Shown here piece after piece: positions 1 to 38,310 of a stretch of DNA of 38,310 bases (positions within the stretch are counted from its first letter, which is position 1; each line of letters opens with the position of its first letter). The translations under genes and the position numbers were made by a program. A model generated the notes under the pieces. It was not told the origin of the DNA and made no database searches. It saw nothing but the letters and a program-made list of their open reading frames with translations. The stretch comes from an uncultured Flavonifractor sp. (GTDB lineage: Bacteria; Bacillota; Clostridia; Oscillospirales; Oscillospiraceae), in NCBI RefSeq assembly GCF_944385615.1, contig NZ_CALWXV010000024.1, positions 1-38,310 of the forward strand, in the 5' to 3' direction.

Positions 1-973
1 CCGTCTTGTCCACACACAGCACGTCCACCCGGGCCAGGGTCTCGATGCAGTTCATATCCTGGGCCAGCACCTTGCCCCGGGCCAAGCGGATCATGCTTAC
101 CGCCAGAGCCACGCTGGTGAGCAGGTACAGCCCCTCGGGGATCATGCCGATGAGGGCGGCCACGGTGGATACCACTGTCTCCTGCACCGTGCGGCCCACC
201 AGGAAAAATTCTTTGGCGAACAGGGCGATGCCGATGGGAATGAGCAGGATACCAATGACCCGAATCAGCTTGTCCAGAGAGGACATCATCTCGCTTTTAC
301 CTACGGTGACGTCCTTCTTGGCCTCCAGGGTCAGCTTGGCGGCGTAGGACTCTGCCCCCACCCGGTCCAGCCGGGCCCGGCAGCGCCCGGCCACCACAAA
401 GGAGCCGGAGAGCAGCTCATCCCCCGGTTTTTTCACAATGGCGTCGGCCTCGCCGGTGATAAGGGCCTCGTTGACCTGGATCTGACCGGAGAGGACGGTG
501 GCGTCGGCGGGGATCTGGTCCCCGGCGGCCAGCTCGGCCACGTCGTCCCGCACCAGATGGGCGGCGGGTACCGAGCCCAGCTGTCCCTCCCGCACCACGT
601 TGGCCCGTGGGGCGGCCAGCAGGTTCAGCTTATCAATGGTCTGCTTGGAGCGCAGCTGCTGCAAGATGCCGATGCCGGTATTGGCAAGGGCGATAAACAA
701 AAAGAGCAGGTCCTCCACCGAGCCCACCAAAATAAGCAGCACAGCCAGCACCACGAAAATAAAGTTGAAGAAGGTGAAGACGTTGGCCCGCACGATCTGG
801 CCCACGGTCTTGGTGGGGGACTGTACCGGGTCGTTGGCCCAGCCGTTCTGCTGGCGCTCCTTCACCTGCGCCATGGTCAGGCCCTGCTCCGGGTCCGGGT
901 TGGCCCGCGGCACATCCCGGCGGGGCCGTGGCCCCTCCTGGGCGACAGGACGCTGTTTTCGCTTGCCTTTCAT
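1..973 (-). CDS. Cation-transporting P-type ATPase, CtpE-like (N-terminal part, runs off window)
   Basis: About 324 residues are readable on the minus strand before the window edge. In order they show: a basic N-terminus; two membrane segments (about residues 62-100); an actuator domain with the dephosphorylation motif LITGEAD; two more membrane segments with IGMIPEGL (the PEGL transport-site motif); and then VDVLCVDKT, the start of the DKTGT phosphorylation site, at the last readable codons. The PEGL motif followed by an ETLARVD-type linker is typical of the CtpE-like branch of P-type ATPases, which includes a mycobacterial calcium transporter. The ion is not determined here. The ATG at 973 follows a GAGGG stretch. 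The P and N domains lie outside the window. The gene is divergent from the small membrane protein at 1165, and CTTAA boxes lie between them. Confidence 0.88.
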   Translation of the reverse strand, partial: MKGKRKQRPVAQEGPRPRRDVPRANPDPEQGLTMAQVKERQQNGWANDPVQSPTKTVGQIVRANVFTFFNFIFVVLAVLLILVGSVEDLLFLFIALANTGIGILQQLRSKQTIDKLNLLAAPRANVVREGQLGSVPAAHLVRDDVAELAAGDQIPADATVLSGQIQVNEALITGEADAIVKKPGDELLSGSFVVAGRCRARLDRVGAESYAAKLTLEAKKDVTVGKSEMMSSLDKLIRVIGILLIPIGIALFAKEFFLVGRTVQETVVSTVAALIGMIPEGLYLLTSVALAVSMIRLARGKVLAQDMNCIETLARVDVLCVDKT

Positions 974-1080
974 GTATTCGCCCTCAATCCTGCAAAATTC
1001 TGTCTGGAACATAACTATCTTCCAAAATCTTGTCACATTATAGCTGATTTCCAGAAGCGATACAAGGCCGCTGCATAAAT

Positions 1081-1108
1081 CTTAACCATTTCTCCACAAT
1101 TTCTTAAA
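1081..1108. promoter_or_regulatory. CTTAA-type boxes, candidate response-regulator site
   Basis: CTTAACCATTT at 1081-1091 is followed 22 bp later by CTTAAA at 1103-1108. The same 11-mer CTTAACCATTT, with a CTTAAA 23 bp downstream, precedes the response-regulator gene at 5608. Spacing by about two helical turns is typical of OmpR-family direct repeats. The site lies between the P-type ATPase and the 1165 gene. A possible -10 (TATACT, 1138-1143) follows. Binding is inferred. Confidence 0.4.
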
Positions 1109-1164
1109 GCGGGGGCATGGCGTCCCGTTTTCTCCGCTATACTGGAACAGAAGGAGGGGTATCC

Positions 1165-1425
1165 ATGGAGCAACTTTCGGACAAAACGCAGGCCCTGGTC
1201 CGGCTGGCCCTGTGCGGCGGCGGGGCGGCCCTGCTGTATGGGGCGGCGGCAAAGCTGCCCGCCCTGGAGGAACACCACCCCTGGCTGGAGGAGCACAAGC
1301 TCCAGGTCATTGCCCTGAGCGCGGCGGCTCTTTACGGTCTGTCCCTGGTCCTCTTTCCCCGGCCGGAGGAGGAGAGCGAACCGGAGCAGCCCGACTTCTG
1401 CGACGGGTATGAGCCGGTGGAATAA
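1165..1425 (+). CDS. Small two-TM membrane protein, unknown function
   Basis: This is an 86-residue protein that I do not recognise. The ATG at 1165 is chosen because AAGGAGGGG ends 5 bases upstream; an upstream in-frame extension has no ribosome binding site. Two hydrophobic segments (about residues 12-30 and 45-63) flank a short charged, Pro/His-containing loop (LEEHHPWLEEHK). The C-terminus is strongly acidic (about 20 residues, many Glu). It is divergent from the P-type ATPase and may share the CTTAA-box control region with it. Confidence 0.7.
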   Translation: MEQLSDKTQALVRLALCGGGAALLYGAAAKLPALEEHHPWLEEHKLQVIALSAAALYGLSLVLFPRPEEESEPEQPDFCDGYEPVE

Positions 1426-1440
1426 GGTCAGACGAAGCAA

Positions 1441-1468
1441 ACAGGGCCCGCCATCTGGCGGGCCCTGT
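1441..1468 (-). terminator. Rho-independent terminator of the ROK kinase gene
   Basis: A perfect 12-bp stem, ACAGGGCCCGCC / GGCGGGCCCTGT, has a 4-nt loop. On the minus strand it is followed by TTTGCTT. It lies just after the kinase stop at 1475 and could also stop the plus-strand 1165 gene. Confidence 0.75.
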
Positions 1469-1474
1469 GGGGCA

Positions 1475-2425
1475 TTACCGGAACAGGGGCAGCAGGGCCG
1501 CGCCGATGATACCGGCGTCGTTGCCCAGCGCCGCCCGCACCAGCCGGGTACGGTGGACGCTGTTGCGGGCGTAGTCCTCCCGATTGAGGATATAGCGCAC
1601 CGGGGCCATCAGGGTCTCTCCCTGAGCCGAGGGCCCGCCGCCAATGCAGAATACCTCGGGCTGGAAGATGTTGACCAAGCTGGCCACGCCGCAGCCCAGG
1701 TAATTCAGATATTCGTCAATGACCTTTCCCGCGGCGGCGTCGCCCAGCGCGGCGGCGTCAAAGGGGGTACGGCCATTGACCGCCTCCAGGCTGCCCGCCA
1801 GCTCCCACAGCTTGGAGCTCCGGTCCTCTTCCATCACTTCCCGGGTGCGCTTGATGAGGGCAGTGGCGGAGCAGTAGGCCTCAAAACAGCCCTTCCGGCC
1901 GCAGGTACAGGGCCGGCCGTCATGCTCGATCACAAAATGGCCCACCTCCATACCGGCGTAATTGAAGCCGGTATACAGCTTGCCGTTGAGGACGGCGCCG
2001 CCGCCCACGCCGGTACCCAGGGTGATGGCCACCATAGACTGGCTGCCCTTGCCTGCGCCGGCGGCAAACTCCCCCAGTGCGGCGGCGTTGGCGTCGTTCT
2101 CCAGATAGATCTCCTTGTGCAGCCGCTCCGCCATCAGGGACGTGAGGGGCACATTGCTGAAATTCAGGTTGGACCAGTAGCGGATCACGCCGGTATCCGG
2201 CTCAATGGTGCCGGGGGAGCCGATGCCCACCGACGCGATCTCATCCATGGACAGGCCGGTCTGCTCCACCGCCGCTCTGGAGGCCGCCGCCATCTGGTCG
2301 GCCACCTGCTCTGCGGTACCATCCCGGGGGGTGGGCAGGCTGACCTTGCCCAAAAGCTTACCGCTTTCCTCCACCACGGCGGCGGCCACATTGGTACCGC
2401 CCAGATCAATCCCCAAATAATACAT
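1475..2425 (-). CDS. ROK-family sugar kinase (glucokinase-like)
   Basis: This cytoplasmic ATP-dependent hexose kinase of about 316 residues probably phosphorylates glucose to glucose-6-phosphate. The N-terminus has the phosphate-binding GIDLGGTN motif. The middle has the ROK signature (TLGTGVGGG) and the zinc-binding [14 protein letters not shown] (C-x-C-x4-C-x4-C). The EVGHF segment carries the residues expected around the sugar and zinc site. GGAGG sits 7 bases before the ATG at 2425; another ATG directly upstream (2428) is only 4 bases away, so the second is preferred. It stands alone with its own terminator. N-acetylmannosamine or allose kinase activity cannot be excluded from sequence. 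Confidence 0.9.
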
Positions 2426-2516
2426 CATCCCGCCTCCTTTTTCTTACCCCCTGATTATAACGCACCAGACCCGGCGGCACAAGAGAAAAAACAGCGTCCT
2501 ATGGACGCTGCTTTTT

Positions 2517-3590
2517 TCAGGTTGCGATAGGCCCCCGGGCCTGCTTAGGGTAAGGCGCCGGTCCCTCCATCCGCCGCTTGCGGTGGGTCCGCAGGTGGAC
2601 CAGAAGGGCAATGACGGCACTGAGCAGCAGGAAGGAATAAAAACTGATGCCCCGGGAGACCAGCACGGCAGGGGTCACCAGGCTGGTGCCGAAAAAGAGG
2701 GCCATGGCGGTAACGAACCCGCCCTCAGAGGCCCCCACTGCCCCGGGCAGAGGCAGGTTGGACACCGCCAGGGTCACCAGTGACTGGGTGGCGATGATCT
2801 CCAGCGGGCTGCTGCCGCTGAGGCCGAAGGCGTAATAGACCGCCACCGGGACGGAAAACAGGGCGGTGAGCTGCACCACGGTGAGAATCAGCAGAGCGGG
2901 CACCATGCCGGGGTTGCGCTTGACGCACTCCGCCCCCCGGCGGTATTCCTCCATCTGCTTTTCCAGGCGCTGGCGGGCGCTGTCCTCATTGCGGATAATA
3001 TGCACCTTTACCAGCAGCTTGAGCACGCCGCCGGTGAGCTTGCGGGCGGCGTTGGGCAGGAACATCAGGCAGAGCATCCCCGCCGTCAGCCCCCCATTGA
3101 CCAGAGCGCCGTAGAGCAGCAGCAGTCCCAGACCGCCCCCCAGATTCTGCACCAGATCAAAGTGGAGCAGGGCCGACGCCAGGGCGTAGCCAATGACCAC
3201 CACCTGGTAGCACACGGCAATGAGCATCATATTGAGGGCACCGTGGGCGGCGGGGATCTGATCCCGGGACATATAGTAGACCTGCGCCGGCTGTCCGCCG
3301 GTGGCAGAGGGGGTGATGGCGCTGACGTAAAAGCCCACAAAGGAATAGCCCAGGCAGCGGCGGTAGCGCACCGGATGGCCCAGCCGCCCCAGGATAACGC
3401 GGGAGCACATGGCCTCGCTGCCCACGAAGAGGAACATCATCCCCAGCCCCGCCAGCAGCCACAGGGGGTTAAGCTGGCGCAGGGTACCGGCCAGCCGGGA
3501 AAAGGACATGTCCCGCAGCAGCATATAGCCGGTAAACGCCATCAGGGCCAGAATCAGCCCGATCCCCACCAGGCTCTTCCGTTTGTCCAT
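2517..3590 (-). CDS. Lysylphosphatidylglycerol synthase TM-region / flippase-like membrane protein
   Basis: This integral membrane protein of about 357 residues has roughly eight hydrophobic segments and belongs to the UPF0104/YbhN-like family, which corresponds to the flippase half of MprF. The segment around GFYVSAITPSATGGQPAQ is the family's conserved core. No C-terminal aminoacyl-transferase domain is present, so lipid lysinylation is not expected. The ATG at 3590 overlaps the stop of the upstream glycosyltransferase (TGATG), indicating translational coupling; a GTG nine bases further upstream is an alternative. Pairing with a glycolipid synthase suggests it moves or shields the glycolipid product across the membrane. 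That role is inferred. Confidence 0.85.
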   Translation of the reverse strand: MDKRKSLVGIGLILALMAFTGYMLLRDMSFSRLAGTLRQLNPLWLLAGLGMMFLFVGSEAMCSRVILGRLGHPVRYRRCLGYSFVGFYVSAITPSATGGQPAQVYYMSRDQIPAAHGALNMMLIAVCYQVVVIGYALASALLHFDLVQNLGGGLGLLLLYGALVNGGLTAGMLCLMFLPNAARKLTGGVLKLLVKVHIIRNEDSARQRLEKQMEEYRRGAECVKRNPGMVPALLILTVVQLTALFSVPVAVYYAFGLSGSSPLEIIATQSLVTLAVSNLPLPGAVGASEGGFVTAMALFFGTSLVTPAVLVSRGISFYSFLLLSAVIALLVHLRTHRKRRMEGPAPYPKQARGPIAT

Positions 3591-4678
3591 CAGGCACACA
3601 CTCCTCTCCCCGCAGTCAGCCGGGACAAAATATGGATCAGGCTCTCCTGCTCCAGCTGGGCCTTCATGGCGCGCATTTTAGCCGACATATCCGCCAGCGT
3701 GTAGTCGTCATAGATCAGCTCCCGGATGGCCGTCAGGCACTCGTCGGGCTCCTTGCCTGCCACCCGGCCCATGCCCCGCTCCACCAGGAAGCGGGCGTTG
3801 CGCTTCTCCTGCTCCAGGAAAGGCTCCCAGGCCAGAATGGGCAGCTCGGAGAAGATGCTCTCAAAGACGGTGATACCGCCCGGCTTGGTGAGCACCAGAT
3901 CCGCCCACGCCATGTACTCATAGACCCGGTCGGTAAAGCCCTCCACCTTGATGTTCTGATACTTGTCCACCAACCGGTCATACAGCTTCTGATTTCGGCC
4001 GGTGATGATGGTGGTGTGTACGCCGGGCATGGTATCCAGGGCCTCATAGAAGGAATCCTTCCGGGGCATCATGCCCAGGCCGCCCCCCATGATGAGCAGA
4101 TTGCGCTCCTGCCGGTCTCCCCGGTGGACAGGCAGCTTGAACTCCGCCCGGACGGGGATGCCGGTGACACAGATGATCTCCCGGTTGACCCCCTTGGCCA
4201 CCAGCCGTTCCCGGATCTCCTGGGTACCCACCAGATAACAGTCGGTGTCCCGGTGGATCCACTCGGAATGGCTGGTCAGATCGGTAATGCAGGTCACCAG
4301 GGGCAGGCTGCTGCCCGTCTCCCGTTTCCACCGGGCCACCATACGGGCGCAGATAGGATGGGTGGCGATGACCACATCGGGCCGCTTGTGGGCAAAGACC
4401 TCCTCCACCCGCTCGGGACACTGCTCATCGTTCAGGGGCCGCTGGTCGGAGTCTTTGTTCTGGGTAAACTTATAATAAAGGTTGAACAGCCCGCTGCCCC
4501 TGGTCACCAGTACGTTAAACCACTTGTACATGGACTCGGGGTTGTGGCTGGTGCAGGCAATCAAGTCCATCACTTCCACTTGCGCCTCCGGGAAAGCCCG
4601 CAGCAGCTGCTGACGCAGGGACATGGAGGCCGACCAGTGGCCCATACCGAACTTTCCTGTCACGATCAGAATGTTCAC
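3590..4678 (-). CDS. Glycosyltransferase, MGDG synthase / UgtP-like (diacylglycerol glucosyltransferase family)
   Basis: This 362-residue GT28-family enzyme starts with the MGDG-synthase N-terminal motif (ILIVTGKFGMGHWSAS). It has a C-terminal nucleotide-sugar domain with MGGGLGMM and the donor-binding LTKPGGITVFES. The family transfers glucose or galactose from a UDP-sugar to diacylglycerol on the cytoplasmic membrane face, making glycolipids and lipoteichoic-acid anchors. GAGGAGGG precedes the ATG at 4678. The downstream flippase-like gene overlaps its stop codon, so the two form an operon. Confidence 0.88.
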   Translation of the reverse strand: MNILIVTGKFGMGHWSASMSLRQQLLRAFPEAQVEVMDLIACTSHNPESMYKWFNVLVTRGSGLFNLYYKFTQNKDSDQRPLNDEQCPERVEEVFAHKRPDVVIATHPICARMVARWKRETGSSLPLVTCITDLTSHSEWIHRDTDCYLVGTQEIRERLVAKGVNREIICVTGIPVRAEFKLPVHRGDRQERNLLIMGGGLGMMPRKDSFYEALDTMPGVHTTIITGRNQKLYDRLVDKYQNIKVEGFTDRVYEYMAWADLVLTKPGGITVFESIFSELPILAWEPFLEQEKRNARFLVERGMGRVAGKEPDECLTAIRELIYDDYTLADMSAKMRAMKAQLEQESLIHILSRLTAGRGVCA

Positions 4679-4747
4679 GCCTCTCCCTCCTCATGATGCT
4701 CTTTCTCAGCATCAAGTATAGCGGGTGTTCCTTTAGAAAATCAGCGC

Positions 4748-4782
4748 CTGTTTCTTAAAAAGATATTAAGATTAAGAAACAG
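4748..4782. repeat. Inverted repeat CTGTTTCTTA / TAAGAAACAG
   Basis: Perfect 10-bp arms (4748-4757 and 4773-4782) flank a 15-nt AT-rich spacer, between the PPTase stop and the glycosyltransferase start. There is no clear T-run, so it may be an operator for the glycolipid operon or a weak terminator for the PPTase gene. Confidence 0.4.
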
Positions 4783-4786
4783 TTTG

Positions 4787-5443
4787 TCATTCCCGCCTCT
4801 GAACAGCCTCCGGCAGAGCCTCGGTCCCGGCGGTACACACCGCCGCCCGCCAGCCCTCTCCCCCATAGGCCCGGAAGCGCAGTCCGTCCAGACTGCCGCT
4901 CTGTCCGGGCAGGAGCAGGGGCACGGCAATGGACCGGGGGGCCTGCCGCAGACCGGCGCCGGTACACTTTACTCTGGCCTCCTTCAGGGTCCACAGGGTG
5001 CAAAAGCTCCCCCAATCCCCGCCCTGGCGTTGAAACCAGGCAAATTCCAGCGCTGAAAGCACATACCGGGCCAGGCCCTCCCGCCGGGGCCGCACCCGCT
5101 CCACATCCACCCCCAGAGGGTACCCCCCCTCCCCGCACAGGGCCAGACCTCTGCTGTGGCTCAGATTAAAGTGAAGCTGGGGGTACTTGGGAAACCAGGG
5201 CTTGCCCTCCGCTGTCCGGGCAACAGCGGGCAGCCGCTCCAGCGCAAACCTTTCCTTGAGCAGCCGGGCCAGCAGGGCCCAGGCGTCCCCTTCCTCCATC
5301 CAGAGTTCCATATCCGCCTCCGCTGTAAAAAGCGGCGACCCCCACCGTCCGCTCCGCGGTACGGCAGGGACGCCGCACAGTTTATTTTTCCACATTATAC
5401 CGGGATATTTCAGGTCTCGCAAGTATTTTTTAACTTTTTCCAT
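4787..5443 (-). CDS. 4'-phosphopantetheinyl transferase (Sfp superfamily)
   Basis: This is a 218-residue Sfp-type enzyme that transfers 4'-phosphopantetheine from CoA to a carrier-protein serine. Visible motifs are LHFNLSHS (substrate and CoA contact), LGVDVERV (the first metal-binding acidic motif) and WTLKEARVKCTGAGL (the W-x-x-KEA-x-x-K-x-x-G motif with the catalytic acid). The start at 5443 is chosen for GGGGAGCGG just upstream. No polyketide or peptide synthase lies nearby, so the partner could be the fatty-acid ACP or a distant cluster. Confidence 0.87.
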   Translation of the reverse strand: MEKVKKYLRDLKYPGIMWKNKLCGVPAVPRSGRWGSPLFTAEADMELWMEEGDAWALLARLLKERFALERLPAVARTAEGKPWFPKYPQLHFNLSHSRGLALCGEGGYPLGVDVERVRPRREGLARYVLSALEFAWFQRQGGDWGSFCTLWTLKEARVKCTGAGLRQAPRSIAVPLLLPGQSGSLDGLRFRAYGGEGWRAAVCTAGTEALPEAVQRRE

Positions 5444-5529
5444 CCGCTCCCCGGAATCATTGCTTTTGGGACTGGTTGGGGGTAGAATATTTCTTGTCAC
5501 ACCCATCAGCTGGAAGAGCGGGCCTGTAT

Positions 5530-5569
5530 CTTAAAGGGTTCTTAACCATTTCCCCGCCCTTCCCTTAAA
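5530..5569. promoter_or_regulatory. CTTAA box array upstream of the two-component operon
   Basis: CTTAAA at 5530, CTTAACCATTT at 5541 and CTTAAA at 5564 are spaced 11 and 23 bp apart, on one face of the helix. They lie 40-80 bp upstream of the response-regulator start, with a possible -10 (TATAAC, 5591-5596) downstream. They match the boxes at 1081-1108. Autoregulation by the response regulator is inferred. Confidence 0.45.
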
Positions 5570-5607
5570 AGATATCTGCTAATCTTTGCGTATAACGAGG
5601 TGAGCCT

Positions 5608-6306
5608 ATGTATACCATTCTCATCTGTGATGATGACAAGGATATTGTGTCCGCTCTGGACATCTATCTGACCAGCGAGGGCTACCGCACTGTGAAGGCC
5701 TACGACGGGCTGGAGGCCCTGAAGGAGGCGGAACACCACACAGTAGACCTGATCCTGATGGACATTATGATGCCCGGCCTGGACGGTATCCGCACCACCG
5801 CCAAGCTGCGGGAAAAGTACAATGTGCCCATCATCCTCCTTACCGCCAAAAGCGAGGACGCCGACAAGGTGCTGGGGCTGAATATCGGAGCAGACGACTA
5901 CATCACCAAGCCCTTCAACCCCATTGAAGTCATCGCCCGGGTGAAAAGCCAGCTGCGCCGGTACACCAGTCTGGGCGGGAAAAGCGGCGGCGGAGAAAAT
6001 ACCAAGCTGCTTACCAACGGCGGCATCGCCCTGGATGACAGCGCCAAGTCCGTGACGGTGGACGGGGACCAGGTGAACCTCACCCCGCTGGAATACAATA
6101 TCTTATTGCTGCTGCTGAAAAATCCCGGCCGGGTCTTTTCCACCAGCCAGATCTATGAGCTGGTGTGGAACGATCCCTCTCTGGGCTCGGAAAACACGGT
6201 GGCGGTACACATCAGGCACCTGCGGGAAAAGATTGAGATCGACCCGGCCAACCCCCGGTACATCAAAGTGGTGTGGGGCCTGGGCTATAAGATGGAAAAG
6301 CTCTGA
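5608..6306 (+). CDS. OmpR/PhoB-family response regulator (VanR-like)
   Basis: This 232-residue cytoplasmic DNA-binding regulator has a receiver domain with the acidic pocket CDDD (residues 8-10), phospho-acceptor Asp52 in LILMDIMMPGLDG, the switch Thr in LLTAKS and Lys in TKPFNP. A winged-helix trans_reg_C domain follows from about residue 135, with LTPLEYNILLLLLKNPGRV and the wing AVHIRHLREKIE. GAGGTGAG precedes the ATG. The cognate kinase gene begins 30 bp downstream. Direct repeats upstream suggest autoregulation. Confidence 0.95.
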   Translation: MYTILICDDDKDIVSALDIYLTSEGYRTVKAYDGLEALKEAEHHTVDLILMDIMMPGLDGIRTTAKLREKYNVPIILLTAKSEDADKVLGLNIGADDYITKPFNPIEVIARVKSQLRRYTSLGGKSGGGENTKLLTNGGIALDDSAKSVTVDGDQVNLTPLEYNILLLLLKNPGRVFSTSQIYELVWNDPSLGSENTVAVHIRHLREKIEIDPANPRYIKVVWGLGYKMEKL

Positions 6307-6336
6307 CCCAACGCATAGATAAGGAGTTGTGATACC

Positions 6337-8451
6337 ATGAAACAACTGGCCTGCCGGCTGGCGGTGAAGGTGATAGCCTTTCTCCTGGCCCTGGGCACCG
6401 GTGTGGGAGGGGTGTGGGCCTCTCTGTTCATCCTCTCCCAGTGGGACACCCTGTGGACCGGCGTGGGTTACTACTCCAGCAATTCCTGCTATCAGTACAT
6501 GGAGATCCGCTTTCACCAGGTATCCGAGCTGGCCCGGCTGCTCCAGTATCAGAACTGGGAGGCCAAGCTGTCCTATCTGGACCAGAAGCGGCTGGCCGAT
6601 CTGGAATACGATCTGGACGCCAGCCGCACCAATTTCCGGTTTTCCATCCGGCGCAACGATACCGGTGCGCTGATCTACTCCAATCTGGAGGACAGCACCC
6701 CGATGGAGAGCAGCGTCCATACCGTATTCCGAGACTCCATTTCCCTGGCCTACAACGACGGCACCCAGCGCCGTCAGGACTACTTTGTATGGAACGGGGA
6801 AAAGCAGTACTATCTGCTTTATGTGGTGCTGGAAGATGGAAACGAACAGCTCATTACCCCCAGCGACGCCGCCCTGGCCGCCCAGTATGGCTATACCTTT
6901 AACGGAAACTCCTGGGACTACAACCAGGCCCAGGACACCCGGCTGCTCTATGTGGAGCTGGCGGTGGAGTACGGTGTGGCCTCTCCCCTGGAGGTGCAGG
7001 ACGACTTTTGGGACAGCGCTCAGGACTTTAACGAGTATGCCCGCTATCTGCCCGCCATGGCGGTGCTGACGGCGGTGCTGGACCTGTCCTGTGTGCTGCT
7101 GTGCATTTTCCTTTTCCGCACGGCAGGCCGGCGGCCTGACCGGGAAGGCATCGTACTCAGCCGGTTTGACCGCATCCCCCTGGACCTGTTGCTGCTGCTG
7201 GAGATATGGGCGGTCATTCTGCTGCTGGCCGGCGGGGACCCCATGTCCGTGGCCCTCAACGCCAACGGTCCTTCCACCGACGTGGTGGTGGGGCTGGCCC
7301 TGGTGTCCTGCGGCATCGGACTGTGTCTGCTCTCCTCTTTGCTGACCCTCATCGTCCGGGCCCGGGCCCATACCCTTTGGTCCAACACTCTGGTGTGGCG
7401 GCTGATTCGGGTGCTGGGCCTGGCCGTGCAGAGCCTGGTCCGCAGCTGGCCCCTCACCGGGCGCACCATCGCCTTTTTCCTGCTCTATCTGCTGGGCACC
7501 TTCCTTACCGGCCTGACCCTGGTGCTCATCCCCGTCTACCAGGGGCTGGTGCTGTGGCTGCTGTGCCGGTGGACCATCCAATGGAGCCGGGTACGGCAGG
7601 GGGCGGAACAGATTTTGGGGGGCGACCCCAGCTTCAAGATCGACACCAAGGGGCTCTATCACGACCTGGCCGAGCACGCCCGGCAGCTCAACGACCTGGG
7701 CGACACCATCAGCCAAGCGGTGGACCAGCGCATCCGCAGCGAGCGTTTCCGGGCCGAGCTTATCACCAACGTGTCCCACGACCTGAAAACCCCCCTCACC
7801 TCCATCATCAACTATGTGGACCTGTTGAAAAAGGAGCCCATCGACAACCCTCAGATCCAGTCCTATATCGAGGTGCTCACCCGGAAGAGCTTACGGCTGA
7901 AAAAGCTGACCGAGGATCTGGTGGAGGCCTCCAAAGCCTCCACCGGCACCCTGTCGGTCCATCTGGAGCGGCTGAGCATGGTACAGCTGGTGCAGCAGGC
8001 CCTGGGGGAATTTGAGGAAAAATTTGCCCAGAGCGGTTTGACGCCGGTCACCCTTTACCCGAAGGAGGAGGTCTGGATCCTGGCCGACGGCCACCACCTC
8101 TGGCGGGTCATCGACAACCTGCTGTCCAACTGCAACAAGTACGCCCTGGAGGGTACCCGGGTATATGTGGAGATCGCCCGGCAGGAAGAAAAGGCGGTCT
8201 TTTCGGTGAAAAACATCTCCCGCCAGCAGCTCAACATCCCTCCCGAGCAGCTGATGGAACGCTTCGTCCGGGGGGACAGCTCCCGTACCACCGACGGCTC
8301 CGGCCTGGGGCTGTCCATCGCACGCAGCCTCACCGAACTGCAACAGGGGCAGTTTGATCTCAGCATCGACGGGGACCTGTTCAAGGCCACCGTTACCTTC
8401 CATCTGGCCCCGCCGCCGGAGGATGCCCAGCCTCCGCTGCCGCCGGTATAA
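6337..8451 (+). CDS. Multi-spanning sensor histidine kinase
   Basis: This is a 704-residue membrane kinase paired with the preceding regulator. An N-terminal membrane anchor (about residues 10-35) is followed by an extracellular sensing region of about 200 residues, then five or six membrane segments (about 230-415) and a HAMP-like stretch. The cytoplasmic kinase follows: an H-box with phospho-acceptor His481 in NVSHDLKTPLTS, an N-box in VIDNLLSNCNKYA and a G-box in GSGLGLSIA. The usual second glycine-rich D/F box region is compact. The signal sensed is not evident. The VanS-like layout suggests envelope stress or cationic compounds, but this is weak inference. Confidence 0.93.
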   Translation: MKQLACRLAVKVIAFLLALGTGVGGVWASLFILSQWDTLWTGVGYYSSNSCYQYMEIRFHQVSELARLLQYQNWEAKLSYLDQKRLADLEYDLDASRTNFRFSIRRNDTGALIYSNLEDSTPMESSVHTVFRDSISLAYNDGTQRRQDYFVWNGEKQYYLLYVVLEDGNEQLITPSDAALAAQYGYTFNGNSWDYNQAQDTRLLYVELAVEYGVASPLEVQDDFWDSAQDFNEYARYLPAMAVLTAVLDLSCVLLCIFLFRTAGRRPDREGIVLSRFDRIPLDLLLLLEIWAVILLLAGGDPMSVALNANGPSTDVVVGLALVSCGIGLCLLSSLLTLIVRARAHTLWSNTLVWRLIRVLGLAVQSLVRSWPLTGRTIAFFLLYLLGTFLTGLTLVLIPVYQGLVLWLLCRWTIQWSRVRQGAEQILGGDPSFKIDTKGLYHDLAEHARQLNDLGDTISQAVDQRIRSERFRAELITNVSHDLKTPLTSIINYVDLLKKEPIDNPQIQSYIEVLTRKSLRLKKLTEDLVEASKASTGTLSVHLERLSMVQLVQQALGEFEEKFAQSGLTPVTLYPKEEVWILADGHHLWRVIDNLLSNCNKYALEGTRVYVEIARQEEKAVFSVKNISRQQLNIPPEQLMERFVRGDSSRTTDGSGLGLSIARSLTELQQGQFDLSIDGDLFKATVTFHLAPPPEDAQPPLPPV

Positions 8452-8453
8452 CA

Positions 8454-8488
8454 AAACTGCGCTTGCCGATTGGCAAGCGCGGTTTTTA
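8454..8488. terminator. Bidirectional terminator between the kinase and nifU
   Basis: The stem AACTGCGCTTGCC / GGCAAGCGCGGTT (one G-T pair) has the loop GATT. A TTTTT tract follows on the plus strand and AAAA precedes it, so it can end both converging transcripts. Confidence 0.8.
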
Positions 8489-8926
8489 TCATCCACAGGA
8501 GGCGCAGCAGTGCTCCCCCTCCTCACAGGGCAGGCGGAGGGAATCGGGCACCGGCTCCCCCTTCTTCTGGTAGTAGTCGGCCAGAGCCGCCTTGATGGCC
8601 TCCTCCGCCAGCACGGAACAGTGCATCTTATAGGCGGGCAGGCCGTCCAGAGCCTCGGCCACGGCGGCGTTGGTCAGGTTCATGGCCTCTCCGATGGTCT
8701 TACCCTTAATCATCTCAGTAGCCATAGAGGAGGTGGCAATGGCGGAACCACAGCCAAAGGTCTTGAACTTCACGTCGGTGATGACATCGCCGTCAATCTT
8801 CAGATACATCTTCATAATGTCGCCGCATTTGGGATTGCCCACCTGGCCCACCCCGTCGGCGTTCTCGATCTCCCCCACGTTGCGGGGATGCTCAAAATGG
8901 TCCATAACCTTATCAGAATACAGCAT
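8489..8926 (-). CDS. nifU: Fe-S cluster assembly scaffold NifU/IscU-like
   Basis: This 145-residue scaffold is where a nascent [2Fe-2S] cluster is built from sulfide supplied by the desulfurase encoded upstream. The three ligand cysteines are present: Cys34 in NPKCGD, Cys59 in FGCGSA and Cys103 in MHCSVLA, with Asp36 next to the first. The C-terminus adds a Cys-rich tail (EHCCASCG) common in clostridial homologues. AAAGGAGC precedes the ATG. The 32-bp gap to nifS indicates one operon. Confidence 0.95.
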   Translation of the reverse strand: MLYSDKVMDHFEHPRNVGEIENADGVGQVGNPKCGDIMKMYLKIDGDVITDVKFKTFGCGSAIATSSMATEMIKGKTIGEAMNLTNAAVAEALDGLPAYKMHCSVLAEEAIKAALADYYQKKGEPVPDSLRLPCEEGEHCCASCG

Positions 8927-8958
8927 AGCAGTTGCTCCTTTTCAGCAGTTCTATCTTG

Positions 8959-10158
8959 TTACAGCTCCCAGGTGGGTTTCTGGGTCTCTTGATCCCAAAC
9001 AGGGGACATCTCCCGCAGGTAGGCCACCACAGCGGGCACTTCTTTCAGAATATAGTCTACCTCTTCCTCGGTGTTGTCCGGCCCCAGGGAGAGCCGGAGG
9101 GACCCGTGGGCGATGGCGTGGGGCAGGCCGATGGCCAGCAGCACATGGGAGGGGTCCAGAGAGGCGGAGGAGCAGGCGGAACCGGAGGAGGCACAGATGC
9201 CCTTGGCGTCCAGATGGAGCAGCAGGGCCTCTCCCTCCACCCCCTCAAAGACAAAGGAGGCGGTACCGGGCAGCCGCTTGTCCGGGTGGCCGGTGCTTCT
9301 GGCGTAGGGCAGGGCGGTCAGTCCGGCCATCAGCTTATCCCGCAGGGCGGACAGGCGGGCGGCCTCCTGGGGCAGCTTGTCCACCGCCTCTTTCAGGGCG
9401 GCGGCCATACCCACCGCGCCGGGGACGTTTTCCGTGCCCGAGCGGCGGCCCTTCTCCTGTCCGCCTCCCTGAATGAGGGCGGGCAGCCGCAGGGGCTTTT
9501 TCATATACAGGGCCCCGATCCCCTTGGGTCCGCCAAACTTGTGGCCGGACAGGGAGAGCAGGTCCACATTCCAGGCCTCCACATCCACCGGGATATGGCC
9601 CACTGCCTGGACGGCGTCGGTGTGGAAGAGCACCTTGTGGGCTTTGGCAATGGCTCCGATCTCCGCGATGGGCTCCACAGTGCCGATCTCGTTGTTGGCG
9701 GCCATGATGGAGATGAGGATGGTATCGGGCCGGATGGCGGCCTCCACGGCGGCGGGATCCACTAAGCCGTCCCCGTCCACCGGCAGGTAGGTCACCTCAT
9801 AGCCCTGTTTCTCCAGGTACTGGGCGGTGTGGAGCACGGCGTGGTGCTCGATGGCGCTGGTGATGATGTGGCCGGTCTTTTTGCCCTTGAGGGCCATCAG
9901 CTCGGCCACACCCCGCAGGGCCCAGTTGTCGGCCTCGGTTCCGCCGGAGGTGAAATAGATTTCCTCAGGCTTGGCGTTCAGGCAGGCAGCCACCTGGGCC
10001 CGGGCCTGTTCCAGGTGGGTCTTGCCCTCCTGAGCAAAGCGGTACAGGCTGGAGGGGTTGCCATACGCCTGGGTAAAGTGGGGCAGCATGGCGGTTAGGG
10101 CAGTATTGGTAACAGCGGTGGTAGCCGCGTGATCGACGTAAATAAATTTCTCTGGCAT
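8959..10158 (-). CDS. nifS: Cysteine desulfurase NifS/IscS-like
   Basis: This 399-residue PLP enzyme converts cysteine to alanine and passes the persulfide sulfur to NifU. The N-terminus has VDHAATTAV. The PLP lysine lies in LSGHKFGGPKG (about residue 204). The catalytic, persulfide-bearing cysteine lies in the mobile loop ASSGSACSSAS (about residue 327). GAAAGGAG precedes the ATG at 10158. A consensus sigma-A promoter lies directly upstream. No Rrf2/IscR regulator gene is adjacent. Confidence 0.95.
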   Translation of the reverse strand: MPEKFIYVDHAATTAVTNTALTAMLPHFTQAYGNPSSLYRFAQEGKTHLEQARAQVAACLNAKPEEIYFTSGGTEADNWALRGVAELMALKGKKTGHIITSAIEHHAVLHTAQYLEKQGYEVTYLPVDGDGLVDPAAVEAAIRPDTILISIMAANNEIGTVEPIAEIGAIAKAHKVLFHTDAVQAVGHIPVDVEAWNVDLLSLSGHKFGGPKGIGALYMKKPLRLPALIQGGGQEKGRRSGTENVPGAVGMAAALKEAVDKLPQEAARLSALRDKLMAGLTALPYARSTGHPDKRLPGTASFVFEGVEGEALLLHLDAKGICASSGSACSSASLDPSHVLLAIGLPHAIAHGSLRLSLGPDNTEEEVDYILKEVPAVVAYLREMSPVWDQETQKPTWEL

Positions 10159-10204
10159 GGGTGGCTCCTTTCTGAAATTTACTCAATTCCTATCTGTTTA
10201 CTAG

Positions 10205-10233
10205 ATTATAAGCCTACTCTTTTCCGCTGTCAA
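10205..10233 (-). promoter_or_regulatory. Consensus sigma-A promoter of nifS-nifU
   Basis: On the minus strand, TTGACA (10233-10228) and TATAAT (10210-10205) are separated by exactly 17 bp. This is a perfect-consensus promoter placed 47 bp before the nifS start codon. Confidence 0.85.
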
Positions 10234-10281
10234 GTAAAATCTTTCGTCCCGGGCCTTTTTTTCCATCTTTTCGCTTTCCCG

Positions 10282-10310
10282 TTGACGGAAGGGAACAGGG
10301 GTGCTATAGT
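10282..10310 (+). promoter_or_regulatory. Sigma-A promoter of the AI-2E family transporter gene
   Basis: TTGACG (10282-10287), a 17-bp spacer and TATAGT (10305-10310) lie 36 bp before the start codon at 10346. Confidence 0.75.
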
Positions 10311-10345
10311 GGTGTTACTATTATCATTTAAGATTGAGGTCCGCC

Positions 10346-11470
10346 ATGGATAAAAAGCTGTTTAAAAGCATTTTGCTGATTATCACCTATGCCGTGGTGC
10401 TGGTGATGGTGCTGGCCCGGCTGGATGTGGTGGCATTTGCCGCCGGTACGGTGCTGGGGGTGTTCAAGCCCCTCATCATCGGCTTCTGCCTGGCCTTTAT
10501 TCTCAACCGGCCCTGTCAGTTTTTCTTCCGGCTGTACAACCGGGGATTGAACAAATCTGCCGCCCGGCCTCTGGCGGTGCTCACCGCCTATCTGGCCCTC
10601 ATCATCATCATCGCGGCCATCTTCTCCTTTGTACTGCCCAAGCTGGTGGAGAGCATCCAGACCTTTGTGATGAACCTGAGCGGGTACATTGCCAACGCCC
10701 AAAACTCCATCAACCATCTGCTTGGCTATCTGAATCTGGACATTGAGCAGCTGGATCTGTCCAAGCTGAACACCACCTTGCAGGGTCTGTTCAGCAAGGC
10801 CCTGAACTTCCTCTCCAACCTGGGCCCCCAGCTGGTGGAGTTCACCACTGGTCTGGTGTCCATCCTGGTTACCGGAGTGCTGGCGCTGGTCTTTTCCATC
10901 TATATGCTCTCCGGCCGGGATAAGCTGCTGGGCCAGTGCCGCCGGCTGCTGAAGGCCTACGTCCCCGCCAAGGTGGTCTCTCCCCTCTCCGATGTGGTGG
11001 ATCTGACCGCCGCCACCTTTACTAAGTTCATTACCGGACAGTGTATTGAGGCCTGTATCCTGGGCAGCCTGTGCTCTTTGGGGATGCTCTTTATCCAGCC
11101 TGACTACGCCCCCCTCATTGGCGTCACCGTGGGCGCCTCCGCCCTGATCCCGGTGGCGGGGGCCTACATCGGGGCCATCGTGTCGGCCATTCTGCTGCTG
11201 ATGGTCTCCCCCCTGAAGGCTCTGATCTTTGTGGTCTTCCTGGTGATCCTCCAGCAGGTGGAGGGCAACGTGATCTATCCCCGGGTGGTGGGCACCTCTC
11301 TGGGCCTGCCCGGCATCTGGGTGCTGGCCGCCGTCACCGTGGGCGGCAGTCTGCTGGGCCTGCCCGGCGTGCTGGTGGCGGTCCCCATCGCCTCGGTGCT
11401 CTATACCCTGCTCCGCCGGGACATCCATAAGCGGCTGGCGCCGTCCAAGGATACCACCCCCAAGACCTAA
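10346..11470 (+). CDS. AI-2E family transporter (PF01594-type membrane protein)
   Basis: This 374-residue polytopic membrane protein has about eight hydrophobic segments. Two lie in the N-terminus (10-55). A long amphipathic middle section follows (about 95-150, LVESIQTFVMNLSGYI). The C-terminal half has the family's conserved core: ITGQCIEACILG, the PLIGVTVGASALIPVAGAYIGA stretch and QQVEGNVIYPRVVG. Members include AI-2 exporters, Na+(Li+)/H+ antiporters and sporulation protein YtvI, so substrate and direction are open. The ATG at 10346 is preferred over an upstream TTG because GAGGT precedes it. Confidence 0.88.
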   Translation: MDKKLFKSILLIITYAVVLVMVLARLDVVAFAAGTVLGVFKPLIIGFCLAFILNRPCQFFFRLYNRGLNKSAARPLAVLTAYLALIIIIAAIFSFVLPKLVESIQTFVMNLSGYIANAQNSINHLLGYLNLDIEQLDLSKLNTTLQGLFSKALNFLSNLGPQLVEFTTGLVSILVTGVLALVFSIYMLSGRDKLLGQCRRLLKAYVPAKVVSPLSDVVDLTAATFTKFITGQCIEACILGSLCSLGMLFIQPDYAPLIGVTVGASALIPVAGAYIGAIVSAILLLMVSPLKALIFVVFLVILQQVEGNVIYPRVVGTSLGLPGIWVLAAVTVGGSLLGLPGVLVAVPIASVLYTLLRRDIHKRLAPSKDTTPKT

Positions 11471-11480
11471 CATCCAACCC

Positions 11481-11516
11481 AAAGTCCTGCCGTAAAGTCT
11501 CGCGGCAGGACTTTTC
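11481..11516 (+). terminator. Terminator after the AI-2E family gene
   Basis: The perfect 12-bp stem AAAGTCCTGCCG / CGGCAGGACTTT ends in a TTTT tract. Confidence 0.8.
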
Positions 11517-11602
11517 TATGCGCTTACCCCTGTTGTCTGGCATCCTTTGCCGGTTTGTGGTATGCTAAAGCAAACAGAGACAAAAATAGGAGGTTATCCG
11601 CC

Positions 11603-14383
11603 ATGACAGAAGCCCAACGCCGCGCCGCTGCCAAACAGTTTTCCGCCGACTGGGCGGGGAAAGGTTATGAAAAGGGACACAGCCAGCCCTTCTGGCTTTC
11701 TCTGCTTCGGGATGTGTACGGTGTGGAGCACCCCGAACAGTTCATCACTTTTGAAGATCAGGTCATTCTGGACCACACCAGCTTTATTGACGGTCTGATT
11801 CCGTCCACCCACGTTCTCATCGAGCAGAAAAGCCTGGGAAAAGAGCTGAACAAGCCTATCAGGCAGTCGGACGGTACCCTGCTCTCCCCCTTCCAGCAGG
11901 CCAAGCGGTACGCCGCCGAGCTGCCCTACTCCCAGCGCCCCCGGTGGATCGTCACCTGCAACTTTGCCGAGTTCTATGTCTACGATATGGAGCGCCCCAC
12001 CGGCGACCCGGAGATCATCCAGCTCAAAGACCTGGAAAAGGAGTATTACCGGCTCCAATTCCTGGTGGACACCGGGGACACCAACATCAAAAAGGAGATG
12101 GAAGTCTCCCTGCAAGCAGGCGAGATCGTGGGCGTGCTGTACGACGCGCTGCTCAAGCAGTACAAGGACCCGGAGGCCGAGGAGACGCTGAAAAGCCTGA
12201 ACGCCCTGTGCGTGCGCCTGGTCTTCTGCCTGTATGCCGAGGACGCCGGGATCTTTGGCGGGCGCAATATGTTCCACAACTATTTGCAGCGCCATATTTC
12301 CGATGCCCGCCGGGCGCTGATCGACCTGTTCCAGGTGCTGGACACCAAACCGGAGGACCGGGACCCCTATATGGACGACGATCTGGCGGCCTTCCCCTAT
12401 GTCAACGGTGGTCTGTTTGCCCAGGAGGACCTTGTGATCCCCCGGCTGGATCAGGCCATTGTGGATTTGATCCTCCACAAGGCCAGCGAGGAGTTTGACT
12501 GGTCGGTCATCAGTCCCACCATTTTCGGCGCTGTATTTGAAAGCACCCTCAACCAGGAGACCCGCCGCAGGAACGGAATGCACTATACCAGCATTGAGAA
12601 CATCCACAAGGTGATCGACCCGCTGTTTTTGGACGATTTGCGGAGCGAGTGGGAGGAAATCAAGGAGATCCCGGTGGACAAGACCCGCACAGCCCGGTTA
12701 AACGCCTTTCAGGCCAAGCTGGCGGGGCTGACCTTCTTAGACCCGGCCTGCGGTTCGGGCAACTTTTTGACGGAGACCTATCTGTCCCTGCGGCGGCTGG
12801 AAAACCAGGTCATTGCCCTGCTGCAACATAACCAGGTCTCTCTGGGCCATGTCACCAATCCCATTCAAGTCTCCATCGGTCAGTTCTACGGGATCGAGCT
12901 CAACGACTTTGCCGTGTCGGTGGCGAAAACCGCCCTTTGGATCGCGGAAAGCCAGATGATGAAGGAGACGGAGGATATCGTCCGTCTGTCGCTGGATTTT
13001 CTGCCCCTGAAATCCTACGCCAATATCATCGAGGGCAACGCCCTGCGGATGGACTGGGAGAGCGTGGTGCCCAAGGGAAAGCTAAATTATATTATGGGCA
13101 ACCCGCCGTTTGTCGGCGCAAGACTAATGAAGAACCCTCAAAAGGAAGACTTAGCCGAAGTATTTTTAGGGCATAAAAAAGCAGGAAATTTAGATTATGT
13201 TGCTGGATGGTATATAAAAGCATCTATTTTAATGCAAAATAGTCAAATTCATGCCGCCCTAGTGTCAACAAATTCAATTACACAAGGCGAACAAGTTCCG
13301 ATTTTATGGAAAGATTTATTTGATAAAGGTATTCATATTGATTTTGCACATCGTACATTTCAGTGGGATAGCGAGGCTAAGATCAAAGCTCATGTGCATT
13401 GTGTAATCATAGGTTTTAGCACTTGCTCTAATAGCAAAAGAAAATTTATTTTTTCGTCAGACAGACCACAAATAGCAAAAAACATTAATCCATACCTGAT
13501 AGACGGCCCAAATGTTTTAATTGACAGCCGTAATCGCCCTATATACAACGTACCAGCAGTTGTATTTGGAAATATGCCTAATGACGGCGGATATCTTTGT
13601 GATTACTCTACAGAGCAAAAAAATGCAATTATTAATACCTATCCTGATGCAGCAGATATGTTCAAACTTTTCTTAGGTGCATCAGAATTTTTACACAATA
13701 AAGAACGATGGTGCTTGTGGCTCAAAGGTATTTCTCCTGTGATGCTGAAAAAAGTACCGCCGGTACTAGATGCAGTTAGAGCAGTACAGCAAATGCGAGA
13801 AGATAGCAAGCGCCAAGCAACAAAAAAGCTTGCTCAAACACCAACATTGTTTGGAGAAATTAGGCAACCTGATACTCAGTATATTATTATTCCAAGACAT
13901 TCCTCTCAAAATAGGCGATATATTCCTATTGGATTTGTAAGTCCTGAAATTATTTGTGGTGATGCTAACTTATTAATGTCTCATGCTACCTTATTTCATT
14001 TCGGTATATTGATGTCAAATGTACATAACGCATGGATCCGTATAGTTTGTGGAAGAATTAAGAGCGACTACCGTTATTCAGTTAATATTGTCTACAACAA
14101 TTTCCCCTGGCCCAACCCCACCGAACAGCAGAAAGCCAAAATCGAGCAGACCGCCCAGGCCATCCTGGACGCCCGGGCGCTGTACCCGGACTGCTCCCTG
14201 GCCGACCTCTACGACGAAGTAGCCATGCCCCCGGAGCTGCGGAAAGCCCACCAGCAAAATGACCGGGCCGTCATGCAGGCTTACGGCTTTGACATCAAAA
14301 CCACCACCGAGACCTCTTGTGTGGCGGAACTGATGAGAATGTATCAGAAACTAGTAGAAGGAGAAAGAAGCAAAAAAATATAA
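11603..14383 (+). CDS. MmeI-like single-chain restriction-modification enzyme (Type IIG/IIL)
   Basis: This 926-residue protein combines DNA cutting, adenine methylation and target recognition. The N-terminal nuclease motif is Asp63 in SFIDGL followed by Glu74-Gln-Lys76 (D-x10-ExK). A helical spacer follows. The N6-adenine methyltransferase has motif I DPACGSGNF near residue 385 and motif IV MGNPPFVG near residue 500. The target-recognition domain then precedes a conserved C-terminal helical tail (NNFPWPNPTEQQKAKIE onward). AGGAGG precedes the ATG at 11603. Bases of about 13,080-14,100 (the end of the methylase and the recognition domain) are markedly AT-rich, whereas both flanks are GC-rich, consistent with exchange of the specificity module. 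The small membrane gene downstream overlaps the stop codon. No separate S or R subunit gene is present. Confidence 0.9.
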   Translation: MTEAQRRAAAKQFSADWAGKGYEKGHSQPFWLSLLRDVYGVEHPEQFITFEDQVILDHTSFIDGLIPSTHVLIEQKSLGKELNKPIRQSDGTLLSPFQQAKRYAAELPYSQRPRWIVTCNFAEFYVYDMERPTGDPEIIQLKDLEKEYYRLQFLVDTGDTNIKKEMEVSLQAGEIVGVLYDALLKQYKDPEAEETLKSLNALCVRLVFCLYAEDAGIFGGRNMFHNYLQRHISDARRALIDLFQVLDTKPEDRDPYMDDDLAAFPYVNGGLFAQEDLVIPRLDQAIVDLILHKASEEFDWSVISPTIFGAVFESTLNQETRRRNGMHYTSIENIHKVIDPLFLDDLRSEWEEIKEIPVDKTRTARLNAFQAKLAGLTFLDPACGSGNFLTETYLSLRRLENQVIALLQHNQVSLGHVTNPIQVSIGQFYGIELNDFAVSVAKTALWIAESQMMKETEDIVRLSLDFLPLKSYANIIEGNALRMDWESVVPKGKLNYIMGNPPFVGARLMKNPQKEDLAEVFLGHKKAGNLDYVAGWYIKASILMQNSQIHAALVSTNSITQGEQVPILWKDLFDKGIHIDFAHRTFQWDSEAKIKAHVHCVIIGFSTCSNSKRKFIFSSDRPQIAKNINPYLIDGPNVLIDSRNRPIYNVPAVVFGNMPNDGGYLCDYSTEQKNAIINTYPDAADMFKLFLGASEFLHNKERWCLWLKGISPVMLKKVPPVLDAVRAVQQMREDSKRQATKKLAQTPTLFGEIRQPDTQYIIIPRHSSQNRRYIPIGFVSPEIICGDANLLMSHATLFHFGILMSNVHNAWIRIVCGRIKSDYRYSVNIVYNNFPWPNPTEQQKAKIEQTAQAILDARALYPDCSLADLYDEVAMPPELRKAHQQNDRAVMQAYGFDIKTTTETSCVAELMRMYQKLVEGERSKKI

Positions 14384-14910
14384 TGAACGATTTGATTATC
14401 GGCATCATTTCCACCCTGATTTCAACAATTATCATCGGTCTATGGGGTACTCTGATAATTGTACCGTATCAAGCGCATATGAAGATTTACAAGGCAATTC
14501 TGCGCTTATCAAGGAACTATGATGATCCTCGCAAATACATAGGGGATCTCATGCCGACCTCGTTAATGATAAACTGCATTGAAAAACAGCGAGGACAGAT
14601 AGAAGAAATCCTGGAATCCATTTTAGAACTAAAAGAATTGAGCCGATTTACTTACTGGCTTTTTAACTATCAGAAATTGGAGCTTAGTTTAAAGTTCTTA
14701 TTTAATTACACGAATGACCCCATTATGCTTGATAAGCAAAAAGAATTTTCGGATGATTATATTCTCAATCAAGATGCATTTTTTGCAGATCTCAAAAAAA
14801 CGGCTAGGTTACCAAAAATAAAAATTATACTCTTATTTTTGATTCCCACAATTATGCTTATTGCTATTATTATTATAGCTATATACTTTATATGTTTAGC
14901 GTCCAAGTAA
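14383..14910 (+). CDS. Two-TM membrane protein coupled to the restriction-modification gene, unknown function
   Basis: This 175-residue protein that I do not recognise begins at an ATG overlapping the enzyme's stop (TAATG), so it is translationally coupled. An N-terminal membrane segment (about residues 3-25) and a C-terminal one (about 148-172, very Ile-rich) enclose a charged, helical cytoplasmic region with many Leu/Glu/Lys heptad-like positions. Base composition is AT-rich like the recognition domain and unlike the surrounding genome, suggesting joint acquisition. It could be an accessory defence protein or an unrelated cargo gene. Confidence 0.7.
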   Translation: MNDLIIGIISTLISTIIIGLWGTLIIVPYQAHMKIYKAILRLSRNYDDPRKYIGDLMPTSLMINCIEKQRGQIEEILESILELKELSRFTYWLFNYQKLELSLKFLFNYTNDPIMLDKQKEFSDDYILNQDAFFADLKKTARLPKIKIILLFLIPTIMLIAIIIIAIYFICLASK

Positions 14911-14951
14911 AAGTTCCACCATCTGTTTTAAAAACAGATGGTGGAACTTTT
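14909..14951 (+). terminator. Terminator of the restriction-modification operon
   Basis: The long perfect stem AAAAGTTCCACCATCTG / CAGATGGTGGAACTTTT (17 bp) has an AT loop and starts within the stop codon of the 2-TM gene. Confidence 0.8.
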
Positions 14952-15025
14952 GTAGGATATTACACTTAATTTCATAACATTCCCTGTTATCGGCAAATAC
15001 TCTCGGCTTCTGTCTTTACCTGTCA

Positions 15026-15898
15026 TTACTCCAGCAGCTGGATACCGCCCCCCAGCACGCCGTCGCCGATATACACGCTGAGGGTGGCGTCAATGGCCCC
15101 CTCCCAGATATGCTCGGCGTTGGGAAAGCGTTCTCTGATCCGCTGGGCCAGCTCTTTCATCTCTTCGGGCGCGCCGCCGTTGGCCACGCCCAGATTGTAC
15201 CGGACGCCAGGCCGGAGGCGCTGTTCCATCAGATCCAGGATCTTGTCCTGGACCTGCCGCCGCCCCCGTACCTTTGCCACGCTTTGCAGCTGGCCGTCCT
15301 CGGCAAAGGAAATGATGGGCTTGATGCTTAACAGGGTGCCGGCAAAGGCGGCCACCTTGCCGATCCGCCCGCCTTTGCTCAGGTATTCCAGGGTATCCAC
15401 CGAGAAAAAGGGGAAGGTATTGGCAATCAGGCTGGGAAGCCGTTTTTCCACCAGCCAGTCCCAGCTGGCCCCCGCCTGGATATCCTCCCACAGCTGGAGC
15501 ACCATGATCCCCATGCCCAGCGAGCCGCTCTTGGAGTCAAACACGGCAATTTCCAGGTCCCGGCGGGTCTCGGCCTGGAGGCGCACCATATTATAGGTAC
15601 CCGACAGGCCGGAGGAGAGCATCACCGCCAGCACCTTTTCATAGCCGTCGGCCTTGATCCGGTCCAGGGTGTCGCTGATACTGCCGCCGTCGGGCAGGGA
15701 GGTTCTGGGCAGCTCCCCCCGGTGCAGGCGGTCATACACATCGGGGGCGAAGATATCCACCCCGTCGGAGTACTCCCCGTCGGCGCAGACGATCTTCAGG
15801 GGGACCACATAGATGGGCTTGTCCCCCACCAGAGCGGGGGACAGATCCGCGGTGGAATCGGTGAGCAATGCAATTTTCTCAGCGTTTGACAAGTTCAT
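15026..15898 (-). CDS. DegV family fatty-acid-binding protein
   Basis: This 290-residue cytoplasmic DegV/FakB-type protein binds a fatty acid for presentation to a fatty-acid kinase. It has the N-terminal ALLTDSTADL motif, the conserved PRTSLPDGGSI (the TSxP loop contacting the carboxylate), MLSSGLSGTYN, DSKSGSLGMG and a C-terminal lobe with LLSIKPIISF. The start is the ATG at 15898 or an adjacent GTG at 15901; the AGCAGGG upstream is a weak site. It is divergent from a TetR regulator, and a dyad symmetric site lies in the shared promoter region, suggesting control by that regulator. Confidence 0.9.
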   Translation of the reverse strand: MNLSNAEKIALLTDSTADLSPALVGDKPIYVVPLKIVCADGEYSDGVDIFAPDVYDRLHRGELPRTSLPDGGSISDTLDRIKADGYEKVLAVMLSSGLSGTYNMVRLQAETRRDLEIAVFDSKSGSLGMGIMVLQLWEDIQAGASWDWLVEKRLPSLIANTFPFFSVDTLEYLSKGGRIGKVAAFAGTLLSIKPIISFAEDGQLQSVAKVRGRRQVQDKILDLMEQRLRPGVRYNLGVANGGAPEEMKELAQRIRERFPNAEHIWEGAIDATLSVYIGDGVLGGGIQLLE

Positions 15899-15930
15899 CA
15901 CCCTGCTCTATAATCAAGATTATAGGACTG

Positions 15931-15947
15931 ACGTAACTTTGTTATGT
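15931..15947. promoter_or_regulatory. Candidate TetR operator between degV and tetR
   Basis: The near-perfect dyad ACGTAAC-TTT-GTTATGT (one mismatch) overlaps a possible plus-strand -35 (TTGTTA, with TATAGC 16 bp later) and lies upstream of a minus-strand TATAAT. It is placed to repress both divergent genes. This is inference from position. Confidence 0.45.
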
Positions 15948-16000
15948 GACCTGTTTCAAGTATAGCGGCAGGGGACCGCTTTTGTCAAGAGGTGGAAGTC

Positions 16001-16600
16001 ATGGAGGACTACCGTTCCCGCAGAAAAGCCCAGGCCAGGCAGACCGAGCAGGCCATTTTACAGGCCGCCATGGACCTGTCCCGGAAGCAGAGCTTTGACA
16101 AGGTCTCCATCCGGGAGATCTGCCAGCAGGCGGGGATCACCACCGGAGCCTTTTACCATCACTTCCGCTCCAAGGAGGACCTGCTCTCCCGGGGCTTTGC
16201 CCCTCTGGACAGCTATCTGGAGCAGTCCCTGGCTGGTCATGAGGATGAGCCTCCCGCCCTGCGGCTGCGCCGGCTTTTGGTAAACTACGCGGAATTTCTG
16301 GAGAACCTGGGCTGGGAGCTGGTGGCCCGCTACTATCAGCGGCGGCTGGATGCCCCTGACGACACCGCCTCCATGGATTCCAGCCGCTTTACCCTGCGGG
16401 CCATGGCCAGCTGCCTGGAACAGGCGGAGGCGGAGGGCGGGCTGCTGCCCGGCTGGTCCGCCCAATGGACCGCCGACTTTTTATTCCGTCATTTCCGGGG
16501 GGTGGTCATTGACTGGGCCCTCCACCGGGGCTCTTACCGTCTGCTGGCCAAGCTGGAACAGGACTACACCCTGTTCAGCCATGTGTTCCGCACCGGCTGA
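16001..16600 (+). CDS. TetR family transcriptional regulator
   Basis: This is a 199-residue one-domain regulator. The N-terminal helix-turn-helix is typical: ILQAAMDLSRKQSFDKVSI, then ICQQAGITTGAFYHHFRSKEDLL (residues about 12-55). A ligand-binding helical domain follows with no family-specific signature. AGAGGTGG precedes the ATG at 16001; an in-frame GTG lies three codons upstream. Divergence from degV and a shared dyad suggest it senses a fatty acid or acyl-CoA, which is inference. Confidence 0.9.
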   Translation: MEDYRSRRKAQARQTEQAILQAAMDLSRKQSFDKVSIREICQQAGITTGAFYHHFRSKEDLLSRGFAPLDSYLEQSLAGHEDEPPALRLRRLLVNYAEFLENLGWELVARYYQRRLDAPDDTASMDSSRFTLRAMASCLEQAEAEGGLLPGWSAQWTADFLFRHFRGVVIDWALHRGSYRLLAKLEQDYTLFSHVFRTG

Positions 16601-16666
16601 TACATGATATAAACAGGCAAGTTTGTTCCGTTTGGCGCATACCTTTCTGGGAAGGAGGTGTGTGCC

Positions 16667-17857
16667 ATGTCTCGGCTGCTGTCCAAAGCCAGAGTCCGCG
16701 ATCTGCTCCTGGGCCTGGTCCTGCTGTGCGCCACACTGGCGCTGATGCTCTATCCCAAGCCATCCATGGAGGCGGCCCGGACCGGCCTCCAGCTGTGCTA
16801 CAATGTGATTATCCCCTCTCTGTTTCCCTTTTTTGTGCTCTCCTCCCTGGTGGTGGAGCTGGGGCTGGCGGGCTATCTAGGCCGTCTGTTAGAGGGGATC
16901 ATGTGGCCTTTGTTCCATGTGGGCGGCGCCTGCGCCTCCGCCTTCGCCCTGGGGTTTGTGGGGGGCTACCCGGTGGGGGCCAAGACCGCCATCAGCCTAT
17001 ATGAAAAGGGGATGTGTACCCGTACCGAGGCCGAGCGGCTGCTGGCCTTCTGCAACAACTCGGGCCCCGCCTTTATTTTAGGGGTGGTAGGGGCGGGCAT
17101 CTTTGCCAGCAGCACAGTGGGGGTGGCCCTCTACCTGGCCCACGCCCTGGCCTCGGTGTGCATCGGGCTGCTTTTCCGGTTTTATAAGGCCGGTACCGAC
17201 AGCGGCAAGACCGGACGGCGGCGGCCCGCCCCCCAGATCCAGGCCAAACGCTTTTCCACCGCCTTTACCGACTCGGTGAAAAACGCCTTTCTCTCTACCT
17301 TGAATATCTGTGCCTTTGTGGTGTTTTTTACGGTGGTCATCCAGCTGCTCATGCGCTCTGGCTTTCTGCCCGGTCTGGCCCAGGCCCTGGGTACCGTGCT
17401 GGCCCCCTTTGGCCTGACCCCGGAGTGGGCCCAGCGGCTGCTCACCGGCGCGCTGGAAATCTCCTCCGGCGTCTCCACCCTGTCGGGGGGAGGTCCCCTT
17501 CCCGGACGGCTCACCATGGCCGCCTTTATGCTGGGGTGGGCGGGCATCTCGGTCCACTGTCAGGTGCTCTCCTTCATCGGCGGCAGCGGCCTGTCGGTGC
17601 GGACCTATCTGGTGGGCAAGCTGCTCCATGGCGGGCTGTCCGCCCTTTTTGTGTGGGTGCTGGTCCGCTTCATCCCCCTCACCGCCCCTGTCTCCAACTA
17701 TCTGGCCGATCAGGTGGCCGGCATCGCCGGGATGGAATTTCACAGCGCCCTCACCGCCTCTATCCTGGCGGCCTGGCTCATCTTTCTGGGCTTTCTGCTG
17801 GCGGCGGCGCTGGGCACACGAAAAAATCTTGGCAAGAAGCGACGGCCTGTGGTATAA
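16667..17857 (+). CDS. ylbJ: Sporulation integral membrane protein YlbJ
   Basis: This 396-residue protein of the YlbJ family has roughly eight to nine membrane segments. The family is required for normal spore cortex formation in Bacillus and is made in the mother cell. Nucleoside-transporter-like gate motifs are visible: NVIIPSLFPFFVLSS, ALGFVGGYPVGAKT and FCNNSGPAFILGVVG. The second half mirrors this with SGVSTLSGG. GGGAAGGAGG precedes the ATG at 16667. No clear sigma-E promoter was found. spmA/spmB lie about 500 bp away in convergent orientation, so this is a local cluster of spore genes. Confidence 0.88.
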   Translation: MSRLLSKARVRDLLLGLVLLCATLALMLYPKPSMEAARTGLQLCYNVIIPSLFPFFVLSSLVVELGLAGYLGRLLEGIMWPLFHVGGACASAFALGFVGGYPVGAKTAISLYEKGMCTRTEAERLLAFCNNSGPAFILGVVGAGIFASSTVGVALYLAHALASVCIGLLFRFYKAGTDSGKTGRRRPAPQIQAKRFSTAFTDSVKNAFLSTLNICAFVVFFTVVIQLLMRSGFLPGLAQALGTVLAPFGLTPEWAQRLLTGALEISSGVSTLSGGGPLPGRLTMAAFMLGWAGISVHCQVLSFIGGSGLSVRTYLVGKLLHGGLSALFVWVLVRFIPLTAPVSNYLADQVAGIAGMEFHSALTASILAAWLIFLGFLLAAALGTRKNLGKKRRPVV

Positions 17858-17858
17858 T
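17829..17858 (+). promoter_or_regulatory. Sigma-A promoter for the 17914 small gene
   Basis: TTGGCA (17829-17834), an 18-bp spacer and TATAAT (17853-17858) overlap the ylbJ stop region and lie 56 bp before the small gene. Confidence 0.65.
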
Positions 17859-17913
17859 AAACAATACGGAATTTTATGTAAAGGTCCTCATCCGGGAGGA
17901 CGGGAGGGAACCC

Positions 17914-18123
17914 ATGCTGTTTCAAAAAGACATTGAGCCCCGCTGCTGCTACTGTCAGCGGGGGACCCAGTTGAACGAGGAGCAGATCCTCTGCGTCAAA
18001 AAGGGCGTGGTCTCCCCCGGAGACAGCTGCCGCTCCTTCCGGTACGACCCGCTGAAACGGGTCCCCACCCCGCCGGTGGCGCTGGATCTGGGGAAATTGA
18101 AGGACGAAGATTTTACGCTGTAA
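17914..18123 (+). CDS. Small Cys-containing protein, possible zinc ribbon, unknown function
   Basis: This is a 69-residue protein. CCYCQRG near residue 11, CVKKG near residue 29 and DSCRSFRYDPLKRVP near residue 39 give five cysteines in a spacing that could bind a metal. The C-terminal FRYDPLKR motif recurs in small uncharacterised clostridial proteins, as far as I recall. It has its own promoter and terminator, so it is probably a real, independently expressed gene. The start follows a GGAGGACGGGAGGG region. Confidence 0.72.
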   Translation: MLFQKDIEPRCCYCQRGTQLNEEQILCVKKGVVSPGDSCRSFRYDPLKRVPTPPVALDLGKLKDEDFTL

Positions 18124-18132
18124 CCCAAAATA

Positions 18133-18165
18133 AGACCCGCTGCCTGCGGCAGCGGGTCTATTTTT
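18133..18165. terminator. Terminator between the 17914 gene and spmB
   Basis: The perfect 12-bp stem AGACCCGCTGCC / GGCAGCGGGTCT has a 3-nt loop, followed by ATTTTT on the plus strand. It may serve both converging genes. Confidence 0.8.
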
Positions 18166-18174
18166 CTGTTCTTT

Positions 18175-18693
18175 TCAAAAGAGCAGCCGCACCGCCCAGG
18201 CGGCAGCCAAAAACCCGGCCAGATCGGCGCACAGGGCGGCGGGGACAGCATAGCGGGTCTTGACAATGCCCGCCGCCCCGAAGTAGACGGCAATGGTGTA
18301 AAAGGTGGTCTCGGTGGAGCCCAGCATGACGGCGGCGGTACGGCCGATGGTGGAGTCCGGGCCGTAGGTGGCGATAAGCTCCGAGCCCACCCCCAAAGCG
18401 GCGCTGCCGCTGACCGGCCGCACCAGCATCAGGGCTACCGTCTCCGGCGGAATCCCCACCGCATTCAGAAGCGGAGCCAGGGCCTGGGCCGCCAGCTCCA
18501 ACGCTCCCGACGCCCGCAGCATATAGACCGCCGTCAGCAGCCCCACCAGAGCGGGCACAATGCGGATGAGCACCCCCAGCCCCTCCTCCGCCCCGGCGAT
18601 AAGGGCGCTGTACACATCCACCTTCCGCACCATTCCCCACAGGGCCACCGCCCCGATGATGATGGGCACCAGCATGGTAAAAAAGGTACTCAT
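18175..18693 (-). CDS. spmB: Spore maturation protein B (nucleoside-transporter-gate family)
   Basis: This 172-residue membrane protein has about five hydrophobic segments and the family motifs VRPVSGSAALGV and MLGSTETTFYTIAVYFG. SpmB and SpmA act together in spore core dehydration and heat resistance in Bacillus and Clostridium. It lies one base downstream of spmA on the same strand, so the two are translationally linked. Confidence 0.93.
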   Translation of the reverse strand: MSTFFTMLVPIIIGAVALWGMVRKVDVYSALIAGAEEGLGVLIRIVPALVGLLTAVYMLRASGALELAAQALAPLLNAVGIPPETVALMLVRPVSGSAALGVGSELIATYGPDSTIGRTAAVMLGSTETTFYTIAVYFGAAGIVKTRYAVPAALCADLAGFLAAAWAVRLLF

Positions 18694-18694
18694 A

Positions 18695-19273
18695 TCAATC
18701 CCTCCACACCCGGGCCAGCAGCTTGGCCGCTGCGATTCCCACGCACACCGACAGGGCGGAGGCCAGCCACACCGCCGGCAGGATATCGAAGGGGGTGGCG
18801 CACCCGGCGGCCAGCCGCACCCCCGCCACAGTGGTGGGGATGAGCTGGATGGAGGCGGTGTTGCACACCACCAGCATACACATCCCGTCGCAGGCCACCC
18901 CCGGCGTGCGGCGTCTCATCTTTCTGGCGGCCTGGATGCCCAGAGGGGTGGCGGCGTTGCCCAGCCCCAGCAGGTTGGCCGACACATTGGCCGAGACGCT
19001 GTCCATGACCTCCTTGTCCCCGGCAAACTCAGGATAGAGCCGTGCCAGCAGCGGGCGCAGCAGCCTGGACAGCCCGGCGGACAGCCCCGAGCGTTTCATG
19101 ATCTCCATGACCCCCATCCACAGACAGAGCACCCCCGCCATGGCCAGGCACAGGTCCACCGCCGCCCCGGCTCCCTCCAGCGCCGCCGCCCCTACCGCCC
19201 CGCCGTTGCCGGTGGCCAGCCCGCAGAGAATGGAAATCAGCACCATGCCCGTCCAGATTGCCGCCATCGCCAT
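18695..19273 (-). CDS. spmA: Spore maturation protein A
   Basis: This 192-residue membrane protein has the SpmA signatures: VSANLLGLGNAATPLGI, LVVCNTASIQLIPTT and an N-terminal VLCLWMGVMEI segment. It probably forms a membrane complex with SpmB during sporulation. The ATG at 19273 follows GGAAGGG by 7 bases; a second Met two codons downstream is an alternative. No other sporulation gene is on this strand nearby. Confidence 0.93.
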   Translation of the reverse strand: MAMAAIWTGMVLISILCGLATGNGGAVGAAALEGAGAAVDLCLAMAGVLCLWMGVMEIMKRSGLSAGLSRLLRPLLARLYPEFAGDKEVMDSVSANVSANLLGLGNAATPLGIQAARKMRRRTPGVACDGMCMLVVCNTASIQLIPTTVAGVRLAAGCATPFDILPAVWLASALSVCVGIAAAKLLARVWRD

Positions 19274-19399
19274 CCGTCATCCCTTCCTTTCCCAGCCCAA
19301 TCATTCCGCATGGGCTATCTATACGAGCTCTCCTTGGAAAATATACCCAATTGATGGGCGAATTTGGGCGGATTTTTGCGGAAGTTTTTGTGGTAACGC

Positions 19400-19427
19400 T
19401 TGACACAACAATACATTGTGTTATAAT
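19400..19427 (+). promoter_or_regulatory. Sigma-A promoter of the AbrB-like gene, with an internal dyad
   Basis: TTGACA (19400-19405), a 16-bp spacer and TATAAT (19422-19427). The spacer holds the dyad ACAAT-AC-ATTGT (19408-19419), a candidate operator. Confidence 0.7.
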
Positions 19428-19490
19428 TGTGTCAGTTTCTAGTTAATGAAGGGGATAATTGGAAGCTAATAGGGAAAGGAAGTAGCATTT

Positions 19491-19733
19491 ATGAAGTCAA
19501 CTGGAATCGTACGCAAAGTAGATGAGCTGGGCCGCATCGTCCTGCCCATCGAACTTCGCCGCACGCTGGATATCGCAGAGAAAGACTCTCTGGAGATTTA
19601 TGTGGACGGCGCCTCTATCGTGCTGAAAAAGTATCAGCCCGCCTGCATTTTTTGTGATGATGCGAAGGATGTTATTAACTTCAAGGGAAAAAACGTCTGC
19701 ACCAACTGTATCCGCGAGCTTCAGCTGAAGTAA
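19491..19733 (+). CDS. AbrB/SpoVT-family transition regulator with Cys-rich tail
   Basis: This 80-residue dimeric DNA-binding protein has an N-terminal swapped-hairpin AbrB domain (STGIVRKVDELGRIVLPIEL, then RRTLDIAEKDSLEIYVDG). The C-terminal 30 residues carry CIFCDD and CTNC, a CxxC...CxxC arrangement that could bind zinc. AbrB-family proteins control the transition to stationary phase and sporulation in Firmicutes. A strong promoter with an internal dyad and a strong terminator flank it, so it is monocistronic. Confidence 0.92.
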   Translation: MKSTGIVRKVDELGRIVLPIELRRTLDIAEKDSLEIYVDGASIVLKKYQPACIFCDDAKDVINFKGKNVCTNCIRELQLK

Positions 19734-19746
19734 TCCTGGCTGGTAC

Positions 19747-19793
19747 AAAAAGGGACTCCCCCAGGCCGCACGGCCAGGGGAGTCCCTTTTTTC
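19747..19793 (+). terminator. Terminator of the AbrB-like gene
   Basis: The long stem AAAAGGGACTCCCC / GGGGAGTCCCTTTT, with an inner GGCC/GGCC pair, ends in TTTTTT. From here to 19970 the sequence is AT-rich and I see no gene. Confidence 0.85.
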
Positions 19794-19970
19794 TTCTTTT
19801 TACCAATTATTTTACAGTTAACACAGGTTAAAAGTTATTTGCAATTTTGTGTTGTTTTTTGCCAACTTTTTCCCTTTTTCCGTGGATATTCGACCGGTTT
19901 CTTTCAAATTCGACTGAGCTATTTACTACCAAAAATATACGATTCGTAATATTTGATTCTGTTCATTAAC

Positions 19971-20810
19971 TTAACACTGTTCTCTTTCTACTGCCTTTCC
20001 GTACAGCTCATTTTTGGGCAAACCGGTTTCCTTGGCGGCCTGCCGGGCGGCGTCCTTCAGGGACAGGCCCTCCTCCCGCAGCTGGGCCACCCGGGCCAGT
20101 CCCTCCTCCAGAGTGGGCTGGGCTTTGGCTCCCTCGGCCGCCCCCTCCACCACCAGAACGAACTCGCCCCGAGGGGGATTTTCCTCATACCAGGCCATAG
20201 CCTCCCCCAGCGTGGTGCGGCGTACCTCCTCGTGGAGCTTGGTCAGCTCCCGGCACAGGGAGATGCGCCGGTCCGGCCCAAAGACCTCCGCCAGATCGAC
20301 CAGGGTGGCGGTCAGCTTGTGAGGGGCCTCGTAGAAGATCATAGTCCGCCGTTCCTGCCGGAGCTCCTCCAGGTGGGCCCGGCGGTTTTTCTTGTTCATC
20401 GCCAGAAAGCCCTCAAAGGTAAAGCGGCCGGTGGGCAGGCCGGACACAGAGAGAGCGGTGATGAGGGCGCAGGGGCCGGGAATGGCCACCACCTCCACCC
20501 CGTTTTGGGCGCACAGCCGTACCAGGTCCTCGCCGGGGTCGGACACCGCCGGGGTGCCCGCGTCGGTGACCAGGGCGCAGCTCTCCCCGGCCAGCAGACG
20601 GTCCAGCACCGCCTGTCCTCCCGTCTCGGTGTTGTGACGGTAGTAGGAGAGCATGGGCTTTTTCAGCCCCAGGTGATTGAGCAGCTTGAGGGACACCCGG
20701 GTATCCTCGGCGGCGATGAAGTCCACCGCCCCCAGCGTGTCCGCCATCCGCTGGGAAATATCCCCCAGATTGCCGATGGGGGTGGGCACCAGATATAAAA
20801 TTCCGGCCAT
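19971..20810 (-). CDS. rsmI: 16S rRNA (cytidine1402-2'-O)-methyltransferase RsmI
   Basis: This 279-residue SAM-dependent tetrapyrrole-methylase-fold enzyme 2'-O-methylates C1402 in the ribosomal decoding centre. It shows LYLVPTPIGNLGDIS at the N-terminus, AAEDTRVSLKLLNHL, SYYRHN, LVTDAGTPAVSDPG and IPGPCALITAL, all diagnostic for RsmI. It is the last gene of a tight minus-strand operon; its ATG lies 4 bases after the stop of the preceding methyltransferase. Confidence 0.95.
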   Translation of the reverse strand: MAGILYLVPTPIGNLGDISQRMADTLGAVDFIAAEDTRVSLKLLNHLGLKKPMLSYYRHNTETGGQAVLDRLLAGESCALVTDAGTPAVSDPGEDLVRLCAQNGVEVVAIPGPCALITALSVSGLPTGRFTFEGFLAMNKKNRRAHLEELRQERRTMIFYEAPHKLTATLVDLAEVFGPDRRISLCRELTKLHEEVRRTTLGEAMAWYEENPPRGEFVLVVEGAAEGAKAQPTLEEGLARVAQLREEGLSLKDAARQAAKETGLPKNELYGKAVEREQC

Positions 20811-20814
20811 AACA

Positions 20815-21459
20815 TTACCTCCGGTTTCTCAGTTGTACGGGCAAAACCTTCAGCCCCGGCCTGCCCTGCCGTACCGCCTCCACCAGTGCGGCGGAGGGGG
20901 GCGTATCCTGGTCATGCTGTACCAGCTGGAGCCGTTTGGGCTCCAGTCCGTGGGCGGTGAGGGCGGCAAAAAGCTCCGCCAGCCGCTCCGGCCGGTGGAC
21001 CAGGGCAAACCGCCCGCCGTTTTTCACCAGCCGCCCGGCGGCGGCACACCAGTCGTCCAGCGTGGCCTCCTCCATACGGGCGGCGCCGCCGTCTCCGCCG
21101 CTGCCCGCTCGGAAATAGGGCGGGTTGGCCACCACCAGGGAGTATCCACCCGCCGGCAACGTTTTGCACACCTGACGGAGATCCCCGGTGTAAATGGTCC
21201 CCGTAAGGCCGTTTTCCGCCAGGTTCTGCCGGGCCAGGGCGCTGTCCTCAGTCGAGATTTCCACACCGGACAGGGTCAATGTGGATTCCCGCCCGGCCAG
21301 CAGCAGCAACAGCGCCCCCCCGCCGCAGCCCAGATCACACACCACGTCCCCCCGCCGCACCGTGGCAAAGGCGGCCAGGGCCAGGCTGTCCTGTCCCAGG
21401 GGAAAGCAGGTGTCCGACTGCCGGTAGCGGTAGGGCCCCAGCTGCTCGGGCGCTCTCAT
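20815..21459 (-). CDS. Class I SAM methyltransferase, TrmN6/YfiC-like
   Basis: This 214-residue protein resembles tRNA1(Val) (adenine37-N6)-methyltransferase and the YabB-type genes that sit next to rsmI in Firmicutes. Motif I is VCDLGCGGGALLLLL, the acidic ribose contact is in SGVEIS, and the catalytic N6-amino motif is VANPPYF. The ATG at 21459 overlaps the upstream NUDIX stop (ATGA), with GAGGAGA before it. Adjacency to rsmI supports an RNA target. Confidence 0.88.
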   Translation of the reverse strand: MRAPEQLGPYRYRQSDTCFPLGQDSLALAAFATVRRGDVVCDLGCGGGALLLLLAGRESTLTLSGVEISTEDSALARQNLAENGLTGTIYTGDLRQVCKTLPAGGYSLVVANPPYFRAGSGGDGGAARMEEATLDDWCAAAGRLVKNGGRFALVHRPERLAELFAALTAHGLEPKRLQLVQHDQDTPPSAALVEAVRQGRPGLKVLPVQLRNRR

Positions 21460-22067
21460 GTCATCTCCTCTATGAGATGGCGGACGATGCGGCCCGTGAG
21501 GCCCCAGATGGTCCCCTCCGGCCACGGGTAGACCGGCACTGACACCTCCCCGCTCCGCCAGCGGTAGCCCTGGGGAAAACCGATGCGGTCATAGGGGAAA
21601 TCCTCCCCCACCTGGGGCTTGAGCTCATAGGAGTAGACCTGGGGCGGGTTGTCCCTCAGCCAGTCCAGCGGCACCAGAAAGGTGCGTTTGACCTCGGCGG
21701 GGCTGGGGCGCATGGCGGCCATTCCCCCTTGGCTCACCACCCCCAGGAAGGGATGCATGACAAATTTGCCCTGCTGTACCACCAGGTCCAGGGGGGCGAT
21801 GATCTCCACCTCCGCCGGTGGGATGGCCAGCTCCTCCCAAGTCTCCCGCAGGGCGCAGTCCTGGGGGGTCTCCCCCGCCTCTACCCGGCCGCCGGGAAAA
21901 CACACCTCCCCCGGCTGGTGGGACAGAGTATCCGCCCGCACTTCAAAGAGCAGGCTTAACCCTTCCGGTCCCTCCACCAACGGCGCCAATACCGCGTATG
22001 CCCGCTTCACGTCCTGGACCTGGGGGCTGTGGCCCGCCCAGCGGGCCTGAAAATCGGCCAGAGTCAT
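21456..22067 (-). CDS. NUDIX hydrolase, CoA pyrophosphatase type
   Basis: This 203-residue hydrolase probably cleaves CoA or acyl-CoA to 4'-phosphopantetheine and 3',5'-ADP. It has the UPF0035 signature LLFEVRADTLSHQPGEVCFP followed by the NUDIX box GGRVEAGE...RETWEEL. The box ends in Ala where Gly is usual. The start at 22067 overlaps the stop of the upstream acetyltransferase gene (ATGA), with GGAGAAAGG before it. An ATG five codons earlier also exists. Confidence 0.88.
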   Translation of the reverse strand: MTLADFQARWAGHSPQVQDVKRAYAVLAPLVEGPEGLSLLFEVRADTLSHQPGEVCFPGGRVEAGETPQDCALRETWEELAIPPAEVEIIAPLDLVVQQGKFVMHPFLGVVSQGGMAAMRPSPAEVKRTFLVPLDWLRDNPPQVYSYELKPQVGEDFPYDRIGFPQGYRWRSGEVSVPVYPWPEGTIWGLTGRIVRHLIEEMT

Positions 22068-22690
22068 CCTTTCTCCATCCAATCACAAAGAGTCTGATAA
22101 AATTTTCCTACGTGTACCCCATCCAATAGGCGGTGATTTAACTCCAGACTCAGGCTGAGCATGGTCCTGTCCCCCTGCTCCTCCCAACGGCCCCAACTGA
22201 CCCGCGGCACAGAGTCCCAGGGCACCATATCCCGCTCGTTGGTCAGTGACGTGATGGGAAACCAAGGTAAGCAGATAAAGTAGATCAGCTCATCCTCTGC
22301 CCAGGGTCCGGTGGGAAGAAATTCCGTCTGAGCCGCCGAGGCTGCCTTGGCGCGGCGGCAAAAATCGGACAAGTCCTCTCCCGCCTCCAGGGTAACAATA
22401 TGGAAAAGCTCGCTCCCCTGTTTCAGATCGGTAAAACTGGGCACCAGCCGGTCATGGCGGACAATGGTGCCGTTCCGATCCTTGTAAAGAAACGCCTCCA
22501 CCTGTTCCATGGCTTTTGTTACAGCAAAAACCATAGCGGGATAGAAGGGCAGACCCTCCCGCCTGCACCGCTGCCGCAGCGGGGTCACATCCACCGGAAA
22601 GGTCAGGCTGTAAAAGGGGTGAGACATGGGCGCAAAAAAAGCGTAATGCTCTTTTCGCTCCCAATGCTCCCTGTCAATTTCTCTGGTCAT
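22064..22690 (-). CDS. Chloramphenicol acetyltransferase-like O-acyltransferase
   Basis: This 208-residue protein of the trimeric CatA family has conserved segments FPVDVTPLRQR, FYPAMVFAVTKAM, FITSLTN-like PWFPITSLTN, and LELNHRLLDGVHVGKF at the C-terminus. His186 and Asp190 of the HxxxDG catalytic motif are kept, while the preceding His of the usual HH pair is Asn. Many chromosomal clostridial members of this family are not proven resistance genes, so the acceptor is unknown. It overlaps the NUDIX gene by 4 bases and follows the XRE gene by 1 base. Confidence 0.85.
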   Translation of the reverse strand: MTREIDREHWERKEHYAFFAPMSHPFYSLTFPVDVTPLRQRCRREGLPFYPAMVFAVTKAMEQVEAFLYKDRNGTIVRHDRLVPSFTDLKQGSELFHIVTLEAGEDLSDFCRRAKAASAAQTEFLPTGPWAEDELIYFICLPWFPITSLTNERDMVPWDSVPRVSWGRWEEQGDRTMLSLSLELNHRLLDGVHVGKFYQTLCDWMEKG

Positions 22691-22691
22691 A

Positions 22692-22907
22692 TCATTCCTC
22701 CCGGCCCAGCAGGTAGTCGGTGGTCACCTGAAAATAGTCGGCCAATTTAATCAGGGTCAGCGACGGCACATTGATATAGCCATACTCCATCCGCTGATAA
22801 TGCCGGTCTGTACAGTCCAACAGCTGCGCCATTTCCACCTGGGTCTTGTGTTTTTGTTTCCGCAGTTCTTTGAGCCGTTTTCCAAATGGCTCCATAATTT
22901 TATCCAT
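22692..22907 (-). CDS. Small XRE-family HTH regulator
   Basis: This 71-residue single-domain Cro/CI-type protein reads RLKELRKQKHKTQVEMAQLL, then the recognition helix region DRHYQRMEYGYINVPSLTL and a terminal YLLGREE common in clostridial regulators. The start is taken as 22907, with GGGAG about 10 bases upstream; a Met four codons later (22895) is also possible. It heads the minus-strand operon and is divergent from the small gene at 22976. The dyad at 22926-22946 is its likely operator. Confidence 0.88.
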   Translation of the reverse strand: MDKIMEPFGKRLKELRKQKHKTQVEMAQLLDCTDRHYQRMEYGYINVPSLTLIKLADYFQVTTDYLLGREE

Positions 22908-22922
22908 ACCGGTGACGCTCCC

Positions 22923-22951
22923 TTGACACAACATTTTATGTGGTGTATAAT
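22923..22951 (+). promoter_or_regulatory. Promoter with palindromic operator between xre and the 22976 gene
   Basis: TTGACA (22923-22928), a 17-bp spacer and TATAAT (22946-22951) form a strong plus-strand promoter. The spacer contains the dyad ACACAACAT-TTT-ATGTGGTGT (22926-22946, one mismatch). A further ACACAACAT half-site follows at 22955. Confidence 0.7.
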
Positions 22952-22975
22952 AAACACAACATTGGAGGTGGTGTT

Positions 22976-23197
22976 ATGAACGAGTTCCTGTCCTTCCTTT
23001 ACACCGACTACATCAAGCCCTATCTGGACCGCCAGCCCCGGGACGACGGGGATACCCTCCGTTTTTCCCTGTGCGAGGGCAACCAGACCCAGGAGACCCA
23101 GCGGGATGTGGATGCGGTGGTAGCCTTTGCCGCTGCCCACGCCTTTCTGCTGGGGGTGCGCACCGGGGCAGGCCTGCGCCAAAACGGCGCACTGTAA
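22976..23197 (+). CDS. Small protein of unknown function, divergent from XRE regulator
   Basis: This 73-residue protein that I do not recognise starts at an ATG preceded by GGAGGTGG. The N-terminal part (FLSFLYTDYIKPYLDRQ) is aromatic and charged, the middle is acidic with a predicted helix (QETQRDVDAVVAFAAAHAFLLG), and there is no signal peptide. A near-consensus promoter and a dyad that the neighbouring XRE protein probably binds show it is a genuine regulated gene. Confidence 0.7.
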   Translation: MNEFLSFLYTDYIKPYLDRQPRDDGDTLRFSLCEGNQTQETQRDVDAVVAFAAAHAFLLGVRTGAGLRQNGAL

Positions 23198-23217
23198 AGC
23201 GGAGATAAACCCACGTC

Positions 23218-23745
23218 CTACGACTCCGGCCGGGTAAAGTGGGCCAGCGGGTCGGGCCGCTGCCACAGCACCACCTGCCCCGCCGCCAGACTTTTGGGCA
23301 CGTCGATGAGCCGCTGGTTGGTGCTCCCCCGGAAAAGGGCGTCGTAGGACTTGAGGCCCTCCACAAAGGGCCCGTCCACCAGTACATCTGTGTGGGCCAG
23401 CAGGGCCAGCACGCCGGGGTCCCCTCCTTCCAGCAGCTTCTCCCAGGTATATCCGGTGTAGGTCCATACATTCAGACCGCGCTCTTTGGCCAGCTCTGCC
23501 AGAGCGGCGCACGCTTGCGCCTGGTCAAAGGGTTCCCCTCCGGACAGGGTGAGCCCGTCGGTCAGGGGGTTGGCGCTCATCTTCTCCGCCAACTCCGCCA
23601 CCTCTACCTCCTGTCCTCCGGCGGGGTCGTGGGTATTGGGATTGTGGCAGCCGGGGCAGTGGTGAGGGCACCCCTGGGTAAACACGGTAAACCGCAGGCC
23701 GGGGCCGTCCACAATGGAGTCAGACACGGTATTTGCGATACGCAT
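23218..23745 (-). CDS. nrdG: Anaerobic ribonucleotide reductase activating protein NrdG (radical SAM)
   Basis: This 175-residue radical SAM activase installs the glycyl radical on NrdD for oxygen-independent dNTP synthesis. The CPHHCPGC motif (CxxxCxxC, about residues 26-33) binds the [4Fe-4S] cluster, and LSGGEPF provides the SAM-binding glycines. The N-terminus DSIVDGPGLRF is typical. The start at 23745 follows AGGAGA. nrdD is usually adjacent but is not in this window, so it must lie elsewhere. Confidence 0.93.
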   Translation of the reverse strand: MRIANTVSDSIVDGPGLRFTVFTQGCPHHCPGCHNPNTHDPAGGQEVEVAELAEKMSANPLTDGLTLSGGEPFDQAQACAALAELAKERGLNVWTYTGYTWEKLLEGGDPGVLALLAHTDVLVDGPFVEGLKSYDALFRGSTNQRLIDVPKSLAAGQVVLWQRPDPLAHFTRPES

Positions 23746-23761
23746 ATAGATTCTCCTGTGA

Positions 23762-23806
23762 AAGAGAGCGCGGGGGCTGCTGCACAAGGCCGCAACAGCC
23801 CCCGCG
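23762..23806 (-). terminator. Probable terminator of the chrA pair
   Basis: The stem CGCGGGGGCTG / CAGCCCCCGCG (11 bp) has a 16-nt loop. A CTCTCTTT tract follows on the minus strand. Confidence 0.5.
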
Positions 23807-23811
23807 TTCTG

Positions 23812-24399
23812 TCAGAATTGAAACACGATACCGATCACCGCCGAGGCGGCGATGAACACAATGGGGTGGAGCTTTTTCAGAGGCTTTACCTGGAGACAGA
23901 CAAACACCGCCACCGCCAGAAGAATGGCTTTCCAGTGAAAGAAGTCCACCGTCCCGAAGGCCGCCCCGGTGTTCACCAGAGCAATGGCGCACACCTCCAC
24001 CAGGGCCGCCGTAATGAGGGCGGTGGAGGCGGGACGGATGCCGTAGAACACCGCGTCCACTCCCCGGCTCTCCCGGAACTTCTTCAGAAATCCGGCGACG
24101 ATGAGAATGACGATGATAGAGGGACACACCAGCCCCAGAGTGGCCACGATCCCCCCAAAAATGCCGCCCACCGCGCCGCCTGTCAGGCTGCCGGTGTGGA
24201 ATCCCACATAGGTGGCCATGTTCACCCCCATAGGGCCGGGGGTGGACTCGGAAATAGCGATCATATTGGCCAGATCACCGGAGGTAAACCAGCCCGTGCG
24301 GCTGCCGATGTCGGTGAGGAAGGGGATGGTGGCCAGCCCGCCGCCGATGGCAAACAGGCCCGCCTTGAAAAACTCAAAAAAGAACTGGAGATAAATCAC
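23812..24399 (-). CDS. chrA: Chromate transporter family half-protein (second gene)
   Basis: This 195-residue membrane protein of the CHR family, short type, has about six hydrophobic segments. It shows the CHR motifs FKAGLFAIGGGLATIPFL and ESTPGPMGVNMATYVGF. Short-chain CHR proteins work as pairs encoded by adjacent genes. The GTG start at 24399 overlaps the stop of the partner gene (GTGA). In anaerobic gut clostridia the physiological substrate is often unknown; chromate export is a family annotation, not shown here. Confidence 0.88.
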   Translation of the reverse strand: MIYLQFFFEFFKAGLFAIGGGLATIPFLTDIGSRTGWFTSGDLANMIAISESTPGPMGVNMATYVGFHTGSLTGGAVGGIFGGIVATLGLVCPSIIVILIVAGFLKKFRESRGVDAVFYGIRPASTALITAALVEVCAIALVNTGAAFGTVDFFHWKAILLAVAVFVCLQVKPLKKLHPIVFIAASAVIGIVFQF

Positions 24400-24992
24400 G
24401 CCTTCCCCCCTCCTTTCGCGGCCCGGATACACAGCCCGGCCACGCCGGCAAATACCACCAGCACAATGGGGGAGGTAACAAAGCCCATCACCGCGGCCAG
24501 GGTGGTCCCGGTGGGAAAGGAGACAAAGTTACCCACCACCGCCAGCACGGCCACCACCGCAAAAACCACAGCGGTGGGCAGGTCCACCACCGTACTCTTG
24601 CGCAGCTTGAGCACGCTGGACAGAATAAGGGCGCACACGCAGGCCCGCACGCCGTTGAAGGCGTGGACCACCACCGGCAGCTCGGCAAAATTCTGCAAGA
24701 AGGCGGCGATGAGCATGATGATGACCAGGCAGGGGAACACCAGCCCCAGGGTGGCCGCCACTCCGCCCAAAGCCCCCCGCAGTTTGTGGCCCACAAAGGT
24801 GGCGGTGTTGACGGCGATAATACCGGGGGTACACTGGCCGATGGCAAAATAATCGGACAGCTCCCCCTCGGTGGTCCAGTTCCGCTTCTCCACCAGCTCC
24901 CGCTGAAGGATGGGCAGCATGGCATAGCCGCCTCCAAAGGTACATACGCCGATTTTGGCAAAGGTCCAGAACAGGTCGAAATAGAGGTTCAT
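24396..24992 (-). CDS. chrA: Chromate transporter family half-protein (first gene)
   Basis: This 198-residue membrane protein is the partner of the next CHR gene, with the motifs FAKIGVCTFGGGYAMLPIL and IGQCTPGIIAVNTATFVG. The ATG at 24992 comes one base after the stop codon of a leftover nadE 3' end, and that leftover also supplies the GGAGG stretch upstream. This suggests the gene was originally coupled to nadE. Confidence 0.87.
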   Translation of the reverse strand: MNLYFDLFWTFAKIGVCTFGGGYAMLPILQRELVEKRNWTTEGELSDYFAIGQCTPGIIAVNTATFVGHKLRGALGGVAATLGLVFPCLVIIMLIAAFLQNFAELPVVVHAFNGVRACVCALILSSVLKLRKSTVVDLPTAVVFAVVAVLAVVGNFVSFPTGTTLAAVMGFVTSPIVLVVFAGVAGLCIRAAKGGGKA

Positions 24993-24993
24993 G

Positions 24994-25059
24994 TCAGCCC
25001 AGTCCCTCCAGCTCTTCCAGCCAAAGAGCAGCCACGGCATCAGAGGGCATCCGCCAGTC
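24994..25059 (-). pseudogene. Relic second copy of the nadE 3' end
   Basis: This stretch encodes 21 codons plus stop that match the last codons of the intact nadE at 25227-25292. Twenty residues are identical and the last is Gly instead of Glu. Nine codons differ only synonymously (for example TCT/TCC, GTG/GTA, CTG/TTG), so the copies diverged under protein selection in two functional genes rather than by recent local duplication. No upstream nadE body is attached; a palindrome-rich segment precedes it. Confidence 0.75.
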
Positions 25060-25226
25060 AGCCCCATGAAAGCGGGCTTTCATGGGGGCCCTGTTTCTTT
25101 TTACTTCCTCGGCGGGAGTGAATCCCGCCTGCGGCAAGGCTTTTCCGCGACGCGGAAAAGCCTTGGACGCGCCATAGGCGCGGCTCGCTTTCGCTCGCGG
25201 GCGACTGGCGGCCCAAACCAGTTTTT
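25060..25226. repeat. Palindrome-rich intergenic element between the two nadE tails
   Basis: In 167 bp there are at least four hairpins: CCCCATGAAAGC / GCTTTCATGGGG (25062-25087); GGCGGGA / TCCCGCC (25111-25129); a 31-bp near-perfect palindrome with arms CAAGGCTTTTCCGCG / CGCGGAAAAGCCTTG (25135-25165); and CGCGCC / GGCGCG (25168-25182). A CGCTTTCGCTCG repeat follows. It looks like a dispersed REP/MITE-like element. No ORF with a ribosome binding site is present. Confidence 0.65.
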
Positions 25227-27149
25227 TCATTCCAATCCCTCCAACTCTTCCAGCCACAGGGCCGCTACAGCGTCGGAGGGCATCCGCCAGTCGCCTCTGG
25301 GGGACAGAGCCACCGAGCCCACCTTGGGCCCATCGGGCAGACAGGAGCGCTTGAACTGCTGGGAGAAGAACCGGCGGTAGAAGTTTTTCAGCCACTTGAG
25401 CAGGGTGGCCCGGTCATAGCGGACACCCAGGGCCTGCTCCGCCAGCCGCAGCACCTTCCGGGGCCCAAAGCCCCAGCGAATGGCATAGTAGAGATAAAAG
25501 TCATGGAGCTCGTAGGGCCCCACCAGATCCTCGGTCTTTTGGGTGATCTTCCCCTCGATGGCGGGAAGAAGCTCCGGGGATACGGGGGTATCCAGAATAT
25601 CGGCCAGCACTCCGGACAGCTGGGGGTCCTCCTCCTCCTTGTCATCGGAGATAAAGCTGACCAGATGGCGCACCAGGGTCTTGGGGATACCGGCGTTGAC
25701 GGCATAGTTGCTCATGTGGTCCCCGTTGTAGGTACACCAGCCCAGAGCCAGCTCGGATAGATCGCCAGTACCGATGACCAGGCCGCCGGTCTGATTGGCG
25801 ATATCCATAAGCACCTGGGTCCGCTCCCTGGCCTGTCCGTTTTCAAAGGTCACGTCGTGGTTTTCCATGGACTGGCCGATATCCTTGAAGTGGCGGCGTA
25901 CCGCCTCCCCAATGTCGATGGTTTTGAGGGTACACCCCAGCCGCTCGGCCAGCAGCACGGCGTTGGATTTGGTTCGGTCCGTGGTGCCGAAACAGGGCAT
26001 GGTGACGGCGATAATATCGGTGGCGGGGCGGTCCAGCATCTGCATGGACACCGCCGTAATGAGCACCGCCAGGGTGGAGTCCAGTCCGCCGGACAGGCCC
26101 ACCACCGCCGTCTTGGCGTTGGTGTGCTCCAACCGCTTTTTGAGCCCCATGGCGGCGATATACAGGATCTCATTACACCGCTCCGCCCGGTCATTCTGGT
26201 CCTGGGGGACAAAGGGGGTCGGAGAGATGGGCCGGGTGAGCCGGGTGTCGGTTACCGGCAGATGGAAGCTGGCTCGCCAGCACTCCCGACTGGGGTCGGC
26301 CTGATAGGTATTCATCCGCTGCCGTTCATAGACCAGCCGATCCACATCGATCTCGCTGATGGTCAGACCGGAGGCAAAGCGCCGCTCAGCCAGAATGGAG
26401 CCATTTTCCGCCACAATATTGTGCCCGGCAAAGACCAGGTCGGTGGTGGACTCCCCCTCGCCAGCGTCGGCGTACACATAGCCGCACACCAGCCGCCCGC
26501 TCTGACCGGACACCAGACCCCGGCGGTAAGCGGCCTTGCCCGCCAGCTCATTGGAGGCCGACAGGTTCAAAATCAGGGTGGCGCCCGCCCGGGCCGCCCG
26601 GATGGAAGGGGGCTCCGGGGCCCACAGGTCCTCGCAGATCTCCACGCCGATCACCAGATTGGGCAGGTCCTTACAGGCAAACAGGTCGCCGTCCGACAGG
26701 CCCACCTCCTGCCCGCACAGGATCAAACTTGCCTGCACGCCCGCACCGGAGGCAAACCACCGCCCCTCGTAGAACTCCCCGTAGTTGGGCAGATAGGTCT
26801 TGGGCACCAGGCCCAGAATCTCCCCGCTCTGGATAACCGCCGCACAATTATACAGCTTGTTGTCCCATTTGTTCCACACAGGCAGGCCTACGGCGGTCAC
26901 CATATCCAGATTCTTGGTGGCCTCCAGGATGGTGCGGAGTCCCTCCTCCGCCCCCTTCAGCAGGGTGGACTGGAGGAACAGGTCCCCGCAGGTATAGCCG
27001 GTGAGGCACAGCTCGGGCAGCGCCAGTACCTTCACCCCCTGCTTGTCCGCCTCCCGCATGAGGGTAAAAATCTGCTCGGCATTATAACGGCAGTCCGCCA
27101 CCCGGATCTTGGGGGTCCCGGCGGCCACTTTTACAAATCCATCGCGCAT
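25227..27149 (-). CDS. nadE: Glutamine-dependent NAD+ synthetase
   Basis: This 640-residue two-domain enzyme carries out the last step of NAD synthesis: deamido-NAD plus ATP plus glutamine-derived ammonia gives NAD. The N-terminal nitrilase-fold glutaminase has the catalytic triad Glu46 (LPELCLTG), Lys117 (LVPKTYLPNYGEF) and Cys172 (GVEICEDLW). The C-terminal synthetase has the PP-loop LSGGLDSTLAVL near residue 350 and GTGDLSELALGWCTYNGDHM. AAGGAGGCG precedes the ATG at 27149. The 3' end is duplicated downstream (see the relic). Confidence 0.96.
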   Translation of the reverse strand: MRDGFVKVAAGTPKIRVADCRYNAEQIFTLMREADKQGVKVLALPELCLTGYTCGDLFLQSTLLKGAEEGLRTILEATKNLDMVTAVGLPVWNKWDNKLYNCAAVIQSGEILGLVPKTYLPNYGEFYEGRWFASGAGVQASLILCGQEVGLSDGDLFACKDLPNLVIGVEICEDLWAPEPPSIRAARAGATLILNLSASNELAGKAAYRRGLVSGQSGRLVCGYVYADAGEGESTTDLVFAGHNIVAENGSILAERRFASGLTISEIDVDRLVYERQRMNTYQADPSRECWRASFHLPVTDTRLTRPISPTPFVPQDQNDRAERCNEILYIAAMGLKKRLEHTNAKTAVVGLSGGLDSTLAVLITAVSMQMLDRPATDIIAVTMPCFGTTDRTKSNAVLLAERLGCTLKTIDIGEAVRRHFKDIGQSMENHDVTFENGQARERTQVLMDIANQTGGLVIGTGDLSELALGWCTYNGDHMSNYAVNAGIPKTLVRHLVSFISDDKEEEDPQLSGVLADILDTPVSPELLPAIEGKITQKTEDLVGPYELHDFYLYYAIRWGFGPRKVLRLAEQALGVRYDRATLLKWLKNFYRRFFSQQFKRSCLPDGPKVGSVALSPRGDWRMPSDAVAALWLEELEGLE

Positions 27150-27234
27150 ACACAGCGCCTCCTTACAAAAGGGATCTTTTCCATGCAAATATGATACCCC
27201 AAACCGCTCCCGATTGCAACGCCCGCCAGTCCGG

Positions 27235-27280
27235 AAGAACAAAACCCTGCCGGAGCCCGGCAAACGCCGGCCCAGGCAGG
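27235..27280 (-). terminator. Terminator of the HxlR regulator gene
   Basis: On the minus strand, CCCTGCC...CCGGC-GTTT-GCCGG...GGCAGGG forms a two-tier stem followed by TTTTGTT, 20 bp after the stop at 27303. Confidence 0.7.
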
Positions 27281-27302
27281 GCGCTTTCATGGATGGGACC
27301 GT

Positions 27303-27767
27303 TCAGTCCCGGTTTTCGTTCCGGTCCCGCCGCTGGCGGGTCCGTCCGGGCTCAAAGTCGTTGGCCTTCATGATATCCTGCAGCTCTTCGGTGTACTTGC
27401 TGGAGGTATGCACCACAAAGGCGTCGGAGTCGATGGGGATGCCCCGCTCGTCCATCTGCCGGATGCTCCAGATATACAGAGCGTCCAGCGCCGGAATGAG
27501 CTGTTCCCCACTGGGGGTGAGCACATACTCCACCTTGGGCGGAATGGTGTCGTAGGAAATGCGGCGGATCAGCCCCGCCTCCACCAGCTCCCGCAGCTGC
27601 TGGCTGAACACCTTCTCTGAAATGGGCAGAGCCTTCAACGTCTGGTTGAAGCGAATGCTCCCGTAGGTGTGGATCTCATGGAGGATGGTCATCTTCCACT
27701 TCCCGCCAATGCAGTGCAGCACATAGTGGTAGGGATTTGTCGGTGTGTCAAAATGATCGTTCCACAC
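27303..27767 (-). CDS. HxlR-family winged-helix regulator, likely regulator of the phloroglucinol cluster
   Basis: This is a 154-residue regulator. The HxlR domain is clear: HYVLHCIGGKWKMTILHEI, then RFNQTLKALPISEKVFSQQL (recognition helix) and the wing VEYVLTPSGEQLIPAL. A C-terminal extension of about 45 residues ends in a very basic, disordered tail. The start is a GTG at 27767, with AGAGGT 8 bases upstream. It is divergent from the catabolic cluster, with about 420 bp between them. HxlR proteins often sense aldehydes, quinones or aromatic compounds; response to phloroglucinol or an intermediate is inferred. Confidence 0.88.
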   Translation of the reverse strand: MWNDHFDTPTNPYHYVLHCIGGKWKMTILHEIHTYGSIRFNQTLKALPISEKVFSQQLRELVEAGLIRRISYDTIPPKVEYVLTPSGEQLIPALDALYIWSIRQMDERGIPIDSDAFVVHTSSKYTEELQDIMKANDFEPGRTRQRRDRNENRD

Positions 27768-27824
27768 AAGCAGTTACCTCTTTCTCTCCCGGATTTACGC
27801 GCAGGGACCGACCGTTGTCCCCGC

Positions 27825-27838
27825 GTTATCATGATAAC
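27825..27838. promoter_or_regulatory. Perfect palindrome GTTATCATGATAAC, candidate HxlR operator
   Basis: A 14-bp perfect dyad lies 58 bp upstream of the HxlR gene start, in the shared divergent region (27768-28188). The rest of this region is AT-rich, with the cluster promoter at its far end. I see no gene in it. Confidence 0.45.
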
Positions 27839-28038
27839 ACAGCATCCCGCTCCCCACAAGGCGGCGTTGGAACCTTCCGGGGTGGTTATGCCAAAATTTT
27901 AACAAAGAATTTGTGTACTTTCAACAACAATTCTCATTCACGCCCGGTATTTCAGCCGTTTTGCATATTTTTATCCTTGCTGTTTGGGCGATTTTCACAA
28001 TTTTCCGCCACTTACCATTTGGTGGGTGCAAACCAGCA

Positions 28039-28094
28039 AGTTACCTACTTACATAATTGTGTGTATTGCACAAAAGCCGCCCCACGACTACACT
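28039..28094 (+). promoter_or_regulatory. Promoter of the phloroglucinol cluster with upstream AGTTAC half-sites
   Basis: TTGCAC (28066-28071), 17 bp, then TACACT (28089-28094). The 15-mer TGTATTGCACAAAAG is identical at the MFS promoter (32842-32856). Upstream, AGTTAC and ACTTAC half-sites (from 28039) match AGTAAC/ACTTAC in the MFS promoter region. A leader of about 90 bp separates the -10 from the cupin start. Confidence 0.7.
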
Positions 28095-28188
28095 ATAACC
28101 AGACAAAGTGCTGAGGCCCATGGAGGCCCGGCAAAGCGTATTTCCCCAATGAAATTCATAAATGATAGGTTAAAGGAGCGGATTTCAA

Positions 28189-28539
28189 ATGGTTAAGCGC
28201 ACTGTTGAGGAACTGAAGACTTATGAGGCCGCCGGCCACTTTGGCTGTGTCGCCATGCGCATCCACGGCAAGGAGGAGACCGGCGCTGAGAAGTTCTGGG
28301 TTGGCGTTTCCACCTTCCTGCCCGGCGGCGGCGCTGAGTGGGCTTACGAGGACAACCCGCTGGAGAAGGTCTACTACGTGCTGGAGGGCGAGATGACCGT
28401 CACCGATAAGGACGGCAAGAAGTACGTCATCCACGCCAACGAGTCCATCTCCTTCCCCCCCAATGAGGGCCGCGGCCTGAAGAACGAGAGCAACCTGCCC
28501 GCCCGTATGCTGGTCATCATCAACTATCCCAACGCCTGA
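28189..28539 (+). CDS. Cupin-domain protein, first gene of the phloroglucinol cluster
   Basis: This is a 116-residue single-cupin protein. The beta-barrel motif region 1 reads EWAYEDNPLEKVYYVLEGEM and motif 2 reads ANESISFPPNEGRGLKNES. The histidines of the standard HxH...E...H metal site are replaced (Trp/Tyr region in motif 1, Arg or Gly in motif 2), so either no metal or an unusual site is expected. AAAGGAG precedes the ATG. It is the promoter-proximal gene and lies 42 bp before the SDR gene. Its function is unknown; a binding, tautomerising or regulatory role toward an enol/keto aromatic is possible. Confidence 0.85.
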   Translation: MVKRTVEELKTYEAAGHFGCVAMRIHGKEETGAEKFWVGVSTFLPGGGAEWAYEDNPLEKVYYVLEGEMTVTDKDGKKYVIHANESISFPPNEGRGLKNESNLPARMLVIINYPNA

Positions 28540-28581
28540 TTCAACGGGCGCTTCTGAACGATATCAAGGAGGAAAATCATC

Positions 28582-29391
28582 ATGGTTCCTGTTAAGAAGG
28601 ATTTTGTTGAGAATATGTTCTCCGTCAAGGATAAGGTCGCTCTGGTCACCGGCGCCACCGGCGCTCTGGGCTGCGTGCTGGCCAAGGCTTACGGCTACGC
28701 CGGCGCCAAGGTCTTCATGACCGGCCGCAACGACGCCAAGCTGAAGGCCCTGGAGGACGAGTTCAAGGCCGAGGGCATCGACTGCGCCTACTTTGTGGCC
28801 GACCCCGCCAAGGAAGAGGATGTGGACGCTCTGGTAAAGGCCTGCGTGGCCAAGTACGGCTGCATCGACATTCTGGCTGTCTCTCACGGCTACAACAAGC
28901 CCCAGAACGTGCTGGAGCAGTCCGTTGCCGACTGGCAGTACATCATGGACGCCGACTGTAAGAGCGTGTACATCGTCACCAAGTATGTGGCCCATCAGAT
29001 GGTGGCCCAGTACGAGGCCGACAACACCAAGCGGGGTAAGATGGTCATCGTGACCTCTCAGCGCTCCAAGCGCGGCATGGCCGGCTACACCGGTTACTGC
29101 ACCTCCAAGGGCGGCGCGGACCTGATGGTCTCCTGCCTGGCCTGCGACCTATCCGCCAAGTATCACATCAACGTCAACTCCATCTGCCCCACCGTGTTCC
29201 GCAGCGATCTGACCGAGTGGATGTTCGACCCCGAGTCCGCCGTGTACAAGAACTTCCTCAACCGCGAGCCCATCGGCCGCCTGGGCGAGCCCGACGACTT
29301 CGTTGGCTACGCGCTGTTCCTGTCCTCCGACGCCTCCAACTTCATCACCGGCAGCAACTGCGACTGCTCCGGCGGTTACCTGGTGGTGTAA
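28582..29391 (+). CDS. Short-chain dehydrogenase, candidate phloroglucinol reductase
   Basis: This is a 269-residue SDR. The dinucleotide motif is VTGATGALG (residues 22-30), the catalytic Ser159 lies in VTSQRSKRG and Tyr172/Lys176 in YCTSKGG. C-terminal [13 protein letters not shown] is the usual dimer segment. In the known clostridial pathway an NADPH-dependent SDR reduces phloroglucinol to dihydrophloroglucinol. The assignment rests on the match of all four neighbouring families to that pathway, not on a residue unique to this enzyme. SDR alternatives such as a general hydroxy-acid reductase remain possible. AAGGAGG precedes the start. Confidence 0.8.
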
Positions 29392-29423
29392 TGTCCGGCT
29401 GACGGGAAGGACGGCATAACGCA

Positions 29424-30353
29424 ATGAAACAGATTAAAAATATCCTGATCTGCGGCGCGGGCATGATGGGCAAAAACATCGGCTTCGTGTTCGCTTCCAA
29501 CCCCGACTTCCAGGTGGGTATGTACGATCTGTACCCCACCGATGTGGAGGCCGGCATCCGCACCAACTCCAAGCAGCTGGTGGACAAGGGCGTCATCACT
29601 GAGGAAGAGCTCAGCGACCGGCTCTCCCGCATCTCCTTTACCACCGACATGGACAGCGATATCGTCAAGAACGCCGACTTCGTTATTGAGGCCGTGTTCG
29701 AGGACATGAAGATCAAGCGCGAGACCTTCGCCAAGCTGGAGGAGCGCTGTGCCGAGGATACCATCTTCTGCACCAACTCTTCCGTCATGAGCCCCAGCGA
29801 GATCTCCGCCGAGCTCAAGCACCGGGAGCGCTTCGTGGGCACCCACTTCTGGAACCCCGGCCACCTGATCCCCCTGGTGGAGGTGGTCAAGTCCGACGCC
29901 TCCTCCGATGAGACGGCCCAGACCGTCATGGAGGTGCTGCGCTCCGTGGGCAAGAAGCCCGTGCTGTGCAAAAAGGACGTGCCCGGCTTCATCGCCAACC
30001 GGATGCAGCACGCCCTGTGGCGTGAGGCTATCTCCATTGTGGAGAACGGCATTGCTGACGCTGCTACCGTGGACGAGGCGGTGCGCTACTCCTTCGGCCT
30101 GCGGCTGCCCCAGCTGGGCCCCATGGAGAACGCCGACATGGTGGGCACCGACCTGACCTACAACATTCACGACTACATCCTCCAGGACCTGGAGGATTCC
30201 CACAAGCCCTCCCCCCTGCTTAAGCAGCTGCGGGACGAAGGCAAGATCGGCTTCAAGACCGGCGAGGGCTTCCAGAAGTGGACCCCTGAGCAGGTTGCCA
30301 AGTCCAACGCCGACCTGAACGAGTACCTGATCCGGATGCTGTACGGCAAGTAA
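29424..30353 (+). CDS. 3-hydroxyacyl-CoA dehydrogenase-like enzyme, candidate 3-hydroxy-5-oxohexanoate dehydrogenase
   Basis: This is a 309-residue NAD-dependent enzyme. The Rossmann motif is CGAGMMG (residues 10-16). The catalytic His lies in THFWNPGHLIPLVEVV, with TNSSVMSPSEI and DVPGFIANRMQ as family marks. The C-terminal domain contains LGPMENADMVGTDLT and GKIGFKTGEGF. It resembles free-acid members (lambda-crystallin-like) rather than the fused FadB type. In the phloroglucinol pathway this step oxidises 3-hydroxy-5-oxohexanoate to triacetate (3,5-dioxohexanoate). It is third in the cluster, 32 bp after the SDR gene. Confidence 0.8.
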   Translation: MKQIKNILICGAGMMGKNIGFVFASNPDFQVGMYDLYPTDVEAGIRTNSKQLVDKGVITEEELSDRLSRISFTTDMDSDIVKNADFVIEAVFEDMKIKRETFAKLEERCAEDTIFCTNSSVMSPSEISAELKHRERFVGTHFWNPGHLIPLVEVVKSDASSDETAQTVMEVLRSVGKKPVLCKKDVPGFIANRMQHALWREAISIVENGIADAATVDEAVRYSFGLRLPQLGPMENADMVGTDLTYNIHDYILQDLEDSHKPSPLLKQLRDEGKIGFKTGEGFQKWTPEQVAKSNADLNEYLIRMLYGK

Positions 30354-30407
30354 GCCATCCGGTCATTCCCCCAAACATTTTGACCATTATTTAAGGAGGC
30401 ACCTGTT

Positions 30408-31418
30408 ATGGGTAAAGTATATGTTGATCTGACCCACCCCTTCAGCGCGGAGATTCCCCGCTGGCCCTATTTTGATAAGCCCGAGATCACCAACGCCCAC
30501 ACCATGGCCAAGGGCGGCGTGCTGACCTCCAAGATCACCTGCACCATGCACACCGGCACCCACTGCGACGCCCCCCGCCACGTCATGGAGTACGAATTCG
30601 ACGGCCGTCGGGCCCGCTACACCCACGAGATGCCCATCGACGCCTACACCGGCGAGGCTGTGGTGCTCAAGCTGGACGTGGAACCCTGGACCCTCATCAC
30701 CGACAAGCACCTGGACGAGGCTTGCCAGAAGTGCGGCGTGAATCCCGACGATCTGAAGGGCAAGGTCCTGTGCCTGAACACTGGTATGCACCGCCTGTTT
30801 GACGACTCCAAGGCCTACTATCACTACTCCATCGGCACCGGCATCGACGCCGGCAAGTGGTTTGTGAAGCACGGCGTGAAGTGCGTGGCCATGGACAGCC
30901 AGGCTCTGGATCACCCCCTGCACACCGCCATGGGCAACAACGGCATGACCCGTATGAACCTGCTGGGCGCCACCGGCAAGCCCATCACCGAGGAGTACAA
31001 GGAGCTCTTCGGCGAGGAGGCTTACGCTGAGTTCGACAAGTTCGAGTATATCCGCATCCACGGCCAGGCCGCCTATGACGAGAAGTTCGGCGAGCTGGAG
31101 AACCTGGGCGTGTGGGGCACCTGGGAGCCCTGCCACAAGGAGATGCTGGGCCACGGCATCGTGGGCGTTGAGAACCTGGGCGGCGATCTGGACAAGATCA
31201 AGCCCGGCACTGTGTTCCAGTTCTTCTGCTTCCCCCTGCGTTGGTACATGGGCGACGGCGCCATGTCCCGCTGCGTGGCTTACATCGACGAGGAGAACAT
31301 TGATCCCTCCGTGTCCGACCGCACCTACAAGTACGGCGGCACCGGCTACGCCGACGAGTCCGGCCACGGCGGCAGCGGCCTGGAGTACATGCAGAAGCTC
31401 TTCAACCGCAACAAGTAA
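30408..31418 (+). CDS. Cyclase-family metal hydrolase, candidate dihydrophloroglucinol cyclohydrolase
   Basis: This 336-residue protein of the cyclase (kynurenine formamidase-like) superfamily has the metal-binding motif HTGTHCDAPRH (His48, His52, Asp54, His58). A long insertion (about residues 185-260) and the C-terminal GGSGLEYMQKLFNRNK exceed the usual length of about 210-220 residues for the family. In the clostridial pathway a cyclohydrolase opens the dihydrophloroglucinol ring by water addition, giving 3-hydroxy-5-oxohexanoate. AAGGAGG precedes the ATG. A hairpin separates it from the lyase gene. Confidence 0.8.
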   Translation: MGKVYVDLTHPFSAEIPRWPYFDKPEITNAHTMAKGGVLTSKITCTMHTGTHCDAPRHVMEYEFDGRRARYTHEMPIDAYTGEAVVLKLDVEPWTLITDKHLDEACQKCGVNPDDLKGKVLCLNTGMHRLFDDSKAYYHYSIGTGIDAGKWFVKHGVKCVAMDSQALDHPLHTAMGNNGMTRMNLLGATGKPITEEYKELFGEEAYAEFDKFEYIRIHGQAAYDEKFGELENLGVWGTWEPCHKEMLGHGIVGVENLGGDLDKIKPGTVFQFFCFPLRWYMGDGAMSRCVAYIDEENIDPSVSDRTYKYGGTGYADESGHGGSGLEYMQKLFNRNK

Positions 31419-31468
31419 GCATCCGTTCCTATACTTTCCTAATTCCCTTCCCATTCCATGCCAAGCGT

Positions 31469-31496
31469 AAAGCGGCGGGCGGTCGCCCGCCGCTTT
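31469..31496 (+). terminator. Intra-cluster hairpin between cyclohydrolase and lyase genes
   Basis: The perfect 12-bp stem AAAGCGGCGGGC / GCCCGCCGCTTT has a 4-nt loop, but only TTTA follows. It may attenuate or stabilise the 3' end, lowering lyase expression relative to upstream genes. Confidence 0.55.
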
Positions 31497-31530
31497 ATGC
31501 GGTATCCTGATTTGATTAGAAAGGACTTGA

Positions 31531-32385
31531 ATGACCGTGGCTGATCTGAAGAATAAGACTATTATCACCGTGGCCACCACCGGCGCCTGGCCCACCAAGG
31601 AGAACAACCCCAACGTCCCCATGACCCCCGCTGAGATCGCCGAGGATGTGTACGCCTGCTGGAAGGCCGGCGCTGCTGTCGCCCATCTGCACATGCGCGA
31701 CGACGAGGGCCACGGCACCATGGACAAGGAAAAGTTCCGTCAGACCGTGGAGCTGCTGCGGAGCAACCACCCCGACTGCGACATCATCCTGAACATGACC
31801 ACCTCCGGCGACCTGAACGCCACCGACGAGACCCGCCAGATCCACCTGAAGGAGCTGCGCCCCGAGATGGGCTCCTATGACTGCGGCTCCATGAACTGGC
31901 TGCACACCTCCCTGTTCCTCAATCCCCCCGCCTTCCTGGAGCAGCTGGGCAAGAATATGCAGGAGTGGGGCGTCAAGCCCGAGATCGAGGCCTTTGACCC
32001 CGGCATGATCGCCAACGCTCAGTACTACCTGAAGAAGGGCGTGCTGAAGGGGCCCCTGCACTTCCAGTTCTGCATGGGCTGCGCCAACGGCATCCCCGGC
32101 ACCATGAAGAACCTGATCTTCATGAAGGAGACCATGGAGTCCCTGTGCCCCGGCTCCACCTGGAGCTGCTTCGGCGTGGGTCACTCCGCCATGACCATGC
32201 TGTACGGCGCTGTGGCTCTGGGCGGCCACATCCGTGTTGGCATGGAGGATAACGTCATGTACGCCAAGGGTCAGCTGGCTGAGAGCAACGTCCAGTTCGT
32301 GGACCGCGCCCGCCGCGTCATTGAGGAGTTCGGCAAGCAGGTGGCCACTCCCGACGAGGCCCGCGAGATCCTCAGCCTGAAGTAA
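31531..32385 (+). CDS. BKACE (DUF849) beta-keto acid cleavage enzyme, candidate triacetate acetoacetate-lyase
   Basis: This is a 284-residue TIM-barrel zinc enzyme. The metal site HLHMRD (His52, His54) is present, with a later conserved Glu in GGHIRVGMED. ILNMTTSGD and AFDPGMIANAQ are also BKACE-like. BKACEs condense a beta-keto acid with acetyl-CoA, releasing acetoacetate or acetoacetyl-CoA. In this pathway triacetate plus acetyl-CoA gives acetoacetate plus acetoacetyl-CoA, feeding butyrate and acetate formation. AAAGGAC precedes the start. Another beta-keto acid substrate cannot be excluded. Confidence 0.85.
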   Translation: MTVADLKNKTIITVATTGAWPTKENNPNVPMTPAEIAEDVYACWKAGAAVAHLHMRDDEGHGTMDKEKFRQTVELLRSNHPDCDIILNMTTSGDLNATDETRQIHLKELRPEMGSYDCGSMNWLHTSLFLNPPAFLEQLGKNMQEWGVKPEIEAFDPGMIANAQYYLKKGVLKGPLHFQFCMGCANGIPGTMKNLIFMKETMESLCPGSTWSCFGVGHSAMTMLYGAVALGGHIRVGMEDNVMYAKGQLAESNVQFVDRARRVIEEFGKQVATPDEAREILSLK

Positions 32386-32404
32386 GCCTTTTCCCGTTTT
32401 CTGT

Positions 32405-32456
32405 CCCCCGTGGGAGCATTACGGTCATTTTGCCGGTGCTCCCACGGGGGTTTTCT
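32405..32456 (+). terminator. Terminator after the BKACE gene
   Basis: The stem CCCCCGTGGGAGCA / TGCTCCCACGGGGG (14 bp) has an 18-nt loop, followed by TTTT. The stretch 32457-32790 shows no gene; it is T/C-rich, then AT-rich. Confidence 0.8.
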
Positions 32457-32798
32457 GTTGATTCGGCAGATATGCCTGCAAGCCCGCCAGCGCCCCTATA
32501 CGCCGTTTTCTCTCTCAGCCGTCTCCTATACTGCTAAACCCCATTTTCCCTCTCACACGCCGCCAGAAAGCCGTCAGAAGCATCTGTCTGATTTTCACCT
32601 TCTCCCTCCCGGCTTTGTGCGCTTTTTCAGGTATCCTGGACGGGATGCCGCCCCCTGACCATCTCCCCACAAAATTTTGGCTTTAAAATTATACATACTG
32701 TACATTACAGATTTTATACTGTAATTTACCCGCAGCAGTTTGTCAATTTTTTAACTATTATTTTGGGCAGATTATATAAAACAAGACGCTTACTTCTT

Positions 32799-32872
32799 AG
32801 TTACTATGCACTTTTTGGTTAGTAACTCACTTACTTGTATGTATTGCACAAAAGGCCGCAAATCGCTAAAGT
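32799..32872 (+). promoter_or_regulatory. Promoter of the MFS gene with inverted AGTTACTA/TAGTAACT repeat
   Basis: TTGCAC (32844-32849), 17 bp, then TAAAGT (32867-32872). Upstream, AGTTACTA (32799-32806) and TAGTAACT (32820-32827) are perfect inverted 8-mers 21 bp apart. TGTATTGCACAAAAG is shared with the cluster promoter at 28064-28078. The half-sites are plausible HxlR binding sites. Confidence 0.7.
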
Positions 32873-32944
32873 ATACCTGCAACAAGGAATGGACTTGCCG
32901 GCACATGTCCTGATCCAAACCATTTTAGAGATGAGGGAAGATCA

Positions 32945-34303
32945 ATGGCGAAACAAAACCTTCGCGACGGGAACAAAAACTCCGTCGTTAATTTCGGCGC
33001 AGGCTGGCTCGTGATCCTCTACTGTCTGCTCATGTTTTTCCTGTACGTCGGTATGTGCAACGACGGCGCCAACATCACCGCCCCCAACGTGGCCTTCCGT
33101 CTGGGCCTGGAGCAGGGCGACATCATGAACATGAACTCCCTGGCCGGCATCGTCGGCGTGGCGTTCTTCATCATTGTAGGCCAGATCAACCGTAAGGTGG
33201 GTGCCCGCATCACCTCCGGCGTGTGCTGCATTATCTCCGGTATCGCTTACATCCTGGCCTGCAACGCCCCCAGCATTGTTATCTACACCATCGCCATGTG
33301 CTTTGTGTACGGCAGCATCATGTCCGCCGGCTATGTGGCGGGCGGCACTCTGGTAGCCACCTGGTTCCCCAAGAAGAAGGGTGTGGTCATGGGCTACACC
33401 ACCATGGGCCACAACTTCGCTTCCGCCTTTTATGTGCAGTTGGTAGCCATCCTGATCGCGCCCACCGCGGTGGTCGTGAGTAAGGGCGGCGCGGAGCTGG
33501 CCAATGTGGGCGAAAACTTCTCCGCTGGTATCGTTCCCATCGGCATCGCCGCCATCGTTCTCGGTATCCTGGGTATGATCTTCATCCGCAATACCCCCCA
33601 GGAGCGCGGCATCAACCCCGACAACGTCTCTGATGAGGTCTATAAGAACGAGTACGACACCACGGACGCGGTCGAGGGCGACGGCGGCTGGACCACCGGC
33701 AGTTTGCTCAAGACCAAGGAGCTGTGGCTGGCCGCCATCACCACCGCCTTCTTCCAGATCTGCTCCGTGGGCGTCATGAGCCAGCTGGTGACCCGCAACA
33801 TTCAGCTGGGCTTCACACCCCAAGCTGCTATGAACGTTATGACCATCCTGGCCCTGGGCGGCGTGGTCGGCTCCTGGCTCATCGGTATCATCGATGACAA
33901 GATCGGCACCAAGAAAACCATGGTGGGCTTCGGCGTATGGTATGCCATCGCCCTGCTGTGCAACTTCGGCGCCACCGACAGCTCTTCCCCTCTGGTGTAT
34001 GTCTCCCTGTTCATGATCGCCATGGGCATCGGCGGCTCCGCCAACTTCACCACCTCTCTGCCCACCTCCATCTTCGGCCGTCAGGGCTTTGACAAGGTGA
34101 ACAGTGTCATCTTCCCCATCCAGGGTGCCATCACCGCCTTGTGCTTCCTGGTCAACGGCGTGGTACAGAAGATGACCGGCGGCGAGATCAAGATGGCCTA
34201 CCTGGTGTTTGCCGCTGTGGCCCTGGTCAACGTGGTGCTGGTGCTCATCGTAAACGAGCACCGCTTCAACCGGGACTGGAAGGCCGCTCACGCCGGCAAG
34301 TAA
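32945..34303 (+). CDS. OxlT-like MFS transporter, candidate phloroglucinol-cluster transporter
   Basis: This 452-residue protein has twelve predicted membrane segments, the MFS motif-A-like NRKVGARITSG and IGIIDDKIGTKKTM, and the central loop WTTGSLLKTKELWLA typical of oxalate/formate-antiporter-like carriers. GAGGGA precedes the ATG. It has its own promoter that matches the catabolic cluster promoter, so it probably imports the aromatic substrate or exchanges it for a product acid. The direction and substrate are inferred. Confidence 0.88.
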   Translation: MAKQNLRDGNKNSVVNFGAGWLVILYCLLMFFLYVGMCNDGANITAPNVAFRLGLEQGDIMNMNSLAGIVGVAFFIIVGQINRKVGARITSGVCCIISGIAYILACNAPSIVIYTIAMCFVYGSIMSAGYVAGGTLVATWFPKKKGVVMGYTTMGHNFASAFYVQLVAILIAPTAVVVSKGGAELANVGENFSAGIVPIGIAAIVLGILGMIFIRNTPQERGINPDNVSDEVYKNEYDTTDAVEGDGGWTTGSLLKTKELWLAAITTAFFQICSVGVMSQLVTRNIQLGFTPQAAMNVMTILALGGVVGSWLIGIIDDKIGTKKTMVGFGVWYAIALLCNFGATDSSSPLVYVSLFMIAMGIGGSANFTTSLPTSIFGRQGFDKVNSVIFPIQGAITALCFLVNGVVQKMTGGEIKMAYLVFAAVALVNVVLVLIVNEHRFNRDWKAAHAGK

Positions 34304-34323
34304 GATAACCTCCATATCCCCCC

Positions 34324-34354
34324 AAAAAGGACCGGCTCCCGCCGGTCCTTTTTG
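34324..34354 (+). terminator. Terminator of the MFS gene
   Basis: The perfect 13-bp stem AAAAAGGACCGGC / GCCGGTCCTTTTT has the loop TCCC. Confidence 0.85.
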
Positions 34355-34359
34355 CTGCT

Positions 34360-34593
34360 AAAACCAAAAGCCTCGCAGAGTTCACGCTCACAGGCGTGAA
34401 CAAAGTGATATCTGGTTTTTCCCGGCGACATGTGCGTCGGGAAAAACACTTCTCAGCCCGCCAGTGTGGAATTTGTCCGCTGTAAGTGGACAAATTCCGC
34501 GCACAGTGGGCTGTGTCCTTTTCAAATAAGTGGCTATGCCACTTATTTGAGTGGTTACACCAAAAAGCCCCGGCCAGAAGGCCGGGGCTTTTT
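34360..34593. repeat. Array of consecutive hairpins ending in a strong terminator
   Basis: Between the MFS terminator and 34593 four more hairpins follow: GTTCACGC/GCGTGAAC (34380-34401, enclosed by AAAACCA/TGGTTTT); GTTTTTCCCG/CGGGAAAAAC (34415-34447); GGAATTTGTCC/GGACAAATTCC (34468-34498, with an outer CAGCCC/GGGCTG); and CAAATAAGTGGC/GCCACTTATTTG (34523-34549). Then comes the terminator-like AAAAAGCCCCGGCC/GGCCGGGGCTTTTT (34562-34593). There is no supported ORF. It may be a structured RNA or stacked REP-like repeats. Confidence 0.55.
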
Positions 34594-34776
34594 GGGTGTG
34601 TGTTGTGTGTGTTGCAAAGGTGTTGGAGAGGGATAAGAGAGGAATTGGTTTGGGAGGATGGTCTCGTTCAGATTCATTTCTGAATCTGTGAGTATCATAC
34701 CCTGTAAATAAGGCTAAACCATGTATTCATTGTGAATAAACTGTAAATTACAATGGTCCGGAGCTTATCTCCAATC

Positions 34777-35103
34777 CTACTCTTGTTCCCGCAGCCAGCG
34801 CAGAAAGCTGTCCGCCAGTTCCAGCTGCTTGGGATTCATCCCCCGCAGATGCTCCGCCACCGCCTGATTCCGGCTCCAATCCTCCTCCCGGCGGGTGCCC
34901 AGCAGCAGTTGGTCCGGCGTAACCTCCAAAGCCTCACAGATGCGCATGAACACCTCCAGGCTTGGGATCGATCTGCCTCGTTCAATGTTGGAGAGGTAGT
35001 TATTGTTGATGTCGCATCGCTCACACACTTGTACCTGCCGCAGTCCCATTTTTTTGCGGCGGGCCGCAATGCGCTGTCCGAGCTGCCGGTAATCCATCCC
35101 CAT
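34777..35103 (-). CDS. XRE-family HTH regulator
   Basis: This is a 108-residue protein. The N-terminal Cro/CI domain is clear: LGQRIAARRKKMGLRQVQVC, then INNNYLSNIERGRSIPSLEVF and LEVTPDQLLLG. A C-terminal helical region (QLELADSFLRWLREQE) may mediate dimerisation. GAGGTG lies a few bases before the ATG at 35103. It is divergent from the Cys-rich small gene at 35246, and CGTCAAGT/ACTTGACG inverted 8-mers lie between them. Confidence 0.9.
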   Translation of the reverse strand: MGMDYRQLGQRIAARRKKMGLRQVQVCERCDINNNYLSNIERGRSIPSLEVFMRICEALEVTPDQLLLGTRREEDWSRNQAVAEHLRGMNPKQLELADSFLRWLREQE

Positions 35104-35115
35104 CTCATCACCTCA

Positions 35116-35183
35116 CGTCAAGTTCATTTTATCTATTCCTCCCTTCCCTAAAAATAATCTTAAAGTGTATTTTATACTTGACG
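35116..35183. promoter_or_regulatory. Inverted CGTCAAGT/ACTTGACG pair between XRE and the 35246 gene
   Basis: CGTCAAGT (35116-35123) and ACTTGACG (35176-35183) are perfect inverted copies 60 bp apart. The second contains the -35 (TTGACG) of the promoter at 35178-35206. They are candidate XRE operators. Confidence 0.45.
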
Positions 35184-35206
35184 CGGTATTTTACCTGTTT
35201 TATAAT
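35178..35206 (+). promoter_or_regulatory. Sigma-A promoter of the 35246 gene
   Basis: TTGACG (35178-35183), a 17-bp spacer and TATAAT (35201-35206) lie 40 bp before the start codon. Confidence 0.75.
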
Positions 35207-35245
35207 AAAATATGTCTTGTTGCTTTCATTTCGAGGTGCTTTTTC

Positions 35246-35551
35246 ATGGCTATCATGTCCAACTCTGCCTCTGAATTACTGGAACGCCTGGCCTATCTCT
35301 CCAACTGCTGCTATCTCTCCGACCTGCGCTACCTGGACTGCCCCTGTCCGCCTGTGGTCAAAGCGCTGCGTGCCATCCCCGCCAGAGAGTATACCTGCCC
35401 GTGCTGGCAGGAGGTCCTATATTACCTCACCGGTCATACTGTTCCCGCCCTGACCGACAGCTGGGCCTGCCGCCAATATCTGATAGACCGCTACAGCGGG
35501 CAGGTCAAGAAAAAAGTTTCCTCCCCCTTGACACCTCCCCCCGGTTGGTGA
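35246..35551 (+). CDS. Cys-rich small protein divergent from XRE regulator, unknown function
   Basis: This is a 101-residue protein that I do not recognise. It has no signal peptide or membrane segment from the ATG at 35246 (GAGGTG upstream). Seven cysteines occur as NCCYLSDL, DCPCPP, YTCPCWQ and WACRQ, which could bind a metal. Its near-consensus promoter carries one of two inverted 8-mers next to the XRE gene, so it is probably regulated by it. The thrS promoter overlaps its last codons. Confidence 0.7.
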   Translation: MAIMSNSASELLERLAYLSNCCYLSDLRYLDCPCPPVVKALRAIPAREYTCPCWQEVLYYLTGHTVPALTDSWACRQYLIDRYSGQVKKKVSSPLTPPPGW

Positions 35552-35557
35552 TATAGT
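35528..35557 (+). promoter_or_regulatory. Promoter of the thrS T-box transcript
   Basis: TTGACA (35528-35533), an 18-bp spacer and TATAGT (35552-35557) lie directly before the T-box leader. Confidence 0.75.
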
Positions 35558-35565
35558 GGCTTGGT

Positions 35566-35927
35566 CAAAATGGCTTTGACGGAGAAGAACCCGCACGGCG
35601 GCGGACAGAGAGGGACACATTTTGGTGGAAGTGTCCTGCGACACGCGGCGGCTGTACCACTCCTGAGCCGCCCGGGAGGACCGGGCCGGGGCTTTCCCGT
35701 TACAGAAAGTCACAAGCGGCATGAAGTCACGCTGTGCGCCCTCCGCGACGGCGCCTAAGTCCTGCGACTGCGCAAAACACCAAAAAGCCTTTCTGCTTTT
35801 TGGTATTTCGCTTCGCTCCGGCCTTAGCCACCTGCTCCCGGGCGCCTCCGCGCTCTATGCAAGCAGGGTGGAACCGTGGGACGTTTTTTACGCCTCACCC
35901 CTGAACATCAGGGGTGAGGCGTTTTTT
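35566..35927 (+). ncRNA. T-box riboswitch leader controlling thrS
   Basis: Stem I shows the AG-bulge region AGAGAGGGAC, the distal loop GGTGGAAG closed by GTCC, and the specifier segment GTACCACTCCTGAG with ACC (Thr). The conserved T-box core AGGGTGGAACCGTGGG lies at 35865-35880; its UGGA would pair with tRNA-Thr ending ACCA-type with discriminator U. The terminator CGCCTCACCCCTGA / TCAGGGGTGAGGCG plus TTTTTT (35891-35927) follows. Uncharged tRNA-Thr should stabilise the antiterminator and switch thrS on. An extra hairpin, ACCAAAAAGC / GCTTTTTGGT, followed by a TTTCGCTTCGCTCC tract sits between the stem III region and the T-box core. Confidence 0.9.
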
Positions 35928-35993
35928 GTTTTGCCCCTCAGCTTTGTAGGGGCGCACATCGCGCCCGCCTACGGACAGAAGGAGGAAATTGAT

Positions 35994-37763
35994 ATGTCCG
36001 AAGAAGTCAAGAACGAGTTTACCTTTGAAAATCCCGAGTACCGCAAGACCTATTGGCACACCTGCTCCCACATCCTGGCCCAGGCCGTCAAGCGCCTGTT
36101 CCCTGAGGTGAAGCTGGCCATCGGCCCCGCCATCGAGGAGGGCTTTTATTACGACATGCAGTCCCCCTTCCCCTTCACCCCTGAGATCATGGAGCAGATC
36201 GAGGGTGAGATGCGGAAGATCTGCAAGGAAAAGCTGAAGCTGGAGCGGTTCGAGCTGCCCCGGGCCGAGGCCCTCAAGCTGATGGAGGAAAAGGGCGAGC
36301 CCTTCAAGGTGGAGCTCATCAACGACCTGCCCGAGGATGCGGTGATCTCTTTCTACAAGCAGGGCGAGTTCACCGACCTGTGCGCCGGTCCCCATCTGGA
36401 CTCCACCGCCCGGGTCAAGGGCAACGCTATCAAGCTCACCGCCTGCAACGCCGCCTACTGGCGGGGCGACTCCAACCGGGAGACCTTGCAGCGGATCTAC
36501 GGCATCGCCTTCCCCAAGAAGGACGAGCTGGACGCCTACCTCCAGCGCATTGAGGAGGCCAAGAAGCGGGATCACCGGAGACTGGGCAAGGAGCTGGGCC
36601 TGTTCATGCTGCGGGACGAAGGCCCCGGCTTCCCCTTCTTCCTGCCCAAGGGCATGGTGCTGCGCAACACCCTGATCGACTACTGGCGTCAGGTCCACAA
36701 GCGCTACGGCTATGTGGAGATCTCCACCCCCATGATGCTCAACCGGCAGCTGTGGGAGCGCTCCGGCCACTGGGACCACTACAAGAACAATATGTACACC
36801 ACCGTCATTGACGACACTGACTTTGCCATCAAGCCCATGAACTGCCCCGGCGGTATGCTGGTCTATTCCAGCGAGCCCCACAGCTACCGGGACCTGCCCC
36901 TGCGGGTGGGCGAGCTGGGCCTGGTCCACCGCCACGAGCTGTCCGGCGCGCTTCACGGCCTGTTCCGGGTGCGCTGCTTCACCCAGGACGACGCCCACAT
37001 CTTTATGACCCAGGACCAGCTGAAGGACGAGATCAAGAACGTGGTCAAACTGTTTGACGAGGTCTACTCCGTCTTTGGCCTGCCCTACAAGATCGAGCTG
37101 TCCACCATGCCCGAGGACCACATCGGCACTGTGGAGCAGTGGGAGCACAACCAGGATATCCTGAAAGAGGCCATTCTGGAGATGGGCAAGGACTTTGAGG
37201 TCAACGAGGGCGACGGCGCCTTCTACGGTCCCAAGCTGGACTTCCATCTGGCCGACTCTCTGGGCCGGACCTGGCAGTGCGGCACGGTCCAGCTGGACTC
37301 CCAGCTGCCCGAGCGGTTTGAGCTGGAATACACCGGCGCCGACAACGAGAAGCACCGCCCCGTCATGCTGCACCGTGTGGTGCTGGGCTCCATTGAGCGG
37401 TTCATCGGCGTCATCACCGAGCACTTTGCCGGCGCCTTCCCCACCTGGCTGGCTCCCGTGCAGGTGAAGGTGCTGCCCATTACCGACCGGGCCGCCGACT
37501 ACGCCGACCAGGTGGCCGCCAAGCTGGACGAGCTGGGCTACCGAGTGGAGACCGACCACCGCAGCGAGAAGATCGGCTTCAAGATCCGTGAGGCCCAGCT
37601 GCAAAAGGTCCCCTATATGCTGGTGGTGGGCGACAAGGAGGCCGAGAGCGGCGAGGTGGCCGTCCGCAACCGTCACGGCCAGCAGACCGTCATGTCCTTC
37701 GATGCCTTTGCTGCCCAGCTGAAGGACGAGGTGGACACCAAGTCCCTGGAGCAGAAGATGTAA
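35994..37763 (+). CDS. thrS: Threonine-tRNA ligase, form lacking the TGS domain
   Basis: This 589-residue class II synthetase starts at the ATG at 35994 (AGGAGG upstream). The N-terminus goes almost directly into the editing (SAD) domain, with the zinc motif HTCSHILAQ (HxxxH) and CAGPHL. The catalytic core has MNCPGGMLVYSS, a motif-2-like FRVRCFTQDDAHIF and motif-3 LHRVVLGSIERFIG. The C-terminal anticodon-binding domain begins near residue 485. The usual TGS domain of about 60 residues is missing, a known variation in clostridia. Expression is under T-box control. Confidence 0.96.
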   Translation: MSEEVKNEFTFENPEYRKTYWHTCSHILAQAVKRLFPEVKLAIGPAIEEGFYYDMQSPFPFTPEIMEQIEGEMRKICKEKLKLERFELPRAEALKLMEEKGEPFKVELINDLPEDAVISFYKQGEFTDLCAGPHLDSTARVKGNAIKLTACNAAYWRGDSNRETLQRIYGIAFPKKDELDAYLQRIEEAKKRDHRRLGKELGLFMLRDEGPGFPFFLPKGMVLRNTLIDYWRQVHKRYGYVEISTPMMLNRQLWERSGHWDHYKNNMYTTVIDDTDFAIKPMNCPGGMLVYSSEPHSYRDLPLRVGELGLVHRHELSGALHGLFRVRCFTQDDAHIFMTQDQLKDEIKNVVKLFDEVYSVFGLPYKIELSTMPEDHIGTVEQWEHNQDILKEAILEMGKDFEVNEGDGAFYGPKLDFHLADSLGRTWQCGTVQLDSQLPERFELEYTGADNEKHRPVMLHRVVLGSIERFIGVITEHFAGAFPTWLAPVQVKVLPITDRAADYADQVAAKLDELGYRVETDHRSEKIGFKIREAQLQKVPYMLVVGDKEAESGEVAVRNRHGQQTVMSFDAFAAQLKDEVDTKSLEQKM

Positions 37764-37777
37764 TTCTCGTTTCCTTT

Positions 37778-37815
37778 CAGGAGCGCTCTGCGTCATGCAG
37801 AGCGCTCCTGTTTTG
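37778..37815 (+). terminator. Terminator of thrS
   Basis: The 14-bp stem CAGGAGCGCTCTGC / GCAGAGCGCTCCTG has a 5-nt loop and ends in TTTT. Confidence 0.85.
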
Positions 37816-37902
37816 TCTTCAGACCGCTGTCACACAGATGCCCCGGCAGGCATAGCATACTGCGAGCTAAGGCTCAATACCAATAAAGGAGCACTCGTCA
37901 TT

Positions 37903-38202
37903 ATGGGAATACCTGTTATCACCCCCAGCACCACCACCAGATCTCAGGCCATCACCGACATCATTGAGTCGGTGGCGTTGCAGGAGACCGCCCTGTCCCA
38001 CATCCTCAACGCTGAGGGTGAGAAGATCCAGAAGATGGTGGCCATGCAGGACGTCACCCCCGATGTGCTGCTTGCCACCAACAAGTCGGTGGAATCCATG
38101 GTCAACGCCGTATCCCGGCTGGAAATGATCCTCCACTCCAAGCTTTCCGCCTTTGACGGCTGTCTGTGCCGGTCTGACGACGCGGCCGCCCCAGAGGTAT
38201 AG
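37903..38202 (+). CDS. Small conserved clostridial protein (ALSHILNAEGEKIQK signature), unknown function
   Basis: This 99-residue protein starts at an ATG preceded by AAAGGAGC. The body is helical: SQAITDIIESVALQETALSH, then ILNAEGEKIQKMV and NKSVESMVNAVSRLEMILHSK. From memory, this pattern recurs in small clostridial proteins and at the ends of collagen-like or spore-surface proteins, so a structural or spore-coat role is possible but unproven. A short Cys-containing tail (DGCLCRSDD) ends it. Confidence 0.75.
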   Translation: MGIPVITPSTTTRSQAITDIIESVALQETALSHILNAEGEKIQKMVAMQDVTPDVLLATNKSVESMVNAVSRLEMILHSKLSAFDGCLCRSDDAAAPEV

Positions 38203-38207
38203 CCCCA

Positions 38208-38236
38208 AGACGGGGCTCCATGATGGAGCCCCGTCT
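38208..38236 (+). terminator. Hairpin after the 37903 gene
   Basis: The perfect 13-bp stem AGACGGGGCTCCA / TGGAGCCCCGTCT has a 3-nt loop and no T-run. A second hairpin with a T-rich arm follows at 38245. Confidence 0.6.
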
Positions 38237-38244
38237 CAGCCTGT

Positions 38245-38278
38245 CGAAAAAGTCCAGCGAAAGCTGGGCTTTTTCGTT
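38245..38278 (+). terminator. Second hairpin, probable terminator
   Basis: The stem CGAAAAAGTCCAGC / GCTGGGCTTTTTCG (one G-T pair) has a GAAA tetraloop. Confidence 0.65.
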
Positions 38279-38310
38279 TGCAAGAGGTAAAATAGCAATA
38301 GGTGGTGAGA

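Follow-up and report, generated by a model that had tools for sequence, protein, structure and literature searches.

A predicted anaerobic phloroglucinol degradation operon in a Flavonifractor-like gut bacterium, with a cupin gene and a promoter element common to the transporter gene

Comparison with described phloroglucinol clusters

The closest described system is the phloroglucinol degradation cluster of Clostridium scatologenes (PGR-DPGC-TfD-TAL). In the text of the paper (PMC10470551, mBio 2023), diagnostic residues are given for the ring-opening, triacetate-forming and triacetate-cleaving enzymes, a structure of the Clostridium sp. type of phloroglucinol reductase is cited, and the search for further clusters is based on the four enzymes. 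Because Flavonifractor plautii and Eubacterium ramulus are both named there as carriers, the cluster reported here is a further case of an already described kind.

The stretch analysed (the window) is 38,310 nt in length, and own-genome searches covered the 2.69 Mb assembly of the gut Flavonifractor-like bacterium from which it comes. The first-pass annotation had listed six gene families between positions 27303 and 34303 (HxlR, SDR, 3HCDH, cyclase, BKACE and MFS). All six are real, each being an intact open reading frame that scores above its Pfam gathering threshold, but the inventory was incomplete: a 116-residue cupin gene had been left out. The genes are as follows.

27303..27767, -, regulator of the HxlR family, transcribed divergently from the enzyme operon (PF01638, 84.0 bits)
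28189..28539, +, cupin of 116 aa lacking the HXH metal motif, at the head of the operon (Cupin_2, PF07883, 55 bits)
28582..29391, +, phloroglucinol reductase (PGR), SDR family (adh_short_C2, 142.9 bits)
29424..30353, +, (S)-3-hydroxy-5-oxohexanoate dehydrogenase (TfD, also HOHDH), 3HCDH family (3HCDH_N, 185.4 bits)
30408..31418, +, dihydrophloroglucinol cyclohydrolase (DPGC) (Cyclase, PF04199, 103.9 bits)
31531..32385, +, triacetate acetoacetate-lyase (TAL), BKACE family (PF05853, 359 bits)
32945..34303, +, MFS carrier, candidate transporter of phloroglucinol or an organic acid (MFS_1, PF07690, 82.3 bits)

The window resembles the C. scatologenes cluster in its four enzyme families, their diagnostic residues, the MFS carrier and the presence of a regulator. 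The two differ in the thiolase and CoA-transferase genes, which lie inside the C. scatologenes cluster (PMC10470551) but here stand in a row (thiolase and both CoA-transferase subunits) on another contig, C23. We did not treat these genes as defining, since they are reported for C. scatologenes and the paper searched for further clusters with the four enzymes. Their location, together with that of a DAPG/phloretin-hydrolase-family gene (267 bits) on contig C21, beside genes for an OYE-type reductase and an FMN-reductase-family protein, makes the earlier description of the module as self-contained too strong.

The two E. ramulus loci (L062 and L077) have the same enzyme order, with identities to the window proteins of 82-83% (PGR), 62-63% (TfD), 80-82% (DPGC) and 75-76% (TAL). 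Their cupin is divergent (36-38% identical) and on the opposite strand, and their HxlR gene lies approximately 6 kb beyond TAL. Of the 80 named loci that were fetched using the cyclase, 54 hold all four enzymes at 50% identity or more, both E. ramulus loci among them; for loci of at least 18 kb the figure is 25 of 36. Many of the compared loci are cut by contig ends. This recurrence argues that the gene row is not due to chance. In loci L049 and L110, a close TfD is the sole enzyme absent.

Ten genomes whose fetched cluster lacked TAL (L038, L039, L042, L052, L055, L056, L057, L084, L108 and L111) were searched further, and every one holds a TAL (72-94% identical) elsewhere or further along a contig. 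This rules out a different pathway for these ten clusters. Six TAL regions were obtained from five of the split-cluster genomes (G119, G120, G122, G124 and G125): TfD adjoins TAL in five, the exception being the second TAL of G125.

Enzyme identities and the predicted pathway

Comparison with a characterised reductase, a check suggested in the first-pass annotation, shows that the window PGR is 84% identical (222/263 aligned residues) to PDB 5g4k, a solved phloroglucinol reductase; we take 5g4k and 5g4l to be the enzyme of Clostridium sp. ATCC BAA-442. The cofactor motif (T47 G48 R49 N50, of the TR(S/N) type that binds NADPH in SDR-family reductases) and the catalytic residues (Y172 and K176) are common to the window protein and these structures, and R49 is present in 70/70 aligned sequences. 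The window protein differs from 5g4k by a five-residue insertion at approximately residues 142-146.

DPGC, TfD and TAL were judged by the residues named in the text of PMC10470551 and by their E. ramulus orthologues, in place of a direct alignment with the C. scatologenes proteins. TfD keeps catalytic S120, H141 and N192 (Ser/His/Asn in 61/61 aligned sequences) and carries V57 and R227 where 3-hydroxybutyryl-CoA dehydrogenase has the CoA-binding residues Lys56 and Asn221; in the alignment the Lys is gone from 59/61 sequences and Arg replaces Asn in all 61. This is the pattern given for the pathway dehydrogenase (PMC10470551), and the loss of both CoA-binding residues rules out an ordinary 3-hydroxybutyryl-CoA dehydrogenase. 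DPGC has the His/Asp metal motif (H48, H52, D54 and H58) in 81/81 aligned sequences and W19/Y21 in 80/81, with one gap, at the same spacing as the Trp20/Tyr22 pair that replaces isatin hydrolase residues (PMC10470551). Its PDB relatives are weak (best E 3.8e-6) and its predicted model is mediocre (pLDDT 70). In TAL, W20 sits at the substrate Glu site of the lysine enzyme KCE, and Trp is found there in 60/60 aligned sequences, matching the replacement of KCE Glu14 described for the triacetate enzyme (PMC10470551).

The proposed fit of the four enzymes to the clostridial phloroglucinol steps is thus upheld, for the SDR by its identity to the solved reductase and for the other three by diagnostic residues. 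We consider it very probable (about 0.93) that the locus is an anaerobic phloroglucinol degradation operon. Gene identities, diagnostic residues, synteny and the common promoter element (discussed below) are visible in the sequence, and phloroglucinol is the likely substrate in this organism. PGR would reduce phloroglucinol with NADPH to dihydrophloroglucinol, which DPGC would open hydrolytically to 3-hydroxy-5-oxohexanoate. TfD would oxidise this product to triacetate (3,5-dioxohexanoate), and TAL would convert triacetate and acetyl-CoA to acetoacetyl-CoA and acetoacetate. The thiolase and CoA-transferase encoded elsewhere in the genome may complete the route to acetyl-CoA.

The same chemistry could be fed mainly by something other than flavonoids: phloroglucinol derived from tannins, gallate or pyrogallol, free phloroglucinol from other bacteria, or a substituted phloroglucinol. 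We regard this as a serious alternative, albeit the less probable one. Among the listed open reading frames of the window, no phloretin hydrolase, chalcone isomerase or transhydroxylase was recognised by eye; the carrier gene suggests uptake from outside, and tannins are given as a second source of phloroglucinol in the text of PMC10470551. Set against this is the phloretin-hydrolase-family gene on C21 with its two reductase-family neighbours. The flavonoid and non-flavonoid routes are not exclusive, and the sequence does not show whether the phloroglucinol degraded by the predicted operon is of dietary flavonoid or other origin.

Regulator, operator-like sites and promoters

In DUF24-type regulators, the redox-sensing Cys usually precedes a GGKW motif. 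The window HxlR has Asn at this site, and a different Cys, C19, is conserved instead (45/46 sequences in an alignment of the window protein with those of 45 loci); N11-P12-Y13-H14-Y15 is at least 90% conserved in the same alignment. The following sites were found around the enzyme operon and the MFS gene.

28010..28027, +, operator-like inverted repeat O1, ACTTACC-N4-GGTGGGT, found in an alignment of the window and eight relatives
28047..28064, +, second operator-like site (O2), ACTTACATAATTGTGTGT, directly next to the -35 box; in the window it departs from the O1 form at more than 3 positions
28058..28076, +, 19-bp element that also occurs in the MFS promoter, TGTGTGTATTGCACAAAAG
28066..28094, +, promoter-like site of the enzyme operon, TTGCAC-N17-TACACT (consensus-type match only)
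32405..32450, +, terminator-like hairpin after TAL, formed by a perfect 14-bp inverted repeat with a T-rich stretch behind it
32788..32805, +, O1-like site before the MFS gene, a weak match in the window with 5 mismatches counted by eye
32836..32854, +, 19-bp element at MFS, TGTATGTATTGCACAAAAG, with TTGCAC-N17-TAAAGT

An 18-bp site of the O1 form (up to 3 mismatches) is present in 29 of 41 intergenic regions divergent from HxlR, compared with 0.9% of dinucleotide shuffles. Paired operator-like sites in relatives lie 37 nt (six cases), 18 nt (four) or 33 nt (one) apart, and both hexamers of the enzyme promoter are invariant in the window and eight relatives. The terminator scan, which contains parts of the hairpin, gave a total of 7, little above the 6.1 (sd 2.3) of shuffled sequence. 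The MFS protein has the L-lactate MFS transporter model as its best NCBIfam match, below the cut-off (77.8 of 320 bits).

Co-regulation of the MFS carrier, proposed in the first-pass annotation, gains support from a promoter element confined to these two promoters in the assembly and from the equal spacing of operator-like sites. Allowing up to 3 mismatches, the 19-bp element matches twice in the window, once before the enzymes and once before MFS, and nowhere else in the assembly; 100 shuffles of the window gave no match. The distance from O1 to the core of this element is 52 nt at both promoters, and the MFS promoters of five relatives (L032, L033, L034, L035 and L068) have an O1-like site with 2-3 mismatches at this same distance.

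HxlR may nevertheless have no control of MFS, the common element being a duplicated promoter without a shared regulator, or chance. Before the window MFS, the operator-like sites match poorly, with 4 and 5 mismatches. L132 and L133, in which MFS is separated from the enzymes, have lost the common element and show operator-like sites with 3-4 mismatches. In the 600 bp fetched for the relocated MFS of L038 and L039, the shared 15-nt core is lost. The relocated genes still keep two sites 37 nt apart (3-4 mismatches in L038/L039), and this, the near-uniqueness of the element and the recurring 52-nt distance make separate control of MFS rather unlikely. A search of the 450 bp preceding TAL, TfD or MFS in the six TAL regions of split-cluster genomes gave no O1-type site, which is evidence against one HxlR regulon covering the entire pathway in those genomes.

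Within the window's own genome, the regions before the thiolase, phloretin-hydrolase and C80 BKACE genes contain no operator at up to 4 mismatches. A loose O1 pattern allowing 1 mismatch recovered the window site, which fits it with 0 mismatches, and hit two other places (three rows). Because the control gave 6 matches, the pattern defines no further regulon members.

We infer that HxlR acts as a repressor, most likely of the enzyme operon and also of the MFS gene, which would have its own transcript, and that it would do so through the predicted 18-bp inverted repeats that precede and adjoin the -35 box. It would let go in the presence of phloroglucinol or an early product, and phloroglucinol or an organic acid may be the substrate of the transporter.

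The lyase, the cupin and implications for gut bacteria

Among NCBIfam models the window BKACE scores best on lysine KCE (299.7 of 382 bits), its best PDB match (2y7d) is a KCE, and its His52 and His54 are also present in KCE, but a lysine-fermentation or general beta-keto acid cleavage cluster, with the BKACE acting on 3-keto-5-aminohexanoate beside an unrelated SDR and dehydrogenase, is highly improbable: the score is below the cut-off, Trp replaces the substrate-binding Glu, the neighbouring SDR is 84% identical to phloroglucinol reductase, and a separate, over-cut-off KCE that keeps the Glu adjoins lysine 5,6-aminomutase on contig C5 of the same genome. The Trp and this second gene rule out the window BKACE as the lysine-fermentation enzyme. 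The model for 3,5-dioxohexanoate:acetyl-CoA acetone transferase (NF053538) gives TAL 219.7 of 430 bits, likewise below the cut-off and lower than its KCE score.

The cupin is an accessory part of the phloroglucinol operon. In 45 of 65 assessable loci it immediately precedes the reductase gene, and across 119 genomes an orthologue (at least 59% identity) is present in 19 of the 23 with the reductase and in 0 of the 96 without. Canonical metal cupins have a first motif of the form G-X5-HXH-X3,4-E-X6-G. HXH is absent from anywhere in 36/36 aligned cupins of this group; one has a His within residues 46-66 and four within 84-99, the window protein having neither. The invariant residues are Y12, H17, R24, E59 and Y62. 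The predicted model (pLDDT 94.4) suggests a fold resembling the polyketide cyclase RemF, among many other cupins.

The words "cupin" and "HxlR" each occur zero times in the main text of PMC10470551, and among the open PMC literature no title links a cupin to a phloroglucinol pathway cluster and nothing was found on phloroglucinol with HxlR. The additions to the described gene set are the so far unexplained cupin gene and the promoter signature tying the transporter to the same control. We suggest, tentatively and as a doubtful proposal, that the cupin is a dedicated fifth pathway protein left out of the published four-enzyme scheme, acting on unstable keto/enol intermediates, and that the HxlR regulon, with its 18-bp operator, recurs across gut Clostridia. 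Such a protein would ketonise phloroglucinol for PGR, steer ring opening or clear lactonised triacetate; if true, it would in effect be an aromatic-polyketide accessory protein run backwards. The conserved cupin raises a testable question, namely its task in a pathway that has already been reconstituted without it.

The residue markers separate the triacetate lyase from the lysine enzyme inside one genome, and the operator and promoter signature could help to predict which carriers belong to the regulon. Whether HxlR senses phloroglucinol is now directly testable. With this locus, a Flavonifractor-like species joins the gut bacteria predicted to ferment phloroglucinol, the ring released from plant polyphenols, to short-chain fatty acids.

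Gene content and enzyme identities

The first-pass annotation read the region as a phloroglucinol degradation cluster under a divergent HxlR regulator. Its coordinates and family assignments for the HxlR, SDR, 3HCDH, cyclase, BKACE and MFS genes are correct, with the cupin gene overlooked.

Features of the gene set (window positions, strand, description)
27303-27767, minus strand, HxlR gene, divergent
28189-28539, plus strand, cupin
28582-29391, plus strand, SDR (PGR)
29424-30353, plus strand, 3HCDH-type dehydrogenase (TfD)
30408-31418, plus strand, Cyclase-family hydrolase (DPGC)
31531-32385, plus strand, BKACE (TAL)
32405-32450, perfect 14-bp hairpin 3' of TAL
32945-34303, plus strand, MFS gene

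The set is preceded by NadE and followed by an XRE-type regulator and a ThrS gene (the latter named by eye); its closest named relatives are Flavonifractor species, with a cyclase 97% identical. Genomes of this genus share the contig position of the cyclase with named Flavonifractor loci (G018 with L032, G017 with L037), which makes Flavonifractor in the GTDB sense the most probable host. The two copies of a 66-nt direct repeat (83% identical) fall in the 3'-terminal part of the NadE ORF (24994-25059) and in the 5'-terminal part of an ORF (25227-25292) that by eye looks chromate-transporter-like. Also by eye, a 942-aa protein (11555-14383) resembles class I DNA methyltransferases from restriction or defence systems, and a 208-aa protein (22064-22690) a chloramphenicol acetyltransferase-family enzyme.

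The SDR matches PDB 5g4k/5g4l at an E value of 1.8e-148 (the next protein is far weaker, at 1.9e-34); 222 residues out of 263 in the alignment are the same as in 5g4k. The PDB listing names this chain only as an SDR-family oxidoreductase; we take it to be the BAA-442 phloroglucinol reductase.

For the other three enzymes, diagnostic residues are named by Zhou et al. (2023, mBio; PMC10470551), who reconstituted the C. scatologenes pathway in vitro from PGR, DPGC, TfD and TAL. The Trp20/Tyr22 pair that DPGC carries in place of the Ile/Leu of isatin hydrolase (PMC10470551) is matched by W19/Y21 in the window cyclase and kept in 80 of 81 aligned sequences, the remaining one having a gap. The structural model of the cyclase reaches only a fair pLDDT of 70, and every one of the 16 Foldseek hits at E<=0.001 belongs to the cyclase, kynurenine formamidase or isatin hydrolase type. 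TfD is described as lacking two residues of the CoA enzyme, Lys56 and Asn221, while retaining the catalytic residues (PMC10470551); the window protein has V57 and R227 at these places and retains S120, H141 and N192. Across 61 aligned TfD sequences, the Lys is gone in 59, the Asn is replaced by Arg in all and the catalytic residues are retained in all. TAL has Trp where the lysine-fermentation BKACE (KCE) requires Glu14 (PMC10470551), and the window protein has W20, with Trp there in 60/60 sequences. A third BKACE of the same genome, on contig C5, served as a control: it keeps Glu at this place and passes the KCE model (416.7 bits, cut-off 382). This gene lies among lysine fermentation genes (L123:6803-12656), with D-lysine 5,6-aminomutase-type subunits downstream. 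Counting against the TAL identity, the window protein falls under the cut-off of both closest NCBIfam models.

The core of the phloroglucinol reading is thus borne out, by the 222/263 match for the SDR and, for DPGC, TfD and TAL, by the residues named in the paper. The pathway itself dates from that 2023 publication, which already lists close relatives among the carriers: it reports the cluster for E. ramulus, E. oxidoreducens and F. plautii (PMC10470551).

Distribution of the route within the genome and across relatives

The module had been called self-contained, which does not hold: the thiolase and both CoA-transferase subunits lie in one row outside the cluster, on contig C23. A gene of the DAPG/phloretin-hydrolase family (267 bits; best PDB match of its protein just 117.5 bits) is located at the end of contig C21, where it adjoins an OYE-type reductase of 704 aa and a gene of the FMN-reductase family. 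It could supply phloroglucinol from phloretin-like compounds (flavone pathway reference: PMC7862272). A second TAL-like BKACE on contig C80 (L121:2019-4649; 65% identical) also has Trp at the Glu site, adjoins a sigma-54-dependent PAS-type activator and is near a putative IS transposase (by eye); it perhaps serves a second route for triacetate or a related beta-keto acid.

A single genome scan with the cyclase gave 152 confirmed relatives, 80 of which were kept as loci. At >=50% identity, 72 of these loci hold PGR, 64 TAL, 62 TfD, 45 HxlR, 44 the cupin and 17 MFS, counts that are lower bounds as contig ends cut many loci. All four enzymes occur together in 54/80 loci (25/36 among loci of >=18 kb). 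Ten clusters have no TAL in the fetched stretch (L038, L039, L042, L052, L055, L056, L057, L084, L108 and L111); in all ten genomes a TAL 72-94% identical was found elsewhere or further along the contig. Since TfD adjoins TAL in five of six such TAL regions, fetched from five of the ten genomes, the pathway can be split into a cupin-PGR-DPGC block and a TAL-TfD block. No HxlR-type operator was found in these six regions.

Operator-like sites and the shared promoter element

The 19-bp element TGTRTGTATTGCACAAAAG occurs before the cupin (28058-28076) and before the MFS gene (32836-32854); at <=3 mismatches neither the rest of the window nor the assembly (2.69 Mb, 89.6% complete) has a further match. 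It includes the -35 of promoter-like sites, TTGCAC-N17-TACACT for the enzymes and TTGCAC-N17-TAAAGT for MFS. Two operator-like sites accompany it.

28010-28027, operator-like site O1, upstream of the enzymes
28047-28064, operator-like site O2, overlapping the 19-bp element and abutting the -35

Before MFS, an O1-like and an O2-like site lie 52 nt and 15 nt from the element core, the same distances as at the enzymes. Both are weak matches in the window, with 5 mismatches for the O1-like and 4 for the O2-like site; in five relatives (L032, L033, L034, L035 and L068) the former shows 2-3. O1-form sites (<=3 mismatches) are present in 29/41 HxlR-divergent regions versus 0.9% of shuffled regions. 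Where sites are paired, the spacing is 37 nt in six cases, 18 nt in four and 33 nt in one. Where MFS is away from the enzymes (L132 and L133), two sites 37 nt apart persist with 3-4 mismatches, and the shared core of the 19-bp element is gone before MFS. A hairpin 3' of TAL and a promoter of its own for MFS would be compatible with two transcripts under one regulator. From the position of O2 against the -35, we infer that HxlR would act by repression and not activation.

A conserved cupin

A cupin of at least 59% identity is present in 19/119 genomes (own genome counted). All 19 belong to the 23 genomes in which PGR is matched at E<=1e-90; the remaining 96, not all of them complete, have no such cupin. 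In 18 of these genomes the cupin gene shares a contig with PGR and stops 14-75 bp short of it; in the other, G006, cupin and PGR are on separate contigs. In 12 further genomes the sole cupins are weaker ones (34-43%); 4 of these genomes have PGR and 8 lack it, so the tie to PGR is limited to the close form. Of the named loci, 65 could be assessed for a cupin directly upstream of PGR (15 more were not assessable), and 45 have one, two of these being diverged (36%; L056 and L084). Both E. ramulus loci, among the 20 with none there, have a diverged cupin (36-38%) beside PGR on the opposite strand; a profile search of the other 18 loci found no cupin.

AlphaFold models the cupin with high confidence (pLDDT 94.4). 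By fold it comes closest to the Mn cupin TM1459 and next to the polyketide cyclase RemF, with the DMSP lyase DddK lower in the list; since 629 chains pass E<=0.001, a function cannot be read from the fold by itself. All 36 aligned cupins lack the HXH pair, and Y12, H17, R24, E59 and Y62 do not vary among them. As the published in vitro pathway ran with four enzymes (PMC10470551), the cupin is an accessory component. What the present analysis adds is the cupin, as a conserved component, and a concrete operator and promoter signature for the predicted HxlR regulon.
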